Shown piece after piece: positions 1 to 64,000 of a stretch of 64,000 bases of DNA. Position 1 is the stretch's first letter, and every line of letters begins with the position of its first letter. The notes beneath the pieces are model-generated. The model was not told the DNA's origin. It searched no databases and was given only the letters and a program-made list of their open reading frames with translations. Made by a program: the position numbers and the translations under genes. The stretch covers positions 1 through 64,000 of the forward strand of contig CAJBNH010000183.1 of NCBI GenBank assembly GCA_903955385.1. Reading direction: 5' to 3'. This DNA comes from an uncultured Myxococcales bacterium. Its GTDB lineage: Bacteria > Myxococcota_A > UBA9042.

Positions 1-359
1 GCGATGTCCTGCATCACCTCGACCGACTGGTTGTACCGCTCCTTGTCGTGGATCTTCTGGTCCTGCCAGCGCGAGAACGGGTGGGTCGAGGCCGCGCCGA
101 TGCGGACGCCCACGCGCTCGGCGATGCGGGCGGCCTTCAGGCGGTTCGAGATGATGTCGCGGCGCACTTCCTGAATGTTCTTGCAGATGCCGGTCGTGAC
201 CTCGACCACCGACTGGTGCAGCTCGGGCTGCAGCTCGACGTCGTCCAGCTCTGTGGTGGCTTCCAGCAACTGGGTGATGAAGCTGCGCAATTCCCGGGTG
301 TGCGGGTCGATGATCTGGAATTCCTCTTCGACACCCATCGTGAACTGATTCTCGGCCAT
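1..359 (-). CDS. ybdK: Carboxylate-amine ligase, GCS2/YbdK family (N-terminal part only)
   Basis: The first 119 codons of a glutamate-cysteine-ligase-like ATP-grasp-independent enzyme; the rest lies beyond the left window edge. The N-terminus MAENQFTMGVEEEFQIID carries the GVEEE signature that opens family 2 glutamate-cysteine ligases and the YbdK carboxylate-amine ligases, followed by the usual acidic helix (residues 20-50) and a segment ending SxHPFSRWQDQ that fits the substrate-binding part of the family. The ATG at 359 is preceded by a purine-rich GGGGGGAACG. Family members join a carboxylate (glutamate or another acid) to an amine using ATP; the substrate here cannot be told. It is the last visible gene of a minus-strand run that starts with the two-component pair. 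Confidence 0.88.
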   Translation of the reverse strand, partial: MAENQFTMGVEEEFQIIDPHTRELRSFITQLLEATTELDDVELQPELHQSVVEVTTGICKNIQEVRRDIISNRLKAARIAERVGVRIGAASTHPFSRWQDQKIHDKERYNQSVEVMQDI

Positions 360-505
360 CTGTTTTCGTTCCCCCCGGTGCAGCCTGCGTCTGGTCCACA
401 TGGTCTGGACGGTCCACCCGCGACCCGTCCCGCCCGGCTGCCGACGCAAGGTGCTCAGGGTAGCCGCGGGCCTTCGGCTAGGCAAGGTTTCCGGGAGGTT
501 CCGGG

Positions 506-1141
506 TCACGCCAAGCGCACGCCGTGGTCGGTCAGAAAGGTGCGCACGGCCGCCACATCGCCCGTGTGCAGGTGGCTGCGCAGCCCCATCCCGCGTGCGG
601 CGGCGACGTTGTCCGGGCGGTCGTCGATGAACAGGGCGTCGGTGGCGGGCAGGCCGACCCGCTCCAGAGCCGACCGAAAATACTCGGGATCCGGCTTGGC
701 CAGTCGCAGTTCGTACGACAGACAAAGCCCGGTCAGCCGCGACAGCACCGGCGTGCGCTCGTGCAAGTATGCGAAGTGCAAGGGATCCGTGTTCGACAGC
801 AGCCAGGCTGGATGGCCGGCGTCCAGAACCTCGTGTGCCAGCGACTGCATCTCGGGCCACGGGTCAAAGATGTCGCACCATGCCTCGCTGCACGCCTGAA
901 GTCCTTGCGGCGTCTCGGGTTGTCCCACCGCGCGCGCCAGACCACGCACGAAGTCCTGGGGGGTGACCTGCCCGGCGTTGTAGGCAAGCGCGTGCTCGCC
1001 CAGAAATGTGCGGGCCGCGTCGATGGCCAGATCCGGGTCGACCGCCAGCCGCCGCAGCGTCGCCGCCCCTCGGTCAAAGCGCAGGTGGACCAACACGTCG
1101 CCCAAGTCGAACAGGACGGCGGGAAGGTGGGACCGGACCAT
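506..1141 (-). CDS. HAD-superfamily phosphatase-like hydrolase
   Basis: A 211-residue cytoplasmic HAD hydrolase of subfamily IA. Motif I is LFDLGDVLV near residue 10 (nucleophile Asp, with the usual second Asp replaced by Gly as in YihX-type proteins). Motif II is LLSNTDP near residue 116, the motif III lysine sits in LAKPDPEYF near 150, and motif IV is FIDDRPDN near 172. The helical cap lies between motifs I and II. The family dephosphorylates small phosphorylated metabolites; the substrate is unknown. A GGAG 8 nt before the ATG supports the start. It begins 40 nt after the stop of the upstream histidine kinase and is likely in the same transcript. Confidence 0.9.
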   Translation of the reverse strand: MVRSHLPAVLFDLGDVLVHLRFDRGAATLRRLAVDPDLAIDAARTFLGEHALAYNAGQVTPQDFVRGLARAVGQPETPQGLQACSEAWCDIFDPWPEMQSLAHEVLDAGHPAWLLSNTDPLHFAYLHERTPVLSRLTGLCLSYELRLAKPDPEYFRSALERVGLPATDALFIDDRPDNVAAARGMGLRSHLHTGDVAAVRTFLTDHGVRLA

Positions 1142-1181
1142 CGGGGAGCTCCTGAACGAGACGCTGGCACGGGACCGCGCA

Positions 1182-3104
1182 TCAGCCTTGCGGAATCAGC
1201 ACTTCGAACCGGGTGCCCTTGCCGGGCACGCTGGTCACCGACGCCGAACCGCCATGCGCGGTGACGATGCCGTGCACGACGGCCAGACCCAGCCCCGTGC
1301 CCTGTCCGACGTCCTTGGTGGTGAAGAACGGCAGGAAGACCTGCTTCTGCACGGCCTCAGACATGCCGGCGCCATCGTCCTCGACCACAAGCCGCACGGC
1401 ACCTTCCGCCGTTTCGAGCGTGACGCGAATCTCACTGCCCGGCGCACTGGCCTGAATCGCGTTGACGACCAGATTCAGCACCACCTGCCGCAGCTGCCCC
1501 GCGTCCGCGTGCACGCTGGGCGCGGCCGCCAGACGCGACACCACACGCACTGCGGCCTGTTGCAGGCGAGGCTCGGCAAGGTCCAGGGCTCCCTGCACCA
1601 CCCAGGCAAGGTCGACCCGGGCCTTGGTCGGCGCGGTTTGCCGCGAAAACACCATCAGCTGCCGGATGATCTCGCGGGCGTGCAGGGCGGCTGCCTCGAT
1701 CTTGGCCAGATCCCGGGCGGTTGCGGGCGGCAGCTCAGGCGTCTTGGCGGCAAGCTGGGCAAATCCCAGAATCGCGCCCAGCGGCTCGTTCAGCTCGTGC
1801 GCCGTTCCCGCGGCCAACGTGCCGATGGTGGCCAGACGGTCGGCCAGGCGCAACTGCTCTTGAAGACCCGACTTTTCGTCTTGGGCAAGGCTCCACGCCT
1901 GCGCCATCTGCCCCAGCTCGTCGCGCGGGTGCACCAGCGGCGAAGACTCTCCCGGCCGAGGCGGCGACTGCAGGGGAGCGACAGCACTGCGCACCGACAG
2001 ATAGATGGCCAGAAACAGGTAGATCAGCAGGGCCGCGAACGCCGCCGCAGCGGCCAGACCTTGGGTGCGCACCGACTGATGGCGCTCCAGACGCGCCCGT
2101 ACCAGTCCGTCCAGCTCGGGTGCGATGGCGGCCTCCAGCGTCGCGAGCCGTTGCAGCGCCAGTGCGGCGGCATCGACCAGCGCCTGTCGGTCGACCGGAC
2201 TGCCCTTGCGTGAAGCGTCTAGCGTGCGCTGCAGCTGCAGCGCGTGGCGCCCGACGGCCAGTTGCACCGCGGCCAAGGGCGCGGCAAGTGCTGACCCCAG
2301 CGTGCGGCTGCGGCCAAAGCGCGGCGTCTCGCGGATGGCGGTGGCCAAGTCCACTTGGGCCAGATCGGTGACGGCAAGCCAAGCCAGCCGCGCGTCGGCC
2401 GCCAGCGCCAGGGTTTGCGCGTCGCCCGCTCCTCCGGCGTTCACCAGCGCCAGCGCCGTCGCGCGGCTGACGGTCTCGGACAGCTCGGGCAGCCGCAGCA
2501 CCAGGGCGTGCATCAACCAGTAGCTGTCGAGATCCGGATCGAGGATGAGATTCGAGTAGTTGCCGGCCTGATGGACGATCAGTTCCAGCACTTTGGCGCT
2601 GACCCTTGCGTGCGCCGCGTCGCGACGACCATCGCCGTCTGCCGGTGCACGTCCCAGCGCCCGCCACGCAAGCTCGGTCGCCTGCCAGGTCGCCGTGGTC
2701 GCAAGCGTCGCACCATACGCCGCATCGACTTGCCCCACGGCTGCTGCTGCCGCATCTGCCCGTCGTGCGGCGCGGTCCAGCGCGGGTCCCGCGTCGACCA
2801 GGCCCGCACGCGCTGCGGCCTCCAGCACGCGATGCTCCTGCACGGCGTGCAGGAACCGGCCAACTTGCGCCAGGTAGGCGATGCCCATCCGCTCGCGGGC
2901 GTTGAAGGCGATGCGCTCGGCGGCGGCGGAGTGCTGCAGCCATCCGACCACTGCCAGCGGACCCGACAGCAGCACGCCAATCAGGATGAATTTACGGGCA
3001 AAAGTCAGCCGATCCAGCACGGCGATCGCGGGCAGGAACGGCCAGCGCAGGACCCGTCGCCACTTGGGCGAGTCGGCACCGCGGGGGCCAGCCGCCGTGC
3101 TCAC
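1182..3104 (-). CDS. Membrane sensor histidine kinase (NtrB-like)
   Basis: A 640-residue sensor kinase. A short cytoplasmic lead is followed by a first membrane helix (about 38-56), a large periplasmic sensor region with alanine-rich helices, a second membrane helix (about 345-367), a HAMP-like linker, a HisKA domain with the phospho-acceptor in AHELNEPLG (His about 436) and a HATPase_c domain with the N box NLVVNAIQAS, the G1 box EDDGAGM and the G2 box GQGTGLGLAVV. The GTG start at 3104 overlaps the stop of the upstream response regulator as GTGA. The open frame extends further upstream, but that part is out-of-frame regulator sequence. It should phosphorylate the coupled regulator; the signal is unknown. 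Confidence 0.93.
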   Translation of the reverse strand: MSTAAGPRGADSPKWRRVLRWPFLPAIAVLDRLTFARKFILIGVLLSGPLAVVGWLQHSAAAERIAFNARERMGIAYLAQVGRFLHAVQEHRVLEAAARAGLVDAGPALDRAARRADAAAAAVGQVDAAYGATLATTATWQATELAWRALGRAPADGDGRRDAAHARVSAKVLELIVHQAGNYSNLILDPDLDSYWLMHALVLRLPELSETVSRATALALVNAGGAGDAQTLALAADARLAWLAVTDLAQVDLATAIRETPRFGRSRTLGSALAAPLAAVQLAVGRHALQLQRTLDASRKGSPVDRQALVDAAALALQRLATLEAAIAPELDGLVRARLERHQSVRTQGLAAAAAFAALLIYLFLAIYLSVRSAVAPLQSPPRPGESSPLVHPRDELGQMAQAWSLAQDEKSGLQEQLRLADRLATIGTLAAGTAHELNEPLGAILGFAQLAAKTPELPPATARDLAKIEAAALHAREIIRQLMVFSRQTAPTKARVDLAWVVQGALDLAEPRLQQAAVRVVSRLAAAPSVHADAGQLRQVVLNLVVNAIQASAPGSEIRVTLETAEGAVRLVVEDDGAGMSEAVQKQVFLPFFTTKDVGQGTGLGLAVVHGIVTAHGGSASVTSVPGKGTRFEVLIPQG

Positions 3105-4405
3105 GGGTCCTCCGCCTCGAGGCCGAAGGTCAGGGCCGCCCGCTTCATCTTTTCGCGCAGGGTCTTGCGGTCGATGCCCAGGATCTCTGCCGCGCGGGAG
3201 CGGTTGCCCTCGACGGCCGTCAGCACCCGCTGGATGTGGGCGCGCTCGACGTCCTCCAGTGTCTGCAGCTGCGGCTCGCGTAGGGCTGAAAACCGCATCA
3301 ACGCAGGCAGATCGGTGACGTCCGGATCCTCCGACCCGGCGGCCAGCCGCTCGACCACGCTCTGCAGCTCGGCGACGTTGCCGGGCCATGAGTAGGCGCG
3401 CAGGGCTTGAAGCGCCTGATCCGAGATGCGAGCGACGGGTCGGCCGGTGCGGGCAGCGGTGCGCTCAGCGAAGTGCCTGACCAGCAACGCGATATCGTGA
3501 CCTCGCTCGCGCAGAGGCGGCAGGTGGATCTCGCCCGCCGACAGCACGTGCATCAGGTCTTCGCGGAAAGTCCCGCGCCGCACAAGCACGCGCAGGGGGC
3601 CGGTGGCCGACGCCGTCAACCGTGGACCCGGCAGCCGACCATCCTGCAACCGTTGCACCAACGCGATCTGCACGTCGGGGGAAGCCACATCCAGCCCTTC
3701 GAGGTACAGCGTGCCGTGCAACGCCGCTCCCCACAGGCCCTGCGGCGCGCTGCCCGTTGCCTCCGAAGCGCCGAACAGCTCGGCCAGCGCCTGTTCTGGG
3801 GGAATTGACCCCAGGTGGACCGGTACAAAAGGCCCCGATCCACGCGGTCCCGAGTAGTGCAGGGTGCGCGCGGCCAGCTCTCTGCCGGTGCCCACCTCGC
3901 CCACCAACAAGACCGGGCTGTCGACCCCAGCGGCGGTCCGAATCGCTCGCAGCACGCGCCGCATCGCCTCGCACTCGCCGACCAGACCCAGCTTCAAGGG
4001 CTGCTCGGTGCGCTGCAACGCCCTGCGCGCGCTCAGCTTGTCGAAGGCACCTCGGATGGCCCGCAGCAGCTCGACGTCGGTGAACGGCTTGGGCAGGAAG
4101 TCCTCTGCCCCCAGCTTGATGGCCAGGACGGCCCCCTCCACCGACGGATACCCGGTGATCATCAGGGGCATGGTGTCCGGCAGGTTCTCGCGCACGTGAC
4201 GTACGAGCTCCATGCCGCTGACGCCGGGCATTTTCAGGTCGGTGACGACGACGTCGATCGCGCGCGCCTCAAGGATGCCCAGCGCCGTCGGCACGTCTCG
4301 GGCCGCAACTACCTCATAGCCCTCAGCTTCGAGGTTGCGGGTCAGCACCTCGCGCGTGTCTGCCGCGTCGTCGACGATCAGGATGCTGTCGCGGCGGGGG
4401 ACCAT
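3101..4405 (-). CDS. NtrC-family response regulator with degenerate AAA+ domain
   Basis: A 434-residue regulator in NtrC order: receiver (about 6-118; phospho-Asp56 in VTDLKMP, Lys in LPKPF), AAA+ domain (about 140-370) and a Fis-type helix-turn-helix (about 395-430, NRSRAAEILGIDRKTLREKM). The AAA+ part is altered. Walker A reads GEVGTGRE, with Arg175 where the nucleotide-binding Lys belongs. The GAFTGA sigma54 loop is replaced by FGASEATGSAPQG (211-223). Walker B reads GTLYLEGLD instead of GTLFLDEI. The DNA-binding end looks intact. It may therefore act as a phosphorylation-controlled DNA-binding protein rather than a sigma54 activator. The start at MVPRRDS has GGAG upstream; the frame opens further 5' without support. 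Confidence 0.93.
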   Translation of the reverse strand: MVPRRDSILIVDDAADTREVLTRNLEAEGYEVVAARDVPTALGILEARAIDVVVTDLKMPGVSGMELVRHVRENLPDTMPLMITGYPSVEGAVLAIKLGAEDFLPKPFTDVELLRAIRGAFDKLSARRALQRTEQPLKLGLVGECEAMRRVLRAIRTAAGVDSPVLLVGEVGTGRELAARTLHYSGPRGSGPFVPVHLGSIPPEQALAELFGASEATGSAPQGLWGAALHGTLYLEGLDVASPDVQIALVQRLQDGRLPGPRLTASATGPLRVLVRRGTFREDLMHVLSAGEIHLPPLRERGHDIALLVRHFAERTAARTGRPVARISDQALQALRAYSWPGNVAELQSVVERLAAGSEDPDVTDLPALMRFSALREPQLQTLEDVERAHIQRVLTAVEGNRSRAAEILGIDRKTLREKMKRAALTFGLEAEDP

Positions 4406-4451
4406 GAGACTCCGGAAGGGAGGAGGCGTGGCGCGGGGGATGACCCGACGA

Positions 4452-4480
4452 ACGTAACCACGCGGATCCTGCCGGGTCAA
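4452..4480 (-). promoter_or_regulatory. Candidate sigma70 promoter of the two-component operon
   Basis: Read on the minus strand: TTGACC at 4480-4475, 17 bp, then TTACGT at 4457-4452. It lies about 50 nt upstream of the response-regulator start. Confidence 0.5.
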
Positions 4481-4508
4481 GCGGCTGTCGGTGCGAGCGG
4501 ACGAGCGA

Positions 4509-5237
4509 TCACAGGTTCAGATCCAGCTGCACCGTGAAGGTATCGTCGCCGGCCACTGCGGCGTTGAGGTAGTGGTCATAGCCCACCAGCACCGCGATGT
4601 CGGGCGTGAATGCCCACGACAGACCGCCGTTGAGCGCCGCAAGGCCGGATTGCCCGCCCTGGAAGTCCACGGACGCCCAAAGCTTTTCGTGGATCTCGGT
4701 CAGCGTGCGGTCCCAGGACAGCAGCAGCCCGTGATTCGCCGCCTTGCCGTTCTCGTCGACCAGGAGGTCCGGGTTGCCGTAGAAGTAGCCGGCCGAAAGG
4801 CGACCGACGACCGGCAGGTTGCGCGCGACCACGGCATACCCGACGTTCTGGTCCGTCGCACCCGGGTCGATGCCCGCGTTGAAGATGCCGACCGCCAGGG
4901 CGGGCGAGAAGTGGAACAGCGAATCCTCGGGCGTGCCGATCTTCGCGTGCAGATACAGGGGCTTGTCGTCCAGCGGCCGAATCCCCAGCAGCGTCAGGTC
5001 AAAGCCCACCTCTGCTTGCACCGCGGTCCAAGGCAGCACGCCGACGGTCGGCCCAAGCATCAGCACGGTGGGCTTGTTGGGCCTGGCAAACACGTCGTCG
5101 TTGAGGTGCACGACGCCGAACTTCTGAACATCCGTAGACGGAATCCAGATCTGCGTCGACGGGGTGGCAAACGCGGGTGCGGCGACCGCCAGCCAAGACA
5201 GGCAGACGAGGCCAAGAAACCGGGCGCGGGTGGCCAT
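4509..5237 (-). CDS. Exported protein, probable outer-membrane beta-barrel
   Basis: A 242-residue protein with a clear Sec signal peptide (about 1-25, cleavage after PAFA). The mature part consists of alternating hydrophobic/polar strands with many Gly and aromatic residues and ends in a strand finishing TVQLDLNL, as expected for a small outer-membrane barrel. I do not recognise a named family. It begins 53 nt after the stop of the ammonium transporter and probably shares its transcript, so a role near ammonium or amine uptake is possible but unproven. Confidence 0.75.
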   Translation of the reverse strand: MATRARFLGLVCLSWLAVAAPAFATPSTQIWIPSTDVQKFGVVHLNDDVFARPNKPTVLMLGPTVGVLPWTAVQAEVGFDLTLLGIRPLDDKPLYLHAKIGTPEDSLFHFSPALAVGIFNAGIDPGATDQNVGYAVVARNLPVVGRLSAGYFYGNPDLLVDENGKAANHGLLLSWDRTLTEIHEKLWASVDFQGGQSGLAALNGGLSWAFTPDIAVLVGYDHYLNAAVAGDDTFTVQLDLNL

Positions 5238-5290
5238 GGGGTCCTCCACGGGGGGCGAATGGGGGGAAAGAGACGAACGGCCGACAGACG

Positions 5291-6523
5291 TCAGGCGCCG
5301 ATGTCGTACGCGTTCTCGCCGTGCAGCTCGGTGTCGAGGCCATGCTCTTCTGCCTCTTCCGGCACCCGAACGGGCGTGATCCAGTTGATCACCTTGAGCA
5401 ACAGCATGGTGACGATGAACGAGTACACCGCGGTGATGGCCACGCCGGCGCACTGCACCAGGAACTGGTGGGTATCGCCCTCGACCAGGCTGCTGATGCC
5501 GTTGACCGACTTGACGGCAAACACGCCAACCAGGATGGTGCCGAGGATGCCGCCCACGCCGTGCACGCCCCAGACGTCCAGCGCGTCGTCCCAGCCTTTG
5601 CGGATGCGGTATTGCACGGCGATGTAGCAGACGATTCCCGACAGCAGGCCGATGATGGCCGCAGCCCACGGGCGCACGTACCCGGCGGCGGGGGTGATGG
5701 TGGCAAGGCCGGCGACGGCTCCGGTCAGGGCGCCGGTCATCGACGGCTTCTTCTCGCGCTTCCAGGCGATGACCAGCCACGTCAGCATGGCGATCGAGCC
5801 GGCGATGTCGGTGTTGACAAAGGCGGTGGCGGCGATGCCGTTGGCCGCAAGCGCGCTGCCGCCGTTGAAGCCGAACCAGCCGAACCACAGCAGGCCGGTG
5901 CCCAGCGCGACGAATGCGATGTTGTGCGGTGCGGTGCTCTCGCCGGACTTGATGCGGCGGCGGCCGACAAAGATGACGGACGACAACGCCGCGACGCCCG
6001 CACTGACGTGCACGACGATGCCGCCCGCGAAGTCGACCAAGCCCCACTGCGCCAGGAAGCCGCCGCCCCAGATCCAGTGCGCAAAGGGCACATAGATCAG
6101 CAGGCTCCAGCCGACCAGGAACAGCAGGTAGGCCTTGAACGTCACGCGGTCGGCAAACGCGCCGGTGATCAGGGCGGGCGTGATGATCGCGAACATCTCT
6201 TGATAGCCGAAGAACACGAGGTACGGGATGGTCGGTCCGTACGTCGGGTGCGGCTCCATGCCCACGCCCCGCAGGCCAAAGTGGTCCAGATTGCCGATGA
6301 TGCCGATGCCGCCGACGTCGGGCCCGAAAGCGAGGCTGAAGCCGCCGAGCACCCAGATCGCGGTGACGACACCCATCGCGATGAAGCTCTGCATCATGAT
6401 CGTCAGCACGTTCTTGCGCCGGACGAGGCCGCCGTAGAAGAAGGCGAGTCCTGGCGTCATCAGGCAGACCAGGGCGCCGCTGAGCAACACGAACGCGGTG
6501 TCGCCGGCATTGATGGTGGTCAT
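5291..6523 (-). CDS. amt: Ammonium transporter (Amt/MEP/Rh)
   Basis: A 410-residue inner-membrane ammonium channel with about 11 membrane helices. It opens with NAGDTAFVLLSGALVCLMTPG, typical of Amt proteins without a cleaved signal. The two pore histidines are seen in GGIVVHVSAG and VWGVHGVGG. The C-terminal tail is short. No glnK/glnB gene accompanies it in this window, which is unusual because Amt is often paired with a PII gene. The start has GAGGA 8 nt upstream. The gene lies directly downstream of a promoter that overlaps a duplicated palindrome, so its transcription is probably controlled by a DNA-binding protein. Confidence 0.96.
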   Translation of the reverse strand: MTTINAGDTAFVLLSGALVCLMTPGLAFFYGGLVRRKNVLTIMMQSFIAMGVVTAIWVLGGFSLAFGPDVGGIGIIGNLDHFGLRGVGMEPHPTYGPTIPYLVFFGYQEMFAIITPALITGAFADRVTFKAYLLFLVGWSLLIYVPFAHWIWGGGFLAQWGLVDFAGGIVVHVSAGVAALSSVIFVGRRRIKSGESTAPHNIAFVALGTGLLWFGWFGFNGGSALAANGIAATAFVNTDIAGSIAMLTWLVIAWKREKKPSMTGALTGAVAGLATITPAAGYVRPWAAAIIGLLSGIVCYIAVQYRIRKGWDDALDVWGVHGVGGILGTILVGVFAVKSVNGISSLVEGDTHQFLVQCAGVAITAVYSFIVTMLLLKVINWITPVRVPEEAEEHGLDTELHGENAYDIGA

Positions 6524-6563
6524 GGAGTTCCTCGAGGTGGGGGGCGGGGAAAACGCGGGGAAT

Positions 6564-6601
6564 GGGGCGAAATACCCCGTCCACGTGGGGCGAAATACCC
6601 C
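6564..6601. repeat. Two copies of a 15-bp imperfect palindrome upstream of amt
   Basis: GGGGCGAAATACCCC occurs identically at 6564-6578 and 6587-6601, 23 bp apart. Each copy has GGGG/CCCC arms around seven bases. On the minus strand the copy nearer the -35 contains the -10 hexamer of the amt promoter, and the other lies just downstream of the expected transcription start. Confidence 0.7.
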
Positions 6602-6620
6602 AATTGGAAGGAGTGGTCAA
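6592..6620 (-). promoter_or_regulatory. Candidate amt promoter
   Basis: Minus strand: TTGACC (6620-6615), 17 bp, TATTTC (6597-6592). The -10 lies inside one of the two palindromic repeats, the arrangement expected of repressor sites. Confidence 0.55.
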
Positions 6621-6764
6621 GGCCATCGCCTCCATGGGCGCACGTTCCCCCTCACGCATCCGCGCCAACAACCGCGACGGACCGACAGGCGTCGGCCTGC
6701 GGAATGGTGAAAGGGACATCTGGTGTGTCGAAAAGGGGGAGACGGGCACGGCCGCCTCAGGTCG

Positions 6765-8141
6765 CTACGGCCGACCCGGGTCGCCCAGCACGATGTAGCC
6801 TGCGAACTTCACCAGCAGCTCCAGCCGCTGTCCGGCTGCGCGCACCTGCTGAATCGCCAGCTCGCGGGTGTCGACGCGGATCCTCAGCGGCTGCCCGGCC
6901 AGCTTTTGGCCCGAGGCGAACCCCTCGATCGCGTTGCGCGCCTGCGCCTCGATGTCGGTGCGCGGCACCCGGGCCTTGCCCGCCACCAGCTCAGTCATGC
7001 GCTCTCGCTGCCACGCTGCAGCAAGACCCGTCACGGTGTCGGCGGTGGCCAGGTCCAACTGCACGTCGCGCAAGCCAATGTCCTGCTCGGTCACGTCGGG
7101 GATGCCCCACACAGCCACCTCTCCGTCGATCTGCCGCTTGAACGGAATCAGCAGAAACGAGTCGCGCACCTCGCCCTGCACCGCCACCCGCGCCAGCAGC
7201 CGACCGTCGGCAGAGTCCAGCCGCAGGCCGCGGATCGCCAGCTCGCCGTTGCTCATGCGAATCGGGCCCTTGGCCTGCAGCGCGCGCAACAGGTCGTCGT
7301 GCACGGAGGCCAGCGACACCGCCACGGGCAGCACCAGCACGGTTTGGGGATGGGCCAGATCGTCAACCACCGTCCGCGGCAACCGCCCGGTCGTCGCCAC
7401 CTCTGCGCTGCAGGGGCGCTCGAGCGTCGGTCGCGCCGCGATGCTGGCGGCCAAGCGCAGACCCGACGAGGTCACAACGGGTTGCGCCAGACGCATCGAC
7501 TCGGGGCGCAGGCGCAGACACGCACCGCCAGACAGCGCCATCGGTTTCGTCAGCGCGCCGGCCAGCGGCTCGACCAGGTCGCCTGCGGGGACGGCCAGAC
7601 GGCTCAGGTGGTCGGCCAGCTGCTCGCCGGTCACATGTTGCAGCTGCTCAGCCAAGGCATTGTACAGAACCTGCGTCGATCCGCTGACTTCCAGCCCGCC
7701 CAGCGACACGCGCACCACGGGGTCCTGCAGCTTCACGCTGCCGTTGGCGTCCAGACGGGGCAGGGCGCACACCTCGACGGCGGCCTCGACCGCGCGCTCC
7801 AGCCGCGTCACCGCGACCAGCGTACCCTGACCTCGAAACGGCGCCTTGAAGCACAGCAGACCGTTCTCGGCCCGGACGGCGACCGGGCCGGACTTGCCGA
7901 CCTCGACCGACCACTCGGCGAACGCCACCCGCCCCCCGCGCTTGACGGGCGACAGCAGCGCTTGGTCGGCCAGCGCGGCAAGGGTCGTGAACGGAAGCTG
8001 AGCCACTGCGGCGATGTACGAGACCTCACCGGCAGGCTGCACCGGGCGGTCGTCGACCGGGTCGGCCTCGGGCGCGCGCAGGTGCAGTGCGCACGCGGGC
8101 AGCACGGCGGTCAGCAGGACGAGCGACAGAAGGCGTTGCAT
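6765..8141 (-). CDS. DUF4403 family lipoprotein
   Basis: A 458-residue protein with a lipoprotein signal (MQRLLSLVLLTAVLPAC, lipid Cys17). The mature part matches the DUF4403 pattern: paired repeats beginning VSYIAAVAQLPFTTLAALAD and, in the second half, TVLVLPVAVSLASVHDDLLRAL, with predicted alternating helix and strand similar to lipid-carrier (BPI/TULIP-like) folds. A lipid or envelope-maintenance role is inference; no activity is established for the family. It follows the metallophosphoesterase by 37 nt and is likely cotranscribed with it. Confidence 0.8.
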   Translation of the reverse strand: MQRLLSLVLLTAVLPACALHLRAPEADPVDDRPVQPAGEVSYIAAVAQLPFTTLAALADQALLSPVKRGGRVAFAEWSVEVGKSGPVAVRAENGLLCFKAPFRGQGTLVAVTRLERAVEAAVEVCALPRLDANGSVKLQDPVVRVSLGGLEVSGSTQVLYNALAEQLQHVTGEQLADHLSRLAVPAGDLVEPLAGALTKPMALSGGACLRLRPESMRLAQPVVTSSGLRLAASIAARPTLERPCSAEVATTGRLPRTVVDDLAHPQTVLVLPVAVSLASVHDDLLRALQAKGPIRMSNGELAIRGLRLDSADGRLLARVAVQGEVRDSFLLIPFKRQIDGEVAVWGIPDVTEQDIGLRDVQLDLATADTVTGLAAAWQRERMTELVAGKARVPRTDIEAQARNAIEGFASGQKLAGQPLRIRVDTRELAIQQVRAAGQRLELLVKFAGYIVLGDPGRP

Positions 8142-8178
8142 GGCACCACTCGCGTTCGGGAAGCCGCAGCATCGCAGA

Positions 8179-9363
8179 TCAACCCGGCTTCGACGAGGCC
8201 CGCAGCACGATCCGCGTCACCTCAGGCGGGGCACCCAGACGCATCGGAGGGCCCCAGTAGCCCACGCCACGGCTGACGTACAGCCAGGTGTTGCCACGCC
8301 GGTGCAGTCCCTGCATGTACGGTTGCTGCAGCCCCACCAGGAACCCGAACGGCCAGATCTGCCCGCCGTGCGTGTGCCCCGACAGCATCAGCCCCACGGC
8401 GTGCTTGGCGGCCTGATCGATGACGGTAGGCTGGTGCGACAGCAGGACGACGGCGTTGCGTGGGTCGTGACCACGCAGCGCCAGCGCAACGTCCGCCCCG
8501 CGACCTTCTGCCTGAAAGCTGGACGGGTCGTCCACGCCTGCAAGGTCGAACCCCGCATCGCGGTTGCCGATCCATACCCGCTCGTTGCGCAGTGTATGCA
8601 GCCCCAAGCGTCGAAACTCGTCCAGCCACTGGTTCGCGCCGGAGTAGGTCTCGTGGTTGCCGGTCACGAAGTACGTGCCGTGCGTGGCTTTCAGGTCCGC
8701 CAGCGGCGCAACCTGGTCCCGCAGCGAGGCCACCGATCCGTCCACGAAGTCGCCGGTCAGCGCGATCAGGTCGGGGTGCAGGGCGTTGGTTTGCGCCACC
8801 AGGGCTTGCACCCGCTCACGCCGAATGGTCGGCCCGACGTGAAGGTCCGACAGCTGCACGATGGTAAAGCCGTCCAGTGCCGGTGGCAGGCCGTCCAGCG
8901 TGACCTCGACCGTCTGCACGTTCGGGGTGCCGTTGGCCGTGACGATGCCCACGCCGCCCACCAGCAACACGCCCGCGGTGAGGGCACCGGCCACCGCGCG
9001 GGCAAGGAACACCTTGCGATCTGGGGCGATTCTCCCCAAGCCCAGAGCCTTTCGCCCCACCCGCAGCCCGAGTGTCGCCACGTCCACGCCGGCCAGACCG
9101 ACCATGAAGTAGAACAGCAGTCCCATCCACGTGTAACCGAGCGCCGCCACACCCCGGCCCAGGGTGTCGTCGGCAAACCGCCCCAACGCCAGGCCTGCCG
9201 GAATCGACAAACCCAGCAAGGTCAGCAGGATGCCGATCGCGCGCTGGACCCTCGGGCCCCACTGCGGCGCCCGACCGAGGCGGTGCCACAGGAAGAAGTG
9301 ACTTCCCGCCAGCACAAGCAGCAGGACGCCAAACAGGACCAGAAACTTGGGGGACAGGTGCAT
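8179..9363 (-). CDS. Membrane-anchored metallophosphoesterase (YkuE/YaeI-like)
   Basis: A 394-residue protein with four N-terminal membrane helices (about 5-25, 42-60, 74-98 and 120-142) and a calcineurin-like phosphoesterase domain from about 165. All dinuclear metal motifs are present: SDLHVG (Asp173, His175), GDFVDG near 204, GNHE near 232 and SGHTHGGQ near 328. Relatives in this family act on envelope lipids such as UDP-diacylglucosamine-type pyrophosphates or release lipid anchors; the substrate here is not evident. The four-helix anchor places the catalytic domain at the inner membrane. The gene precedes the DUF4403 lipoprotein. Confidence 0.92.
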   Translation of the reverse strand: MHLSPKFLVLFGVLLLVLAGSHFFLWHRLGRAPQWGPRVQRAIGILLTLLGLSIPAGLALGRFADDTLGRGVAALGYTWMGLLFYFMVGLAGVDVATLGLRVGRKALGLGRIAPDRKVFLARAVAGALTAGVLLVGGVGIVTANGTPNVQTVEVTLDGLPPALDGFTIVQLSDLHVGPTIRRERVQALVAQTNALHPDLIALTGDFVDGSVASLRDQVAPLADLKATHGTYFVTGNHETYSGANQWLDEFRRLGLHTLRNERVWIGNRDAGFDLAGVDDPSSFQAEGRGADVALALRGHDPRNAVVLLSHQPTVIDQAAKHAVGLMLSGHTHGGQIWPFGFLVGLQQPYMQGLHRRGNTWLYVSRGVGYWGPPMRLGAPPEVTRIVLRASSKPG

Positions 9364-9438
9364 CGGCGGCTCGTGGGCAGGCAGTCGGGGCCGTCGCTCA
9401 ACCGCGCCGCGGGGCCGGTTGTTCCCGTCGGGCAGGGA

Positions 9439-10257
9439 TCAGGTGCCGAACGGGTCTTCGCAGGGCTTGCTGCCGACCGTGGTGCCAATCCGGCAGTACA
9501 GCGCCTCACCGACCCAGTCTTTCTCGAAGTCCATGAAGAAGCCCCAGGCCAGCAGGTTGGCCCCCGAGTGTTTCAGGTTGCCGGTGAAGACCAAGCCGGT
9601 CGTCCAGCCGAACGCGCCCTCTGGCTCGACTTTCGTGACCACGAACGCGGCGTTGCCACTCTTCAGCTCCGCTGGGTCACCGCACCACATCCAGCCCTCA
9701 ATCACGGCGTCGGTGGGGGTCCCGAGGTCCAGACCGCTGATGTGCATCGAGAACGTGTTGCCGTCGAAGGTCAGCGCCTCCCGGTAGTCGTCTCCCAGTG
9801 GGGTGGTGGGGTCCTCCGTGGCGAAGTCGATCGCGCGCCAGCTGCCTTGATCGACCGCATAGCCACCGCGACAGACGTTGCAGGTGTAGGTCTTGCCGCC
9901 TTGTTCGAAGCCCGTCCACGGCACCTTCTTGCCATAGGTTCCGTCGTCGTATGGACCACATGCGGGGTTGCGACCGGGGTCGACCGGCGTGTCGGTGGCG
10001 ACGTCGAGGTCGGCATCGGGCTCGGCGTCCGGCGCGACGATGGCATCGGGCGCCGCATCTGCCGTGGTGACGGTGTCGACCGCCACGACGGTGTCCGGTG
10101 TCGCCTCGCTGTCCTTTGCGTCGGTGAAGATCGGGGAGATGTCGGTGGCATCGGGAAGGGGGGCGACCTTGGCCGGCGCCGGGTCCTGAGCACACCCCGC
10201 GGCGAGGGCCACCCCTGCCATGCACAACCACAACCGGATCGTCGCCGCGTGTCGCAT
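9439..10257 (-). CDS. Lipoprotein with Asp/Thr/Ala linker
   Basis: A 272-residue lipoprotein (signal MRHAATIRLWLCMAGVALAAGC). After the lipid Cys comes an acidic low-complexity linker of repeated D-T/A-P-D units (about 30-90), then a globular domain with three or four cysteines (ACGPYDDG, TCNVCRGG, WMWCGDP, YCRIG) and many aromatic strands, probably a beta-sandwich. No family recognised. The start was placed at MRHAATIR rather than eleven codons earlier because it gives a standard signal peptide. Such linkers are common in surface lipoproteins of this bacterial group. Confidence 0.8.
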   Translation of the reverse strand: MRHAATIRLWLCMAGVALAAGCAQDPAPAKVAPLPDATDISPIFTDAKDSEATPDTVVAVDTVTTADAAPDAIVAPDAEPDADLDVATDTPVDPGRNPACGPYDDGTYGKKVPWTGFEQGGKTYTCNVCRGGYAVDQGSWRAIDFATEDPTTPLGDDYREALTFDGNTFSMHISGLDLGTPTDAVIEGWMWCGDPAELKSGNAAFVVTKVEPEGAFGWTTGLVFTGNLKHSGANLLAWGFFMDFEKDWVGEALYCRIGTTVGSKPCEDPFGT

Positions 10258-10347
10258 CGAACCTCCCCCAAAGCAGTCGACCCGGCCCATCGCCCTTGGC
10301 AGTGGACCGGGTCGCTGGAGTCTACCCGAAATCGCGGCTTGCGTGTG

Positions 10348-11343
10348 TCAGCCCGAGACCGTGACGTCGTCGTACAGGCGCCGGAACTCGCTCCAACTGA
10401 GCTTGAACACGCCGCCCGCGGTCGAATTGGTGGTGTCGCCGACCTTGGCCGCATCCGCGTCGCGCCGGCGCTTGCCCCACGGGTTGCGCATGATGACGAA
10501 CTTCTCAGTCTTGTCGCCGACTTTGGTCTCCTCGACGCCCATGACGGTGTAAGCGTGCCAGCCGTAAACGCCCGCAGAGGCGTCCTTGTAGCGCGGGTCT
10601 TCTTCGCCCCCGCTTCCTGCGGTCATCGGCTTCTTGGCATCGCTCGCGCCCTTCATCTTGGTCCAGAGCGCGTCGTTCTCTCCCACGCCCGCGGTCTTCT
10701 GGTACTTGCCCTTCTCGCCCGTCAGCGCCTGCATCACGTCGCCAGACACGCCGCCGTGGCCGATCGCGTCGTACGACCCCTTCCAGTTGGCATAGGCCTT
10801 TTCCAGAATCGACGGCCAAAGCTCCATCCACTGCTTGCCTTCCACGACCTCGGTCGACCTGGCATAGGCGGGCGTCTCGCCGTTGTGCGGCAGGTCGGCG
10901 TCCACCGTCTCGGCGTGCACAGTCTTGTTGCCGGCCCAGTCGAGCTCATAGAAGCGCACGGTGTAGGTGCCGTCCGCGTTGTCCTTGATCGCGTTCTTGA
11001 TCGCATCGGGCCGTGACCCTGCCACCGCCGCCAGCGCCGCTGCCAGGAAGCAGTCGCCAATCGCGCCCTGCCGGACGTCGAGCGCCTGAATGCCGTTGGG
11101 TCCGTACAGCTTCGCCGCGCGGTCGTTCTTCTTGTAGGCGTAGGGGTCCAGCGCCTTGGTGTCGGCGTCCTTCACCACCGCCGGGTCCACCAGGTCGCGC
11201 GGAGCGGCGGGCTTGGCGGGCTCGACCGGCTTGGGCTGCACCGGAGCCTGCGGCTGCTGCGGCTTGGGTTGCACCGGCTTGGGCGGCTGCGGCTGCGGCT
11301 TCTTCTTGTTCTGGCTTTTCTTCTTGTGTGCAGCGCTAGGCAT
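10348..11343 (-). CDS. Calpain-family (C2) cysteine protease
   Basis: A 331-residue protein. The first 50 residues are a basic then Pro/Gln/Lys-rich tail with PKPVQPKPQQ-type units. The rest is a calpain-type papain-like domain: the catalytic Cys98 sits in RQGAIGDCFLAAALA (family pattern QGxxGDCWFLA), His263 in YGWHAYTVMG and Asn287 in VIMRNPWG, so the full Cys-His-Asn triad is present. There is no EF-hand or C2-like domain and no signal peptide, so the mature enzyme either acts in the cytoplasm or leaves by a non-Sec route. AGAGGA lies upstream of the ATG. Calpain-like proteases are sporadic in bacteria; the target is unknown. Confidence 0.88.
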   Translation of the reverse strand: MPSAAHKKKSQNKKKPQPQPPKPVQPKPQQPQAPVQPKPVEPAKPAAPRDLVDPAVVKDADTKALDPYAYKKNDRAAKLYGPNGIQALDVRQGAIGDCFLAAALAAVAGSRPDAIKNAIKDNADGTYTVRFYELDWAGNKTVHAETVDADLPHNGETPAYARSTEVVEGKQWMELWPSILEKAYANWKGSYDAIGHGGVSGDVMQALTGEKGKYQKTAGVGENDALWTKMKGASDAKKPMTAGSGGEEDPRYKDASAGVYGWHAYTVMGVEETKVGDKTEKFVIMRNPWGKRRRDADAAKVGDTTNSTAGGVFKLSWSEFRRLYDDVTVSG

Positions 11344-11382
11344 GGCGGTCCTCTCGATTCGGTTCGGTCGGTCGGGCTCTGG

Positions 11383-12291
11383 CTACTCGGGGCGAAACGC
11401 GTTGCCACCGTGGTCGGCGACACCCGCCACCGACCTCCAACTGACAGGAACCTTCGAATTCTTCAGACGAATCTGGGCAGGAATCTCGGGGCCGTTGACC
11501 ACACCGCCGTCCGTGACGTCGCAGTGCGACAGCTCGACCTGCGGCGCACGGCTTCGGGTGCCAGAGGCGCGCAACGTGCCGTCCTGACCCGCTGTCGAGC
11601 GATTGCCGGTGAACGTGCTGGCCTTGACCTCCAGCTCGACGGCCTCGGTCACGCGCAGGGCGCCCCCTGACTCGGCCTCGTTGGTCTGGAAGGTGCAGCG
11701 CTGCAGCTCGGCCCGCACGACGCGGTCCAGGAACACGGCGCCGCCCTGACGCCCCTGGTTGTCGCGGAAGGTGCTGCGCAGGACCGTCAGCAGGCCTTCG
11801 CGGGCATACAGCCCGCCGCCGCCTACCATCCCCGCACGGTTGCCGGTGAACACGCAGTCGTGCACGACGACCTTGCCGCGTCCGAACACCGACAGTCCGC
11901 CACCAGCGTCCGCCACGCCACCGGTCAGGGTCAGGCCCTCCAGATGGATGGCCAGACCGTCCTCGTCCACGCGCAGAACCGCGCCGCGGCCGTCGCCCTT
12001 CAGCACCGTCTTCTCCGCGCCCTCAGCCCCGACCAGTGTGATCGAGCGGGGCAGCGACAGGCCAGCCGCGTGCTCACCCGCGGCCAGACACAGACGCGCG
12101 CCGGCCGGTGCCGCCTCGACCGCCTGGGCCAGCGCGGTGCCGCCTGCTGCAACCTCGATGCCTGTGCAACCCGCCATGTCGTTCCTTGGTCGCGCCGGTG
12201 CGTTGGGCTTCGCTTCGACCCCTGCGGCGGTCGTCGCGACCCATGCTGCAAGGGTCAAGGCCAGCGGAATGCGCCTGTTGTGGCCAGCCAC
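11383..12291 (-). CDS. Exported right-handed beta-helix protein
   Basis: A 302-residue protein with an N-terminal signal (about 1-27). The body contains repeated beta-helix rungs, for example HLEGLTLTGGVADAGGGLSV, VHDCVFTGNRAGMVGGGGLY and LQRCTFQTNEAESGGALRV, resembling chlamydial polymorphic outer-membrane protein and pectate-lyase-like repeats (C-x-F-x-x-N-x-A followed by a GG turn). It is predicted to be periplasmic or surface exposed. No catalytic site is recognisable. It lies 39 nt upstream of the calpain-like gene on the same strand. Confidence 0.78.
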   Translation of the reverse strand: MAGHNRRIPLALTLAAWVATTAAGVEAKPNAPARPRNDMAGCTGIEVAAGGTALAQAVEAAPAGARLCLAAGEHAAGLSLPRSITLVGAEGAEKTVLKGDGRGAVLRVDEDGLAIHLEGLTLTGGVADAGGGLSVFGRGKVVVHDCVFTGNRAGMVGGGGLYAREGLLTVLRSTFRDNQGRQGGAVFLDRVVRAELQRCTFQTNEAESGGALRVTEAVELEVKASTFTGNRSTAGQDGTLRASGTRSRAPQVELSHCDVTDGGVVNGPEIPAQIRLKNSKVPVSWRSVAGVADHGGNAFRPE

Positions 12292-12419
12292 CGGACTCCC
12301 CCTGTGTTCAAGAGGAAGCTAGCACGGGGCGACGCAGCGCTGCCAATCGGCGGATGTCGGGATTGTTCAATGCTGGGGCGGGGAAGCCTCACCTGACGGC
12401 CTTGCCGGACGGGGGACGG

Positions 12420-13616
12420 TCACGGCTGCTTCGACTCGAACTTCTTCTGCGTCATCTGGCCTTTCAGCGCCTTGCGCATCGCACCGTCGAAGGTCCCGTC
12501 CTTGTCCTTGGCGCCCTTGGCCGCGGCATCGGCCAGGAACTTGGTGCGCTTGGCCGACAGATCCTCGATCTTCTTCTGGATCTCTTCGCGGTCCTTGGCC
12601 TTTTGGTCCAGATAGGCCTCGCGCTGGGCCGGCGACATCTTCTTCATCTCGTCGGGCAGCTCTTCCTCAGGTACCGCCGCCGCCGCCTTGATCTTGCCCT
12701 GCTTCTTGGCATCGACCATGTCCCACGATTCGTTCGAGTACACGCCCTTCTTGCCCTTGGCGACCGACCGCTCGACGGCCGCGCTGCCGCCTGCCTTCTC
12801 CGAATTGCGGTCCTGGGCTTCCTGGCGCTCCTTCATCGCCTTGCCCCTGCCGCCGCGTCCGTAGCCCACGTAGGTTCCGTTCAACTTCTCGCCCAGCGCC
12901 GCGATCTCGGCGTCGTACGGAGTGGCCACATGCACTTGCCGGTCGCCCTGGTCGATCGCCATGTAGTTGCCGCGGCCGCGGTCGGCCCCGTCGCGCCAGC
13001 CGCCCGACACGCCCTCGTCGAGGCTGCCGCAGTGGATCGTGTTGACGTAGATGCCCTTGCGGGTCGCCTCGGCGACGGCGGTGCGGTAGTCGGTCTTGCC
13101 CTGGGTGAAGGGCTCGTTGCCGGCGATGAAGATGGCGCGGTAGTCGTCCGGGTTGGTGCTCCAGGCGAGGTCGGCCGTCGCGCGGTGGATCGCGAGGCCG
13201 CAGTACTCGTCGCCGCCGTTGGTCGTCAGGTTGAACAAGGCTTCCGAGATGGCGTCCAGGTCACTGGTCAACGGGCTGACCAGGCGCAGATACCCCTGCT
13301 CGGCGGGCAGGGAGGTGTTGCCGTACTCGTACAGCGCGACCTGCACCAGAGGGTCGGCGCCATTGCGGCGGTACGACGCGATTTCATTGACGATCCGCCA
13401 CAGCTCGGTCTTCGCCTGACCGATCAGGCCGTCCATGCTGTTCGAGGTGTCGAGCAGGATGGCCACCTGCACCAGCGGGCGCTTGGGCGCGACCGGGCGG
13501 TCCGGGGCGGGCCGGGGCCTGGGAGTGACGAGGCGCGGCGGGGCGAGGTCGGCGAGCGCCGGAGCGGCGACCAGCGCGACCACGGCAACGGCGAGTAGAG
13601 TGGCGATCTTCTTCAT
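12420..13616 (-). CDS. Exported VWA-domain protein
   Basis: A 398-residue protein with a Sec signal (about 1-22, ALA cleavage site) and a Pro/Arg-rich spacer. Its von Willebrand factor A domain (about 48-260) carries an intact MIDAS start, LLDTSNSMDG (Asp56-x-Ser-x-Ser), and a conserved LTTNGGDEYCG loop. The C-terminal third is charged and helical, with Lys/Glu-rich coiled-coil character (about 285-390). VWA domains bind metal and protein partners; the partner is unknown. The long frame upstream of the chosen ATG overlaps smpB and is not supported. An AGGGGGA Shine-Dalgarno precedes the ATG. Confidence 0.85.
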   Translation of the reverse strand: MKKIATLLAVAVVALVAAPALADLAPPRLVTPRPRPAPDRPVAPKRPLVQVAILLDTSNSMDGLIGQAKTELWRIVNEIASYRRNGADPLVQVALYEYGNTSLPAEQGYLRLVSPLTSDLDAISEALFNLTTNGGDEYCGLAIHRATADLAWSTNPDDYRAIFIAGNEPFTQGKTDYRTAVAEATRKGIYVNTIHCGSLDEGVSGGWRDGADRGRGNYMAIDQGDRQVHVATPYDAEIAALGEKLNGTYVGYGRGGRGKAMKERQEAQDRNSEKAGGSAAVERSVAKGKKGVYSNESWDMVDAKKQGKIKAAAAVPEEELPDEMKKMSPAQREAYLDQKAKDREEIQKKIEDLSAKRTKFLADAAAKGAKDKDGTFDGAMRKALKGQMTQKKFESKQP

Positions 13617-13693
13617 GGCAATCCCCCTTCCGGCGGCGCGACGCGCGAGGCCGATGGAAGGTGGGACGCGTGAAATGGCGAGGCGATCTACGG

Positions 13694-14167
13694 TCAAGCC
13701 AGACGACGGGCGGCGCGGGCGATCTCGCGCTTGTCGTCCTTCTCCTTGAGGTCGTGCCGCTTGTCGTACAGCTTCTTGCCGGTGCCCAGACCGACTTCGG
13801 CCTTGATGAGCGAACCCTTGAAGTACAGCTTCAGGATGACGGCGGCCGAGCCCTTGGACTTCAGGCGTTCCTCGATCTTGAAGATTTCCTTGCCGTGCAG
13901 CAGGAGCTTGCGTTGCCTGGCCGGCTCGTGGTTGAACTGGTGCGACCATGGGTACTCGGGAATCGTCAGACCGAACACCCATGCCTCGCCGCTGACCACG
14001 CGCACGTGCGCGCCCGTGAGCGTGCACTTGCCCGCCCGCAGCATCTTCACTTCGCTGCCGGTCAGCTGCAGCCCCGCCTCGAACCGCTCGTCGAATTCGT
14101 AGTCGTGAAAGGCCTTGCGGTTCGACGCGATGACCTTGCCGTCGTGCTGATTCTTGCGTTGATTCAT
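13694..14167 (-). CDS. smpB: SsrA-binding protein
   Basis: A 157-residue SmpB, the tmRNA partner for ribosome rescue by trans-translation. Family marks are the start NRKAFHDYEFDERFEAGLQL, the block GSEVKMLRAGKCTLTGAHV and the basic C-terminal tail KKLYDKRHDLKEKDDKREI, which enters the mRNA channel. Length is normal. A strong GGGAGGGG lies upstream. It starts 21 nt after the stop of the PfkB/queuosine-salvage fusion and is probably cotranscribed with it. The ssrA gene itself is not in the window. Confidence 0.97.
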   Translation of the reverse strand: MNQRKNQHDGKVIASNRKAFHDYEFDERFEAGLQLTGSEVKMLRAGKCTLTGAHVRVVSGEAWVFGLTIPEYPWSHQFNHEPARQRKLLLHGKEIFKIEERLKSKGSAAVILKLYFKGSLIKAEVGLGTGKKLYDKRHDLKEKDDKREIARAARRLA

Positions 14168-14188
14168 CGCGCGTCCCCTCCCGCAAGC

Positions 14189-15997
14189 CTAGTAGAAGGT
14201 CGTGCGGAGGACGGGCTGGAACATCTCGCGCTGCTGCGCGCACACGGGCTGCACCGGGCAGGTGGCGCACTCGGGCTCGCGCATCTCAGGGCAGCGGTGT
14301 CGGGCGCCAAAGAAGAACCAGTCGATGGTGCCGATGTCGCGCCCGGACCGCTCCGACAGCTCCAACACGGCCTGATAGCACGCGGATCGGACCGCCCACT
14401 CTTCAGCGGGCCGGACGAGTCGGCGCGCGACGATCTGGGCTCGCAGGTCCGGGTCGACGATCTCGACCAGCCCGGTTCGCAAGCACGAGCGCATCAGGTG
14501 GTAGTCGATGATGGGCTTCAGCGCACGGCCGCCGTCCAGATCGATGAACTTCTCAGGTCGTTGCCCCAACGCCGCCATCAGCAGCATCGTCTTCTTGCGC
14601 AGCGGGTCTTCGCGGTAGCCGGTGACGTGGTCCAGCGCCTGCACCAGAAACTTGACGGGGTCGGCCGAGGCGTTGGCTTCCTCCACCAGTTGCTCGGGCG
14701 TCCACCCCAGCTCCCACATGTCGCGGCCGTAACCGCGCGCCAGCGTGTGGTGGATCGCCAGCACCGGCATCGGCACCGAGCCATCGTCAGAGCGGAACAT
14801 CGCCTCGGTATCGCTCCACCGCAGCACCGATCGGCTACGGGGCGACAGTTGATCCGGGTCGTGGTCCAACAGCCGCTTGAACGCAGAGAAGCAATAGTCC
14901 GAGCCCTTCAGCTTCTGCCCGTTCAGCATCGCGTACGTCGGCCCGGCATAGGCGCCGTGCATCGGGCTCCAGAAGCCGAACTGGTGCAGGACCGAAGCGA
15001 ACAGGAAGTCGAGCGTGCCCGGTTGTCCCGCGGCGGGCAGGTGCGGCCCTGTGAAATCGAAAGGCTGGATGTCCTGCAGCCCGCGCAAGTGCTGGGCCAT
15101 GCGCGCGACCTGGTCTTCCCGCACGCGCACGCGGCCGTCGGACAAGGGCTGGCGCCGGGACTCGATGCGGTCGCGGGTGACTTCGAGCAGGGCAGCCATG
15201 CCGGGAGCCTCGATCGTGATGGCCGCCACCGCCGCGCCTTGACGAGCGGCCTGGGTCGGATGCAACCCCGCCAGCAGGCCGGCCAACATGCCGCCGCACA
15301 CCGAGTCGCCCGCACCCGTCAGGTCCACCGGCGTCGACATGCAGGCTTGGACGCGCGTGCAGTAGTCGCCCTGCCAGACGTCGGACCCGTCGGCGCCACG
15401 CGTGATGACCAGGATCTGGCCGGGACGCACCGTCGGAGCCTGCTGACCGAAGACCTGCTCCGCCTCGAAACCATTGAGGAAGAACAGGTCGACTGACTCC
15501 ATCAGCGACCGCACGGCGTCCGGTGCGCGGTGCACCATGTAGCCGAAGGTGCCAGCGGATAGCCGAGCGTTGGTGCGCTTGCGCAAGTCCTGCACGAAGC
15601 GGATCTGCAGGGAAGGGTCGTGGATCGCCGCGATGTGGATGTAGTCGGCCTGCAGAGCGTCGTCCGGCACCATCGAGGGATCGAGCGAGTCCTCGCTGCC
15701 CCACGTGGCACGCTCCAACCGGGCATCGCCGGCGGCGTCGTACACGATCTCGAAGTGCGGGATGTCTTCGAGTCGGCAGCTGGGGCCAAACCAATCGACG
15801 GCTTCGGCGGCGCTGTTGAAGAGTGCCGGCAAAGGGTCGGGCCGATAGGCGAAGAATCGCACGTGCGCGCCCGCGCGGCGGGCTGCGACGGCCGTGTAAA
15901 GCCCACCGCCGCCGGGGGTCACGACGGGTTGACCAGCGGCGCGCAGCTTGTCCACCGAAGCTCCGCCGATGATCAAGATGTGGGGCTGCCGCGTCAT
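14189..15997 (-). CDS. PfkB-type kinase fused to Qng1-like queuosine-nucleotide hydrolase
   Basis: A 602-residue two-domain protein. Residues 1-280 form a ribokinase/PfkB-family kinase, with PGGGGLYTAVAARRAG in the substrate region and the catalytic signature DLTGAGDSVCGGM (GAGD 228-231). Residues from about 290 resemble the DUF2419/Qng1 queuosine-5'-phosphate hydrolase. DFLFASVLHQFGFW (330-343) parallels the LNFSFW block. MFRSDDGSVPMP (400-411), the Lys-Lys helix at 468-478, FIDLDGG, PIIDYHLMRS (Asp498) and EWAVRSACYQAVLEL follow in the same order as in the human protein as I recall it. An extra four-Cys motif, C569-x7-C-x2-C-x5-C586, precedes the C-terminal strand. Predicted role: phosphorylate queuosine, then release queuine. 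The kinase is sure, the second domain likely, the substrate inferred. The ATG with AGGA upstream is preferred over a GTG 18 nt earlier. Confidence 0.82.
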   Translation of the reverse strand: MTRQPHILIIGGASVDKLRAAGQPVVTPGGGGLYTAVAARRAGAHVRFFAYRPDPLPALFNSAAEAVDWFGPSCRLEDIPHFEIVYDAAGDARLERATWGSEDSLDPSMVPDDALQADYIHIAAIHDPSLQIRFVQDLRKRTNARLSAGTFGYMVHRAPDAVRSLMESVDLFFLNGFEAEQVFGQQAPTVRPGQILVITRGADGSDVWQGDYCTRVQACMSTPVDLTGAGDSVCGGMLAGLLAGLHPTQAARQGAAVAAITIEAPGMAALLEVTRDRIESRRQPLSDGRVRVREDQVARMAQHLRGLQDIQPFDFTGPHLPAAGQPGTLDFLFASVLHQFGFWSPMHGAYAGPTYAMLNGQKLKGSDYCFSAFKRLLDHDPDQLSPRSRSVLRWSDTEAMFRSDDGSVPMPVLAIHHTLARGYGRDMWELGWTPEQLVEEANASADPVKFLVQALDHVTGYREDPLRKKTMLLMAALGQRPEKFIDLDGGRALKPIIDYHLMRSCLRTGLVEIVDPDLRAQIVARRLVRPAEEWAVRSACYQAVLELSERSGRDIGTIDWFFFGARHRCPEMREPECATCPVQPVCAQQREMFQPVLRTTFY

Positions 15998-16350
15998 GGT
16001 CTCGCATCCTGTCACGCACGGCCGTTCCTCTTCAAGCCGTGGACCCGGCGCTTTGCTCAGGGCCTCGCGGGGAGCCTAGCAAGAACAGGTGGTTGCACGT
16101 CCATGCGTTGGCCCGGTCGTCAGATAACCGCTCCGCGACCGTCTCGAAAGCCCGGTCGGCCGCGATCGCGCCGCGAGTCGATCCGAGGGACACCCAAAGC
16201 CCAATTGACGCGCTGGTCCTCGGAATCTCTACGGTTGACGCGCTCTCGGCGCGCGTTGCTCGGGCTCTTGACGCAGCGCGTTGAAGACCGCATTGTCAAC
16301 AGGTCCACCCCTTGTCTCTGCACCCCCGCGCACGCCAGGAGGATCCCGTC
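15998..16350. promoter_or_regulatory. 353-bp divergent intergenic region
   Basis: The longest gene-free stretch of the window, between the kinase/queuosine fusion (leftward) and the acyl-CoA dehydrogenase (rightward). It holds a minus-strand TAGGCT at 16078-16073 that could be the -10 of the leftward operon, three TTGACGC elements near the rightward gene, and a strong CAGGAGG ribosome-binding site just before the dehydrogenase ATG. No open frame or RNA gene is evident. Confidence 0.6.
16205..16285 (+). repeat. Three iterated TTGACGC elements upstream of the acyl-CoA dehydrogenase
   Basis: TTGACGCGCT occurs at 16205-16214 and 16235-16244; TTGACGCAGC occurs at 16268-16277 within the imperfect inverted repeat TTGACGCAGCGCGTTGAA (16268-16285). 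Spacings are 30 and 33 bp, about three helical turns, so the elements would face the same side of the DNA. They could be -35 hexamers or binding sites of one regulator. Confidence 0.45.
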
Positions 16351-18258
16351 ATGAGCGACAACTTCTACCTCGACAACGATGATCTCCGCTTCTACATCGA
16401 GCAGGCCCTGGACTGGGATTCGCTGGTCGATCTTTGCGAGCACGGTGCCCCGGCGGACGAGCGGCCGGAGTCGGTGCGCGACGCCCGCGATACCTATGAG
16501 GACGTTCTGAAGGAGATGGGCAAGTTCGTGGCCCGCAAGGTCGATCCGTACACCAAGGAACTGGACACCTTTGGTACCCGGATCGAGGACGGCGAGGTCG
16601 TGGTCTCGCCTGCGTTTGCCAAGATCTTCAAGGACCTGAAGAAGCTGGACGTCTACGGCCTGCCGATTCCGCGTGAGCTGGGCGGCCTGAACGCCCCCGC
16701 CGTGGTGTACCTGGCGGCCTGCGAGATGTTCTCTCGCGCCGACGCGTCGACGATGACGCATTTTGGCTTTCACGCGGGCATCTCGCTTGCGCTGCTGACC
16801 TACGCGATCCGCGACCCGCGCACCAAGTTCAAGAACGGCCGTGTGGTCGAAACGCCCTACGACGCGATCATTCAAGACATCTGCAAGGGCGACAACTTCG
16901 GCTGTATGGTCCTGACAGAGCCCGGCGCAGGCTCGGACCTTGCGATGATCCGCGCGACCGGCGTCGAGCAGCCGGACGGCACGTGGAAGATCAACGGCGA
17001 GAAGATCTTCATCACGTCGGGTCACGGCCAGTACCAGCTCGTGCTCGTGCGCACCGAAGATGCGGTCAAGTCGCCGGGGCTCAAGGGCCTGTCGCTGATG
17101 CTGGTCTGCCGCAAGATCCAGAAGGACGGCAAGGAGTTCGCCAACGTTCGCCTGAGCAAGGTCGAGCACAAGATCGGCCACCACGCGTCGCCCACCTGCT
17201 CGCTGGTCTACGAAGACTCGATCGGCGAGCTGATCGGCCGCCGTGGCGAGGGCTTCGAGCTGATGCTTGCGCTGATGAATTTCGCTCGCCTCGGCGTGGG
17301 CTTCGAGGGGTTGGGCGTCTGCGAGGCGGCGCTGCGGGTGGCCAAGGAGTTCGCGGCTGAGCGCGTGACGATGGGCAAGACCATCGATCGCCACGAGATC
17401 ATCGCCGATTACCTCGAGGACATGGAGCTGTACGTCAAGGGCATCCGCGCGCTCGCTTTCGAGACGGCCTTCAAGGTCGAGCGGGCCAGCAAGATCGAGC
17501 AGATCCTCAAGTTCGACCCGCCTGCCGACGAGGCGGTGCGCGCCGATCTGGAGCGAAAGCTGTCCCGCGCCAAGCGCCAGGCCCGCGACGCGACCCCGCT
17601 GCTGAAGTACATCGCGGCAGAGAAAGCCGTCGAGATGTCGCGCATGGCGATGCAGATCCTGGGCGGCGTGGGCTACACGTCGGAGTACCCGCCGGAGAAG
17701 TTCCTGCGCGACGCGCTTGTGCTGCCGATCTACGAGGGTACCAGCCAGATCCAGTCGCTGATGGCCTTGAAAGACCAGCTGTCGCAAGGACTTCGCGACC
17801 CGCGCCGCTTCATCGTCAAGATGGCGCGGGCGAACTGGAAGCGCGTGGCGGAGCAGGACCCGCTGGAGCGCGGCCTGTCCCGTCTGTTCGCGTACAAGTA
17901 CAAGGCGCTGCAGACGATTCTGGTGCGCATCGCCCGCAACAAGCTGAAGAATACCTACGACATGCCGATCGGGTCGTGGACGGACGCGCTGTTCTCCCAG
18001 TGGGACCCCAAGCTCGATTTCGCTCCGGGTCTGCTGCACGCCGAGCGGCTGACGAAGATCCTGTCGGACGTGACCATCGCGCGGATCCTCGTGAAATACG
18101 GCGTGAAGTTCCCGGACCGCCGTCAGGCCGCCGAGCGCTTCATGAAGCGAGCCGACCTGCGCTGCCGCTACTGGCTGAGCGAGATCGAGGAGCACGGCGA
18201 AGAGCTTTTGGCAGACCTGGCCAAGCGTGAGCCTGCCAAGGACGGCGCCGCCGCGTGA
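16351..18258 (+). CDS. Acyl-CoA dehydrogenase family protein
   Basis: A 635-residue flavoenzyme, longer than the usual 380-residue members because of a C-terminal extension (about 470-635). The FAD/substrate signature LTEPGAGSDLAMIRATG is near residue 190, and the middle domain has the motif FITSGHGQYQLV. The catalytic glutamate region IYEGTSQIQSLM is near 465. The family oxidises acyl-CoA thioesters to 2-enoyl-CoA with electron transfer to ETF. The chosen ATG is preceded by CCAGGAGGATCCCGTC, an excellent Shine-Dalgarno. It is convergent with a flavin oxidase, leaving 16 bp. A role in fatty-acid or branched-chain breakdown is expected; the chain specificity is not clear. Confidence 0.94.
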   Translation: MSDNFYLDNDDLRFYIEQALDWDSLVDLCEHGAPADERPESVRDARDTYEDVLKEMGKFVARKVDPYTKELDTFGTRIEDGEVVVSPAFAKIFKDLKKLDVYGLPIPRELGGLNAPAVVYLAACEMFSRADASTMTHFGFHAGISLALLTYAIRDPRTKFKNGRVVETPYDAIIQDICKGDNFGCMVLTEPGAGSDLAMIRATGVEQPDGTWKINGEKIFITSGHGQYQLVLVRTEDAVKSPGLKGLSLMLVCRKIQKDGKEFANVRLSKVEHKIGHHASPTCSLVYEDSIGELIGRRGEGFELMLALMNFARLGVGFEGLGVCEAALRVAKEFAAERVTMGKTIDRHEIIADYLEDMELYVKGIRALAFETAFKVERASKIEQILKFDPPADEAVRADLERKLSRAKRQARDATPLLKYIAAEKAVEMSRMAMQILGGVGYTSEYPPEKFLRDALVLPIYEGTSQIQSLMALKDQLSQGLRDPRRFIVKMARANWKRVAEQDPLERGLSRLFAYKYKALQTILVRIARNKLKNTYDMPIGSWTDALFSQWDPKLDFAPGLLHAERLTKILSDVTIARILVKYGVKFPDRRQAAERFMKRADLRCRYWLSEIEEHGEELLADLAKREPAKDGAAA

Positions 18259-18274
18259 TCCCAAGCTGACGGGG

Positions 18275-19681
18275 TCACGGATCGAAGATCTTGCCGGGAT
18301 TCAAGAAGTTGTCCGGGTCCAGCGCGGCCTTCACCGCACGCATCACCGCGATCTCGGCGGGGCTGCGGGTCAGGTGCAGGTACGGCTTCTTCACCAGCCC
18401 GACGCCATGCTCGGCCGAGATGCTGCCGCCATGGCGCCGCACCAAGGCGAACAGCTCGCGGTCGGCGGTGGCACAGGCGCTCGGCCAGTCGGTGGGGGGC
18501 AGGCCTGCGGGCGGCAGCGTGTTCAAGTGCAGGTTGCCGTCACCCAGATGACCAAACAGGGCAAGCGGCCAGGCCTTTCTCGTCTGGCGCCAGTCGCCGT
18601 CCAACTCTGCGCAAAAGGCCTCCAACAGCGCGAGGGGTAAGGCGACGTCGTTCTTGTGCGGGGCGCCGACGCCGTGCCGTTGGGCAGCGGCAGACAGGCT
18701 TGCCGTGATGTCCTCGCGGTACGCCCACAGCTCACGCGCCTGCTTGGACGACTGCGCGACGACGCCGTCCGACACGCCCGGGACCCCGAGCGCCACGCCC
18801 AGCCAGAACTCCAGCACCGCTGCGTCGGGGGCCTCCAGCTCGACCAGCACATAGGCGTGCGGGCGATTCCGTAGTGGCCACGGCAGCTTGCGATGCTCGA
18901 CCACTTGGCTCGCACAGAAGTCGGTGAAGTACTCGAACGCGTGCAGCAAGCCCGGCGCCCCCTGCCGCACCTCGCGCAGCAACCGCAACGCCGCCGGCAG
19001 ACCGTCCACGCCGAACAGCAGCACGTCCAGCTTGCCCGGCACGCGCGTCAGCTTCAGCGTCGCCTCGGTCACGATGCCCAGCGTCCCCTCACTGCCGATG
19101 AACAGCTGGCGCAAGTCCAGACCCGTGTTGTCCTTTTCCAGTGCGCCGCCGACCTCGACCACCTCGCCGGACGCCAGCACCACCTGCAGCCCCAACACCC
19201 AGTGCCGGGCGTGACCGTAGCGCACGACGTTGAGCCCGCCCGCGTTGGTCGCCAGATTGCCGCCGATGGTGCTGGACCCCTTGGCGGCCAGATCGATGGG
19301 CCACGTCAACCCCGCGCGCTCGCAGTGTTCCTGCACGATCTGGGTGATCGCGCCGGCTTGCACCCGCACGGTCTGACCCAGCTCGTCGACCGGGTCGATG
19401 CGGTTCATGCGCTCCAGCGACAGCACGACCTCGCCTTGCCGCGCCACCGCGCCGCCTGCCAGCCCGGTGCGGCCTCCCGACGGCACCACGTGCACGCCGA
19501 AATGCCGACTGATGTGAAGCACTTCGACGACTTCGGCGGTCGAGCGCGGCCAGGTCACCGCAGACGGCGCAGGCGTCCAGTCCCGCGTCCAGTCCCGGCC
19601 ATACTGCAACAGGTCGGCGGGATCGATGGACACCCGCCCCGGCGGCAGGCGAGACGCCAGCGCGTCGACGAAGGCGCTCAC
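18275..19681 (-). CDS. FAD-linked oxidase (GlcD / D-2-hydroxyglutarate dehydrogenase type)
   Basis: A 468-residue flavoprotein with an FAD_binding_4 domain (about 38-215; VPSGGRTGLAGGAV, GSSTIGGNLATNAGG) and an FAD-oxidase C domain. Two features are typical of D-lactate, glycolate and D-2-hydroxyglutarate dehydrogenases: the metal-binding GHLGDGNLHLN near 395 and the signature SISAEHGVGL near 440. Oxidation of a D-2-hydroxy acid is the likely reaction. The GTG start overlaps the upstream gene's stop as GTGA; the frame extends upstream but only as out-of-frame sequence of that gene. Confidence 0.92.
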   Translation of the reverse strand: MSAFVDALASRLPPGRVSIDPADLLQYGRDWTRDWTPAPSAVTWPRSTAEVVEVLHISRHFGVHVVPSGGRTGLAGGAVARQGEVVLSLERMNRIDPVDELGQTVRVQAGAITQIVQEHCERAGLTWPIDLAAKGSSTIGGNLATNAGGLNVVRYGHARHWVLGLQVVLASGEVVEVGGALEKDNTGLDLRQLFIGSEGTLGIVTEATLKLTRVPGKLDVLLFGVDGLPAALRLLREVRQGAPGLLHAFEYFTDFCASQVVEHRKLPWPLRNRPHAYVLVELEAPDAAVLEFWLGVALGVPGVSDGVVAQSSKQARELWAYREDITASLSAAAQRHGVGAPHKNDVALPLALLEAFCAELDGDWRQTRKAWPLALFGHLGDGNLHLNTLPPAGLPPTDWPSACATADRELFALVRRHGGSISAEHGVGLVKKPYLHLTRSPAEIAVMRAVKAALDPDNFLNPGKIFDP

Positions 19682-20187
19682 GGTTCCCCCGCCAGTTCGT
19701 CGCGCTCGGCCTGTTCCAGCAGCGCAAGTCCCGAAATGCCAAGGTAAACGTGGCGACGTCCCTGGCTTGGCTTCTCGAGCAGGTGGCCCAAGGTGATCAG
19801 CTCCTCGACCAGCTCTCGCGCCTCGTCCTTCTGGTGGTCGGGGATGCCGTGGCCCCAGACGTGTTCGATGGGCGTGGTGTGGTTGCGGCCGGCCTTGCCC
19901 TTTTCCCGCAGGGGTCGCAGGCACTTCAGCAGCAGCTCGCGCGTGGGCAAGCGGCGGGCTGGCGGCTCCTTGTCGCCCCAAGCGCGCAGTCCCAGCGCTT
20001 CGCGGGCGTTGCGCAGCGTCTGACCTTCCAGCTTGCTGGTGGCGTGCTTGACGTCGAAACCGGCGATTTGCAGGGCAAGAAGTGCTTCATCCACGGGCAC
20101 CTTGGCCAAGCCGGCCAGGCTGCGGACGGTCGCTTTCTGGGGCGTGGGCGGGGGAGCGGTGGGGGTGTCGAAGGGACGTCCGGGCAT
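19678..20187 (-). CDS. Conserved-looking small protein with IF2N-like helical segment
   Basis: A 169-residue cytoplasmic protein of unrecognised family. Residues about 20-65 (VRSLAGLAKVPVDEALLALQ, then IAGFDVKHATSKLE) resemble the small helical IF2_N-type module found at the N-terminus of initiation factor 2 and a few other proteins. The second half is rich in His, Lys and Arg and has a pattern compatible with a winged helix (VEELITLGHLLEKPSQGRRHVYLGI). It could bind nucleic acid. The ATG with GAGAGG upstream is chosen over a GTG two codons earlier. Its stop overlaps the start of the flavin oxidase. Confidence 0.72.
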   Translation of the reverse strand: MPGRPFDTPTAPPPTPQKATVRSLAGLAKVPVDEALLALQIAGFDVKHATSKLEGQTLRNAREALGLRAWGDKEPPARRLPTRELLLKCLRPLREKGKAGRNHTTPIEHVWGHGIPDHQKDEARELVEELITLGHLLEKPSQGRRHVYLGISGLALLEQAERDELAGEP

Positions 20188-20204
20188 CGGCACCTCTCGG
20201 CAGG

Positions 20205-21713
20205 TCAGGACTCGGGGCAGGTGATGGTCAGGGGCGACGCCGACACGCCGGGCCAGCCGTCGATCACGCAGTCGCCGTCGAGGTCAACCTTGCGTTCGAC
20301 GGTGTCGCTGGCGCACTCGCCGACCGTGTCCGCCTGCCACTTCATCTGGCCACAGCCGCCCTTGATCGATGCGAGATCATTGGACTTGTCCTTGTTCGTG
20401 GTCTCGTCGGCAAACAGGTCGAAGCGCGTGACCAGACCGTCGCCATTGACGTCCTTCAGCTCCAACACGCGTTGGTTGCCGGGGAATTCCTCGCTGCCGG
20501 TCCAGGTCTGCCCCTGCGAGCCGTAGGTGAACTTGTACGCGATGCGCACGCCGCTTTTGTCGGGCGCGAGCGCGGGGTCCCAATACGGCAAGTCGAATGC
20601 GAGCGACCAGATGCCGTCGTTCGCGGTCTCGTCGCCATGGGTGGCGTCGTCGTACATCGCGAGTTGATTGGGCTTCCACGATCCCAGCGAGGCATGCGCG
20701 GCGTCGAACACCGGCTGCGTCAGGCAGTAGGAGGTCCGGCTGGCCGAGCAGGCGACCGTCTCCTTGTGGATGCCACCCGTGACGAAGACCGTCGACGTCG
20801 GCTTGTCGTCCGCGGCTTTCCACGGGCTGAAGGTCTCGCAGTTGGCGTTCTTCGGGCTTGCGACGACGCGCGTCATCAGCACCACCCGGATGCGGTCGGG
20901 CTGGAAGCAGCCTTTGATCGCGAACTTGTCGACGGCGGCGGCCAGCGCAGCATCGAACTCGGCGGTCGTCGTGTCGGCGGCACCATCGCCCGTATAGTCG
21001 ACGGGTTGTGCAGCAAGGAAGGCGGGGTCAAGGAACGACGCGCCCTGTAGGGGCATCAAACGCAGCGGAGTCACCGCACCGCCTGCCGCAGCATCCACCG
21101 CGGTCAGCTGCGCCACCATCACGGCGAACTTCGTCAGCTCGGCCTGTTGCTGGACGAGGCCCTGGTGCAGCGCGATCAGCGCCTGGGTGATCGAGTAGGG
21201 GGAGGTGGCGGCGAGCGACTGGCCGTTGGCGCGCAGGCGGCCCATCACCAGCACGGTCATGGCGGTGGTGGTTGCGTCAACTTGCAGGGCACCCGGCGAC
21301 AAGTCTTGGAGATCATAGGTCTGTGGCGGGTTCAGCACCGAAGTCTGCGCGGGCAGGCTGGGCACGATGGCCAGCAGCTGTCGTGGACCGGACTGGGCCT
21401 GCAGGATGGCGTTGGTCAGGGTGCGCGTGCCCTCGATCTCGACCGCAAACGCACCCAGGCCGTCGGCGGTGGCCGCAAGTCCGTCCAGTGCCTTGCCATT
21501 GGCGCCGAACAGCTGGATGGCGGCCCCTGGAGCCTGCGGTACGGTGCCGGTCAGCGTCTGGGGCGCGGGCGCGGGCACGCGGACATGGTCCTGACGCGCG
21601 ACCTCGGTGAAGAACAGGCCGTCGATGGCGCAACCGCTGGCGAACAGGGCTAGCACGGCCACCGCGGCAAGCGCGGCACGGGCGGCGACAAGGGACCGAA
21701 GTTCATGCGTCAT
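20205..21713 (-). CDS. Large lipoprotein with choice-of-anchor-like segment
   Basis: A 502-residue lipoprotein (signal ending LALFASGC, lipid Cys about 28). The N-terminal half is Ala/Gln-rich and helical, with a carboxypeptidase-regulatory-like strand pattern near TLTGTVPQAPGAAIQLFGANG. The C-terminal half has the segment YDDATHGDETANDGIWSLAF, the D-D-G-x-x-G-D-x-x-x-N-D-G-x-W pattern of choice-of-anchor X type surface domains, and a DVNGDGLVTRFDLF calcium-loop-like motif. About eight cysteines suggest disulfides. Function unknown. It diverges from the amidase gene across 149 bp. Confidence 0.8.
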   Translation of the reverse strand: MTHELRSLVAARAALAAVAVLALFASGCAIDGLFFTEVARQDHVRVPAPAPQTLTGTVPQAPGAAIQLFGANGKALDGLAATADGLGAFAVEIEGTRTLTNAILQAQSGPRQLLAIVPSLPAQTSVLNPPQTYDLQDLSPGALQVDATTTAMTVLVMGRLRANGQSLAATSPYSITQALIALHQGLVQQQAELTKFAVMVAQLTAVDAAAGGAVTPLRLMPLQGASFLDPAFLAAQPVDYTGDGAADTTTAEFDAALAAAVDKFAIKGCFQPDRIRVVLMTRVVASPKNANCETFSPWKAADDKPTSTVFVTGGIHKETVACSASRTSYCLTQPVFDAAHASLGSWKPNQLAMYDDATHGDETANDGIWSLAFDLPYWDPALAPDKSGVRIAYKFTYGSQGQTWTGSEEFPGNQRVLELKDVNGDGLVTRFDLFADETTNKDKSNDLASIKGGCGQMKWQADTVGECASDTVERKVDLDGDCVIDGWPGVSASPLTITCPES

Positions 21714-21824
21714 GGTGCACTCAAGTGCTGCGGGGGAAGCGACGGGACAGCATCAGCAAGCCTACGCGATTCGGGCGGGGGCGTCATCGTCGGGTGGGGG
21801 GCGAAGGGCGGAAGGTCGGGCTTT

Positions 21825-21852
21825 TTGACACCGATCGGCTCCGGGTTACCGT
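21825..21852 (+). promoter_or_regulatory. Candidate promoter of the amidase gene
   Basis: TTGACA (21825-21830), 16 bp, TACCGT (21847-21852). The ATG follows only 10 nt after the -10, and no Shine-Dalgarno is visible, so a leaderless or nearly leaderless mRNA is likely. Confidence 0.5.
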
Positions 21853-21862
21853 CGCCGTCCAG

Positions 21863-23014
21863 ATGACTCGGAATCCGTCCACGCTCGCCCCGTCTTCCAC
21901 GCCGCTCGACCGGTCGCTGCCGGACTGGCAGGCAGAGCCCTGGTCCGCGACGGCGCTGCACTGGGCAGCGCGCCTGACCCCGTGGAAGTCCATGTTCGTC
22001 TTGGGGTTCGTGGGGATGGGCGTGTGGTTGATGGACCCATCGACTGCCGTGACCGTGGAGGAAGCGCCTGCACCGCCGCCCGCTGCGGTTGCTTCGCCGC
22101 CTAGCGCAAAACCTGTCGCTGTTCGGGTGGTTGTGCCGCCACCCGCGCCCAAGACGGCCGATGCCGCGGTCCCCGGACCCGCCAGCGCTCCCCCTCCGAT
22201 CTCTGCGCTGCCGCCGTCGGCGGCGTTTGACCCGTTCGTGACGGAATTGCAGAAGCCCGACGCGATGTTCCCCGACCGCATCAAGACCCGGCTGGTGCGC
22301 CGCGTCGTGCTGGACCCCGGTCACGGCGGCGACAACGAGGGCATGGTTGGCGTGATCGGCGTGCGTGAGAAGGTGCTGATGCTGCAGCTGGCCTGGCGGA
22401 TCGCGGCCTATCTGCAGGCGCACAGCGATCTGGAGGTTGTGTTGACGCGAACCGGGGACGAGACGCTGCCCCTGCGCGAGCGCCCGCGACTGGCCAACCA
22501 GTGGCACGCGGACGTGCTGATCAGCCTGCACGCCAATGCGCACGAGAAGACCGATGTGGAGGGCATGGAGGTCTTCTTCCTGTCCGCCGCAAGCCGCGCC
22601 GAGTCGTCCCGTCGGGCCATCGAGCAGGCCGAGGGCATCGAGGAGGGCGCAGGCTCTGAGTCGGTGCCGTGGTCGGTCGGCGCCATCGTCGACGAGCTGG
22701 ACCAGGCGTCGGCCCACGAAAGGTCTCAAGACTTCGCAGAGTTGCTGGCCGCGTCGTTGCGGTCGGTGCGGCCGTCGGCGGCGTTTCGCGGGGTGCGTCA
22801 GGCGGCGTTCGGCGTGCTGAAGGAAGCGAAGATGCCGGCCGTGGTGCTGGAGGTCGGCTACCTGAGTCATGCCCGCGAAGGACGCACGCTGGTCGAGGAC
22901 CGCGTGCATCGCGAGTTCGCGCAGGCGGTCCTGAAGTCGATGCAGCGTCTGGATGCCCAGATGGCCGCGGCGCTTCTGTCGCAGCCGCTGGTCGTTACGG
23001 TCGACGTGCCCTGA
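21863..23014 (+). CDS. N-acetylmuramoyl-L-alanine amidase (Amidase_3)
   Basis: A 383-residue peptidoglycan hydrolase. A membrane helix at about 43-57 acts as a signal anchor, followed by a Pro/Ala-rich spacer (about 65-120) and the zinc amidase domain. Zinc ligands and catalytic residues are visible: DPGHGG (His154), GVREKVLML (Glu), SLHANAH (His) and VLEVGYLSH (catalytic Glu). The enzyme cleaves the bond between MurNAc and the stem peptide, as in AmiA/B/C during cell separation. The 3' end overlaps the convergent coaB gene by 20 bp. The frame extends 46 codons upstream but lacks support. Confidence 0.93.
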   Translation: MTRNPSTLAPSSTPLDRSLPDWQAEPWSATALHWAARLTPWKSMFVLGFVGMGVWLMDPSTAVTVEEAPAPPPAAVASPPSAKPVAVRVVVPPPAPKTADAAVPGPASAPPPISALPPSAAFDPFVTELQKPDAMFPDRIKTRLVRRVVLDPGHGGDNEGMVGVIGVREKVLMLQLAWRIAAYLQAHSDLEVVLTRTGDETLPLRERPRLANQWHADVLISLHANAHEKTDVEGMEVFFLSAASRAESSRRAIEQAEGIEEGAGSESVPWSVGAIVDELDQASAHERSQDFAELLAASLRSVRPSAAFRGVRQAAFGVLKEAKMPAVVLEVGYLSHAREGRTLVEDRVHREFAQAVLKSMQRLDAQMAAALLSQPLVVTVDVP

Positions 23015-23828
23015 CCCGCTGCACCAGCTCGGCCGCCAGCAGATCTGCAAGCCGTTCGGCCGCTTGGGGCCCCTGACCACCGTCGAGTCGCGCCAGCACG
23101 GCGCCCGCCGCGTCGACCAGCAGGCCGCGCCGCCAACCCGCCTCGACATCTTCGAGATCGTTGGCAAAGACGAGATCGGCATGGCTTCGCCGTGCCAGAT
23201 GGGCTGCCGCCGCGCAAAGGGCTGACTCGGTGGCGCGACTCAGCAGCTTGAAGCCCAGCAGGAACGTCGTGGGGCACGCGGCCTTGACCTCGTCGATGGC
23301 CTTGGCCGTCGGCAACAGGTGCAGCGTCAGCCCGTCGGCAGCGTCAGCCGACGGCCACAAAAGATCCTTGCGCGAAGCGATCTTGCCCAGCACCGGCACC
23401 GGCGCGAAGTCGGCCACCGCCATCGCGCACGCCACGCCGTCGGGTTGCAGCTCGCGCGACAGGCGGGCCAACGTCGCTGCGGCCTGCGCTGCCGTCTCCA
23501 CCGGGTGCAGCACCAGCGTCCCGCGGGCCAGCCGCTGCCGCCAGGACTCTGCCTGCTGCGACACCTGCTGCAGTTGCGCGCGCAGCTCGACGTCCGTGGC
23601 CGGCAGCACGTGGAGATCACAGTGGATCTGGTGGGGCAGGGCGGCGCCCGGACCGTGCAGGTAGTGGATGGTGGCGCCTTGAGCGAGCCAAGCGCGCGCC
23701 AGAGCGGCAGGCAGGGTCCCGGTGGCGACGTTGGTGACGTGCCGCACGTCGTCGATCGGTTCACGGGTGCCGCCAGCCGTCACAACGAGGCACAGCGGTT
23801 GTTCGGCGGTCGTGGGGGATGCGGACAT
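22995..23828 (-). CDS. coaB: Phosphopantothenate-cysteine ligase-like protein (stand-alone CoaB)
   Basis: A 277-residue protein matching the CoaB half of the usual CoaBC fusion. It has the nucleotide-binding start LVVTAGGTREPIDDVRHVTN, the AMAVADFAP block, the KIASRKDL lysine region, and the loop between. In the family it activates 4'-phosphopantothenate with a nucleotide and adds cysteine in coenzyme A synthesis. No CoaC decarboxylase domain is attached or adjacent. The usual ITNxSSG motif reads VTNVATG. It starts 10 nt after the uppP stop with GAGG as ribosome-binding site, so the two form an operon. Its 3' end overlaps the amidase gene. Confidence 0.85.
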   Translation of the reverse strand: MSASPTTAEQPLCLVVTAGGTREPIDDVRHVTNVATGTLPAALARAWLAQGATIHYLHGPGAALPHQIHCDLHVLPATDVELRAQLQQVSQQAESWRQRLARGTLVLHPVETAAQAAATLARLSRELQPDGVACAMAVADFAPVPVLGKIASRKDLLWPSADAADGLTLHLLPTAKAIDEVKAACPTTFLLGFKLLSRATESALCAAAAHLARRSHADLVFANDLEDVEAGWRRGLLVDAAGAVLARLDGGQGPQAAERLADLLAAELVQRVRARRP

Positions 23829-23838
23829 CGTGGATGCC

Positions 23839-24666
23839 TCAGCGCAGCAGCGAGAACCACACGACGGCGGCCAGTCCAATGCGGTACAGGCCGAAGGGCA
23901 GCAGGCCCACCTTGGCGATCAGCTTCAGGAAGCCCGCAATCGACAGCCACCCGAACAGGAACGACGTCGCCAGCCCGACCGCCATCGCCGCGGGGCCGAT
24001 GTCGCGCGCCAGCACCGGCCACTCCTTCAACAGCTCGTACCCCGTGGCCGCGCCCAACACGGGAATCGCCAACAGGAACGAGAAGTCCGCCGCCGCCTTG
24101 GTGTCGAACCCGGACAGCATCGCGCCGATCATCGTCGACATCGAGCGGGAAGTGCCGGGGATCAGCGAAAAGCATTGGATCAGGCCAATCTTCAGACCCG
24201 ACACCGGCCCCATGTCGTCCAGCGTCTTGGTCCGTGGGCGTTTCCGAAACGCGAGGTCGGTCGCGATCATCACCACGCCACCCACCGCCAGCGCCCACGC
24301 CACCGGGGCGGGTCCGAACAGCGCGGCCTTGATGGCCTTGCGCGCGGCCAGTCCGACGATCATCACGGGGACGAACGCCACCACCATGCTGTACAGCAGG
24401 TTGCGCGCCCGCAGCCGGGTCGCCTCGTCCGTCGCTTGCAGCTGGGCGGCGCGAGCACGAAGCAGGGGAAAGTACCAAACCAGACACGCCAGCACGGCCC
24501 CTGCCTGGATCACGATGTCGAATGCGTCGACGGCCGCCTTTCGCGCCGGATCCGCGTCCAGCCCCAGCCACGACCCGGCGAGGATCAGGTGGCCGGTGGA
24601 CGACACCGGTACGAACTCGGTCAACCCTTCGACGACTCCCAAGACGATGGCGTGGATAAGCTGCAT
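23839..24666 (-). CDS. uppP: Undecaprenyl-diphosphatase
   Basis: A 275-residue integral membrane BacA/UppP protein with about eight helices. Signature motifs are EGLTEFVPVSSTGHLIL at the N-terminus and PGTSRSMSTM in the middle. It dephosphorylates undecaprenyl diphosphate to recycle the carrier for peptidoglycan and other envelope polymers, and confers bacitracin tolerance when abundant. There is no Shine-Dalgarno; the ATG follows a candidate -10 by 8 nt. It precedes coaB in the same transcript. Confidence 0.97.
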   Translation of the reverse strand: MQLIHAIVLGVVEGLTEFVPVSSTGHLILAGSWLGLDADPARKAAVDAFDIVIQAGAVLACLVWYFPLLRARAAQLQATDEATRLRARNLLYSMVVAFVPVMIVGLAARKAIKAALFGPAPVAWALAVGGVVMIATDLAFRKRPRTKTLDDMGPVSGLKIGLIQCFSLIPGTSRSMSTMIGAMLSGFDTKAAADFSFLLAIPVLGAATGYELLKEWPVLARDIGPAAMAVGLATSFLFGWLSIAGFLKLIAKVGLLPFGLYRIGLAAVVWFSLLR

Positions 24667-24674
24667 GGCCGCGC

Positions 24675-24703
24675 GGTGTAGCCCGTAGGGCGATGGACCG
24701 CAA
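24675..24703 (-). promoter_or_regulatory. Candidate uppP promoter
   Basis: Minus strand: TTGCGG (24703-24698), 17 bp, TACACC (24680-24675), then 8 nt to the uppP ATG, implying a leaderless transcript. Confidence 0.45.
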
Positions 24704-24828
24704 GAAACCACAGGTGCGTTCTGGGGAGAAGGGGCGACGCGGCCTCGACGCTTGCCGAAGCGCAGGTTTCTGGCGCCAAACGCTGCGACGTGAGAGACAA
24801 GGCGACGAACGGCACCACGGAGAACGGC

Positions 24829-25638
24829 ATGGCGCAGGCGGTCTTCCAGAACAAGGTGGTGGTGGTGACCGGCGCTTCGGAGGGCATCGGCCGGTCTCTG
24901 GCGCTGCAGTTGGCGCCCCAGAAGCCCAAGCTGGTGCTGGCCGCCCGGACGCGGGAGCGGTTGGAGTCGCTGGCGGAGGAGTGTCGGCGTCTGGGCGCTG
25001 AGGCGCTGCCGGTTCCCACCGACGTCACCGACCCGGAGGCGTGCAAAGCGCTGATAGACCAAGCGGTTGCGGCGTTCGGCGGCGTGGACGTGTTGGTGAA
25101 CAACGCGGGCACGACGATGTGGACCCGCTTTGACGAGATCCGCGACCTGTCCATCATCGAGCGGCTGATGCGGCTGAACTTCATGGGCAGCGTCTACCCG
25201 ACCTGGCACGCCCTGCCGTACCTGAAGCGGGCCAAGGGTCGCATCGTGGTCGTGTCCAGCGTCACCGGCCTGACCGGGGTGCCGACGCGCAGTGCGTACT
25301 CGGCCACCAAGCACGCACAGGTCGGATTCTTCGATTCGCTCCGTGTCGAGCTGCGGACCGATGGCGTCACCGTGACCATCGTGTGCCCGGACTACGTCGT
25401 CAGCGACATCCACCGCCGCGCGCTGGGTCCAGACGGGCTGCCGATGGGGCGTACGACGCCGGTGGCGCGCAACGCCATGACCGCCGACGAGTGCGCCGCG
25501 TTGATGATCCCGGCGATGGAGCAGCGCGAGCGCCTGCTGATCACGTCGCGTCGCGGTCGGTTGGGGCGGTGGGCGAAGCTGGTGCTGCCCTCGCTGGTCG
25601 ACGGCGTGGCGGCCTGGGCGATCCGACAGCGTCACTAG
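24829..25638 (+). CDS. Short-chain dehydrogenase/reductase
   Basis: A 269-residue classical SDR. The cofactor motif is TGASEGIGR near residue 15; the NNAG motif is near 93. The catalytic Ser lies in VVSSVTG and the Tyr/Lys pair in YSATKHA. The residues after the first strand (AARTRERLE) suggest NADP preference. The C-terminus (VLPSLVDGVAAWAIRQRH) and overall pattern resemble DHRS7-like membrane-associated members. Substrate unknown. The ATG with GGAG upstream is preferred over an upstream GTG. It diverges from uppP. Confidence 0.93.
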   Translation: MAQAVFQNKVVVVTGASEGIGRSLALQLAPQKPKLVLAARTRERLESLAEECRRLGAEALPVPTDVTDPEACKALIDQAVAAFGGVDVLVNNAGTTMWTRFDEIRDLSIIERLMRLNFMGSVYPTWHALPYLKRAKGRIVVVSSVTGLTGVPTRSAYSATKHAQVGFFDSLRVELRTDGVTVTIVCPDYVVSDIHRRALGPDGLPMGRTTPVARNAMTADECAALMIPAMEQRERLLITSRRGRLGRWAKLVLPSLVDGVAAWAIRQRH

Positions 25639-25717
25639 CAAGCTTGGAAGCGCCCGCAGCGTCGGCCAAATCGGCGTTTTGTGGCCCGTCTCTCGCGTGG
25701 CGCTATGCTCGCCCGCC

Positions 25718-27337
25718 ATGACGCAAGAACTCGCCCTTCGCCTCCGTACCGTCGCGCTGCTGCTGGCCGCCAGCAACCTGCTGTCCCGCGTGCTGGGTTA
25801 CGGGCGCGACTGGCTGATCTCGACCAATTTCGGTGCCACGGGACTGACGGACGTCTATCAGGCGTCGTTCATGCTCCCGGACATGCTGAACCACTTGCTG
25901 GCGGGTGGCGCGCTGACGGTGTCGCTGTTGCCGCGCATGTCCGCCCTGTACGCGGCCGAGGTCCAGGTGCCCGAAGGGATGATGCCCGCCCGGGATTCCC
26001 GTGGCCTGACCCCGGGAGACCGTGCGTTCTCGGTTGTCTTCACGGTCATGCTGATTGCGGCCGCGGTGCTGATCCTGCTGGCTGAGGTGTTCGCTCAGCC
26101 GCTGGTCGCCGCCCTGTTCCACGGCTTCACGCCGGAGCAGATCGCGCGCACAACCTACCTGACGCGCATCGTGCTGCCCGCGCAATTGTTCTTTCTGTGC
26201 GGAGGGTTGGTGCAGGCCACGCTGCTCGCCCGGCAGAACTTCACGGCGATGGCGCTGACGCCCCTGTTCTACAACGCCGGCATCATCGTGGGCGGCTTGG
26301 TGGGCAGTCAGGCGGGCCAGATCGAGGGCTTCAGTTGGGGCGCCCTGGTCGGTGCCGCGGTGGGCGGTTTCGCAGTGCCGGTGTGGTCGGCGCTTGGCAA
26401 ACTCCGGTATCGCTTCGCATTTCACCCCACCGACCGCGAAGTGCGCGCCTTTCTTTGGACGGCCCTGCCGCTGATGGTGGGGGTGAGCCTGACGACCATC
26501 GACGAGTGGCTAGGCCGCTACTTCGGCTCGCAGCTGGCCGCGGGCACCATCTCGTGGCTGGCCATGGCACGGCGCGTGATGCTGGTGCCGATCGGGCTGC
26601 TGGGCGCCGCGGCGGGGCAGGCGACCGGTGCCTTCATTGCCAAGCTGTACGCAGAGAAGCGCCACGACGAGCTGGCCGAGCTGCTGGCCAAGTCGGTGGC
26701 CGCCGTGGTCGGGCTCTCGCTGTTGCTGTCCGCCTTTCTGATCGCGATGCCCGACGCCGTGATCGGCATCCTGTTCGAGTACGGGCGCTTCAAGCAGACC
26801 GACACCCTGCGCTCGGCCGCCGCCCTGGTGCCTCTGGCCGTGGGCATCGCCGCGTGGGGGGCGCAGGCGGTCCTGGCGCGCGCGTTCTACGGCACGGGCG
26901 ACACCTGGCGGCCGATGATCGCGACGTCGGTCGTGACGGTGGCCGTGCTGCCGCTGTACCAGTTTCTCGCGCTGCACCAGTCGTTCGTGGATCCGCTGGT
27001 CGGTCTGGCGCTGGCCGCCACGCTGGGCATGTTCCTGCAAGTGGTGGTGCTGGTGGTCGTGGCCCGCGAGCGGCTGGGCCTGCACCTGCGGCCCCTGCTG
27101 ACGGGCATCGGGCGCGCCCTGGCGGTGGCGACGTGCGCCGGGCTGGCGGCGTGGGCCGTCGATGTGTGGAGTGAGCAAGCGGCCTTCCTGGCGGCCGGCA
27201 AGCTGCGCTACCTGGGCCGACTGGCGATGTCGGGGTGCGCATGGGCAGTGGTCGGGCTGCTGCTGGGCGCGTGGTGGCGGATGCCGGGGATGCCGCGACA
27301 GGTCCAGGGGCTGCTGCGTCGGCTGGGCCGAGCCTGA
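25718..27337 (+). CDS. murJ: Lipid II flippase
   Basis: A 539-residue MurJ/MviN protein with about 14 membrane helices. Typical marks are the N-terminal LLSRVLGYGRDWLI with its conserved arginines, TDVYQASFMLPDMLNHLLAGGAL, and the later helix pair around GAAAGQATGAFIAKLYAE. It flips lipid-linked peptidoglycan precursors across the inner membrane. The ATG at 25718 lies 8 nt after a TATGCT box (25704-25709), and no Shine-Dalgarno is seen. It lies near other peptidoglycan genes (uppP, amidase) but on its own transcript. Confidence 0.96.
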   Translation: MTQELALRLRTVALLLAASNLLSRVLGYGRDWLISTNFGATGLTDVYQASFMLPDMLNHLLAGGALTVSLLPRMSALYAAEVQVPEGMMPARDSRGLTPGDRAFSVVFTVMLIAAAVLILLAEVFAQPLVAALFHGFTPEQIARTTYLTRIVLPAQLFFLCGGLVQATLLARQNFTAMALTPLFYNAGIIVGGLVGSQAGQIEGFSWGALVGAAVGGFAVPVWSALGKLRYRFAFHPTDREVRAFLWTALPLMVGVSLTTIDEWLGRYFGSQLAAGTISWLAMARRVMLVPIGLLGAAAGQATGAFIAKLYAEKRHDELAELLAKSVAAVVGLSLLLSAFLIAMPDAVIGILFEYGRFKQTDTLRSAAALVPLAVGIAAWGAQAVLARAFYGTGDTWRPMIATSVVTVAVLPLYQFLALHQSFVDPLVGLALAATLGMFLQVVVLVVVARERLGLHLRPLLTGIGRALAVATCAGLAAWAVDVWSEQAAFLAAGKLRYLGRLAMSGCAWAVVGLLLGAWWRMPGMPRQVQGLLRRLGRA

Positions 27338-27497
27338 TTTCCCGAGAAAACCGCGCAACTCGTCGGCGAGTCATTTCCGCGCCCATGCGGTGAAGCTGCT
27401 GAAAAAGATGAGGATTCTTCGCGCTTGCATGCGCTGGCCGGGAACGGTACGTTGCTGTCCAACCGCCCAACGTGGCCGGCCGGAATTGGAGTTCACC

Positions 27498-28874
27498 ATG
27501 CCTCTGCTGCGGCTCACCTTCACGTTGTCCCTGCTGCTTGCTCTGGTTCTTCCGCTTGCCGCCTGCGGTGGCGACGACGTGTGCACAGAGCACGGTGCCG
27601 TCACGGTCTGCGGTGACTTCGGCGAGCCGCTGTACGTGGCCCAGCTGGGCGGCGCGACGCAGTGGCCCCCAGTCGCCGTCGAAACCGGTCGGCTGTTGGT
27701 GGCGCGCGGCACCACACTGGTCGAGATCGATGCCAAGGGCACGGTGCACACGCTGCAGCAGGTCGGCGAGACGCTGACGGCACCTTCGACCGACGGCAAA
27801 GGCACGATCTTCGGCGTCAGCTCTGGCGCCAACGGCGCGACGGTGCGCTCTTGGACGGGGATGGAGACGGCGACCCCCGGCTGGACGCGTTCCCTGCCCG
27901 GCACCGCCCTCGGCTCTCCGCCGTCGGTCAGCGACGGTCAGGTGTATGCGGCAGTGCGCGAGGGCAACGGCCACGGCACGCTGTACACCATCGGCCGTGA
28001 GGATGGCGCAATCCTGCGTGTTCGCGAGGGTTCTTCCCAGGCGGCCGTCGTGCCCGACGGCACGCTGCGCTACCTGACGACCCCCAACGGCACGGACGGC
28101 TTCGCCGGTGCGCCCATTTACGCGAGTCTGGTCGCTGAGCATCCCGACGGCAGCGTGGCTTGGACCGTCGCGGAGCCGCAGGGCATCGTGGACTTCGCCC
28201 CCGGACCCAACGGCGACACGTTCTACGTCACCGGTGGTGTCCACGTGCTCAAGCGCGTCACGGGTCTGGGTCAGGTCGCGTGGTCGTTCAACCCGCCGTG
28301 CGCGAACTGCACCGTTGCTGCCGCACCGACCGTCAGCGAAGACGTCGTCTACTTCCCGGTGTGGGAGGAGCACCAGCAGGAGTTCATCGACCCCCTGTTC
28401 GCCCTGAACATTGCCGACGGCTCGCAGCGCTGGGTGTACGACGGCTTCTCCAGCCGATCGAACAGCTTCTCGCCCGGCAAGCTTCTGAATCCCTTTGGCT
28501 TTACTCAGGCACCGGTCAGCACCACCGACGTCAAGCACCACCCCGCCGGTCGCCCGGTGATGGCGCAGGACGGCACGCTGTACGTCTCGACCGACGGCTC
28601 CGTCGCCGCGTTGGACAAGAACGGCTACATGATTGGTCTGGCGATGTACGACGCCACGGCGGGAGAAGTGATGCTCGAGGCGCACTTGGGCGATGCGGCA
28701 ACCAGCTGGATCAACCCCGGCATCCGCCCGTCTCCCGTGCTGGGTCCCGACGGCACGCTGTACGTGTGGGACGGCGTCGCCGTGCACGCGTTCGCTACCG
28801 GCCGCAAGGCAGAGACCTCAGCGTGGATCGCGCCCTTCGGCGGCCCGGACAACGCCGGTCGCGTCCCGAAGTAG
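27498..28874 (+). CDS. PQQ-like beta-propeller lipoprotein
   Basis: A 458-residue lipoprotein (signal ending LPLAAC, lipid Cys about 22). The mature part is built of repeated propeller blades of the outer-membrane BamB / PQQ-binding-like type, for example PSVSDGQVYAAVREG, PTVSEDVVYFPVWEE, PVMAQDGTLYVSTDGS and PVLGPDGTLYVWDGV. It lacks obvious quinone-binding residues and more likely serves a scaffolding or sensing role at the envelope. GGAG precedes the ATG. A 5-bp hairpin (27358-27371) lies between it and murJ. Confidence 0.85.
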   Translation: MPLLRLTFTLSLLLALVLPLAACGGDDVCTEHGAVTVCGDFGEPLYVAQLGGATQWPPVAVETGRLLVARGTTLVEIDAKGTVHTLQQVGETLTAPSTDGKGTIFGVSSGANGATVRSWTGMETATPGWTRSLPGTALGSPPSVSDGQVYAAVREGNGHGTLYTIGREDGAILRVREGSSQAAVVPDGTLRYLTTPNGTDGFAGAPIYASLVAEHPDGSVAWTVAEPQGIVDFAPGPNGDTFYVTGGVHVLKRVTGLGQVAWSFNPPCANCTVAAAPTVSEDVVYFPVWEEHQQEFIDPLFALNIADGSQRWVYDGFSSRSNSFSPGKLLNPFGFTQAPVSTTDVKHHPAGRPVMAQDGTLYVSTDGSVAALDKNGYMIGLAMYDATAGEVMLEAHLGDAATSWINPGIRPSPVLGPDGTLYVWDGVAVHAFATGRKAETSAWIAPFGGPDNAGRVPK

Positions 28875-28930
28875 CGGTTGCGGCCCCTGCGCCAATTCGC
28901 CAGCTCTTCTCGTGTGGACGGCGGGTTGCA

Positions 28931-28960
28931 TTGACCCCCGGCAGAGCCGGTCGCTAGACT
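28931..28960 (+). promoter_or_regulatory. Candidate promoter of the 28968 lipoprotein gene
   Basis: TTGACC (28931-28936), 18 bp, TAGACT (28955-28960); the ATG at 28968 starts 7 nt after the -10, as for a leaderless mRNA. Confidence 0.6.
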
Positions 28961-28967
28961 GGCCCCC

Positions 28968-29723
28968 ATGCTCGACCCCCAACGCTATCTCGCTCGCGTC
29001 GGCCTTGCGGCGGCGGCCATGGCGCTTGTCGTCGGCTGCCGGACGTCGTCGCAGGTTGTCGAGGCTTCGCCGGATGATCCGGGTTTCCAAGGGTTGCGCT
29101 ATCCGGCGCCTGAACCCTCGTCTCCTTCGGACCGCCTGCCCCCTCCGCCCACGCCGGGCGAGGGGATGGTCGAGGCTGCCCCTGCGCCGCCGGGTGTCGC
29201 CGCCCCCGACGAAGGCTTGGCCGAGGCCGTGCAGAACGCCGCCGTCCGCGACCAGGAGACTGAGCGGCTGGCAAGAGGCTACTTCGTGCTGGTCGAGGCG
29301 CTGTACCGCATGAGCTCGGCGCGGTCAGCCACCGACGGAGAGACGTACGACCCCCTGCCGCTGTCGCGCCTGCACGCTGATTTGGTCAACGAATTGAACG
29401 ATCTGGCGCGGCGAGCGGCCGTTCTGCAGGCCCGGTACCTCGAGATCGCCACGCAGCAGTCGATCGACCTTGCCGGCGACGACGAAGCCCCCGGCCGCGC
29501 GGGCAGGGTTCGCTTCTACTTTCGCATGACGACGTGCGTTCGCCGCGACACCGAGGACCGCGCCAGCGACGGAGAGCGGCACCTGAAGTCCGTGGCATCC
29601 GGTGTCGGGGACGACCCGCCCGCCAGTCCGGCACAGACCGTCAAGCGACATGCCAACGATCTCAAGCGATTGGCTCACACGCTGGAGTGCTCCCGCTTGG
29701 TTTCCCGGTCGCTGGGGCACTGA
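28968..29723 (+). CDS. Lipoprotein of unknown function
   Basis: A 251-residue protein with a lipoprotein signal ending MALVVGC (lipid Cys about 24), a Pro/Ser/Glu-rich linker (about 40-95) and a mostly helical C-terminal domain (about 95-250) that starts QETERLARGYFVLVEALYRM. It has two cysteines (TTCVRR, LECSRL) that could pair. No family recognised. There is no ribosome-binding site and the promoter -10 is 7 nt upstream. It ends 37 nt before mutM. Confidence 0.75.
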   Translation: MLDPQRYLARVGLAAAAMALVVGCRTSSQVVEASPDDPGFQGLRYPAPEPSSPSDRLPPPPTPGEGMVEAAPAPPGVAAPDEGLAEAVQNAAVRDQETERLARGYFVLVEALYRMSSARSATDGETYDPLPLSRLHADLVNELNDLARRAAVLQARYLEIATQQSIDLAGDDEAPGRAGRVRFYFRMTTCVRRDTEDRASDGERHLKSVASGVGDDPPASPAQTVKRHANDLKRLAHTLECSRLVSRSLGH

Positions 29724-29760
29724 CCTTCCGTATCCCGCTGCATCGAGAGAACCGCAAGCC

Positions 29761-30615
29761 ATGCCCGAACTTCCCGAAGTCGAGACCGTTCGCCGTCATC
29801 TGGCCGCGTGCCTGCCCGACCAGCGCATCGTGGGAGTCGACCTGCGGCGTGAGGACTTGCGGTATCCCATTCCGGTGCGCGAGGTGCAGTCCCTGGTCGG
29901 TGCGACCCTGCACGACGTCCGGCGTCGGGCCAAGTACCTGCTGCTGGACGCGAAACTGCCGCGCGGGCTGCCGCGGGTGGTGCTGGTGCATCTGGGCATG
30001 AGTGGGCGGCTGTTTCACGAGGTTGGCGAGCCACCAGAGTGGCGTTTGCACGAGCATTTCCGCTTCCGCCTGACGGGCGACCACGGCCCGAGTGTCCTTC
30101 GGTACGTCGATCCGCGGCGCTTTGGCGCGCTGGACGTGATGCTGGCGCGCGACGAACCGACGCACCCGCTGCTTGCGTCGCTGGGGCCAGAGCCGCTGGA
30201 CGACCTGACGGCAGCCGGTCTGGCGCAGCAGGCAGAGACCTGTCGCATCGCGGTCAAGGCCTTCCTGATGGACAGCCGGCGGGTCGTGGGCGTGGGCAAC
30301 ATCTACGCGAGCGAGGCGTGTTTCCACGCCGGCGTGCACCCGCTGCGCCCGGCTTGCAGCCTGAGTCTGGCGGAGTGGCAGCGCGTGGTGGTCGGCGTGC
30401 GCGAGGTGCTTTGGGCTGCCATCCGTGCGGGGGGCTCGACGCTGCGCGACTTCGTGGGCGGCGACTCGATGCCGGGCTCGTACCAACAGGAATTCGCCGT
30501 CTACGGGCAAGCGGGCGCGCCTTGTCGCCGCTGTCCGCCGTGCAACCATGCCGTGGTCGAGCGGGTGGTGTTGGGAACGCGGGCGACATACTTCTGCGAG
30601 GGCTGCCAGAAGTAG
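29761..30615 (+). CDS. mutM: Formamidopyrimidine-DNA glycosylase
   Basis: A 284-residue Fpg/MutM base-excision repair enzyme removing 8-oxoguanine and formamidopyrimidines. The N-terminal catalytic PELPEVETVRRHL is intact (Pro1/Glu2 after Met removal). The conserved lysine lies in RRRAKYLLL, with HLGMSGRLF next to it, and the helix-two-turn-helix region is VVGVGNIYASEACF. The C-terminal zinc finger has Cys pairs CRRC and CEGC and the arginine in GTRATYFC. Length is slightly above average. The frame extends upstream, but the PELPE start fixes the ATG. Confidence 0.97.
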   Translation: MPELPEVETVRRHLAACLPDQRIVGVDLRREDLRYPIPVREVQSLVGATLHDVRRRAKYLLLDAKLPRGLPRVVLVHLGMSGRLFHEVGEPPEWRLHEHFRFRLTGDHGPSVLRYVDPRRFGALDVMLARDEPTHPLLASLGPEPLDDLTAAGLAQQAETCRIAVKAFLMDSRRVVGVGNIYASEACFHAGVHPLRPACSLSLAEWQRVVVGVREVLWAAIRAGGSTLRDFVGGDSMPGSYQQEFAVYGQAGAPCRRCPPCNHAVVERVVLGTRATYFCEGCQK

Positions 30616-30624
30616 CCGGTCGGA

Positions 30625-30933
30625 TCAGCGCGGTGGCGGATCCGGGCGTCGCTGGTCCGGCGGTGTCGGCTGGCCGAGTTCGCCCGCCTTGTCCTTGTAC
30701 TCCACAGCCTTGTCCTTGAGTTCCCCGGCCTTGTGCTGCATGTCGGCGGCGGCTTCCTTGGCCTGGTCGACCGCCTTGTCGTCCAACAGCAGCACCATCG
30801 CGCCCAGCGCCAGCAGCGTGCACAGCAGGGCCACGATCAGGTGCTTGGTGGCCTTGAACAGTAGCCAGCCAGCGACAATGATCACGATTGCGATCGCGAG
30901 GTTGCGCGGGGTCAGGTAGGTGGTCCAGTGCAT
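30625..30933 (-). CDS. Small membrane protein with charged tail
   Basis: A 102-residue protein with two membrane helices (about 11-27 and 32-50) and a cytoplasmic or periplasmic amphipathic, Lys/Asp/Glu/Ala-rich helix (about 52-85), ending in a Pro/Arg-rich tail. The tail repeats KDKAxE-type units and resembles late-embryogenesis or YtxH-like helices. Function unknown. It lies 24 nt downstream of the pgi start region on the opposite flank and 9 bp from the convergent mutM stop. Confidence 0.7.
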   Translation of the reverse strand: MHWTTYLTPRNLAIAIVIIVAGWLLFKATKHLIVALLCTLLALGAMVLLLDDKAVDQAKEAAADMQHKAGELKDKAVEYKDKAGELGQPTPPDQRRPDPPPR

Positions 30934-30957
30934 GGGCGGCTCCGGGGTTCGGCGGGG

Positions 30958-32598
30958 TCAGGCTTGGGGGGAAGGCACCAACTCGGCGACCACGACGGGC
31001 TTGCCGCGCTGCATCAGCACCGTCACATCGCCCTGAGCTTGCGCTTGCACCAGCCGGGCAAACCCAAAATCAGCTTGCGGAATGGCGATATCCGCAACGT
31101 CGGTGCGCCCCGCGTCGGTGACCACGACAAACAGCCCGCGCGGCACGCCACCCTTGTGGAACTGGCCGGTCGAGTGCAGATAGCGCGGTCCGACCTGCAC
31201 GACCACGGCCGCTTCCGTGCGCGCTTGCAGCGCCTGACGCAGGGCCTCGAGCCGTTGCAGGTTGCCCTGCGTCGGTGCCAGCCACGCCAGCACGGCCAAG
31301 TAGTCGTCGGTGGGCAAACTCGCCAGCTCTTGCGACAGGGCGCCGGGCAGCTCGTTCAATGACGCGATTCGCAGTCGGCGGGTGGGCTCTACCGGCACCA
31401 GCTGGCCCCCCAGAATCGCGGCGGTCGCGGTCTTGGCAGACGTGACGTCGGGCTCGTCGAACGGATTGATGCCCAGCAGCCAGCCGGCCACCGTCGTGGC
31501 GAACTCCCAGCGCACGACCTCGGTCCACAGGTCCGCGACCTCCGGCATCACCTCGGCCGATTGGGGGATGCCCGCGGCCGTGGCCCGCAGCAGGAACTCC
31601 TCGTCGGGCTTGGCGAATGTCGTCAGTCCGACCACTACGGCGTGGGCCAACCGCTGCTCCAGGTGCGCGCCAGCGCCCTCGACGCCGCCCAACACGGGCA
31701 GGACCCCGGTGCCCAGCTTGCCCGTCGACTCACCGACCAACTGTTCGATCCAACTGCCGAATCCCTTGACATCCTTGCCCAATGCCAGCCGCATCTGCCA
31801 ACGACCGGTCTGCTGCGCGGCGGCCAGAAACGCGCCCAGACGTGCCCCCGGATTCAGACGCGGGTCCTCTTCACGGCACTCCGTCAGCATCGCATCGACC
31901 CGGTCCAATGCATCCTGCAGGGCCACACCCGCCAGCGCTGCCGGCACCAGACCGAACAGACTGGCCGCCGAAAACCGACCGCCGATGTCGGCCGGATTCA
32001 GGAACACCTCGCGGAAGCCCTGCGCGCGCGCCACAGACTCCAGCCCCGAACCTGCGTCCGTGATGGCGACGAAGTGGTTGCCGTCGTCGAAGGCGTGTCG
32101 CAACGCCTTGTACGCACTGAGGGTTTCGAGCGTGCCGCCTGACTTTGTCGCGACAACGAACAAGGTCTTGCCCTCGCGGCACCACGTGATCCAGTCGGCG
32201 ATGGCTTCGGGATGCGTGCTGTCGCACACGCGAATCGGCAGACCCCGCTTGCCTCGCAGGTGACGCCCCACGACCTCGGGCCATAGGCTGGAACCGCCCA
32301 TGCCGACCACCAACACGCGGTCGTAGCCCTGCCGCTCGACGACCCGTGCCAGCACGGCCAGACGTTCGACCTGATCGCGCATCGTCTGGACCGAGAACAG
32401 CCAGCCCAGTCGGTTTCGCACCGCGCGGGCGACCGCCGGGTCCTCGCTGAACAGGGCGCCATCGCGCTGCCAGATGCGCACGATGGCTTTGGCCTGGTCC
32501 AGCTTGTCCAGATGCTGCTCCACCAGACGGTCCAAGTCGGTCAGGTCGTCGCGCACGGGACCGGAAGTCTCTGCATCCAGTAGTAATTCGGTCGCCAT
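30958..32598 (-). CDS. pgi: Glucose-6-phosphate isomerase (SIS fold, Tal-Pgi type)
   Basis: A 546-residue phosphoglucose isomerase interconverting glucose-6-phosphate and fructose-6-phosphate. The two SIS domains are recognisable: VLVVGMGGSSLWPEVVGR with the phosphate loop, FVVATKSGGTLETLS, and the late active-site block LHSTGQFHKGGVPRGLF. The sequence is of the type found fused behind transaldolase in many bacteria, but here the transaldolase half is absent and the protein starts MATELLLD. The open frame upstream of this ATG runs through the intergenic region and is rejected. Confidence 0.93.
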   Translation of the reverse strand: MATELLLDAETSGPVRDDLTDLDRLVEQHLDKLDQAKAIVRIWQRDGALFSEDPAVARAVRNRLGWLFSVQTMRDQVERLAVLARVVERQGYDRVLVVGMGGSSLWPEVVGRHLRGKRGLPIRVCDSTHPEAIADWITWCREGKTLFVVATKSGGTLETLSAYKALRHAFDDGNHFVAITDAGSGLESVARAQGFREVFLNPADIGGRFSAASLFGLVPAALAGVALQDALDRVDAMLTECREEDPRLNPGARLGAFLAAAQQTGRWQMRLALGKDVKGFGSWIEQLVGESTGKLGTGVLPVLGGVEGAGAHLEQRLAHAVVVGLTTFAKPDEEFLLRATAAGIPQSAEVMPEVADLWTEVVRWEFATTVAGWLLGINPFDEPDVTSAKTATAAILGGQLVPVEPTRRLRIASLNELPGALSQELASLPTDDYLAVLAWLAPTQGNLQRLEALRQALQARTEAAVVVQVGPRYLHSTGQFHKGGVPRGLFVVVTDAGRTDVADIAIPQADFGFARLVQAQAQGDVTVLMQRGKPVVVAELVPSPQA

Positions 32599-32747
32599 GT
32601 GGGGGCTCCTGTCTGGGTTCGGGGGCGGTCCGTCGTAGCTTCGCCGGGGACGGACGGCACACAAGCCTACACCGCGCGACCGGTCGGTGTCTGCCCCGTC
32701 GGCGGCGGGCAGAGTCACCGACGTCGTCGCGCAAATCCCCGCGATTC

Positions 32748-32776
32748 TTGATCGTCTGCCGCCCGGGACGTAGCCT
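32748..32776 (+). promoter_or_regulatory. Candidate promoter of the ankyrin-RCC1 gene
   Basis: TTGATC (32748-32753), 17 bp, TAGCCT (32771-32776), 76 nt upstream of the ATG. Confidence 0.55.
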
Positions 32777-32852
32777 GTTGGGGTCATTTGGCGTGGTCGT
32801 TCCGCAGCTTGCGCGTCCGGCCACACGCGTTGTGCCATTCCGGGGAGGGCCC

Positions 32853-34781
32853 ATGCCAGGTCGCGAGACCCGCGTGTTGCTTCAGTTCGCGGTCGTCGTG
32901 TGCGCCGTTGCGTTGGTTCGGTTGCCGAGCGCAAGGGCCGCTGCTACCGAGATCGACGAGCACGTCGTCTATGAGTTCTTCGATGCGGTGAAGGACGGCG
33001 ACGTCGCCACGGCAAAGCCGCTGCTCGCCAAGTATCGCAAGCTCGTGCAGCTCAAGACGGATTTTGACCAGACCGCAACGCACGTCGCTGCCAGTGCCGG
33101 CAACGCAGAGATGATGAAGCTGCTGCTGTCCAAGGGAGCGGACCCCAACGCGCTGGACGAGTACGGCAAGCCGCCCATCCTGTATTCGGTCGCACAGGCG
33201 GACCTGGAGGTGTCGCGCGCGCTGCTGGCCAAGGGAGCCAAGCTGGTCGGTCCAGCGCGTACGGCTCTGGCGCTGGCGGTGCAGGTCGACTCGCCCCCGC
33301 TGATCGGTCTGCTGCTGGCCAAGGGCGCCGCGCCCAACCAGACCGACGACGAGGGGTGGACGCCGCTGCATCACGCCGCTTGGGACGGCAAGGCGCCGGC
33401 GGTGATGGCGCTGTTGCAGTCGCCGAAGATCGACACCAATGCCCAGGACTTGGGCGGGGTAACGCCGTTGATGCTTGCCGTGCAGGCCAGTCGGCGCGTG
33501 GGGGCAACCTTTCTGACACCCATCCGAGCCATGCTTGCCAAGGGTGCCCGACCAGAGCTGGCCGCCCAAACCGGGGTGACTGCGGCGCGCATCGTGCTGG
33601 CGATGCGGTTGCGCGACGTGGCGCCGCTGTTGGGGACCGCGATGGGCAAGTCGCCGCCGACCGATCCGCCGCCAGCCTTGGCCGCGCAGGAAGTCGCGAC
33701 GGGCGTTGCCCACGGCTGCCTGAGGCTCAGCGACTCGACCGCTGCGTGCTGGGGCGGCAACGCCTTTCGTCAGGCCGGGCCCTTCGAGGCCAACGTCCTC
33801 GACACGCCCGAGGCCGTGCCGGGTCTGGTCGGTGTGGCACAGGTCGTGACGGGCGGTTTCCACAGCTGTGCCCGTCTCGAGCACGGCCGCGTCGCCTGCT
33901 GGGGCAACAACGAGCAGGGGCAGCTGGGTACGGGCAAGCAGTCGCGTCACATCGCCATGCCGTTCCTGGTGCCGAATGTGACTGACGTGGTCGAGCTGGC
34001 CGCCGGTCGCGCCTTCACGTGCGCGCGCACGGCCGCGGGAGAAGTGAAGTGCTGGGGCGACAGCAGGGCCGGCCAGTGCGGCGTGCCTGAGACCGAAGCC
34101 GTGCTGGAGCCCCATCAGGTGCCCAGCGTGTTCAACGCGACGCTGCTGAGTGCCGGGACGTGGCACGCCTGTGCCGTGCTGGGCAGCGGCAAGACGGTGT
34201 GCTGGGGCGACAACAGCCGCGGACAGCTGGGCGAGCCGATGATCGAGTCGTCGGCGGCCCCAGTGACCGTTCCCGCCATCGGCGCCGCCAAGGAGCTGGC
34301 GTTGGGCGACCGCCACAGCTGCGTGCGCACCGACGACGACACGGTCCGCTGTTGGGGCGACAACACCATGGGCCAGGCCGGCTCAGGGAGGCCAGTTCCG
34401 CGCTCAGACCGCATGGCAGGCATCACCTCGGTCGTACCGGCGCCGACTCGAGTCGACGGCTTGGGCAAGGTCGAGGGGTTGTCGGCCGGCGGCGGACATA
34501 CTTGCGCCCTGAAAGCAGGGGCCGTCTGGTGTTGGGGAGGCTACGGCGGCAACGACGCCCGTGCCCCGCAGTCGTCGCCGTGGGTCCAGCACCCTGCCAA
34601 CGCCAAGGCCATCCGTGTCGGCGGCGTGTTTGCCTGCGCGCTTACGACGACCGACGCGCAGCCTCTGTGCTGGGGTGCCGAGGGTTCGCTGGGCCTTGGC
34701 TTGCAGGGAGAGCGGATTCAGTACGAGCCGACGCCGATGAAGGTGTGGTTCGTGCGGCCCGAGCCCGTTCCCGACCCGTAG
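32853..34781 (+). CDS. Exported ankyrin-RCC1 repeat protein
   Basis: A 642-residue protein with a signal peptide (about 1-30). The N-terminal half has ankyrin repeats (about 40-260; TATHVAASAGNAEMMKLLLS, GWTPLHHAAWDGKAPAVMAL, GVTPLMLAVQAS). The C-terminal half has seven or so RCC1-like blades with the regular unit A/V-C-W-G-x-N-x-x-G-Q-L/C-G (for example VACWGNNEQGQLGTG and VCWGDNSRGQLG). Each blade holds a pair of cysteines (CAR/CWG), which suits an oxidising compartment. Both halves are protein-interaction folds; the partner is unknown. GGGGAGGG precedes the ATG. Its stop abuts the convergent gene directly. Confidence 0.88.
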   Translation: MPGRETRVLLQFAVVVCAVALVRLPSARAAATEIDEHVVYEFFDAVKDGDVATAKPLLAKYRKLVQLKTDFDQTATHVAASAGNAEMMKLLLSKGADPNALDEYGKPPILYSVAQADLEVSRALLAKGAKLVGPARTALALAVQVDSPPLIGLLLAKGAAPNQTDDEGWTPLHHAAWDGKAPAVMALLQSPKIDTNAQDLGGVTPLMLAVQASRRVGATFLTPIRAMLAKGARPELAAQTGVTAARIVLAMRLRDVAPLLGTAMGKSPPTDPPPALAAQEVATGVAHGCLRLSDSTAACWGGNAFRQAGPFEANVLDTPEAVPGLVGVAQVVTGGFHSCARLEHGRVACWGNNEQGQLGTGKQSRHIAMPFLVPNVTDVVELAAGRAFTCARTAAGEVKCWGDSRAGQCGVPETEAVLEPHQVPSVFNATLLSAGTWHACAVLGSGKTVCWGDNSRGQLGEPMIESSAAPVTVPAIGAAKELALGDRHSCVRTDDDTVRCWGDNTMGQAGSGRPVPRSDRMAGITSVVPAPTRVDGLGKVEGLSAGGGHTCALKAGAVWCWGGYGGNDARAPQSSPWVQHPANAKAIRVGGVFACALTTTDAQPLCWGAEGSLGLGLQGERIQYEPTPMKVWFVRPEPVPDP

Positions 34782-36209
34782 CTATTGCACGCCCACGTAC
34801 CAGGCATACATCGCGACGGCGGCCGCGACGGCGGCGTTCAGCGACTCGCTGCCCGCTTCCATGGGGATGGCGACGGCTTCGCCCCGCAGCTCTGGCGGCA
34901 GGCCTGCGCCCTCCAGACCCGGCAGCAGCAGGAAGTCGTCCGGGAAAGCGAACTGCTTGAGCGGACTTCCCTCTGCCGACAAGAGCACCCGCTGCCCCTC
35001 TGTGGCGGCAGCGACCTCGGCCAGCGAGCCCGCCTTCCACAAGCGCAGCCGAAACGCGGCGGTTCCCCCCGCACGCAGCGCTTTGGGGTGGAAGGGCGAG
35101 GCGGCCTCCTTCAGCAGCACGACCTCGCGCACGCCGAAGGCCGCGGCGGAACGCAGCACTGCGCCTACGTTCTCGGGGTCCTGGAACGGCACAGCCAACG
35201 TGCAGCCTTCCAGCGTTCCCGGCCACGCCTGCGGCTCGTCGACCTGCAGCACCAGCAGCGGCGCCGAGGTGCCGAACACGTCCAGCTCGCGAAACAGACC
35301 GGGGGCCAGGACGGCGACGGGCAGGTCGGGCGGGGCCTCCTCAGGCACCATCTCGAGTCCTCGCGGCACCAGCAGTTCATGGCAACGCTGTGGAAAGTCG
35401 CGCAGCGCCTCGGGAACCGTCTTCTGCCCCGACAGCAGCGCCAGACCCGACTTGCGCACGCCACGGCCGGTCAGCAGCCCCTTCCACGTCTTGAACGACT
35501 CGTTGGCCTCGCTGTCGATGGGGCGGGTCCGCCGTCGCACGAGTTCGCTCAAGTCCTCCAGCCGGCGAAACGTGACCAGCCGTCGCTCATGGGTCGAAAA
35601 CGGCAGTGCATACGCGATGTCGTCCTCCAGACGCCAGGAGCGGCCAAAGTCGCGCGCGGCCTCGGCGATCTCGTCGTCGCAGTGCGGCCCCTTCATGAAG
35701 ATCGCCAGGCCACCGGGCGGGACGAACGCGCGAACCCGGGCCAGCGTCACCGGAATCTTCTCGAGCGCGCGCGTAATTACGCCCTGCACCGGGTGTGGAA
35801 ACGACGAGAACGTCTTGCCGCAGAACGTCTGAATGCCCCTCAGTCCCGCGGCGGTGATGGCCTCGTCCATGAAGTCGACGCGGCGGGCGCGCCCCTCGGA
35901 CAGCACGACCTGGACCTGCGGCGCGGCGATCTTCAGCGGAATGCCGGGAAAACCCGCGCCCGATCCAATGTCGAGCAGCGGCGACGGCAGCTTGGCCCCC
36001 AGCTTGCGCGCGACAAGGATGCAGTCGACGTAGTGCAGGGTGACCATGGACGCAAACGACCGCAGCCGGGTCAGATCTCCGTCGGCGTTTCGGTCGCGCA
36101 GCAGCTGGTGATACGTCCAGAGCTGCCGAAGCGCGTCGGGCTCGAGACCGGCACCGCTGGCCTCGAGCATCTGTCCGAAGCCCTCGAAGGTAGGCGAGAA
36201 TCGCGTCAT
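34782..36209 (-). CDS. RsmG-like methyltransferase fused to SpoU/TrmH methyltransferase
   Basis: A 475-residue fusion. Residues 1-215 match RsmG, the 16S rRNA guanine-527 N7-methyltransferase: the SAM motif LLDIGSGAGFPGIPL (78-92), RARRVDFMDEA and VITRALEKIP. Residues about 220-475 form a SpoU (SPOUT) RNA ribose methyltransferase: motif 1 ENVGAVLRSAAAFG (346-359), motif 2 LLLPGLEGAGLPPEL and motif 3 AIPMEAGSESLNAAVAAAV, with a substrate-binding N-terminal part. Both are usually separate proteins of about 210 and 250 residues. The ATG overlaps the terC-family stop as ATGA, so translation is coupled. rRNA targets are inferred. Confidence 0.9.
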   Translation of the reverse strand: MTRFSPTFEGFGQMLEASGAGLEPDALRQLWTYHQLLRDRNADGDLTRLRSFASMVTLHYVDCILVARKLGAKLPSPLLDIGSGAGFPGIPLKIAAPQVQVVLSEGRARRVDFMDEAITAAGLRGIQTFCGKTFSSFPHPVQGVITRALEKIPVTLARVRAFVPPGGLAIFMKGPHCDDEIAEAARDFGRSWRLEDDIAYALPFSTHERRLVTFRRLEDLSELVRRRTRPIDSEANESFKTWKGLLTGRGVRKSGLALLSGQKTVPEALRDFPQRCHELLVPRGLEMVPEEAPPDLPVAVLAPGLFRELDVFGTSAPLLVLQVDEPQAWPGTLEGCTLAVPFQDPENVGAVLRSAAAFGVREVVLLKEAASPFHPKALRAGGTAAFRLRLWKAGSLAEVAAATEGQRVLLSAEGSPLKQFAFPDDFLLLPGLEGAGLPPELRGEAVAIPMEAGSESLNAAVAAAVAMYAWYVGVQ

Positions 36210-37189
36210 GGGGCAGGTTCCGCGGCAGGTGGCGTGGGGGGGCGGGTCAGGACGGAAGCGAGGATGCCGACGCCGAGGATCAGTCCGATCACGCCCAGCG
36301 AGACGGCCGGCGGGATGTGCACCCACTCTGTGATCAGCATCTTGACGCCGATGAAGGCGAGCAGCACGACCAGACTGGCCTTGAGGTAGCGGAACAGCAC
36401 GATGAGGCCGGCCAGCGCAAAGTACAGCGACCGCAGGCCCAGGATGGCGAACACGTTGGACGTGAAGACCAGAAAGGGATCGCTGGTGATGGCGAAGACG
36501 GCGGGTATCGAGTCCACGGCGAACACCACATCGGTCGTCTCGATCATCAACAGCACCAGCATCAAGGGCGTCATCGCGCGGCGGCCATCGGGCAGGCGAG
36601 TCAGGAACTTGTGCCCTTCAAAATCGGCGGTCACCGGGTAGAGCTTGCGGGCAAACCGCAGCACCTTGCTGTTCTGAATGTCGAAGTGGTCGTCCTTCTG
36701 GAACGCCATCTTCAGCGCCGTGATCAGCAGGATGCCGCCGAACACGTACATCATCCAGGCAAACCGGTTCAGCAGCACGGCGCCGGCACCGATCATCACG
36801 CCGCGCAAGACCAGGGCACCCAGGATGCCCCAGAACAGCACGCGGTGCTGGAACTGCCGCGGCACGCGAAAAGTGCCGATGATGAGGGCGATGACGAAGA
36901 TGTTATCGACGCTGAGCGAGTACTCCACGACGTAGCCGGTCAGGAACAGCATCGAGGCGTCCAGACCCGACAGGGTCTCACCCGTCTGCAGGCCGAAGCC
37001 ACCGATGTGATGCTCGTAGAGGAAGTAGATGACGACGTCGAACGCCAGCGACACCGTGATCCACAGCGCAGTCCAGCGAAGCGACTCGCGAAACCCGATG
37101 ACGTGGTCCTTGCGGTTGAAGACGCCGAGGTCCAGGGCCAGAAACCCCATGATGAGCAGGATGAACAGGGTCCAGATCAGGACTTGCAT
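36206..37189 (-). CDS. TerC family integral membrane protein
   Basis: A 327-residue protein with seven to nine membrane helices. TerC/Alx signatures are the acidic membrane motifs LDLGVFNRK, EYSLSVDNIFVIALI and MIETTDVVFAVDSIPAVFAI, which contain the conserved aspartates thought to bind divalent metal. Members are linked to manganese export, metal loading of exported enzymes and tellurite or alkaline stress. A very long open frame continues upstream of the ATG but is antisense to the gene at 37418. Start codon and first helix (LIWTLFILLIMGFLAL) support this ATG. It is coupled to the RsmG-SpoU fusion. Confidence 0.93.
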   Translation of the reverse strand: MQVLIWTLFILLIMGFLALDLGVFNRKDHVIGFRESLRWTALWITVSLAFDVVIYFLYEHHIGGFGLQTGETLSGLDASMLFLTGYVVEYSLSVDNIFVIALIIGTFRVPRQFQHRVLFWGILGALVLRGVMIGAGAVLLNRFAWMMYVFGGILLITALKMAFQKDDHFDIQNSKVLRFARKLYPVTADFEGHKFLTRLPDGRRAMTPLMLVLLMIETTDVVFAVDSIPAVFAITSDPFLVFTSNVFAILGLRSLYFALAGLIVLFRYLKASLVVLLAFIGVKMLITEWVHIPPAVSLGVIGLILGVGILASVLTRPPTPPAAEPAP

Positions 37190-37249
37190 GAGATGTTCCG
37201 GGTTCGGGGGGGCTCGCCTCTGGGGGTCCCGACGCTCGCGGGGATGCGG

Positions 37250-37278
37250 ATTGTGCCTGTGCCCCCCGCCCGCCACAA
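37250..37278 (-). promoter_or_regulatory. Candidate promoter of the TerC-family operon
   Basis: Minus strand: TTGTGG (37278-37273), 17 bp, CACAAT (37255-37250), about 60 nt upstream of the ATG. Confidence 0.5.
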
Positions 37279-37304
37279 CTGCCCCGGCGTTCGAACGCAA
37301 GCGG

Positions 37305-37316
37305 GAAAGCGCTTTC
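37305..37316. promoter_or_regulatory. Operator-like perfect palindrome
   Basis: GAAAGCGCTTTC is a 12-bp perfect palindrome with a central CG step, like the operators of LacI/GalR-family regulators (compare the cre-type TGAAAGCGCTTTCA). It lies between the two divergent promoters of the TerC-family operon and the NACHT-like lipoprotein gene. Confidence 0.4.
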
Positions 37317-37349
37317 GCCTGCGCCATGCCAGGCGTACCCCCGGGCGCG

Positions 37350-37378
37350 TTGCCAAGGCTGAGGTCCGCCGCCATACT
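37350..37378 (+). promoter_or_regulatory. Candidate promoter of the NACHT-like lipoprotein gene
   Basis: TTGCCA (37350-37355), 17 bp, CATACT (37373-37378). The ATG at 37418 has GAGGA upstream. Confidence 0.5.
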
Positions 37379-37417
37379 TCGCTTTCTCCCACCACGCCTT
37401 GCCTGCTGAGGAAGACC

Positions 37418-39091
37418 ATGACCTGCACCCGTCGACGCTCGCTGTTCGCCTTGACCCTTGCGGCCGCCGCTTGGACCTTTGCGGCGTGCGGCGCCCCTCC
37501 AGCCCCGGTCGCTCGTCCGCCCCTCGGTGAGCCCGGTGGTGTCTACGAGACCACGTGCACTGCTCTGCGTTCCGAGCACGCCCGCGAGCTGGCTGAGAAG
37601 CGCTATGTGCCGACCGGTCTTCTGATTCATGCCTGGCCGGGAGCCGCCGCCGCCCACTTGGGCATCGTGAAGTCCGAGCTCGATGTCGTTCCCGGTCTGC
37701 TGGAGCCCGCCCCCGCCGGTACGCAGCTGCGCATCGCCTTGGTGCTGGCCCGCGGAGGCGCAGGCAAGTCCAAGCTCGCGTGGTCGATCGCCGCGCAGGC
37801 GTGCGCCAAGGTTCCTGTGTTCCGCGTGGATCTGGCCACCGAGATCGCGCCCCGCGTCGAGTCCGAAGGCAAGGTCGCGCTGGCCTATCGCATCGCCCGC
37901 GAGGTCGGTCTGGCTACCCCCGAGACCGCCGAGGACGTGCTGAAGCGCGCGCTGGGCGACCGACCGTGGCTGGTGATCGCCGACTCGCTGGACGAGGTGC
38001 CGCTGCTGCAGCGTCAGGCCGTGGCCGCGCAGCTGGATGATCTGGTCACGCGCATCGCACCGAAGGCCCGCGTGGTCGTGTTCACTCGCCCGCCCGTCTT
38101 CACCAGCAACTACGGCCTGCAGAGCGTGGATGTGCGCGTCGAGATTCCGCAGATGTCGTGCGCCGAGAGTGACGATGCCATCGCGCACACGGTGGCCGAG
38201 GGTAAGGATCGCAAGGCTTTCGACGAATTCGTCAAGCGTTACAGGCTGGACCGGCAGGTCACGGCGTATGGCCGCTGCTACTATCCGCACCTTGCGACTT
38301 GGCGTGACATTCAGGTGGTCGACCGGCTGGTGCGCAACACCGTCGCCGTCCAAGGCGCCGAGATCGCCGGATTCACCGCGGGAAGGGCGCAGATCTACAC
38401 GTATTTCATGACCGCCCAGCTGGTCCGCGACATGCAGGGGGTCGAGGTGCTGCCTGCAGACGCTTTGGCCGCCGTGGACCGCATGGTCACCGCGCAGAAC
38501 CCCGAAAACGGCGAACGCAACCTGCCGTTTGCCCTGCACCAATGCGTTGCCGCGCTGCCCGGCATCGACACCGGCGTCGCGCAGGTCACCTGCGAGCGGC
38601 TGCTGCAGTCGTCGTTGTTCCGCGCAGGCCACGAGGTCGGCGTCTGGCACTTCGACAACCAGAGCTTGGGTGACCTGTTCCTGGCGCGCTGGGCGGCGAC
38701 GGCGCTGGACAACGGTGGCCGTGCCGACTGCACCCGCGTGACCAAGCTGGCGACCATGCTCGAGTCGAATGAGGTGGCGGGCTTTCTGGTCGGTCAGGCG
38801 AACGGGCAGCAGTGCCTGGGCATGATCGCCAAGGAACTGTGCCACCGCGGCGGGTTCGCGCAGCACGTCTACGAGCAGCTGGACCAAGGGCTGCCGACCG
38901 GCATGTCGCGCGCCATTCTCTTGCGCGATGCCATCGAACAGCTCGAAGGCCTGCCGAATGACCTCTGCACGACGCAGCTGCTCGAGCAGCTGGGCCAAGG
39001 TCTGCCGGAACCGCCGCCTCGCGAAGCGCCGCCCCCCGCGCCCGAGCCGCCCGCGAAGAAGAAGGTCAAGGGCAAGGCCAAGACCAAGTAG
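37418..39091 (+). CDS. Lipoprotein with NACHT-like P-loop NTPase domain
   Basis: A 557-residue protein with a lipoprotein-type signal (MTCTRRRSLF, hydrophobic core, FAAC with Cys24), then a STAND/NACHT-like NTPase. Walker A is LVLARGGAGKSKLAW (111-118), Walker B is WLVIADSLDEVP (about 184-195), and a sensor-like strand ends VVVFTRPPVF. A helical region follows (about 240-520), with a Pro/Lys-rich tail. Ten further cysteines are spread through the mature protein. NACHT proteins are normally cytoplasmic, so the export signal is odd: either the NTPase is inactive outside, or the signal is not processed. The start is supported by GAGGA. Function unknown. Confidence 0.82.
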   Translation: MTCTRRRSLFALTLAAAAWTFAACGAPPAPVARPPLGEPGGVYETTCTALRSEHARELAEKRYVPTGLLIHAWPGAAAAHLGIVKSELDVVPGLLEPAPAGTQLRIALVLARGGAGKSKLAWSIAAQACAKVPVFRVDLATEIAPRVESEGKVALAYRIAREVGLATPETAEDVLKRALGDRPWLVIADSLDEVPLLQRQAVAAQLDDLVTRIAPKARVVVFTRPPVFTSNYGLQSVDVRVEIPQMSCAESDDAIAHTVAEGKDRKAFDEFVKRYRLDRQVTAYGRCYYPHLATWRDIQVVDRLVRNTVAVQGAEIAGFTAGRAQIYTYFMTAQLVRDMQGVEVLPADALAAVDRMVTAQNPENGERNLPFALHQCVAALPGIDTGVAQVTCERLLQSSLFRAGHEVGVWHFDNQSLGDLFLARWAATALDNGGRADCTRVTKLATMLESNEVAGFLVGQANGQQCLGMIAKELCHRGGFAQHVYEQLDQGLPTGMSRAILLRDAIEQLEGLPNDLCTTQLLEQLGQGLPEPPPREAPPPAPEPPAKKKVKGKAKTK

Positions 39092-39109
39092 CTGAATCCA
39101 GGACCCAGC

Positions 39110-39535
39110 ATGGCCTCCTCCAACCTCGTTCTTCGCTTCGAGCTGCCCGCCTCGGCTGAGCGCGTGTTCGACCTGTTCACCCGCGGGGAGCAGCTGACCA
39201 CGTGGTTCTGCGACCAGGCCGACAGCGACGTCCAGCCCGGCGGTCGGCTGGTGGCCACCTGGCAGGATGAAGACGGCGAGACTTGGGTGCGCAGAGGCAC
39301 TTGGGTCGAGCTGGAGGCTCCCGGCTTTGCCCGCCTGGTCTGGGACGCAGAGGAAGGTTCCGCCGACGAGTGGCAGTTCGGCATCGCCGCGTGCGAGGGT
39401 GGCTGTCGCGTGACCGTCGTCAGCCCCGTGCTGCCCCACGCGAATCTGCCGAACGACGTGCGTCAGGACGCGGTGCGCCAAGGGTGGGAGCGCACGTTCG
39501 CCGCCCTGGACCAGCTGTTGCGGATCGAGGCCTAG
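39110..39535 (+). CDS. SRPBCC / AHSA1-like protein
   Basis: A 141-residue single-domain START-like protein with the pattern of the activator-of-Hsp90 / polyketide-cyclase family: SAERVFDLFTRGEQLTTWF, then PGGRLVATWQDEDGE and a C-terminal helix GWERTFAALDQLL. Such domains hold a hydrophobic ligand or a client; no partner is evident. AGGA lies upstream of the ATG. It follows the NACHT-like lipoprotein by 18 nt and is followed by the rhodanese-ThiF gene after 30 nt, so the three probably form one transcript. Confidence 0.85.
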   Translation: MASSNLVLRFELPASAERVFDLFTRGEQLTTWFCDQADSDVQPGGRLVATWQDEDGETWVRRGTWVELEAPGFARLVWDAEEGSADEWQFGIAACEGGCRVTVVSPVLPHANLPNDVRQDAVRQGWERTFAALDQLLRIEA

Positions 39536-39565
39536 CGCCCGACCGCGCGAGGTGTCCGACCGCCC

Positions 39566-40723
39566 ATGCCTCTGCCTCCCAACACCCCGGACCCGCAGCG
39601 TTCTCGCACGGCCGAGATCTCGCCCAGCGAGGTGCACGCCAAGCTGCGCGCGGCGGTTCCCTTCGTGCTGATCGACGTTCGTGAGCGACACGAATACGCA
39701 GAGGGTGTGCTGCCTTCCGCCCTGCTGACCGGTCGGGCGGCGCTGTCGCAGCGACTGGCAGAGGTCGCTCCGGCCGGCAACACCGACATCGTGCTGTACT
39801 GCGCGGCCGGCGTGCGCTCTCTCTACGCCGCGTTCGAGTTGTGGGAGCTTGGCTATACAAATGTAAAGTCCATGGCGGGTGGCTTTCAAGGCTGGCGGGC
39901 GCTGGGACTGCCTGTGGAAGGGGCGAGTGGGCTGTCGCAGGAGCAGACGACCCGCTATAGCCGCCACTTGCGAATGCCTGAGATCGGCGTGGCCGGGCAG
40001 CAGAAGTTGCTGGACGCCAAGGTCTTGGTGGTCGGTGCGGGCGGGCTGGGCAGCCCCGCCGCGCTTTACCTTGCGGCGGCGGGAATCGGGACGCTGGGCA
40101 TCGCCGACGACGACGTGGTGGACCTGTCGAACCTGCAACGACAGATCCTGCATCGCCAGGACCGCATCGGGCAGCCCAAGGTCGACAGCGCGGCGCAGAC
40201 GCTTGCGTCGGTCAATCCCGAAGTGAAGGTGGTGCGGCATCCACTGCGCGTGGACGCGGGCAATGCCTTGGATCTGCTGCGGGACTACGATGTCGTGATC
40301 GACGGCAGCGACAACTTCCCGACCCGCTACTTGGTCAACGACGCCTGCTTTGCGTTGGGCAAGCCCCACGTCCACGGCTCAGTCTTCCGGTTCGACGGGC
40401 AAGTGACCGTGTTTGCGCCGGGGCGGGGACCCTGCTACCGCTGCCTGTATGCCGCGCCGCCCCCGCCAGAAGCTGCGCCCTCCTGCGATGTGGCGGGCGT
40501 GTTGGGCGTGCTGCCGGGCATCATCGGCACCCTGCAGGCGCTGGAGGCGCTGAAGCTGGTGCTGGGCCTCGGCGAGCCTCTGGTCGGCCGGCTGCTGGCG
40601 TTCGACGCGCTGCAGATGCGGTTTCACGAGCTGACGGTGCGGGCCGACCCGGGCTGCCCGCTATGCGGAACCCACCCGACGATGCAGGGCTTGGGCGAGG
40701 TCGGGGCGTCCTGCCGCGTGTGA
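39566..40723 (+). CDS. Rhodanese-ThiF/MoeB-type sulfur-carrier adenylyltransferase
   Basis: A 385-residue fusion. A rhodanese domain (about 15-118; catalytic Cys79 in DIVLYCAAGVRS) precedes an E1-like ThiF/MoeB domain (about 125-375): GxGxxG motif VLVVGAGGLGSPAA, the arginine-finger region LSNLQRQILH, DGSDNFPTRYLVNDACF and zinc-binding pairs CYRC and CPLC. It adenylates the C-terminus of a ThiS/MoaD-like carrier and the rhodanese supplies sulfur. In MoeZ-type proteins the rhodanese is usually at the C-terminus, so the order here is reversed. The molybdenum cofactor gene mog is in the same window. Confidence 0.9.
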   Translation: MPLPPNTPDPQRSRTAEISPSEVHAKLRAAVPFVLIDVRERHEYAEGVLPSALLTGRAALSQRLAEVAPAGNTDIVLYCAAGVRSLYAAFELWELGYTNVKSMAGGFQGWRALGLPVEGASGLSQEQTTRYSRHLRMPEIGVAGQQKLLDAKVLVVGAGGLGSPAALYLAAAGIGTLGIADDDVVDLSNLQRQILHRQDRIGQPKVDSAAQTLASVNPEVKVVRHPLRVDAGNALDLLRDYDVVIDGSDNFPTRYLVNDACFALGKPHVHGSVFRFDGQVTVFAPGRGPCYRCLYAAPPPPEAAPSCDVAGVLGVLPGIIGTLQALEALKLVLGLGEPLVGRLLAFDALQMRFHELTVRADPGCPLCGTHPTMQGLGEVGASCRV

Positions 40724-40724
40724 C

Positions 40725-40769
40725 TGGACAAATCGCAATCCAGACTATAGAAATGGTGAGTATCTGGAT
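40725..40769 (+). promoter_or_regulatory. AT-rich promoter region with inverted repeat upstream of the DNA glycosylase
   Basis: TGGACA (40725-40730), 15 bp, TATAGA (40746-40751). The inverted repeat ATCCAGA (40738-40744) / TCTGGAT (40763-40769) brackets the -10. The stretch 40731-40800 has only 27 G or C in 70 bases. Confidence 0.45.
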
Positions 40770-40806
40770 ATGTAGATGTCAACTAAGCTGAACGAGTGTA
40801 AAGTAG

Positions 40807-41481
40807 ATGTGTGGTAAGTTTCAGCCCGGCGACCTGCCCGCCATCGACGAAACGGCGTTGCCGCAAGCGTTCTTCCGGCGCCCGGTGCTCGACGTGGCTC
40901 CAGACCTGCTGGGGCGAGTGGTCGTGGCGCGGCTGCCGACCGGACTCGCCCCTGCTGCAGCAACGCAAGAGTCGGCCGTACGCCTGTTGGTGCTGGAGAC
41001 GGAGGCCTACCACGAGTCAGAGCGCGGGGCCCACGCTTACGGCGGGCGCAGGACGCCTCGCAACGCCGCGATGTTTCAGGCGGGCGGCATCGCCTACGTC
41101 TACTTCGTCTACGGGATGCATTGGCAGTTCAACGTCGTCACCGGCCGCGAAGGTACTGGAGAAGCGGTGCTGATTCGCGCCGGACTGCCGCTGGACCTCG
41201 ACACGGCCACGTGCGTGCGCGCGCGGCGTGGCTTCGACTTGCCCGGGCGCAAGCCACCCTCCCGTCTGGACAAGTGGGTCGATGGACCGGCCAAGCTGAC
41301 CCAAGCCCTGGGCATCGACCGTCGCCAGGATGGCCAGCCGCTTCGACCGGACCAGTCGGTGTGGTTTCAGGTGGGGGTGCCGGTCGCCGCGGACCAGATC
41401 GTCGCAGGTCCGCGCGTCGGCATCGACTACGCGGGCGAGGATGCACAGCTGCCGTGGCGGTTTCGCTGGATTCGGTCGTGA
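40807..41481 (+). CDS. mpg: 3-methyladenine DNA glycosylase (AAG/MPG family)
   Basis: A 224-residue alkylpurine glycosylase of the mammalian AAG fold. Recognisable blocks are VLDVAPDLLGRVVV at the start, VLETEAYHESERGAHAYGG (catalytic Glu and the nearby Tyr/His), RTPRNAAMFQAGGIAYVYFV, the signature YGMHWQFNVVTG and LIRAGLPL. It starts base-excision repair of alkylated bases. The ATG sits in an AT-rich leader and no strong ribosome-binding site is visible, so the start is moderately sure. It is convergent with murB, leaving 9 bp. Confidence 0.93.
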   Translation: MCGKFQPGDLPAIDETALPQAFFRRPVLDVAPDLLGRVVVARLPTGLAPAAATQESAVRLLVLETEAYHESERGAHAYGGRRTPRNAAMFQAGGIAYVYFVYGMHWQFNVVTGREGTGEAVLIRAGLPLDLDTATCVRARRGFDLPGRKPPSRLDKWVDGPAKLTQALGIDRRQDGQPLRPDQSVWFQVGVPVAADQIVAGPRVGIDYAGEDAQLPWRFRWIRS

Positions 41482-41490
41482 AGTCGGTGG

Positions 41491-42588
41491 CTACGCCGCG
41501 CCGAAGTCGCCCATCTGCACCGGCTCGGGTGCCAGTTGCACGTCGGTGGCTTGGCGGACGCGCTCCTGAACGTGTGCAGCAAAGGCCATGACGTCTGCAG
41601 CCGTCGCGCCGCCCCGGTTGACCAAGGCCAGCGTGTGGTGCCGCGACAACCCGACGGTTCCTGCGCCGTAGCCCTTGGGCATCCCCGACCGCTCGATCAG
41701 CCACGCGGCTGAGAGCTTGATGCCCAGCGGTGTCGTCCAACGCGGCATCGTCTCGTCGGGTCGCAGCTGGTCGGCCAAGCGCGTCGCCACCGAGTCGGCC
41801 ACTGGGGCGGCCACGACCGGATTGAGGAAGAACGACCCCGCGCTGCGGCTGTCGGGGTCTGCCGGGTCGACCACCATCGACTTGCTGCGCCGCAGGGCCA
41901 GCACGGCGTCGCGCACCTGCTGCAGGCCCACGGCGCCGGCCGGGAGCGCAAGCAGATCGCCCACCAACGCACGCACTTGCGTGTGCCTGGCCTCAGGCCG
42001 TGCCTCGCGTCGCAGCCGCAACGTCACGCTGAGGACCAGCCATCGACCGGGCGACCGCTTGAACACGCTGTCGCGGTAGCCAAAGCCACACGCCGCCGCC
42101 GGACGCCGCGCCAGCTCGCCCGTGCGCAGGTCCAGCACGTCGAGGGCGTCCAGCACATCCGCGACCTCCTGACCGTACGCGCCGATGTTCTGCACGGGGG
42201 CCGCGCCCGTCAGCCCCGGGATCCCGGACAGGCACTCGAGCCCGCCCAGCCCTTGCGCGACCGTCCAGGCGACCAACTCATCCCACGGCGCGCCGGCCTC
42301 GACATGGACGTAGGCAAACTCCTGATCTCCTTGGCCCATTTGACGTCGCTTGCCGCAAGGTTGCACCACCAGCCCGGGCAAACCCGCGTCGGCGATGACC
42401 ACGTTGCTGCCGCCGCCCAGCACCCAGAACGGCAGTCCCTGCGCCCGCGCCCAGTCCAGACCGGCGCGGACCGTCTCAGTGTCGGGAGCCTTCAGGAACC
42501 ACCGGGCCGGCCCACCGACCTGCAACGTCGTCAGCGGCGCCAGCGGCACGTTCTCGGCAAGCGCGGCAGGACGAGGCGGCAGGGTCAT
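41491..42588 (-). CDS. murB: UDP-N-acetylenolpyruvoylglucosamine reductase
   Basis: A 365-residue type I MurB, the flavin- and NADPH-dependent second step of peptidoglycan precursor synthesis. Motifs are LGGGSNVVIADAG (FAD phosphate loop), GLECLSGIPGLTGAAPVQN, the catalytic serine in GYRDSVFK, AGSFFLNPVV and the late AAWLIERSGMPKGYGAG. Length is near the E. coli enzyme. It lies 36 nt downstream of recQ. It is isolated from other mur genes. Confidence 0.96.
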   Translation of the reverse strand: MTLPPRPAALAENVPLAPLTTLQVGGPARWFLKAPDTETVRAGLDWARAQGLPFWVLGGGSNVVIADAGLPGLVVQPCGKRRQMGQGDQEFAYVHVEAGAPWDELVAWTVAQGLGGLECLSGIPGLTGAAPVQNIGAYGQEVADVLDALDVLDLRTGELARRPAAACGFGYRDSVFKRSPGRWLVLSVTLRLRREARPEARHTQVRALVGDLLALPAGAVGLQQVRDAVLALRRSKSMVVDPADPDSRSAGSFFLNPVVAAPVADSVATRLADQLRPDETMPRWTTPLGIKLSAAWLIERSGMPKGYGAGTVGLSRHHTLALVNRGGATAADVMAFAAHVQERVRQATDVQLAPEPVQMGDFGAA

Positions 42589-42624
42589 GGGGGGACCTCT
42601 GGGTGGCGCAACGAGGCGGTGCGG

Positions 42625-44844
42625 TCAGCGATCGAGCTCGGCAAGCAGCTCGCGGCCGTATCTTTCCACGAAGCGGGGACCCACGCCATGCACACGCAGC
42701 AGCTCAGCCATCGTCTTGGGCACCACAGCGGCGATTTCCAGCAGGGTGGCGTCGGTCAGGATGCGGAAGGCGGGTACGCGCTCGAGCCGACACTGGGCCA
42801 GCCGCCACGCCTTCAGCTCGGAGATCAGGCGCTCGTCGCGGCCCTGGTCCAGACGCCGCGGGGCCTCGGTCACGCGCGCTGGCGGTGTGGCAACAGCAGC
42901 GGACTTTGCGCGAGAGGCGGTGGTGGCTTTCGCTGCGGCGGCCTTCCGCTTGGGAAGGGCAGCGCGGACGGGAGGTTCGTCGCCTTCCAGGCGGACGCGC
43001 TCGACCCACTCGCCGTCCTCGAGATCCGTCTCGCGGTCCAGCTCGATCTGGCGATAGCGGATGGTCTGGCCGTCCTTGTCGAAGCTTGCCGCGTGGGAGT
43101 CGATGACGCCTTCGCGCTCCAACCCGTCCAGCAACAACTCGAATTCCTTGCGTTCCAACCGCGAGCCGAACACCTCGCGGTGCAGTTTGCCGGCACTGAC
43201 CGAGCCGCTGTCCGCCAGCGCATCGACGATTCCCTGCAGCAGCCGCTGTTCGCGCTGGTCGGGGGCACGGGTGCGGCGCACGGCGTCGGTCTCGGGGGCA
43301 CAGCGGTCGCAGTGGCCGCACGGGCGATTGTCGTGCACGTCACCGAAGTACGAGGTCAGCGCGACCATCCGGCAGCCGCCGTCACGGGCCAGCGTGAACA
43401 TGTCATCGACCTGCGCCTCGCGGTAGGCGCGCTGGTTCTTGTAGGCGTCGAGCCAGCGGGGCACAGCGGCGGACGTGTCGCGCACGGTGTCGTCGTAGTC
43501 GATGGTGACCGCCGAGTGTCCCCACAGCTTGTCCAAGGCGGCCTCAGCGACCTCCAGCCGGGAGCGGAACGGGCGCAGCAAGTCTTCGCGGCGGATGCCC
43601 TCCTCGGGGACGTGCTTCAAGACCGAGACCAGCTCTTCGGGCGGCGGATACGAGCGCTCGAAGAAGTGGGTGTGCAGGTGGCGATCTGCCCATGAATACA
43701 GGGCAATCACCTTGGACTGCAGACCGTCGCGTCCGGCGCGGCCGATCTCCTGATAGTACGCCTCGACGCTGGACGGCAGCCCCAAGTGCATCACGGTGCG
43801 GATGTCGGCCTTGTCGATGCCCATGCCGAACGCGACCGTGGCCACCACGACCTGAATGCGGCCCGACTGGAAGCCCTCCTGCACGTCCTTGCGGCGCTCA
43901 GGCGGCAATCCGGCGTGGTAGGCGGCGCAGGGAAAGTGCTTGGCCAGATCGTCGGCCAACTCCTCGACCTGCTTGCGGCTCAGCGCGTACACGATCGCGG
44001 GTCTGCGCAAGGGGTCCGACAGCAGGCGGAGCACGTCGGCCCCACGGCTGGCGGGGGCCCGCTCGACCATCTCGATGCCCAGGTTGTCCCGGCGGAACCC
44101 GCGGATGAAGGCGCGCGCTTCCGGGATCCCCAGCTGTGCCAGGATGTCCTTTTGCACGCGCACCGTCGCCGTCGCCGTCATCGCCACGATCGGGATCTGG
44201 CCGTCGCCTCGCAATTCCGGCAGTCGCTCGCCCAGCAGCCGGTAGTCCGGCCGAAAGTCGTGGCCCCACATCGAGATGCAGTGCGCCTCATCCACCGCGA
44301 TCAGCGACGGCGGGCGTTGCGCCAGACGCTGGGCGAACCCGGGCACCCGCAGGCGCTCGGGCGCAATCATCAGGAAATCCAGCCGCCCCGCGTGCCACGC
44401 CCGCAACGCCTCCTGCGACTCTGCGCGCGAGCGGTTCGAGTGGATGCGGTCGGCGTTCAGCCCCAGCTGCTGCAGCTTGGCGACCTGGTCTTCCATCAGG
44501 GCAATCAGCGGGCTGATGACCAGACACGGACCGCTCCGCTCCAGAGCAGGAAGTTGATAACATAGGGACTTTCCGCCACCGGTGGGCATCACCAGCAGAC
44601 AGTCGCGCCCTGCGATGGCCGACCGACAGACCTCTTCCTGTCCTGGGCGAAACGACTGCAGCCGGAACCGCTGCCGCAGCACGCGCACCAAGTCGGTCCC
44701 CAACCCGCCCGGCTGGGACGGAGAGAACGGGGGCGCGGCGGGCAGAAGGGGCAGCTGGGGCGGTGCGCGGTGGGTCATCGGGGCCCGAGTGGAGCCGAGT
44801 CGGCGCCGACGCGCAAGGGCAGAGTGAGCAGGGGGCGTGGGCAT
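42625..44844 (-). CDS. recQ: ATP-dependent DNA helicase RecQ
   Basis: A 739-residue RecQ helicase: Walker A in MPTGGGKSLCYQLPAL (about 85), DEAH box in VDEAHCISMWGHDFRPDY, motif VI YYQEIGRAGRDG, the zinc-binding block with CRMVALTSYF and PCGHCDRC, an RQC winged helix, a Lys/Ala-rich linker (about 615-645) and a C-terminal HRDC domain. It acts in recombinational repair and replication-fork processing. A GGAGGT five nucleotides before the ATG at 44844 supports the long start over the downstream ATG. It diverges from an acyltransferase gene across 106 bp. Confidence 0.97.
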   Translation of the reverse strand: MPTPPAHSALARRRRLGSTRAPMTHRAPPQLPLLPAAPPFSPSQPGGLGTDLVRVLRQRFRLQSFRPGQEEVCRSAIAGRDCLLVMPTGGGKSLCYQLPALERSGPCLVISPLIALMEDQVAKLQQLGLNADRIHSNRSRAESQEALRAWHAGRLDFLMIAPERLRVPGFAQRLAQRPPSLIAVDEAHCISMWGHDFRPDYRLLGERLPELRGDGQIPIVAMTATATVRVQKDILAQLGIPEARAFIRGFRRDNLGIEMVERAPASRGADVLRLLSDPLRRPAIVYALSRKQVEELADDLAKHFPCAAYHAGLPPERRKDVQEGFQSGRIQVVVATVAFGMGIDKADIRTVMHLGLPSSVEAYYQEIGRAGRDGLQSKVIALYSWADRHLHTHFFERSYPPPEELVSVLKHVPEEGIRREDLLRPFRSRLEVAEAALDKLWGHSAVTIDYDDTVRDTSAAVPRWLDAYKNQRAYREAQVDDMFTLARDGGCRMVALTSYFGDVHDNRPCGHCDRCAPETDAVRRTRAPDQREQRLLQGIVDALADSGSVSAGKLHREVFGSRLERKEFELLLDGLEREGVIDSHAASFDKDGQTIRYRQIELDRETDLEDGEWVERVRLEGDEPPVRAALPKRKAAAAKATTASRAKSAAVATPPARVTEAPRRLDQGRDERLISELKAWRLAQCRLERVPAFRILTDATLLEIAAVVPKTMAELLRVHGVGPRFVERYGRELLAELDR

Positions 44845-44950
44845 GGTGACCTCCGTTACACGCCCTACTGATCGTCCGCAGCGGGAAAACGCCGCGCTGG
44901 CGTGGGCACATTGCGTCGCCCCGTGGTCCTTGCCACACTGCGCGCACCCG

Positions 44951-45886
44951 ATGCGTCACTCCGACTCCACCCCTTCGCAGCCTGAATTCGCACCCAGCGC
45001 CCCGTCCGCCTCGCCCGCGGCGTCGCCCAAGTTCTGGCCAGACTTCAGCGATCTTCCGGCGTTGCGCGACGTCTTGGCGCTGGCCAAGGCTCTGCTCGAA
45101 CCCCCTCGGCCGGACCGACCAGGCCACGAGCTGCTGCCGGGCGCGCACCGGGACACCGTGATCGCGCTGGTGCGGTCGGCGCTGGCGCATGTGCAACCTG
45201 AGCTTCGCAACCCCGAGCGCATCCCGCGTGACGGCGGCGTGCTGGTCGTCGGCAACCACGCGCTGATGGGAATCGACTCGTTCGCGCTGTTTCCGCTGAT
45301 CCTTCAGCACGTCGATCGCCTGCCACGGGGTCTGGCCGACACGTTTCTGGCGCACGCGCCGCTGGTCGGTCGGGTGCTGCACAACGCCGGCGTGGTCGAG
45401 GCGAATCCCGGCAACGCCCGCCAGCTGCTGCAACAGGGAGAGATGGTCGTCGCGTATCCCGGCGGCGCAGGCGAGTCCTTCAAGGGACCCGATAGCCACT
45501 ACCAGCTGCACTGGAAGAACCGTATGGGATTCATTCGGTTGGCGATGCGCGCGCAGGTGCCGATCCTGCCGATCATGGGGGCCGGCGTCGACCACGCGTA
45601 CCAGTACCTGTTCCACGAGCGCGTGCTGGTCCGCAAGCTGGTGGGCAAGGACGACGCGCGTTATGACTTTCCGGTGTCGCTGGGCCTCGGGATTCTGCCG
45701 TTGCCCGGGCGCTTTACCTTCCACGTCGGCGAGCCCATCGTGCCGCCGCCCGACCCCAGCCTGGCCGACGACCCGCACGCCGTGGCTGAGCTGCACCAGC
45801 GCGTCTGGAGCACAGCGCAAGCGCAACTGGACGAAGCGATGCGGGTTTGGCGCGAAGAGATGGGACTCGCCAAGGGGCCGCCATGA
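44951..45886 (+). CDS. Lysophospholipid/diacylglycerol acyltransferase-like protein
   Basis: A 311-residue acyltransferase of the PlsC superfamily. The catalytic block is VVGNHALMGIDSFAL (His then Asp five residues later, as in TMEM68 and phytyl-ester-synthase-like members rather than the classical HX4D). The second block, AYPGGAGESFKG, corresponds to the family's FPGGxRE. No clear membrane helix; peripheral association is likely. It would acylate a lipid alcohol or lysolipid. The ATGA overlap with the following GNAT gene indicates coupling. The frame extends upstream without support. Confidence 0.88.
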   Translation: MRHSDSTPSQPEFAPSAPSASPAASPKFWPDFSDLPALRDVLALAKALLEPPRPDRPGHELLPGAHRDTVIALVRSALAHVQPELRNPERIPRDGGVLVVGNHALMGIDSFALFPLILQHVDRLPRGLADTFLAHAPLVGRVLHNAGVVEANPGNARQLLQQGEMVVAYPGGAGESFKGPDSHYQLHWKNRMGFIRLAMRAQVPILPIMGAGVDHAYQYLFHERVLVRKLVGKDDARYDFPVSLGLGILPLPGRFTFHVGEPIVPPPDPSLADDPHAVAELHQRVWSTAQAQLDEAMRVWREEMGLAKGPP

Positions 45887-46473
45887 CACTGCCCCGCATC
45901 GAGTGGCTGACCATCGACGAGGCCGCGGCCTTTGCCCACCACCTGCGCCAGCATCTGGCCGACAACGGCGCACATGGGCAGCTGTTTTCGCCGATCGAGT
46001 CCCACGAGCTGCAGATCACCGCCGTCGACGTGCAGCGCCGCGCCCACGCCACCGCCCGCGGACTGCTGCGACCGGTGGACAAGCTGGAGTGGCGGCGGGC
46101 GTTTGTGGTGCGCGATCCGTCGCTGACACCGGCTGAGATCTTCCGGCGACCCGACCGCGGCCTGTGCGGACACGTCGATTTGCGAGGCGCGATGCTGCCT
46201 TCCGCCCTGCACCGCGCCACGCTGGCGATGGGGCTGTACGCTTCTGCGCGGGCGCAGGGGCATGGCAGGCGGTTGTTGGACGCCGCGCTGGCGTGGCTGC
46301 GGCAGCAGCCGTCGCTGGTCTGGGTCGATCTGACGGTGTTCAGCCACAACGCCGCCGCCCTGCACCTGTATCGCCAAGCCGGCTTCATCGAGACGGGACG
46401 GACGGTCGATCGCTATCGCGTTCAGGGCTCCAGCATCGACGAGATCCAGCTGTCGCTGCGGTTGCGCCCCTGA
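45883..46473 (+). CDS. GNAT family N-acetyltransferase
   Basis: A 196-residue acetyltransferase. The acetyl-CoA motif is ARAQGHGRRLLDAALAW near residue 125, followed by the family's VDLTVFSHNAAALHLYRQAG and FIETGR strand. The ATG overlaps the acyltransferase stop. Substrate unknown; coupling hints at modification of an envelope or lipid-linked amine, but this is inference. Confidence 0.9.
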   Translation: MTLPRIEWLTIDEAAAFAHHLRQHLADNGAHGQLFSPIESHELQITAVDVQRRAHATARGLLRPVDKLEWRRAFVVRDPSLTPAEIFRRPDRGLCGHVDLRGAMLPSALHRATLAMGLYASARAQGHGRRLLDAALAWLRQQPSLVWVDLTVFSHNAAALHLYRQAGFIETGRTVDRYRVQGSSIDEIQLSLRLRP

Positions 46474-46499
46474 CGCGGCGGGCGGGGATGCCGTAGGCT
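46470..46499 (+). promoter_or_regulatory. Candidate mog promoter
   Basis: CTGACG (46470-46475), 18 bp, TAGGCT (46494-46499). It overlaps the end of the GNAT gene. Confidence 0.5.
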
Positions 46500-46560
46500 G
46501 CCGGTCCGACCCGTCCCAATCCGCACACGCCCTTCCTGACCCCTGCACGAGGGAACCCGC

Positions 46561-47100
46561 ATGACTTCACCCGCCCCCGCCCGCATCGGCATCGTCACCG
46601 TCAGCGACCGCGCCAGCCGTGGCGAGTACCAGGACCTCGGCGGTCCGGCCGTTCGCGCCTATTTCCAAGAGGTGCTCGCGAGTCCTTGGGAGGCGGTCGA
46701 GCGCGTCATCCCCGACGAGCAGCCGCTGATCGAGGCGACCCTGCGCGAGCTGTGCGACGTCCAAGGCTGCAGTCTGGTCGTGACGACGGGAGGCACGGGC
46801 CCGGCGCCCCGCGACGTCACACCCGAGGCGACCGAGGCGGTGATCCACAAGAAGATGGAGGGGTTTGGCGAGCGCATGCGGCAGGTCTCGCTGCAGAAGG
46901 GCGTGCCGACTGCGATCCTCAGCCGCCAGATCGCGGGCGTTCGCGGCCAGTCCCTGATCGTGAACCTGCCGGGCAAGCCCAAGGCGATCGCCGAGTGTCT
47001 CGACGCCATCCTGCCGGCGGTGCCGTACTGCATCGACCTGATCGGCGGGGCCTTTCTGGAGACGCACCCGGAGCGGTGCGTGGCGTTTCGCCCGAAGTAG
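46561..47100 (+). CDS. mog: Molybdopterin adenylyltransferase
   Basis: A 179-residue MogA/MoaB-fold protein. Signatures are IGIVTVSDRASRGEYQDLGG and VVTTGGTGPAPRDVTPEAT, with the later LPGKPKAIAECLDAILPAV. It adenylates molybdopterin before molybdenum insertion. The length matches E. coli Mog. The rhodanese-ThiF gene at 39566 may serve the same cofactor route by activating MoaD. It is convergent with the next gene, leaving 9 bp. Confidence 0.95.
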   Translation: MTSPAPARIGIVTVSDRASRGEYQDLGGPAVRAYFQEVLASPWEAVERVIPDEQPLIEATLRELCDVQGCSLVVTTGGTGPAPRDVTPEATEAVIHKKMEGFGERMRQVSLQKGVPTAILSRQIAGVRGQSLIVNLPGKPKAIAECLDAILPAVPYCIDLIGGAFLETHPERCVAFRPK

Positions 47101-47109
47101 CGGAACGGC

Positions 47110-50100
47110 TTAGAGCACCTGCAGCGGCATCGGGTTGCTGTTGGCCTGGTCCAGCGTCCGCACGCGCACGGCCGCGGGCGAGCCGGCGGGCAGGGCCGGC
47201 ACCTTCACGACCACAAGCGACGTCGACCACGTCTGAACCACGGCCTGAACGCCGCCGATGAAGACGTCGCCCTTGCCCGCGCCAAACTGCTGGCCAGAGA
47301 TCGTCAACAGCGCTGCGGGCTTTGCGGATCCCGGCTGCAGCGCGCTGATGCGGGGCAGTTCGAGGGTCAGCTTGCCCCCCACACTTCCCGCCGTTGCCCA
47401 GCGGTTGTGGACCAACCACCACGATCCCGCCGTCACTTGGGTCAGCACCTGCAGTGGATGTGCCTCGTCCAACCGCGCGACCAGCGTGGGGTTGTCGGCG
47501 TCCATGGTGAAGTTCGGCTGCGTCCAGACCGACACGTCGGCTTCGGGGCCCAGACCGGTCACACGCAGAACCGCCTCGCCCGTGGCCACCATGACCGCCT
47601 GTTCATTCGTGATCTTCATGGCATAGCGCATACTCGACAGCGCAGGCCGCTCGGCCAGCACCTTGGTCGCCCCCAGCACGCCCGCGAACATCATCGACCC
47701 GTCAAAGCCGGCGGCGTCCAGCAGGGCACTCGCGCTGACCTTGGACACCGGGTCGAAGCGCTGCAGCCAGAAGTCCTCAGCAAAATCGCGCAGCAGCTCG
47801 CCCACCGGTTTGCCGCCCACAGAGGCCAGCGTCGCGTAGGCGCTCGCCCAGTTGGTGGGGGCCCAGTCGAGCGCCTCGTAGAGCTTGCGCACCGGGTCGG
47901 GGCCCTGCTTCCACGTCAGCCAGTTGAGCCAGACGGATGTGCCATAAACGAAATCCGCTGCCACCGCGCCCCAACCGTCGGGCAGGCCCGACGTGACGAC
48001 CTTGGCGGCCGCGCCGTCCTCTGTCATGCCTTGGAGCTGAAAGTCCGCGCCCAGCACCTGAAAGGCGGTCCACTCGGCCATTGCCTCATCCAGCCAGGAC
48101 AGCGTCAGGTTGACCGTGTACTGGCGCTGGAACAGGTGTCCCACCTCGTGGCTGACGACGGTCGCCAGCTCTGCGTCAGCAACGCTGTTCTGCACCACGA
48201 TGCCGGGCTGACCCAGAAAGCCCGAAGTCGTCGCCCCCTTGGCCTTGCCGGAAAAGTCCGCCCACGACACGGACTTGCGCACGCTCAGGTTGATCGGCCC
48301 CTGAGGCACTCGCCAGCCCAGGCCGGCCAGCGTCTCCCACGCGTTCACGGCAGCGTCCAACACGGCCAAGGCATAGGCCTCCGGGACGCCATCGGTGCTT
48401 GCGAGGTCCGCCACATAGTCGACACGGAAGTGGCCCAGCGTGTCTTCCAGTACCCCCGGCGTGTCCTTGCGGTACAGCACGCCGATCTGGGCGAACGCCG
48501 TGTTGAAGCCGTCGGGCAGGGCGACGGCCGGATCACCAGGCTGCGCGGGGCCGGTGGGCTTGGCGTACTGGCCGGCCGGCAGCTCCCACTTCAACCGCAT
48601 CGCCACGGCGTCCAACTCCGCTTGGCACGTGTGGATCAGCCCTGTTGCGGTGTCGAGCAGGCCGAGCGACGGCTGCTTGACCGCGAGCTCAGGCGACACG
48701 GGCAAGTCCAGACTCACCGGCAGCAGCAACTCTTTGGGTTCTGGGGTGATCTTCAGGCTGTAGAGACCCAGTGAGGTGGCTCTCTGCGGGTCGCCGCTCT
48801 GGACGGGAGGATTCTTGGGGTCGGTGGGCAGCGGCGCCCACGCCTCGATGGTGTACAGGGGCGTCGCCGACTCCGGGTCCAAGGGGGGCAGGGCGCCGGC
48901 AGGCAGGATGACGCGGCCCCCGCCCATCGCGAGCACCAGCGGCTTGCTGGGGTCGACCGCCGACACCTGTCCTGCCATGTACCGGCCGCCTGCGTTCACC
49001 ACTTGGATCTGGCAGCTCTGGCCCGTCGTCAGGTTCGACAACGGCAGCAGTCCCGCCTGCGTCATCGGCACGCAGCGCTGCTGAATGCCTTGGTCCGCTT
49101 GCACGCCCGCGCCCCACGTCAGCTCGCCGGGCCACAGGTCGGGGGCCGTGATCTTCTGCAACGGCGCGCAGTTCTTGCCTTCCGCACCGCACCCCAGGTT
49201 CACGCGCAGGCACAACAGGTCGCCGACCGACAGCGGTTGGGCCTCGGCCGAGCAGAATGCCTCCTGGAACCCGCTGTCACCCTTGCCGATCTGCATCCGC
49301 GCCAGCGAACCGGGCACCGGGCGCCCGGCCACCTTCAGCTCCAGAGGCGCACTGTCGCGCACCAGAAAGTCGTCCGGCGGCGCGTCGCCCGTCAGCAGCT
49401 TCTGCCGCATCCGAATCTGCACTTGGAACGTGTTGCCGGGCAGCAGCCCCTGCACCACAGGAGGCGGCAGCCGCAGCACGCACCGACCGGTCGGCAGGCC
49501 CTGGCACGGTGGCGGCAGGTTCGACGCCGTCTTGACGTCCTGCCAGCCCGTGTCGTGGCCGATGCTCCAGAACCGCACCGACAGCTGGCTGGATGCCGAC
49601 AGGTACGGTTCCAGTCCGGCGACATCCAGCACCACGTCCACGGTGTTCATGTCCAACGCGGCGTACTCCGCAGGCGGCGACGGGTCGGTCGGCAACCAGA
49701 CGCCCCCCGCCTCGAGACCGGCCGACAGCACCGGTGGCGCCAGAGGAAAGATCAGGTAGGGCCAAGGGTTGGACAGGTCCGAGCCCAGCCCGTCATCCAC
49801 GCGCAGCTCGACTGCGCCGGGCGTGACGTCATCCGGCACCGTGACGACCAGACTGCCGTTCTCGCGCTTCGGCGTCACCACCCGGTCGCCGATCCGCACT
49901 CGCAACGTCTCTTCGCTGCCGTACCACTTGCCGTCCATGCGGAACCGCTGGCCCAGCGCCGCACCGCCCGTGGGATAAACGTCCGTGATTTCTGCGATTC
50001 CCGGCACCAGCCCCTGAAACCTCACGACCAGTGCGTTGCTACCCTGACTGTCGACGAGCACGACGACCGGCAGCTCGACATCGACCTTGGGCTGTGGAAT

Positions 50101-50898
50101 CGACAGTTGCACTTGCAGGTAACGGTTCTGCACCAGCAGCGCCTTCTGCTCCTGTCCGCCGATGGTCACCTTGACGCGGGTGGGGTCCCAGCCGAAGCCG
50201 CTGCCCCACAGGTCCAAGGTGCCGTAGGGCGCAATCGTCACCAGCGGTCCTTCGACCGTCGAGATCGCCGTCTGCAGGCCTGCCTGGACCAGAGCCGGGG
50301 GCTGCGCGTACGGATCGCGGATGCGGACCGCCAGCTCGCCCAGGTTCGCGGTGTAGCCCTCGACCGTCAGGATGTCGGGGTAGTTCGTCGCACTGGCCGT
50401 CGTACCGGTTGTCTCGAGCGGCAGCCAGGCCTGACCACTTGGCCGCCGGAACAGCGCCACATCGGCCGCCATCACCGTCAGCGGCGACTCGACCTGCTGG
50501 AACTCTGCACGCACCCAAGCGTTCTTCTTCAGCGCGAGATCCGCAGGCTCGACGGTGTACCGGGTCGCAGCCACCAGCCACGGGTCATCTGCGGCGCGTG
50601 CTTCCTGAGTGGAGGTCTCGTCCATGCGGTACAGCCGCAGCTCGGTCGTCTCTGTCAGCGCGTCGGGCGGCACCTGAACCTGAAAGCGACCGTCGGGAGA
50701 GACCAGCGTGCCGCCTTGCGGCCCCGCCGTCGCGGTGGCCACCAACGTGCCGGCTGGCGTCGTGTCGCCCAAGTCCGCATCGGCACCCGAAGTCATGACG
50801 TCCTGCGAGCAGGCGGAGAGCAGGGTCAGGCCCAAACCGCACAGCAGGGGCCATGACCACCGCAGCGTCGTCTGGACGGTGTGGAGAGACGAACGCAT
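47110..50898 (-). CDS. Giant lipoprotein with IPT/TIG domains and HExxH metalloprotease motif
   Basis: A 1262-residue lipoprotein (signal ending LTLLSAC, lipid Cys about 30). The N-terminal part has a ZU5/TIG-like strand pattern (QGGTLVSPDGRFQVQVPPDA) and at least two IPT/TIG immunoglobulin-like repeats (about 215-390). The middle is beta-rich. At 917-921 the motif HEVGH is followed by LDEAMAEW with Glu938 as third ligand, as in gluzincin metallopeptidases. A further IPT/TIG domain closes the C-terminus. A surface-attached protease or adhesin is likely. GGAG precedes the ATG; the frame extends 88 codons upstream without support. Confidence 0.85.
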   Translation of the reverse strand: MRSSLHTVQTTLRWSWPLLCGLGLTLLSACSQDVMTSGADADLGDTTPAGTLVATATAGPQGGTLVSPDGRFQVQVPPDALTETTELRLYRMDETSTQEARAADDPWLVAATRYTVEPADLALKKNAWVRAEFQQVESPLTVMAADVALFRRPSGQAWLPLETTGTTASATNYPDILTVEGYTANLGELAVRIRDPYAQPPALVQAGLQTAISTVEGPLVTIAPYGTLDLWGSGFGWDPTRVKVTIGGQEQKALLVQNRYLQVQLSIPQPKVDVELPVVVLVDSQGSNALVVRFQGLVPGIAEITDVYPTGGAALGQRFRMDGKWYGSEETLRVRIGDRVVTPKRENGSLVVTVPDDVTPGAVELRVDDGLGSDLSNPWPYLIFPLAPPVLSAGLEAGGVWLPTDPSPPAEYAALDMNTVDVVLDVAGLEPYLSASSQLSVRFWSIGHDTGWQDVKTASNLPPPCQGLPTGRCVLRLPPPVVQGLLPGNTFQVQIRMRQKLLTGDAPPDDFLVRDSAPLELKVAGRPVPGSLARMQIGKGDSGFQEAFCSAEAQPLSVGDLLCLRVNLGCGAEGKNCAPLQKITAPDLWPGELTWGAGVQADQGIQQRCVPMTQAGLLPLSNLTTGQSCQIQVVNAGGRYMAGQVSAVDPSKPLVLAMGGGRVILPAGALPPLDPESATPLYTIEAWAPLPTDPKNPPVQSGDPQRATSLGLYSLKITPEPKELLLPVSLDLPVSPELAVKQPSLGLLDTATGLIHTCQAELDAVAMRLKWELPAGQYAKPTGPAQPGDPAVALPDGFNTAFAQIGVLYRKDTPGVLEDTLGHFRVDYVADLASTDGVPEAYALAVLDAAVNAWETLAGLGWRVPQGPINLSVRKSVSWADFSGKAKGATTSGFLGQPGIVVQNSVADAELATVVSHEVGHLFQRQYTVNLTLSWLDEAMAEWTAFQVLGADFQLQGMTEDGAAAKVVTSGLPDGWGAVAADFVYGTSVWLNWLTWKQGPDPVRKLYEALDWAPTNWASAYATLASVGGKPVGELLRDFAEDFWLQRFDPVSKVSASALLDAAGFDGSMMFAGVLGATKVLAERPALSSMRYAMKITNEQAVMVATGEAVLRVTGLGPEADVSVWTQPNFTMDADNPTLVARLDEAHPLQVLTQVTAGSWWLVHNRWATAGSVGGKLTLELPRISALQPGSAKPAALLTISGQQFGAGKGDVFIGGVQAVVQTWSTSLVVVKVPALPAGSPAAVRVRTLDQANSNPMPLQVL

Positions 50899-51025
50899 GC
50901 AGGACTCCATCGCGCCGGAGGCAAGCTCCGCAACCCCCAAGGATGTCCGCGCCCGGGCGTCTTGTCGATTTTGCTGCACTGGTTTCTTCGCTGGCCCTGC
51001 CGCACGCGCCCAACCCGCGTCAGGC

Positions 51026-51054
51026 TTGCCTTTTTTCCCCGCGGCTCCTAGAGT
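51026..51054 (+). promoter_or_regulatory. Candidate promoter of the 51114 gene
   Basis: TTGCCT (51026-51031), 17 bp containing a T-run, TAGAGT (51049-51054). Confidence 0.55.
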
Positions 51055-51113
51055 CCCGGCGCCCCAACCGACGCTTCGGCCCGACCGAGGCCCCGACACA
51101 GGAACGCCCCCAC

Positions 51114-51668
51114 ATGAGCGAAGCCAACGACCTGACCCCCGCCCCCGCCCCCGACGCCCCAACTGAACCCGTCACAGACGCGGCCAAGAAGGAAGAAGGC
51201 GATGCGGAGGCCATCGGCGCGCTGCAGAAGCTGTCGCCCAAGCTGTTCGCTCGTATGTGCCGCCGGGTGCCGCTGCGCACCTTCCTGGTCGAGCTCGAGC
51301 GTCTGGACCGCGCGGTCTACTATCGCCACTTCAAGGGCTATCGGCCGAACAAGATCGACGCATCGCTTCTCGAGAAGGTCCTGCGCGCTGAGATCTTCAC
51401 CCGCAACAACGGCCTGTTGGCTCAGCTGGTCATCTACAACTGGGACGAGGCCGAGTGGCGTCTGTACGGTCAGCTGCAGAAGCTGGTCAAGCAGATCAAC
51501 GAGGACGTCGAGGCCATCGTCGCCATCTCTGACGCCGAAGCTGATCCGATCATGGACGCTCTGGAGGCCGAGTACGACAAGCGCGACGTCTTCATCGCGT
51601 CGGTCATCAACGGCGTGCGCGTGTCCGAAGAGTACCTGACCAAGCGTTTCGGCGACGTTCGCCTGTAG
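51114..51668 (+). CDS. Acidic helical protein of unknown function
   Basis: A 184-residue cytoplasmic protein. The first 35 residues are Pro/Ala/Glu-rich and disordered; the rest is nearly all helix (LSPKLFARMCRRVPLRTFLV, then LLEKVLRAEIFTRNNGLLAQ, then a Gln/Glu-rich helix), with many Arg/Glu pairs. I recognise no family. The promoter (TTGCCT-17-TAGAGT) and codon use, with G or C at most third positions, mark it as a real gene. AGGA lies upstream of the ATG. It is convergent with the PAS kinase gene. Confidence 0.78.
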   Translation: MSEANDLTPAPAPDAPTEPVTDAAKKEEGDAEAIGALQKLSPKLFARMCRRVPLRTFLVELERLDRAVYYRHFKGYRPNKIDASLLEKVLRAEIFTRNNGLLAQLVIYNWDEAEWRLYGQLQKLVKQINEDVEAIVAISDAEADPIMDALEAEYDKRDVFIASVINGVRVSEEYLTKRFGDVRL

Positions 51669-51677
51669 CCATACTTG

Positions 51678-51713
51678 CGAGGCTGTCACACCGCCCCCGC
51701 GAGGCTGTCACAG
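51678..51713. repeat. Tandem 14-bp direct repeat at a convergent junction
   Basis: GCGAGGCTGTCACA occurs at 51678-51691 and 51700-51713, 22 bp apart. The second copy includes the stop codon of the minus-strand kinase gene, so the unit appears to be a short duplication of the gene end. Confidence 0.7.
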
Positions 51714-52829
51714 CGCCTTGGCAGGCCCGCGACCTTCGGCTTCCGCCAGCGTCAGGACGACAGAAAACGTAGAGCCGCGCCCGACTTGGCTGCTGACTTC
51801 GATGGCGCCGCCCAAGTGGTCCACCAGCTGCTTCACAATGCTCAGGCCAAGACCCACGCCGCCCATGTGTCGGCTGCGGCCGCGGTCCACCCGATAGAAG
51901 CGCTCGAAAATGCGCAGCTGGTCTTCGGCGGAGATGCCGATGCCGCTGTCGATGACGGACACCTGCACCCGTGAAGTCCCTTCCGGGCGCATCCGCACCT
52001 CGATCCTGCCCCCGCCCGGCGGCGTGTACTTGATGGCGTTCTGTAGCAGGTTCGCAAAGACAATCTCGAGTGCCCCCCGGTCCGCCCACACCCGCCCCAG
52101 CTGCGGCGAGGTCGACACCTGCAGGCTCAGCCCCGACTCGCTCGCCATGTCGGCCAACTGCTCGACCACCACCGCCAGCACCGACTCCAGGTCCACCGCT
52201 TCGAAGTGCATGCGGTAGGTTTCGTCGTCCAACCGGCAAAGCTCCAGCAGCTGGGCCAGCAGGGTCGAGAGGCGTTGGGCGTGCCGGTAGATCGTCTGGT
52301 GGAAGCCGGCCAGCACCTGCGGGTCCTTCGGCGCCGCGTCAACCAGCGTTTCGGCATAGCCCAGGATCGCCGTCGTCGGTGTGCGCAGCTCATGACTCGC
52401 ATTGGCGATGAAGTCCATCAGCATCCGGTCCAGCTGCCGCCGCTCTGTCACGTCGCGCACGACCCCCAGCGCCCGGTGGCCCCAGTGTTCGTGGTCGGGC
52501 AGGGGAACGACCAGGACGTCCAGCACCCGATCCTGCAGCCCGCGGTGCACGAACTCGAGGTTGCGCGTGCCTTCGCCGGAGAGCACTTGCGCGAACGCCT
52601 CGTCCAGACCCGCCTGCCGCACCACCTGATTCAGCGGTCGACCGTGGCTGCCGGGCGGCAGCAGCAGGATCTCCCGCAACGCACGGTTGGTGACCACGAC
52701 GCGCATCTTGTCGTCCACGACCATCACGCCGTCCGTCATGGCGTCCAGCATGGTCGAGAACAGGTTCTGGCGTGCGGCGAGGACGCTCTGCTGCAGCGGC
52801 GGAGCGTGCGGCGGGGCGGGCTCGGTCAC
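51708..52829 (-). CDS. PAS-domain sensor histidine kinase (PhoR-like, soluble)
   Basis: A 373-residue kinase without membrane helices. A PAS domain (about 22-130; MLDAMTDGVMVVDDKMRVVV) precedes HisKA with the phospho-acceptor in FIANASHELRTPTTAILGYAE (His about 146) and HATPase_c with N box NLLQNAIKYTPPGG, G1 IDSGIGIS and G2 GGVGLGLSIVKQL. The architecture is that of PhoR without its membrane part. The GTG start directly follows the TGA of the response-regulator gene, so the pair is translated together. The signal must be cytoplasmic or passed on by a partner. Confidence 0.94.
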   Translation of the reverse strand: MTEPAPPHAPPLQQSVLAARQNLFSTMLDAMTDGVMVVDDKMRVVVTNRALREILLLPPGSHGRPLNQVVRQAGLDEAFAQVLSGEGTRNLEFVHRGLQDRVLDVLVVPLPDHEHWGHRALGVVRDVTERRQLDRMLMDFIANASHELRTPTTAILGYAETLVDAAPKDPQVLAGFHQTIYRHAQRLSTLLAQLLELCRLDDETYRMHFEAVDLESVLAVVVEQLADMASESGLSLQVSTSPQLGRVWADRGALEIVFANLLQNAIKYTPPGGGRIEVRMRPEGTSRVQVSVIDSGIGISAEDQLRIFERFYRVDRGRSRHMGGVGLGLSIVKQLVDHLGGAIEVSSQVGRGSTFSVVLTLAEAEGRGPAKAL

Positions 52830-53525
52830 TCAGCCCTCCTGCGGTGCGCGAAAGCAATAACCCACGCCTCGCACGGTTTCGATAGCGTCGCCAGCGGGTC
52901 CCAGATGCTCGCGCAGGCGCTTGACGTGGGTGTCGACGGTGCGGGTGTGCAGATCGGGGCTGACCCCCCAGACGTCCTCTAGCAGCATTTGCCGCGTCTG
53001 CACCCGACCGCGCCGCTCCAGCAGCGTGGACAGCAGGCGGAACTCCAGCGCCGTCAGCTTGACCTCCGCGCCGTCGATATGCACTTGGTGGCGGGCCGCG
53101 TCGATCTCGATGCCACCGGCCGTCAGGCGTGTCGTTTCGGGAGCAACGGCCTGCTGACGTCGTCGCAACACAGCACGAACCCTCAGGATCAACTCACGGG
53201 TGCTGAAGGGCTTGGAGATGTAGTCGTCCGCCCCTGCCTCAAACCCCTGCACCCGGTCGACCTCAGCCGTGCGGGCCGTCAGCATGATGATGGGCGTCTG
53301 CGCCAGCACCGGGTCCGCGCGCAGGCGTCGACAGACCTCGCCGCCCAGCAGATCGGGCAGCATCAGGTCCAGCAGGATCAGGTCTGGCTTGTGCCGGGCC
53401 GCCAACGCAAGCGCCTCGCTGCCAGTGCTGCAGGAAAGCGAGGCCATGCCAGAGGCTTCTACGTTGTGGACCACCAGCGCGCGCAGGTCGGGCTCGTCCT
53501 CGACGACCAGAATGGTGGGCGTCAC
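52830..53525 (-). CDS. OmpR/PhoB-family response regulator
   Basis: A 231-residue regulator: receiver domain (about 4-118; acidic pocket VVEDEPD, phospho-Asp in LILLDLMLPD, Lys in YISKPF) and a winged-helix effector domain (about 132-228; LTALEFRLLSTLLERRGRV and RTVDTHVKRLREHL). It presumably responds to the kinase that follows it. The GTG start overlaps the stop of the preceding propeller-like gene as GTGA. The whole set 55182 to 51708 is one tightly coupled operon. Confidence 0.96.
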   Translation of the reverse strand: MTPTILVVEDEPDLRALVVHNVEASGMASLSCSTGSEALALAARHKPDLILLDLMLPDLLGGEVCRRLRADPVLAQTPIIMLTARTAEVDRVQGFEAGADDYISKPFSTRELILRVRAVLRRRQQAVAPETTRLTAGGIEIDAARHQVHIDGAEVKLTALEFRLLSTLLERRGRVQTRQMLLEDVWGVSPDLHTRTVDTHVKRLREHLGPAGDAIETVRGVGYCFRAPQEG

Positions 53526-54217
53526 GGCGCACCTCGCTTGCGGGCAGGCGCTGCAGGGACGACGACCAGCGTCGCCTGACGCGACGCGCCGTTGCCCGAG
53601 TGCATGACAAACGCCACCAGACGCCCGTCCGGCGACTCCCAGCCCTCGGCCCGCACCTGGGTGGTAGGACTGCGCACGGGCATCAGGGCGACGGGTTCGT
53701 AGCCGTCGGCTCGCTTCTCCAGCACGGCGACCTGAGCGGGCTGACCGCGAACGGCGACGGCGAACAGGCGTCCGCTCTTCACGCGCAGCACCACGTCAGC
53801 AGGGGTGACCTGCTCGGTTTGGGCAAGGTTGCCATTGGCGACGCGAATCCGGCGTACCTGCAAGTACTTGCTGACATCGTCGCGCACGAACAGGCGGTCG
53901 ACGATGACGCCGCTCTCGTCCAGGCGCGCGATGCGGACGGGGTCTCCGGGGCGGGATCGTCCTCCCGCAGCACCCTCGCGCCATGCGATGCGGGTGGCGT
54001 CCGATGACCAGCCCAGAAACTTCATCCATGCCGGGGGCGGGCCGGGGTCCTCGACTGGGCGCCGGTCCTCGACGCCATCTTCAGGAATCGGCGCTGGAAC
54101 CGCGATACCGGGCGCGCCGGGTCGCGGCGGAATCTCCATGCCCCATGCAGGGATGGCGAGCGTCCATGCGATTGCTGCGGCCACGATGGCAGGGCCGGGA
54201 GGTCGGTTTCCGCGCAT
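53522..54217 (-). CDS. Exported protein with WD40/PD40-like blades
   Basis: A 231-residue protein with a signal peptide (about 1-27, AWG cleavage region) and a Pro-rich spacer (about 30-65). Two blades of PD40 type are recognisable: FLGWSSDATRIAWREG and GWESPDGRLVAFVMHSGNG. A third strand set is rich in Val and Arg. Periplasmic. It sits between the PilZ-like gene and the response regulator with overlapping or touching start and stop codons, so it could feed an envelope signal to the pair. The ATG with GGAG is preferred to the GTG six bases earlier. Confidence 0.75.
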   Translation of the reverse strand: MRGNRPPGPAIVAAAIAWTLAIPAWGMEIPPRPGAPGIAVPAPIPEDGVEDRRPVEDPGPPPAWMKFLGWSSDATRIAWREGAAGGRSRPGDPVRIARLDESGVIVDRLFVRDDVSKYLQVRRIRVANGNLAQTEQVTPADVVLRVKSGRLFAVAVRGQPAQVAVLEKRADGYEPVALMPVRSPTTQVRAEGWESPDGRLVAFVMHSGNGASRQATLVVVPAAPARKRGAP

Positions 54218-54219
54218 GG

Positions 54220-55182
54220 TCACTCCACCTCACCGACGGCAGGCGCACCCTCGGTCTGGTCCACGCGCCGCCGCAACCTCGCCATGGTCGCCGTCGAATG
54301 ACCGACTGTCACGCGAGCGTCGAAGATCGCTTCAGTTTGGCCGTGTTGCGGTTGACACACCCGCGTCACTTCGCACGTCAGCTGCAACGGCGGATCGGCC
54401 CGTCGCTGGCCCGCCAGCGACACCGCGATGCGCTCGTACAGTGCCGGAGGGGTCGTCGTGCGCACGCGGACCCAGGTCTCGGCCATCCGCAGCAGCGTGC
54501 CCTTTGCCTTGCGCCGCCCGGTGGTAAAGGTGGCTGGCTCGTCGGCGTGACGGGCCGTTGCCGGGGGCAGGGCGGGGTCGAGTTCAAGCTCGTCCGAAAC
54601 CTCAGGAGCGACCTGAACTTCCGGACCGCCGTCGGACTCGTCTGGCCAAGGTGCCGGCTCCTCCTCATTCGGCATGAACAGCAGGGGGACCGGTACGCTC
54701 TTGCGGCGACCGTGCAGTGGCTGGGGCTCCTCGACCGGGTCGAAGGAAGCGATCTCGGTTTCGCGCCCCTCGTCCTCCGCGACCGACAGCTCCACCGGCA
54801 GCTCATAGACACACCACAGGAACTGCGGCGAGTCGGGCATGGGTTGGGCGGTCACTTCGCCGCCCTCGACGATACGGTGGCGGTCGAGAAAGGCCTGCAG
54901 CGTCTCCGCCGAGCCCACGACGCCCACCCGACTCAGCTCGATCTCGACCAGAGCCTCGCCCCACTCGTTGTGCGACGCTGTCACGCAACAGCCGTCCAGC
55001 GTGGCAGGGGGCTCGGCAGAGGCTTCGTCATCCAGCTGGACCAGCACGGTCTCGCCGACCTCTGGCGCCCGCAGCAGCGTCAGCACGGCCCTGCGCCCAT
55101 GCAGGACCAACAACGACCCGATCGTGCGTGTGGTCGCCCACTCGCAAGTAATGGTGATATCGTTGGTTTCTTGGAAGTTCAC
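54220..55182 (-). CDS. Protein with two PilZ-like segments (tentative)
   Basis: A 320-residue cytoplasmic protein. Residues about 20-88 (IGSLLVLHGRRAVLTLLRAP, VGETVLVQLDDE, then VTASHN and LVEIELSRVG) follow the strand order of a PilZ barrel, and residues about 228-305 repeat it (GTLLRMAETWVRVRT, RIAVSLAGQR, LTCEVTRV). Neither half has the RxxxR or DxSxxG residues that bind cyclic-di-GMP. The region between them is acidic and Pro-rich. It starts with GTG and is the first gene of the operon to the PAS kinase. Other beta-barrel folds are possible. Confidence 0.55.
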   Translation of the reverse strand: MNFQETNDITITCEWATTRTIGSLLVLHGRRAVLTLLRAPEVGETVLVQLDDEASAEPPATLDGCCVTASHNEWGEALVEIELSRVGVVGSAETLQAFLDRHRIVEGGEVTAQPMPDSPQFLWCVYELPVELSVAEDEGRETEIASFDPVEEPQPLHGRRKSVPVPLLFMPNEEEPAPWPDESDGGPEVQVAPEVSDELELDPALPPATARHADEPATFTTGRRKAKGTLLRMAETWVRVRTTTPPALYERIAVSLAGQRRADPPLQLTCEVTRVCQPQHGQTEAIFDARVTVGHSTATMARLRRRVDQTEGAPAVGEVE

Positions 55183-55210
55183 CGCGCCGGTCTCCCGCGC
55201 TGGGTCAGGG

Positions 55211-55975
55211 TCACTGGTTCAGCTGGTCGCAGAAGCCGTACTTGCCGCTGCCTTGGATGGGGACACAGGACGCCTCGATCGAGTCGCAGGACGGCTCGCC
55301 GCCGCCCACGCGGCAGATCTTCTGGCACAGGCCCATGCTGAAGGTGTCGGCCCCCGCGCAGGTGTAGCCCGGGATGCAGCCGTTGCTGGACTGGCACTGC
55401 GAGCCTTCCTCTGCGGAACCGGTCTTCAGGCACACGAAGCCGTTCGACGAGTCGTAGCAGGACAGCGTTTTGTCGGCGCAATTCTGCGTGAACAGATCGC
55501 AGCTCACGTACTTCGCCACGTCGCAAACCTTCCAGTTGCCCCCCTCGATCTTGTTGCAGGTGCTGCCGGGGCAGTGCGCCGCCGTGCCGCAGTAGGGAGA
55601 GCACTGCGACGTCCCGGACTGGCTCGTCACGCAAGCGCCTTTCTGGCAAAGGCCGCCGCTGCCGCACTCGCCGCCCACCGGAATGTCGCCCGCCGGAATG
55701 CACGCGACCTTGCCAGCCTCGTCGTAGCCGCACTGCGTTTTGGGCTCGGTGCAGCCGGTGTTCTTGAACGGGTTACACACCGGCGTGGTGCTGTCGGTCT
55801 TGGGCGCGTCGGTGCTGGTGTCGCCAATCGTATCGGTGACGGTTGTGTCTACAGGCGTCGTGTCGCCTGCAGTCGTGTCCTGGACGGGTGTCGCGGTGCC
55901 GGTGCCGCCGTCGGATGCCCCGCACCCGGTCAGCCAAAGTCCGCATACACACAGGAGGAACAGGGACTTGCGCAT
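55211..55975 (-). CDS. Cysteine-rich lipoprotein with Thr/Asp linker
   Basis: A 254-residue lipoprotein (signal MRKSLFLLCVCGLWLTGC, lipid Cys18). A linker of repeated D-T-T-x-x-D units (about 30-62) is followed by a domain with about 24 cysteines in irregular CxxC and CxxxxC spacings (CNPFKNTGC, CGSGGLCQKGAC and similar), typical of disulfide-rich surface domains in this group. No family name given. The genes downstream at 55182-51708 could be cotranscribed, since the gap is 28 nt. Confidence 0.82.
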   Translation of the reverse strand: MRKSLFLLCVCGLWLTGCGASDGGTGTATPVQDTTAGDTTPVDTTVTDTIGDTSTDAPKTDSTTPVCNPFKNTGCTEPKTQCGYDEAGKVACIPAGDIPVGGECGSGGLCQKGACVTSQSGTSQCSPYCGTAAHCPGSTCNKIEGGNWKVCDVAKYVSCDLFTQNCADKTLSCYDSSNGFVCLKTGSAEEGSQCQSSNGCIPGYTCAGADTFSMGLCQKICRVGGGEPSCDSIEASCVPIQGSGKYGFCDQLNQ

Positions 55976-56017
55976 GGTCACGGCTCCGAGGCTAGGGGGG
56001 ATCCGACCTTCCGGGGT

Positions 56018-56084
56018 GGCCCGGTTCGGGCCGTGGTGTAACACGGGACAAGGCGAGGTGTCAGGTGCCGCGCCTCCTTGTCCC
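56018..56084. repeat. Two inverted repeats in the divergent 55976-56158 region
   Basis: GGCCCG-GTT-CGGGCC (56018-56032) is a perfect 6-bp hairpin. GGGACAAGG (56045-56053) pairs with CCTTGTCCC (56076-56084) over a 22-nt loop. Both lie upstream of the transporter gene, and a TAGCCT box (55994-55989, minus strand) serves the lipoprotein side. Confidence 0.5.
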
Positions 56085-56158
56085 CTACGCCCCACTCCCG
56101 GTACGCTCAGACGCCCTGCCGCGGCCATCCCTTCTTGCGGCCAGACCCGGAGCTCTCG

Positions 56159-57400
56159 ATGGAAACCGCCCCCCGCCGCAGGTGGAACCCGCTGCGTCTG
56201 CCGCTGTATCAGCAGATCCTGGTGGCGCTGTGCATCGGCGCCGCGCTGGGGCTGACGCTCGGGCCCCAGGTCGCGCCGCTGGGCGTGCTGGCCAAGTGGA
56301 TCATCGAGCTGATCAAGCTGCTGGCGATCCCTCTGCTTTTCCTGGCGATTCTGGACGGCGTGCTGTCCCATGCGTTTGCGGTTCGCGGCGTGGGGGCACT
56401 GTTCGCCATCTCGGCCGGCAACGCCACGGGCGCCATCCTGATCGCCCTTGTCGTGTCCAATGTGTTTCGCCCCGGGCAGTGGCTGGACCTGCGCCACGCG
56501 CTGCCGCCGTCGGCCAAGGCGATGCCGGCGGTCGACGCGAGTCCCGGTCACATCGCCGCGCTGCTGTTGGGCAGCCCGATGGTGCTGGCGATCCTGTTGG
56601 CGCTTGCGGTGGGCATCCTGGTGTGGCTGTTGCAGCGCGTCGAGCTGGGCAAGCGTGCGACGGCCCCCCTGTCAGGCTGGGTGGCCGCGGGGCTGAAGGT
56701 GGCGATGCGCCTGATGGGCTGGGTGGTGCGCCTGACGCCGCTAGCTGTGTTCGGCGCGGTGGCCAAGGTCTTGGGCGAGCACGGATTGTCGATGATGGGC
56801 GGGCTGGCGGCTTACGTCGGATTCTGCGTGCTGGGCATGGGGTTGCACGTGCTGCTGGTCTATCACACGTGGGTCGTGCTGGTGGCCGGTATCCCCCTGC
56901 GGCGGTTCTGGAAGGCATCGCGTGAGCCCGTAGTCTATGGCTTCGGCATCAACAGCAGCCTTGCGACGCTGCCCGTGACGCTGCAGGCGCTGGAGGACCT
57001 GAAGGTGTCACCGGGGGCGGCAAGGCTGTCGGCCTGTGTCGGAACGAACTTCAACAACGACGGGATCTTGCTGTACGAGGTCGTCGCCGTCCTGTTTCTG
57101 GCCCAGGCGTACGGCATCGAATTGAGCTTGGCGAGTCAGCTGGGGGCGGCGGTCGTCGCCGTGGCTGCGACGATTGGCGTGGGCGGCATCCCGGAGGCGG
57201 GCATCATCTCGCTGTCGCTGGTTCTGGGGGCCCTGCACCTGCCCGCAGAGGCAATTCCGCTGCTGCTGACCGTCGACTGGGTCGTCGCGCGCTGCCGCTC
57301 TGCCGTCAACGTGCTGGGTGACCTGTCCGTGGCCGTCGCCATCGACGCCGTGCGGGGCAAGGATGCGGCGGTCGCCGCGCAGGAAGGAGACGCCGCGTGA
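56159..57400 (+). CDS. Dicarboxylate/amino-acid:cation symporter (DAACS) family protein
   Basis: A 413-residue transporter with eight membrane helices and two re-entrant hairpins. Family motifs are the HP1 serine block INSSLATLPVTLQAL, the TM7 block GTNFNNDGILLYEVV, the HP2 segment GGIPEAGIISLSLVLG and the TM8 block CRSAVNVLGDLS. The TM7 motif reads NNDG instead of NMDG/NLDG, and the TM8 aspartate before the Arg is replaced by Ala (VVARCRS), so cation or substrate specificity may differ from glutamate or succinate carriers. GGAG precedes the ATG. Its stop overlaps the start of the next gene. Confidence 0.9.
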   Translation: METAPRRRWNPLRLPLYQQILVALCIGAALGLTLGPQVAPLGVLAKWIIELIKLLAIPLLFLAILDGVLSHAFAVRGVGALFAISAGNATGAILIALVVSNVFRPGQWLDLRHALPPSAKAMPAVDASPGHIAALLLGSPMVLAILLALAVGILVWLLQRVELGKRATAPLSGWVAAGLKVAMRLMGWVVRLTPLAVFGAVAKVLGEHGLSMMGGLAAYVGFCVLGMGLHVLLVYHTWVVLVAGIPLRRFWKASREPVVYGFGINSSLATLPVTLQALEDLKVSPGAARLSACVGTNFNNDGILLYEVVAVLFLAQAYGIELSLASQLGAAVVAVAATIGVGGIPEAGIISLSLVLGALHLPAEAIPLLLTVDWVVARCRSAVNVLGDLSVAVAIDAVRGKDAAVAAQEGDAA

Positions 57401-57786
57401 ACTACTACATCGCCACCCGTCTGGACCGGGCAGCGGACCACAACCGCTTGCGCGACCTGCTGAACGCTCGCGGGCACGCCATCACCTACGACTGGACGCA
57501 TCACGGCAGCGTGCAGAAGGACAAGCCCGAGCGAATTCGAGAGGTTGCGCTGGCCGAGACGTCAGGTGTGCTGCGCGCCGACGTGGTCGTCGTGTTGTTG
57601 CCGGGAGGGCGGGGGACGCACACGGAGCTGGGTATGGCGCTAGCGTCGGGCAAGTCCGTCATCGTGCAGGCAGACCCGGTGCACGGATTTTTCGCAGCCG
57701 ACGAGCGGACTTGTGCCTTCTACCACCACCCGCTGGTGCGGCGCGCCGAGCGGATCGAAGACGTCGTTGCCATGCTGACGCCCTAG
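57397..57786 (+). CDS. Nucleoside 2-deoxyribosyltransferase-like protein
   Basis: A 129-residue Rossmann-like protein matching the nucleoside deoxyribosyltransferase / DNPH1 (Rcl) family: MNYYIATRLDRAADHNRLRD at the start, VVVVLLPGGRGTHTELGMAL with the catalytic Glu, and SGKSVIVQAD. The family cleaves or transfers the N-glycosidic bond of deoxynucleosides or their 5'-phosphates. The GTG overlaps the transporter stop as GTGA, with AAGGAG upstream, so the two are coupled. Its stop overlaps that of the convergent gene in CTAG. Confidence 0.88.
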   Translation: MNYYIATRLDRAADHNRLRDLLNARGHAITYDWTHHGSVQKDKPERIREVALAETSGVLRADVVVVLLPGGRGTHTELGMALASGKSVIVQADPVHGFFAADERTCAFYHHPLVRRAERIEDVVAMLTP

Positions 57787-59204
57787 AAAGCCCCGCCAAA
57801 CGCCACGCTGACGTGCCAGACCTGCCCCCCGTGCTGCAGATCGCCCACCGGGTCGTTGGGGTCCCGCTTGATCACCGTCCGCCGCGGCAGCACCAGCAGC
57901 TGCGTCCCGACGTCGACCGAGAACGGCGCCGCGGCCTCTCCCGCTGGGGGTCTGTCCCCCGCGACGGCACCCAGACGCAGCTTCTCGCCCGAAGTGAACT
58001 GGCCGAAGCGCCAAGAGAATCCGGCGCCGATGCCGTGGGTCGGGTTGTCCAGGTAGTTGGTGAACCCGATGGCTCTGGGAGCGGGCGATGGGCGAAACGT
58101 GTAGCCGCCCCGCACCACCCAGGACCGCGACGCCTCCCACTCGGCCGCCACCGCCGGATTCCATGTGTCTGCGAAGTGCAGGTCCAGCGGTGCGGTATCG
58201 GTGCCGACGTCGAACAGTCCGCCTGCCCCAAGCGCGTTCGTGGCCTGACCTCCCACGTCGATCCAAACGTACGGCGACGGGTCGGGCGTCTGCGACCACA
58301 GTGCAAGGCCCAGATCAGCAGCCAGCAATAGCCGGTCCGACACTCGCCAAGCCGCCCCCGCGTGCACGGCATCCGGCGTGAACAGCGTCTCTTGCCCCAG
58401 ATCCATCACCGCGTCGATCGCCGCGCCCACCTTGATGTCGGTCGGGATCCGATACTGCAGCGACAGTGCCTGCCTGTAGCCCAAGCCCAGCGTCAGGTAG
58501 TCGGTTGCGCGGAACGACGTGCCTGCCGTCAGCCGTCCCTGCGGCGTCAGCGAGATGCGCGTAGAGGCGTAGTCCAGCCGATGGTTGGTCGGGTCGAGGT
58601 CCAGAGCGATCTCGGCGCCAAGCTGGGCGAGTACCTGGGCCCCCACGCCGACAGACCAGCGGTTGGTCACGCGCCACGCACCGGCGAACAGAAAGGCCAG
58701 CCGGTCGGGCAGGCTCTCGAACATCAGAAACTGCGGCGTCTGCGGGTCGGGCCCTGAGATGCGCAAGATGTCCTTCCACGGCATCGCCAGCGCCGCGCCC
58801 AGCACCACGCGGTTGTGGAAGACGCCCCCCAGCGGGTAGTGCCAGCCGAGGGTCAGGCCGCCCGTATCGCGCGGCAAGTGCGTTTCGCGACTGGAGAATC
58901 CGGCGATGTGCTGCGCCCGACACGCCAGATATGGTCCCGTGCATGCGGGGCGCGCCAGCTGGACCGACAGGTCGTGCACGGTCGAGGTGAAGCCCGCCCA
59001 GACCCCCGCCAATCGCGAGTCGCCCAGCAGCGCGGGGTTGTGAAAGGCGGCCTCAGCTCCCCGAGCCGCCCCGGCCATCGCCCCCGCCATGCCGACCGAC
59101 CGGGGCCCAGCGCCAAACAGCTCGAAGACGCTTGCGCGGCCCGTCGCCGCCGGCAGAAGCGACCAAGCAAAGACCAACATCAGCAGGGACTTGCGGCGGG
59201 TCAT
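57783..59204 (-). CDS. FadL/TodX-type outer-membrane transport protein
   Basis: A 473-residue outer-membrane barrel with a Sec signal (about 1-24). The N-terminal hatch region is the FadL/OmpP1 type (FGAGPRSVGMAGAMAGAARG, AFHNPALLGDSRL). The later parts alternate strands (SVGVGAQVLAQLGAEIAL, LTAGTSFRATDYLTLGLGYR) and end in the outer-membrane strand VSVAFGGAF. It likely admits hydrophobic compounds such as fatty acids. Its ATG overlaps the upstream lipoprotein stop as ATGA. Confidence 0.9.
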   Translation of the reverse strand: MTRRKSLLMLVFAWSLLPAATGRASVFELFGAGPRSVGMAGAMAGAARGAEAAFHNPALLGDSRLAGVWAGFTSTVHDLSVQLARPACTGPYLACRAQHIAGFSSRETHLPRDTGGLTLGWHYPLGGVFHNRVVLGAALAMPWKDILRISGPDPQTPQFLMFESLPDRLAFLFAGAWRVTNRWSVGVGAQVLAQLGAEIALDLDPTNHRLDYASTRISLTPQGRLTAGTSFRATDYLTLGLGYRQALSLQYRIPTDIKVGAAIDAVMDLGQETLFTPDAVHAGAAWRVSDRLLLAADLGLALWSQTPDPSPYVWIDVGGQATNALGAGGLFDVGTDTAPLDLHFADTWNPAVAAEWEASRSWVVRGGYTFRPSPAPRAIGFTNYLDNPTHGIGAGFSWRFGQFTSGEKLRLGAVAGDRPPAGEAAAPFSVDVGTQLLVLPRRTVIKRDPNDPVGDLQHGGQVWHVSVAFGGAF

Positions 59205-60334
59205 GGCACGCCTCTGTCCTGCGAGTGGGGAGAGCACGGCTGCAGCAGTAGGTCCGAGATCAACGCGAACAGGTCGGCCAGTACGGGCGACTCCACCAGC
59301 GTCACCAGCTCGGGGATGGTGGCGACCGCGAGGTCCGGTTGCAGGGCAAGGCCCAGGATCTGGCCCCAGGCGTCGCGGGCGGCAGCATTGGTCGAGAGCT
59401 CTTCTGACGCGTAGGCCAACAATTCCAGGCGTTCAGCCGTCTGCGTCACCTCGCCGGGCGGCGTGACGGGCAGCGGGATCCCCGCCAGCAGAACGTCATA
59501 CAGATGGCCGGCCAGCAGCCCCTGCGGGTCCAGCTGCGTCAGGCAACCGGCCAGCTTGCGAACGGTGGCCAGCTTGGTGGGCGAGGGTGTCGCCCCGTCG
59601 GCCTCTCGCACCGCCAGCACCAACAAGTCGCGCACGGCGCCCAGCGCACCGGGTGCCAGCGGGTCCACCAGGGCATCCAGCGCCTGAACCAACGGTTCTG
59701 CGTCCGAGTCGGCCTGCGAGAGCGACAGCAGCGCCGACCGAACCAGCGTCGAGAAGCCCGCCCGCCCCTGACTGCCCGACTGGGCCAGCACCGCCCGCAG
59801 CTGCGGAGCACCCGCCTCGGCCTCAGCCAGCAGCGCCAACAGCAGCGGCGGCAGGCGCGGGTCGCGGAACAGCTGGGTCGACAGCACAAACAGGTCCTGG
59901 TCCAGGCAAGTGCGACAGATGTTCGAAAACGCTTGAAGCTCAGCAAGATGGGCGGGCTGCGGCGGTGACGCCCCAGGGTCACCTGCCAGAGGTTCCAGCA
60001 GCGCCACCAGCACCGCCACCAAACCGACCTTGTCCAGATCCGCGAGGATCTGAGGGGCTTTCTGCAGCGTTCCTGGTGGCATCGCCTTGCCGATGTCCAA
60101 CAGCAGGACCAGCAGGGCACGCTGACTGGCAGGGTCCAGCTCGTGTTCGATCAGGTCCGCGACGTGTTGCAGGTGACCGCCCGCCGCCAACTCGAGCAGG
60201 GGCTGCAGCCGCTCCTCGACCGACGGACACGCTTGCGGGTCAGCGACGGCGGGGGCCGACTCATCCAGCGCACCACAGCCGGACAGCGCGAGGCCCAGCG
60301 CAAAGGAGATTCCTGCCAGCTTTCCCAGACGCAC
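59201..60334 (-). CDS. Helical-repeat lipoprotein
   Basis: A 377-residue lipoprotein: MRLGKLAGISFALGLALSGC, lipid Cys20, then an all-helical, Leu/Ala-rich protein of HEAT/ARM-like repeats (LQPLLELAAGGHLQHVADLI, ALLVLLLDIGKAMPPGTL and so on) with a few cysteines. The GTG at 60334 is chosen. An ATG 102 nt upstream shares four bases with the divergent gene's ATG, and the codons between look non-coding. It is coupled to the FadL-type gene and might be its periplasmic partner. Confidence 0.7.
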   Translation of the reverse strand: MRLGKLAGISFALGLALSGCGALDESAPAVADPQACPSVEERLQPLLELAAGGHLQHVADLIEHELDPASQRALLVLLLDIGKAMPPGTLQKAPQILADLDKVGLVAVLVALLEPLAGDPGASPPQPAHLAELQAFSNICRTCLDQDLFVLSTQLFRDPRLPPLLLALLAEAEAGAPQLRAVLAQSGSQGRAGFSTLVRSALLSLSQADSDAEPLVQALDALVDPLAPGALGAVRDLLVLAVREADGATPSPTKLATVRKLAGCLTQLDPQGLLAGHLYDVLLAGIPLPVTPPGEVTQTAERLELLAYASEELSTNAAARDAWGQILGLALQPDLAVATIPELVTLVESPVLADLFALISDLLLQPCSPHSQDRGVP

Positions 60335-60434
60335 CGCCCAGTTGGCACCCGCCGCACTTCCCGCTACCTTGGCCTGCGCCACCGACCGCGACGGTCGGGC
60401 GGCTTCAGGGGCATTTGCAGCAAAGTGGGTCGGC

Positions 60435-61313
60435 ATGGACAGGTGGTTCCCAAAGCTGGGCAGGGTCGGCGCCACGACAGACCGCGCAGTATGCCGCCGC
60501 GCTGGCAGCACGAACAGAGGACCGGGCAGGTTCGCCAACCACTCCATTCGCCAAGGATTTGTCCCCGGCGGTGTGCTGGCCGCGACGGTCGCCTTCACAC
60601 TACTGGGGGCGACGTCGTTGGCACCTCAGGCATCGGCGTCGCCACCAGACCGGACGCCCGAGGCCGGCCTGACGGGGGACGGAGGCGCAGCCCTTGCGCT
60701 GGGCGTGCTGTGGCTCGTCCCCGCAGCATTCCTGTCGCCCGCGTCGATGAAGGGCAGCTACACCCAACCCAACGACCCCAGCGGATTGTGGGCGATCGAC
60801 AAGGTAGCGGTCGGGCCTCGCAACATGACGGTCTCGCGGACCAGCGACGTCGTGGTGGGCGGACTGTTGGCTGGTGGCGCGGCCTACGCGGGCCTCGCGC
60901 TTGCGGATCCTGACCGTCGCGGCCGCGGCGCCGCCGTGGTCGAGTCCGTGCTGTTGACGGGTGCGGTGGTCGAGTGGCTGAAGGTGGGCGTGGGCCGCGA
61001 CCGTCCCTATACCTACGACTCGCTCGATGGCATTGGCGAAGACTTTGCTCACCGCTCGTTTCCGTCGGGTCACACCGCGATGGCGGTTGCCACGGCGACG
61101 TCGTTGACGATCGGCTGGGCGCGCAGCGGCTTCCTCGATTCGGCCGGCGGCAAGTGGGCGACGGCGGGCGTGTGGACGGCGGCGGTTACGACGGCTTCCC
61201 TACGCGTCGTTTCGTCCAGTCACTTCCCGACCGACGTCATCACCAGCTCGGCCATCGCGGTCGGCTGCGCGCTGCTGGTCGAAGGTGCGCGAGAGTGGAC
61301 GAGGGCCAAGTAG
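60435..61313 (+). CDS. PAP2-family phosphatase
   Basis: A 292-residue lipid-phosphatase-like protein with a hydrophobic N-terminus (about 48-69) and an acid-phosphatase domain. The three PAP2 motifs are seen: KVGVGRDRP, the PSGHT block RSFPSGHTAMAV and LRVVSSSHFPTDV, which has LR where SR is usual. It probably removes phosphate from an isoprenoid or lipid phosphate in the envelope. The start is unsure: codons before residue 45 have weaker coding bias, and a GTG at 60573 would place the start near the hydrophobic segment. Confidence 0.85.
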   Translation: MDRWFPKLGRVGATTDRAVCRRAGSTNRGPGRFANHSIRQGFVPGGVLAATVAFTLLGATSLAPQASASPPDRTPEAGLTGDGGAALALGVLWLVPAAFLSPASMKGSYTQPNDPSGLWAIDKVAVGPRNMTVSRTSDVVVGGLLAGGAAYAGLALADPDRRGRGAAVVESVLLTGAVVEWLKVGVGRDRPYTYDSLDGIGEDFAHRSFPSGHTAMAVATATSLTIGWARSGFLDSAGGKWATAGVWTAAVTTASLRVVSSSHFPTDVITSSAIAVGCALLVEGAREWTRAK

Positions 61314-61317
61314 GCGA

Positions 61318-63993
61318 TCAGAGGCTGCTTTCGAAGTACAGCGCATCAGGAGCCACGCACCCCTGCCGCCCGTTGGGCAGCCGCACTTCGACGCGACCGT
61401 CCGGCAGCTCGGCGATGCGGCGCACCTCCAGCCCCTCCGGCAGTCCCATCGCCTCGCCGACACCCAGACACGGCGCCATCGAGGCGTCTTCTTCCACGAC
61501 CACGGCGTGGACCACCTGAGCTTCCACCCGCTGGGCGTGGGCCAACCAGACCAGAGCGAGCACTTGAATGACGGCGAGGCCCGCCGCGCTGCCGACCAGA
61601 GCAGTCCTGCGACCCAACCGAGCACCCGAGCGCAACCCCCAGACCAGCAGCGCAAGTGCGGCGAATCCCCCAAGCGCGCCTAGCGCGGCCAGCAGCCCCC
61701 GCGGAGCCGCACGTGCGATGGCCACATCCAACTCTGGACTTTCGTCGAAGATGTGCAGGGTTGCGTGACGTCTGCGGGCTTGATCCGCCAGTTGACTTCG
61801 CACCGCGGCAAGGTTGCTGGTGACATCGCTGCGCAGCTCAGTCGGCGGATTCAGCCGCAGCGCCTGCTTGTAGTGGCCGACCGCCTCGCCCAAGCGATGC
61901 ATTTTGACCAGAGTATTCGCTAGGTTGTAGTGGATGGCCGGCGATGGCAGCCCGTGGATCAACAGCGCCCGGTAACTTTGCTGCGCTCGCGCATACTTCC
62001 CCTGCACGTAGTCCTGATTGGCCGCTGCGAACGAGTCGTCCAGCGTCGCGGCGTCCGCTTGTCCCGGCAGCCATCCGGTCACCGCCGCAGCAGCGCAAAC
62101 CATGAGGACCGTCGCGGCCGCTCGTCCGGTCGAGGACTTGGTCGGTGTCAGAACGGGGTCCAGCTTCGCCAGCACTTCGGCCACGCGGCGCGCCGTCTGC
62201 GCCAGATCCACGTCGCGGTCGCCACCAGGAGCGAATCTTGCGAAATCACAGTGTTGCAACTCAACGGTGAGCTGGTCGGCGGTCTCTCGATCTGCCCCGG
62301 CTGCCCGAAGCTCAGCTGCCAACGCGTGCTCGGTCATGCCGGAAAGGGGCGTGCCGGTCGCAGTCGCCAGGTACTTGGCCACGGTGTCGCGCACGGCCGC
62401 ATAGCCTTGGTCCGGCCCCAATCCCGCCGCCAGATCCAGCTGTTGACGGGCGTCGCGCAACGCGTGGGCGCGCGTCCGCTGCGGCGACTGCTGCAACCGT
62501 CGGCGCCGCCACACGCTGGCCAACCATACGAGCAAACCGGCGCCCCAGGGCGCGAAGGCAATCCCCCAGAAGGTCGGCGTCGCGGTCCAATCGCTGACGG
62601 CAGTTTGCGCGATGTGGGCCTCGGCAGCGATCGGGCGCAGCAAGGCCGATGCGTCGACGACGGCGGTGACGGGCTGCGCCGGACCCTCTCCGGGCTGCAG
62701 GCCGGTAGCACCGGCAGCGGCCGACGCGGGAGTCTCAGCGCCCGGGACCGCAGCGCCCGTGACCAGCACCTCAAACGGACCTGCGCGGGAGGTTGCAAAC
62801 CTCTCGTCGTACGGGTCAAACGCGGTAAACTCCAGCGCCGGAATCACGTAAGTGCCTGGCTTGTTGAACGAAACGATGGTCTGCCAGACCCGCTTGCCCT
62901 CGGTTCCCGCAAGCGTCCGCCGCACCTGATCGTCGCCACGCCCGGGCAGTGCCTCGATCGACATGCCCGCGACGGCAGGCGGGCGCAGGTCGCGCAGGCC
63001 CAGCAGATTGCCCTCGCCACTGACCTGATACTCGATCAAAAGACGAGCTCCCGTAGCCACTTGCAGCGTGTCGCCCCGCCCCGGCGTCATCACCCGTCCG
63101 GTCAGTTCCAGCTTGCCCACGTTGGCCGCTGCGAAGCTGGCCGGCCGTCCTGCCGTGGGTATCGGCCGGAAGGTCATCTCCAGCGCGGGTCCCGACACCC
63201 GCAGCGCACGCGTCTCGAAGAAATCGCCTGCTTCGATCCGGTAGCGCGGGCCGTCGATCCGGACCTGACCGGGCACCGCAGACGACAGCATCGCTTGGTG
63301 CGTGATCTGGCGCAGGTACGGACGACCTGAGAATTGCACGGCTTCCCGGTCAGGTTCCTTGCCGCCCAGCAGGTTCTCCACGTCGAGGTTGGCAAACTTG
63401 GGCGCCTGCGTTTCGCGGATCCCCTGAGTCTGCGTCTCGCGGCTCCAGTACAGCTCCCACGTGATGACAAACGGCTGTCCGGCAAAGGGCGCCAGCACCG
63501 ACACCGATGGGCGCACGAAGAAGGCCTGACCGGCGAAGCGCTGCGGATTGGTCGCCTTCTCCGGCGGTTCCGCGGCCTCATCCTCTCCGCCCAGCGAGAC
63601 CACCTCGACCTCGATCACCTCCGACTTCGCAACATCGCGGCCCTGTAGCCGCAGCACTGCGGGCCCGATCCGCAGCTTGCCCGGCCGCTGCGGCCGCGCG
63701 ACGTACATCTGGTTCTCGATGGTCGACATGCGGCCGTTGATGATGCTGACCTGCTGCTGTCGCCCGCCCTGCTGCAGGTCGAAGCCGTCGCAGGTGGGGT
63801 CCAGCATCTCGTCGAACTGGCCGGTCGCCTGCACGCGGATCTGCAGTTCCTCGTCCACCGTGAGACTGCGCGCGCCCACCTCAATCCGCACCTGCGCCTG
63901 CTGGGCATTGGCGTCGTTCGCCGCGCACACCCCCACCCCCACGGTCCACGCGACCGTCGTGGCGAGAGCAAGGCGTGCGAAGCGGGCGTCCAT
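61318..63993 (-). CDS. BatD-BatE fusion (oxygen-tolerance Bat operon protein)
   Basis: An 891-residue exported membrane protein. A signal (about 1-30) leads to a BatD-like beta-rich domain (about 33-430; VGARSLTVDEELQIRVQATG, then QQVSIINGRMST), a membrane helix (about 480-502) and a cytoplasmic helical part. A second hydrophobic stretch (about 620-645) resembles a former signal peptide and precedes TPR repeats (DDSFAAANQDYVQGKYARAQ, IHYNLANTLVKMHRLGEAVG). Two more membrane helices and an SH3-like end (GLEVRRIAELPDGRVEVRLP) follow. The ATG is embedded in TGATG, likely overlapping the stop of a gene beyond the window edge, perhaps BatB/C. Confidence 0.82.
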   Translation of the reverse strand: MDARFARLALATTVAWTVGVGVCAANDANAQQAQVRIEVGARSLTVDEELQIRVQATGQFDEMLDPTCDGFDLQQGGRQQQVSIINGRMSTIENQMYVARPQRPGKLRIGPAVLRLQGRDVAKSEVIEVEVVSLGGEDEAAEPPEKATNPQRFAGQAFFVRPSVSVLAPFAGQPFVITWELYWSRETQTQGIRETQAPKFANLDVENLLGGKEPDREAVQFSGRPYLRQITHQAMLSSAVPGQVRIDGPRYRIEAGDFFETRALRVSGPALEMTFRPIPTAGRPASFAAANVGKLELTGRVMTPGRGDTLQVATGARLLIEYQVSGEGNLLGLRDLRPPAVAGMSIEALPGRGDDQVRRTLAGTEGKRVWQTIVSFNKPGTYVIPALEFTAFDPYDERFATSRAGPFEVLVTGAAVPGAETPASAAAGATGLQPGEGPAQPVTAVVDASALLRPIAAEAHIAQTAVSDWTATPTFWGIAFAPWGAGLLVWLASVWRRRRLQQSPQRTRAHALRDARQQLDLAAGLGPDQGYAAVRDTVAKYLATATGTPLSGMTEHALAAELRAAGADRETADQLTVELQHCDFARFAPGGDRDVDLAQTARRVAEVLAKLDPVLTPTKSSTGRAAATVLMVCAAAAVTGWLPGQADAATLDDSFAAANQDYVQGKYARAQQSYRALLIHGLPSPAIHYNLANTLVKMHRLGEAVGHYKQALRLNPPTELRSDVTSNLAAVRSQLADQARRRHATLHIFDESPELDVAIARAAPRGLLAALGALGGFAALALLVWGLRSGARLGRRTALVGSAAGLAVIQVLALVWLAHAQRVEAQVVHAVVVEEDASMAPCLGVGEAMGLPEGLEVRRIAELPDGRVEVRLPNGRQGCVAPDALYFESSL

Positions 63994-64000
63994 CACCAGT

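Follow-up and report, generated by a model that had tools for sequence, protein, structure and literature searches.

A divergent Qng1-family domain with an invariant four-cysteine motif, fused to a PfkB kinase

The fusion gene and its kinase half

The window, by which we mean the whole 64,000-nucleotide stretch of DNA that was analysed (from an uncultured Myxococcales bacterium), carries on its minus strand an open reading frame with no internal stops, encoding an intact PfkB-family kinase joined to a divergent domain of the Qng1 family (Table 1). Alignments with orthologues from the host's family-level group begin at or close to the same methionine. A first-pass annotation, made without database searches, had called these two domains and was right to do so, with the Q_salvage half lying exactly at the Pfam detection limit. 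It had read the fusion as a one-protein route from queuosine to queuine; the observation is confirmed, and the interpretation is supported in part. It had also taken the neighbouring smpB as a pointer to translation or tRNA biology. That gene does start 21 nt downstream, but the adjacency is local and only partly kept, and it carries little weight in this role.

Table 1. Features of the fusion gene and its neighbour, with coordinates in the window
Feature	Coordinates	Strand	Basis or remark
PfkB kinase / FeS-type Qng1-like hydrolase fusion	14189..15997	minus	602 aa plus stop
PfkB-family kinase domain, residues 1-285	15143..15997	minus	PF00294, E 1.4e-24; Foldseek
PfkB signature DLTGAGDSVCGG, residues 225-236, with catalytic Asp231	15290..15325	minus	GAGD invariant in 28 fusions
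Qng1-like domain of HhH-glycosylase fold, residues 286-602	14192..15142	minus	Pfam, AlphaFold2, Foldseek, hhalign
Lys468-Lys469; K468 aligns with Sphaerobacter Qng1 K199 and E. coli EndoIII K120	14591..14596	minus	invariant in 38/38; hhalign
Asp498 in IIDYHLMRSCLRTG; aligns with Qng1 D231 and EndoIII D138	14504..14506	minus	invariant in 38/38; hhalign
Asp559 to Phe563, equivalents of Qng1 D298 and W302	14309..14323	minus	profile alignment
Cys569, Cys577, Cys580 and Cys586 (C-x7-C-x2-C-x5-C), loop of EndoIII iron-sulfur type	14240..14293	minus	38/38 in the family, 0/20 canonical Qng1s
smpB, 21 nt downstream of the fusion ORF	13694..14167	minus	adjacency conserved only in part

The PfkB signature that had been noticed in the N-terminal half is borne out by Pfam, where residues 113-269 match PF00294 at 87.4 bits against a curated cut-off of 25.8, and by the GAGD tetrad (residues 228-231), which is the same in all 28 full-length fusions aligned. 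When the kinase model was compared with known structures using Foldseek, the highest TM-scores (relative to the target) among the matches listed belonged to the nucleoside kinases 3kd6 (0.81) and 2c49 (0.79), with E-values of ~3-5e-14, and ribokinases scored nearly as high (mostly 0.7-0.75). The modelled fold thus appears a little nearer to nucleoside kinases than to ribokinases. Nucleoside kinases of the PfkB/ribokinase fold (e.g., Chlorobium 3kd6, M. jannaschii 2c49 and E. coli PUKI) have this fold and the GAGD catalytic motif in common with the fusion. We take them to differ from it in the substrate-side segment, where the fusion lacks the usual N of GGxxxN.

Relation of the hydrolase half to Qng1 and endonuclease III

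Pfam detects the second domain only at its threshold. With the full protein as query, residues 325-462 match Q_salvage (PF10343) with an E-value of 5.9e-5 and 23.2 bits (cut-off 25), and the C-terminal domain scanned alone reaches 1.6e-5 and 25.1 bits (curated cut-off 25). The same model is matched by 25 of the 38 relatives' domains, at best with E 4.6e-10, and gave no match when searched against the host's own genome, an insensitive search given that the domain is present there. A single-sequence search of the PDB with the C-terminal half did not find Qng1, giving noise and endonuclease III (EndoIII) at E 7-10, so profiles are needed.

A profile of the 38 C-terminal domains has human QNG1 (7ugk) as its sole significant match in the PDB (E 5.6e-7). 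Aligned by hhalign with a reference set of 20 canonical Qng1 sequences, the human and Sphaerobacter proteins among them, the family profile matches over 267 columns (98.6%, E 8e-16). The domain was also modelled by AlphaFold2 using the family alignment (mean pLDDT 93.2, pTM 0.91), and in a Foldseek search of the PDB the first 11 ranks are all Qng1 (E 1e-11 to 2e-9; TM ~0.76 to Sphaerobacter Qng1), these being the only structures matched at E<0.001. The next matches, at E ~0.01, are the 8-oxoguanine glycosylase AGOG, EndoIII and MutY. The structural comparison with QNG1 that the first-pass annotation had proposed therefore returns the Qng1 fold, and the ordered DUF2419/Qng1 blocks that it had named are in place.

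The catalytic residues agree with this relationship. The Lys-Lys helix and Asp498, which had been singled out from the sequence, hold up, with residues 468-469 and Asp498 invariant in the 28 full-length fusions, and their counterparts K199 and D231 are the positions that had been mutated in crystallised Sphaerobacter Qng1 (according to the PDB titles). Two further Qng1 residues, D298 and W302, have been named as part of the active site (PMC11592518). By profile alignment, D298 of the Sphaerobacter enzyme corresponds to D559, which is invariant in 38/38 domains, and the active-site Trp302 is replaced by Phe563, a phenylalanine throughout the 38. The family thus has the whole-domain fold, the catalytic Lys and Asp and the third Asp in common with Qng1 (DUF2419, C9orf64, PF10343), the queuosine-5'-monophosphate hydrolase that frees the vitamin-like base queuine, and differs from it in its four-cysteine iron-sulfur-type loop, its Trp302-to-Phe replacement, its separate clade and its mostly kinase-fused state. 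With Trp302 replaced, a clade of its own and a new cofactor motif, it should not be classed as canonical Qng1. The earlier assignment to Qng1 accordingly stands for relationship and fold and falls for canonical membership, the family being a separate sister group with an FeS motif.

That motif, which is absent from the first-pass description of the domain, occupies residues 569-586 of the window protein (CPEMREPECATCPVQPVC). The pattern C-x7-C-x2-C-x4/5-C occurs in every one of the 38 family domains and in none of the 20 canonical Qng1s, and no other cysteine of the Qng1-like domain is conserved throughout the family. Searched with a profile built from the final 60 residues, the PDB gives endonuclease III in the first six places, always at the FeS loop and each insignificant on its own (E 0.11-0.35). 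Using hhalign, the family profile matches EndoIII with 91.8% and E 7.3e-7 over ~100 columns only, and this alignment pairs K468 with K120 of the hairpin (LPGVGRK) and D498 with D138 of VDTHIFRVCNRT, and places the cysteines over the FeS loop. The EndoIII-like segment VDxHxxRxxxRT, with the catalytic Asp, is present in the family. The canonical Qng1 profile gave no comparable match to EndoIII in the same comparison (2.3%, E 0.02), so it is this family that joins Qng1 to the EndoIII-type glycosylases by sequence.

Endonuclease III (Nth) therefore aligns with the family at its HhH Lys, its VDxHxxRxxxRT segment and its FeS loop, and it is without the Qng1-type N-terminal half that the family has. 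No EndoIII-type Pfam match was found for the family domains at E<0.01, and the Foldseek comparison of the Qng1-like domain with the EndoIII structure gives TM ~0.5 (E ~0.01). The first cysteine spacing, x7, is one residue longer than the C-x6-C of EndoIII. By likeness to that loop, the four cysteines may well hold a [4Fe-4S] cluster. The FeS loop together with the EndoIII-type catalytic segment forms a tie at sequence level between nucleotide salvage and DNA-repair glycosylases, which is not seen in canonical Qng1.

Distribution and phylogeny

The fusion is present in all 22 genomes of the host's family-level group, although three of these have it split or truncated by contig ends, and the 602-aa architecture of the window protein recurs across them. 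Full-length fusions are also found in three further family-level groups of the phylum. Scanning a single genome for each species, we obtained 44 loci of the Qng1-like FeS-type domain, with fusions in Myxococcales (Myxococcota), Acidimicrobiia and Ca. Neomarinimicrobiota (i.e., at least three phyla), so the fusion that was to be sought in other genomes recurs both in the host family and beyond it. Unfused copies, whose starts lie on or near the domain border, come from Verrucomicrobia, Kiritimatiellae, Hydrogenedentes and a few others. Searches of viral, plasmid and phage-family sequences found no relatives.

The host's own genome encodes a second full-length fusion (contig C13:10770-12575; L021:6768-8624), which shares 37% identity with the window protein. 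In its sequence features this copy is nearer to the other phylum members and the Acidimicrobiia members than to the type of the host family; two substrates may therefore be handled in this genome, or one copy may have been gained by transfer.

In the tree, the 38 family domains form one clade with 100% SH-aLRT support, outside the canonical Qng1 clade and on a long branch, ~4.6 changes per site from canonical Qng1. Pairwise identities of the kinase and hydrolase halves correlate at 0.95, as expected for a single unit inherited together.

Among 379 genomes of the phylum, 87 have canonical Qng1, 28 have the FeS type and none has both, against an expected overlap of 6.4 (hypergeometric P 0.0005, a value that carries no phylogenetic correction). 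Within each of two families (f23 and f53), the genera differ, some having canonical Qng1 and others the FeS type. This pattern suggests that the FeS-type family substitutes for canonical Qng1. PF10343-based surveys miss or barely detect this second Qng1-like family in Myxococcota, Acidimicrobiia and Verrucomicrobia, and we found no published description of a kinase-Qng1 fusion or an iron-sulfur Qng1 in the literature searched.

Queuosine genes and the proposed function

Genomes of the host family, where tested, encode QueA (13/13), QueG (13/13), TGT (12/13) and YhhQ (12/13), the last belonging to a transporter family of preQ0/preQ1 type. As the first-pass annotation had predicted, none of the 13 has a genuine QueC, with only weak partial PP-loop matches. 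The outside carriers reached by the all-genome scan have TGT in 19/19 and QueA in 18/19. In Acidimicrobiia the link to QueA is weak because the gene is common there anyway (140 of 198 overall), and its co-occurrence with the fusion is insignificant (P 0.12). The neighbourhood comparison found no Q gene or recurrent partner near fused or unfused copies that is common across phyla, and no stand-alone PfkB of the fusion's subfamily was found near 16 canonical qng1 genes.

The TGT of the host family has a GGLSVGE pocket, which is preQ1-type, and groups with QueA-associated TGTs. Queuine-inserting bacterial TGTs have the pocket GG[LS][AS]G, and the TGT of Bartonella, whose pocket is of preQ1 type, takes queuine when it is abundant (PMC11570991). 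We looked for a queuine-type TGT in the host family and found none; with a preQ1-type TGT in the host, a full route from queuosine through queuine to tRNA is unproven.

From the two folds, the catalytic motif in each half, the conservation of the fusion and the four invariant cysteines, we infer that the protein probably recycles a modified building block of tRNA in two steps. The modified nucleoside would come from tRNA turnover or from the environment. The N-terminal ribokinase-fold half would use ATP to phosphorylate the 5'-OH of its ribose, and the C-terminal half would then cleave the N-glycosidic bond of the 5'-monophosphate through the Lys468/Asp498 pair, as in Qng1, releasing a free 7-deazaguanine base. 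We favour, with moderate confidence, a bifunctional kinase/5'-nucleotide N-glycosidase that salvages queuosine or a very close 7-deazaguanine nucleoside. More tentatively, and as something possible rather than expected, we propose that the FeS sister family as a whole consists of one-chain queuosine (or 7-deazaguanosine) kinase/5'-monophosphate hydrolases which replace canonical Qng1 in several phyla, and that Qng1 descends from an EndoIII-like [4Fe-4S] glycosylase, with this family, judged by sequence, as the surviving link between them.

The nearest functional parallel is PsuKG, in which a pseudouridine kinase (PsuK) is joined to a pseudouridine-5'-phosphate glycosidase (PsuG); the PsuG part is presumably a C-glycosidase unrelated to the Qng1-like domain. 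In PsuKG, a PfkB kinase likewise makes a 5'-monophosphate that the fused glycosidase cleaves, but the domain order is reversed, and the PsuK-PsuG fusion has been described in eukaryotes (PMC9247573). A kinase is required before queuine can be salvaged from free queuosine, and for this step the literature searched gives only an activity in cell extracts, i.e., one making 5'-QMP that was claimed for animal cells without a gene (PMC4425180). A kinase fused to the hydrolase is a concrete candidate, and the two-step scheme is testable with one protein.

Several observations sit uneasily with queuosine salvage. The host-family TGT looks preQ1-type, leaving released queuine with no obvious direct use; the Qng1 active-site Trp is Phe; there is no conserved gene neighbourhood with Q genes; and a branch of ~4.6 changes per site is enough for a changed substrate. 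The same two steps might instead yield preQ1, preQ0 or another Q precursor that the host's preQ1-type TGT could use directly, which we regard as unlikely: characterised Qng1 enzymes act on Q-5'-MP, and mature tRNA should hold mostly Q, not preQ1. In favour of such a base, the gene content of the host family (GGLSVGE TGT, QueA, QueG and YhhQ, with no QueC) is that of a preQ0/preQ1 salvager, and a transporter beside the canonical qng1 of an Acidobacteriota carried preQ0/preQ1, to its authors' surprise (PMC11130926).

The Phe in place of the substrate-side Trp, the unlinked Q genes on the chromosome, the sequence relation to EndoIII and the next structural neighbours (AGOG, EndoIII and MutY) would also suit a PsuK/PsuG-like degradation of a different modified or damaged nucleoside (e.g., 8-oxoguanosine), unrelated to queuosine. 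We consider this improbable, since sequence and fold are closest to Qng1, including the N-terminal half missing from EndoIII, TGT accompanies the domain in every one of the 19 outside carriers, and the domain never co-occurs with canonical Qng1. It is very improbable that the protein is an EndoIII-type DNA (or tRNA) glycosylase incidentally joined to a sugar kinase, even with an EndoIII-like VDxHxxRxxxRT segment, an FeS loop and an hhalign E-value of 7e-7, because the match covers only 100 columns, the whole domain folds as Qng1 (TM ~0.76, against ~0.5 for EndoIII) and the identities of the two domains vary together; we also know of no role for a PfkB partner in DNA repair. A chance fusion or assembly artefact without joint function might be suspected in an assembly fragmented into 201 contigs, and is refuted by recurrence in dozens of independent assemblies from at least three phyla.

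Some side observations concern the TGTs themselves. The genes tgt and queA are separated on the chromosome, or sit on different contigs, in 12 host-family genomes; elsewhere in the phylum, most of the genomes examined have one tgt adjoining queA. One TGT clade, mostly with VQGS for VQGG (13 loci in the phylum), occurs together with canonical Qng1 in 12 of 14 phylum genomes examined, usually beside a second TGT that adjoins queA; in one genome with such a TGT (G125), QueA, QueG and genuine QueC were not detected. VQGS is also seen in four TGT loci of Verrucomicrobia/Kiritimatiellae with the unfused FeS-type domain. The VQGS TGT may be a queuine-inserting type without the published GG[LS][AS]G signature. 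Many queA-adjacent TGTs of genomes with canonical Qng1 (nine loci) have the pocket GGLGLGE, not GGLAVGE or GGLSVGE, and at one further locus the pocket is GGLGVGE.
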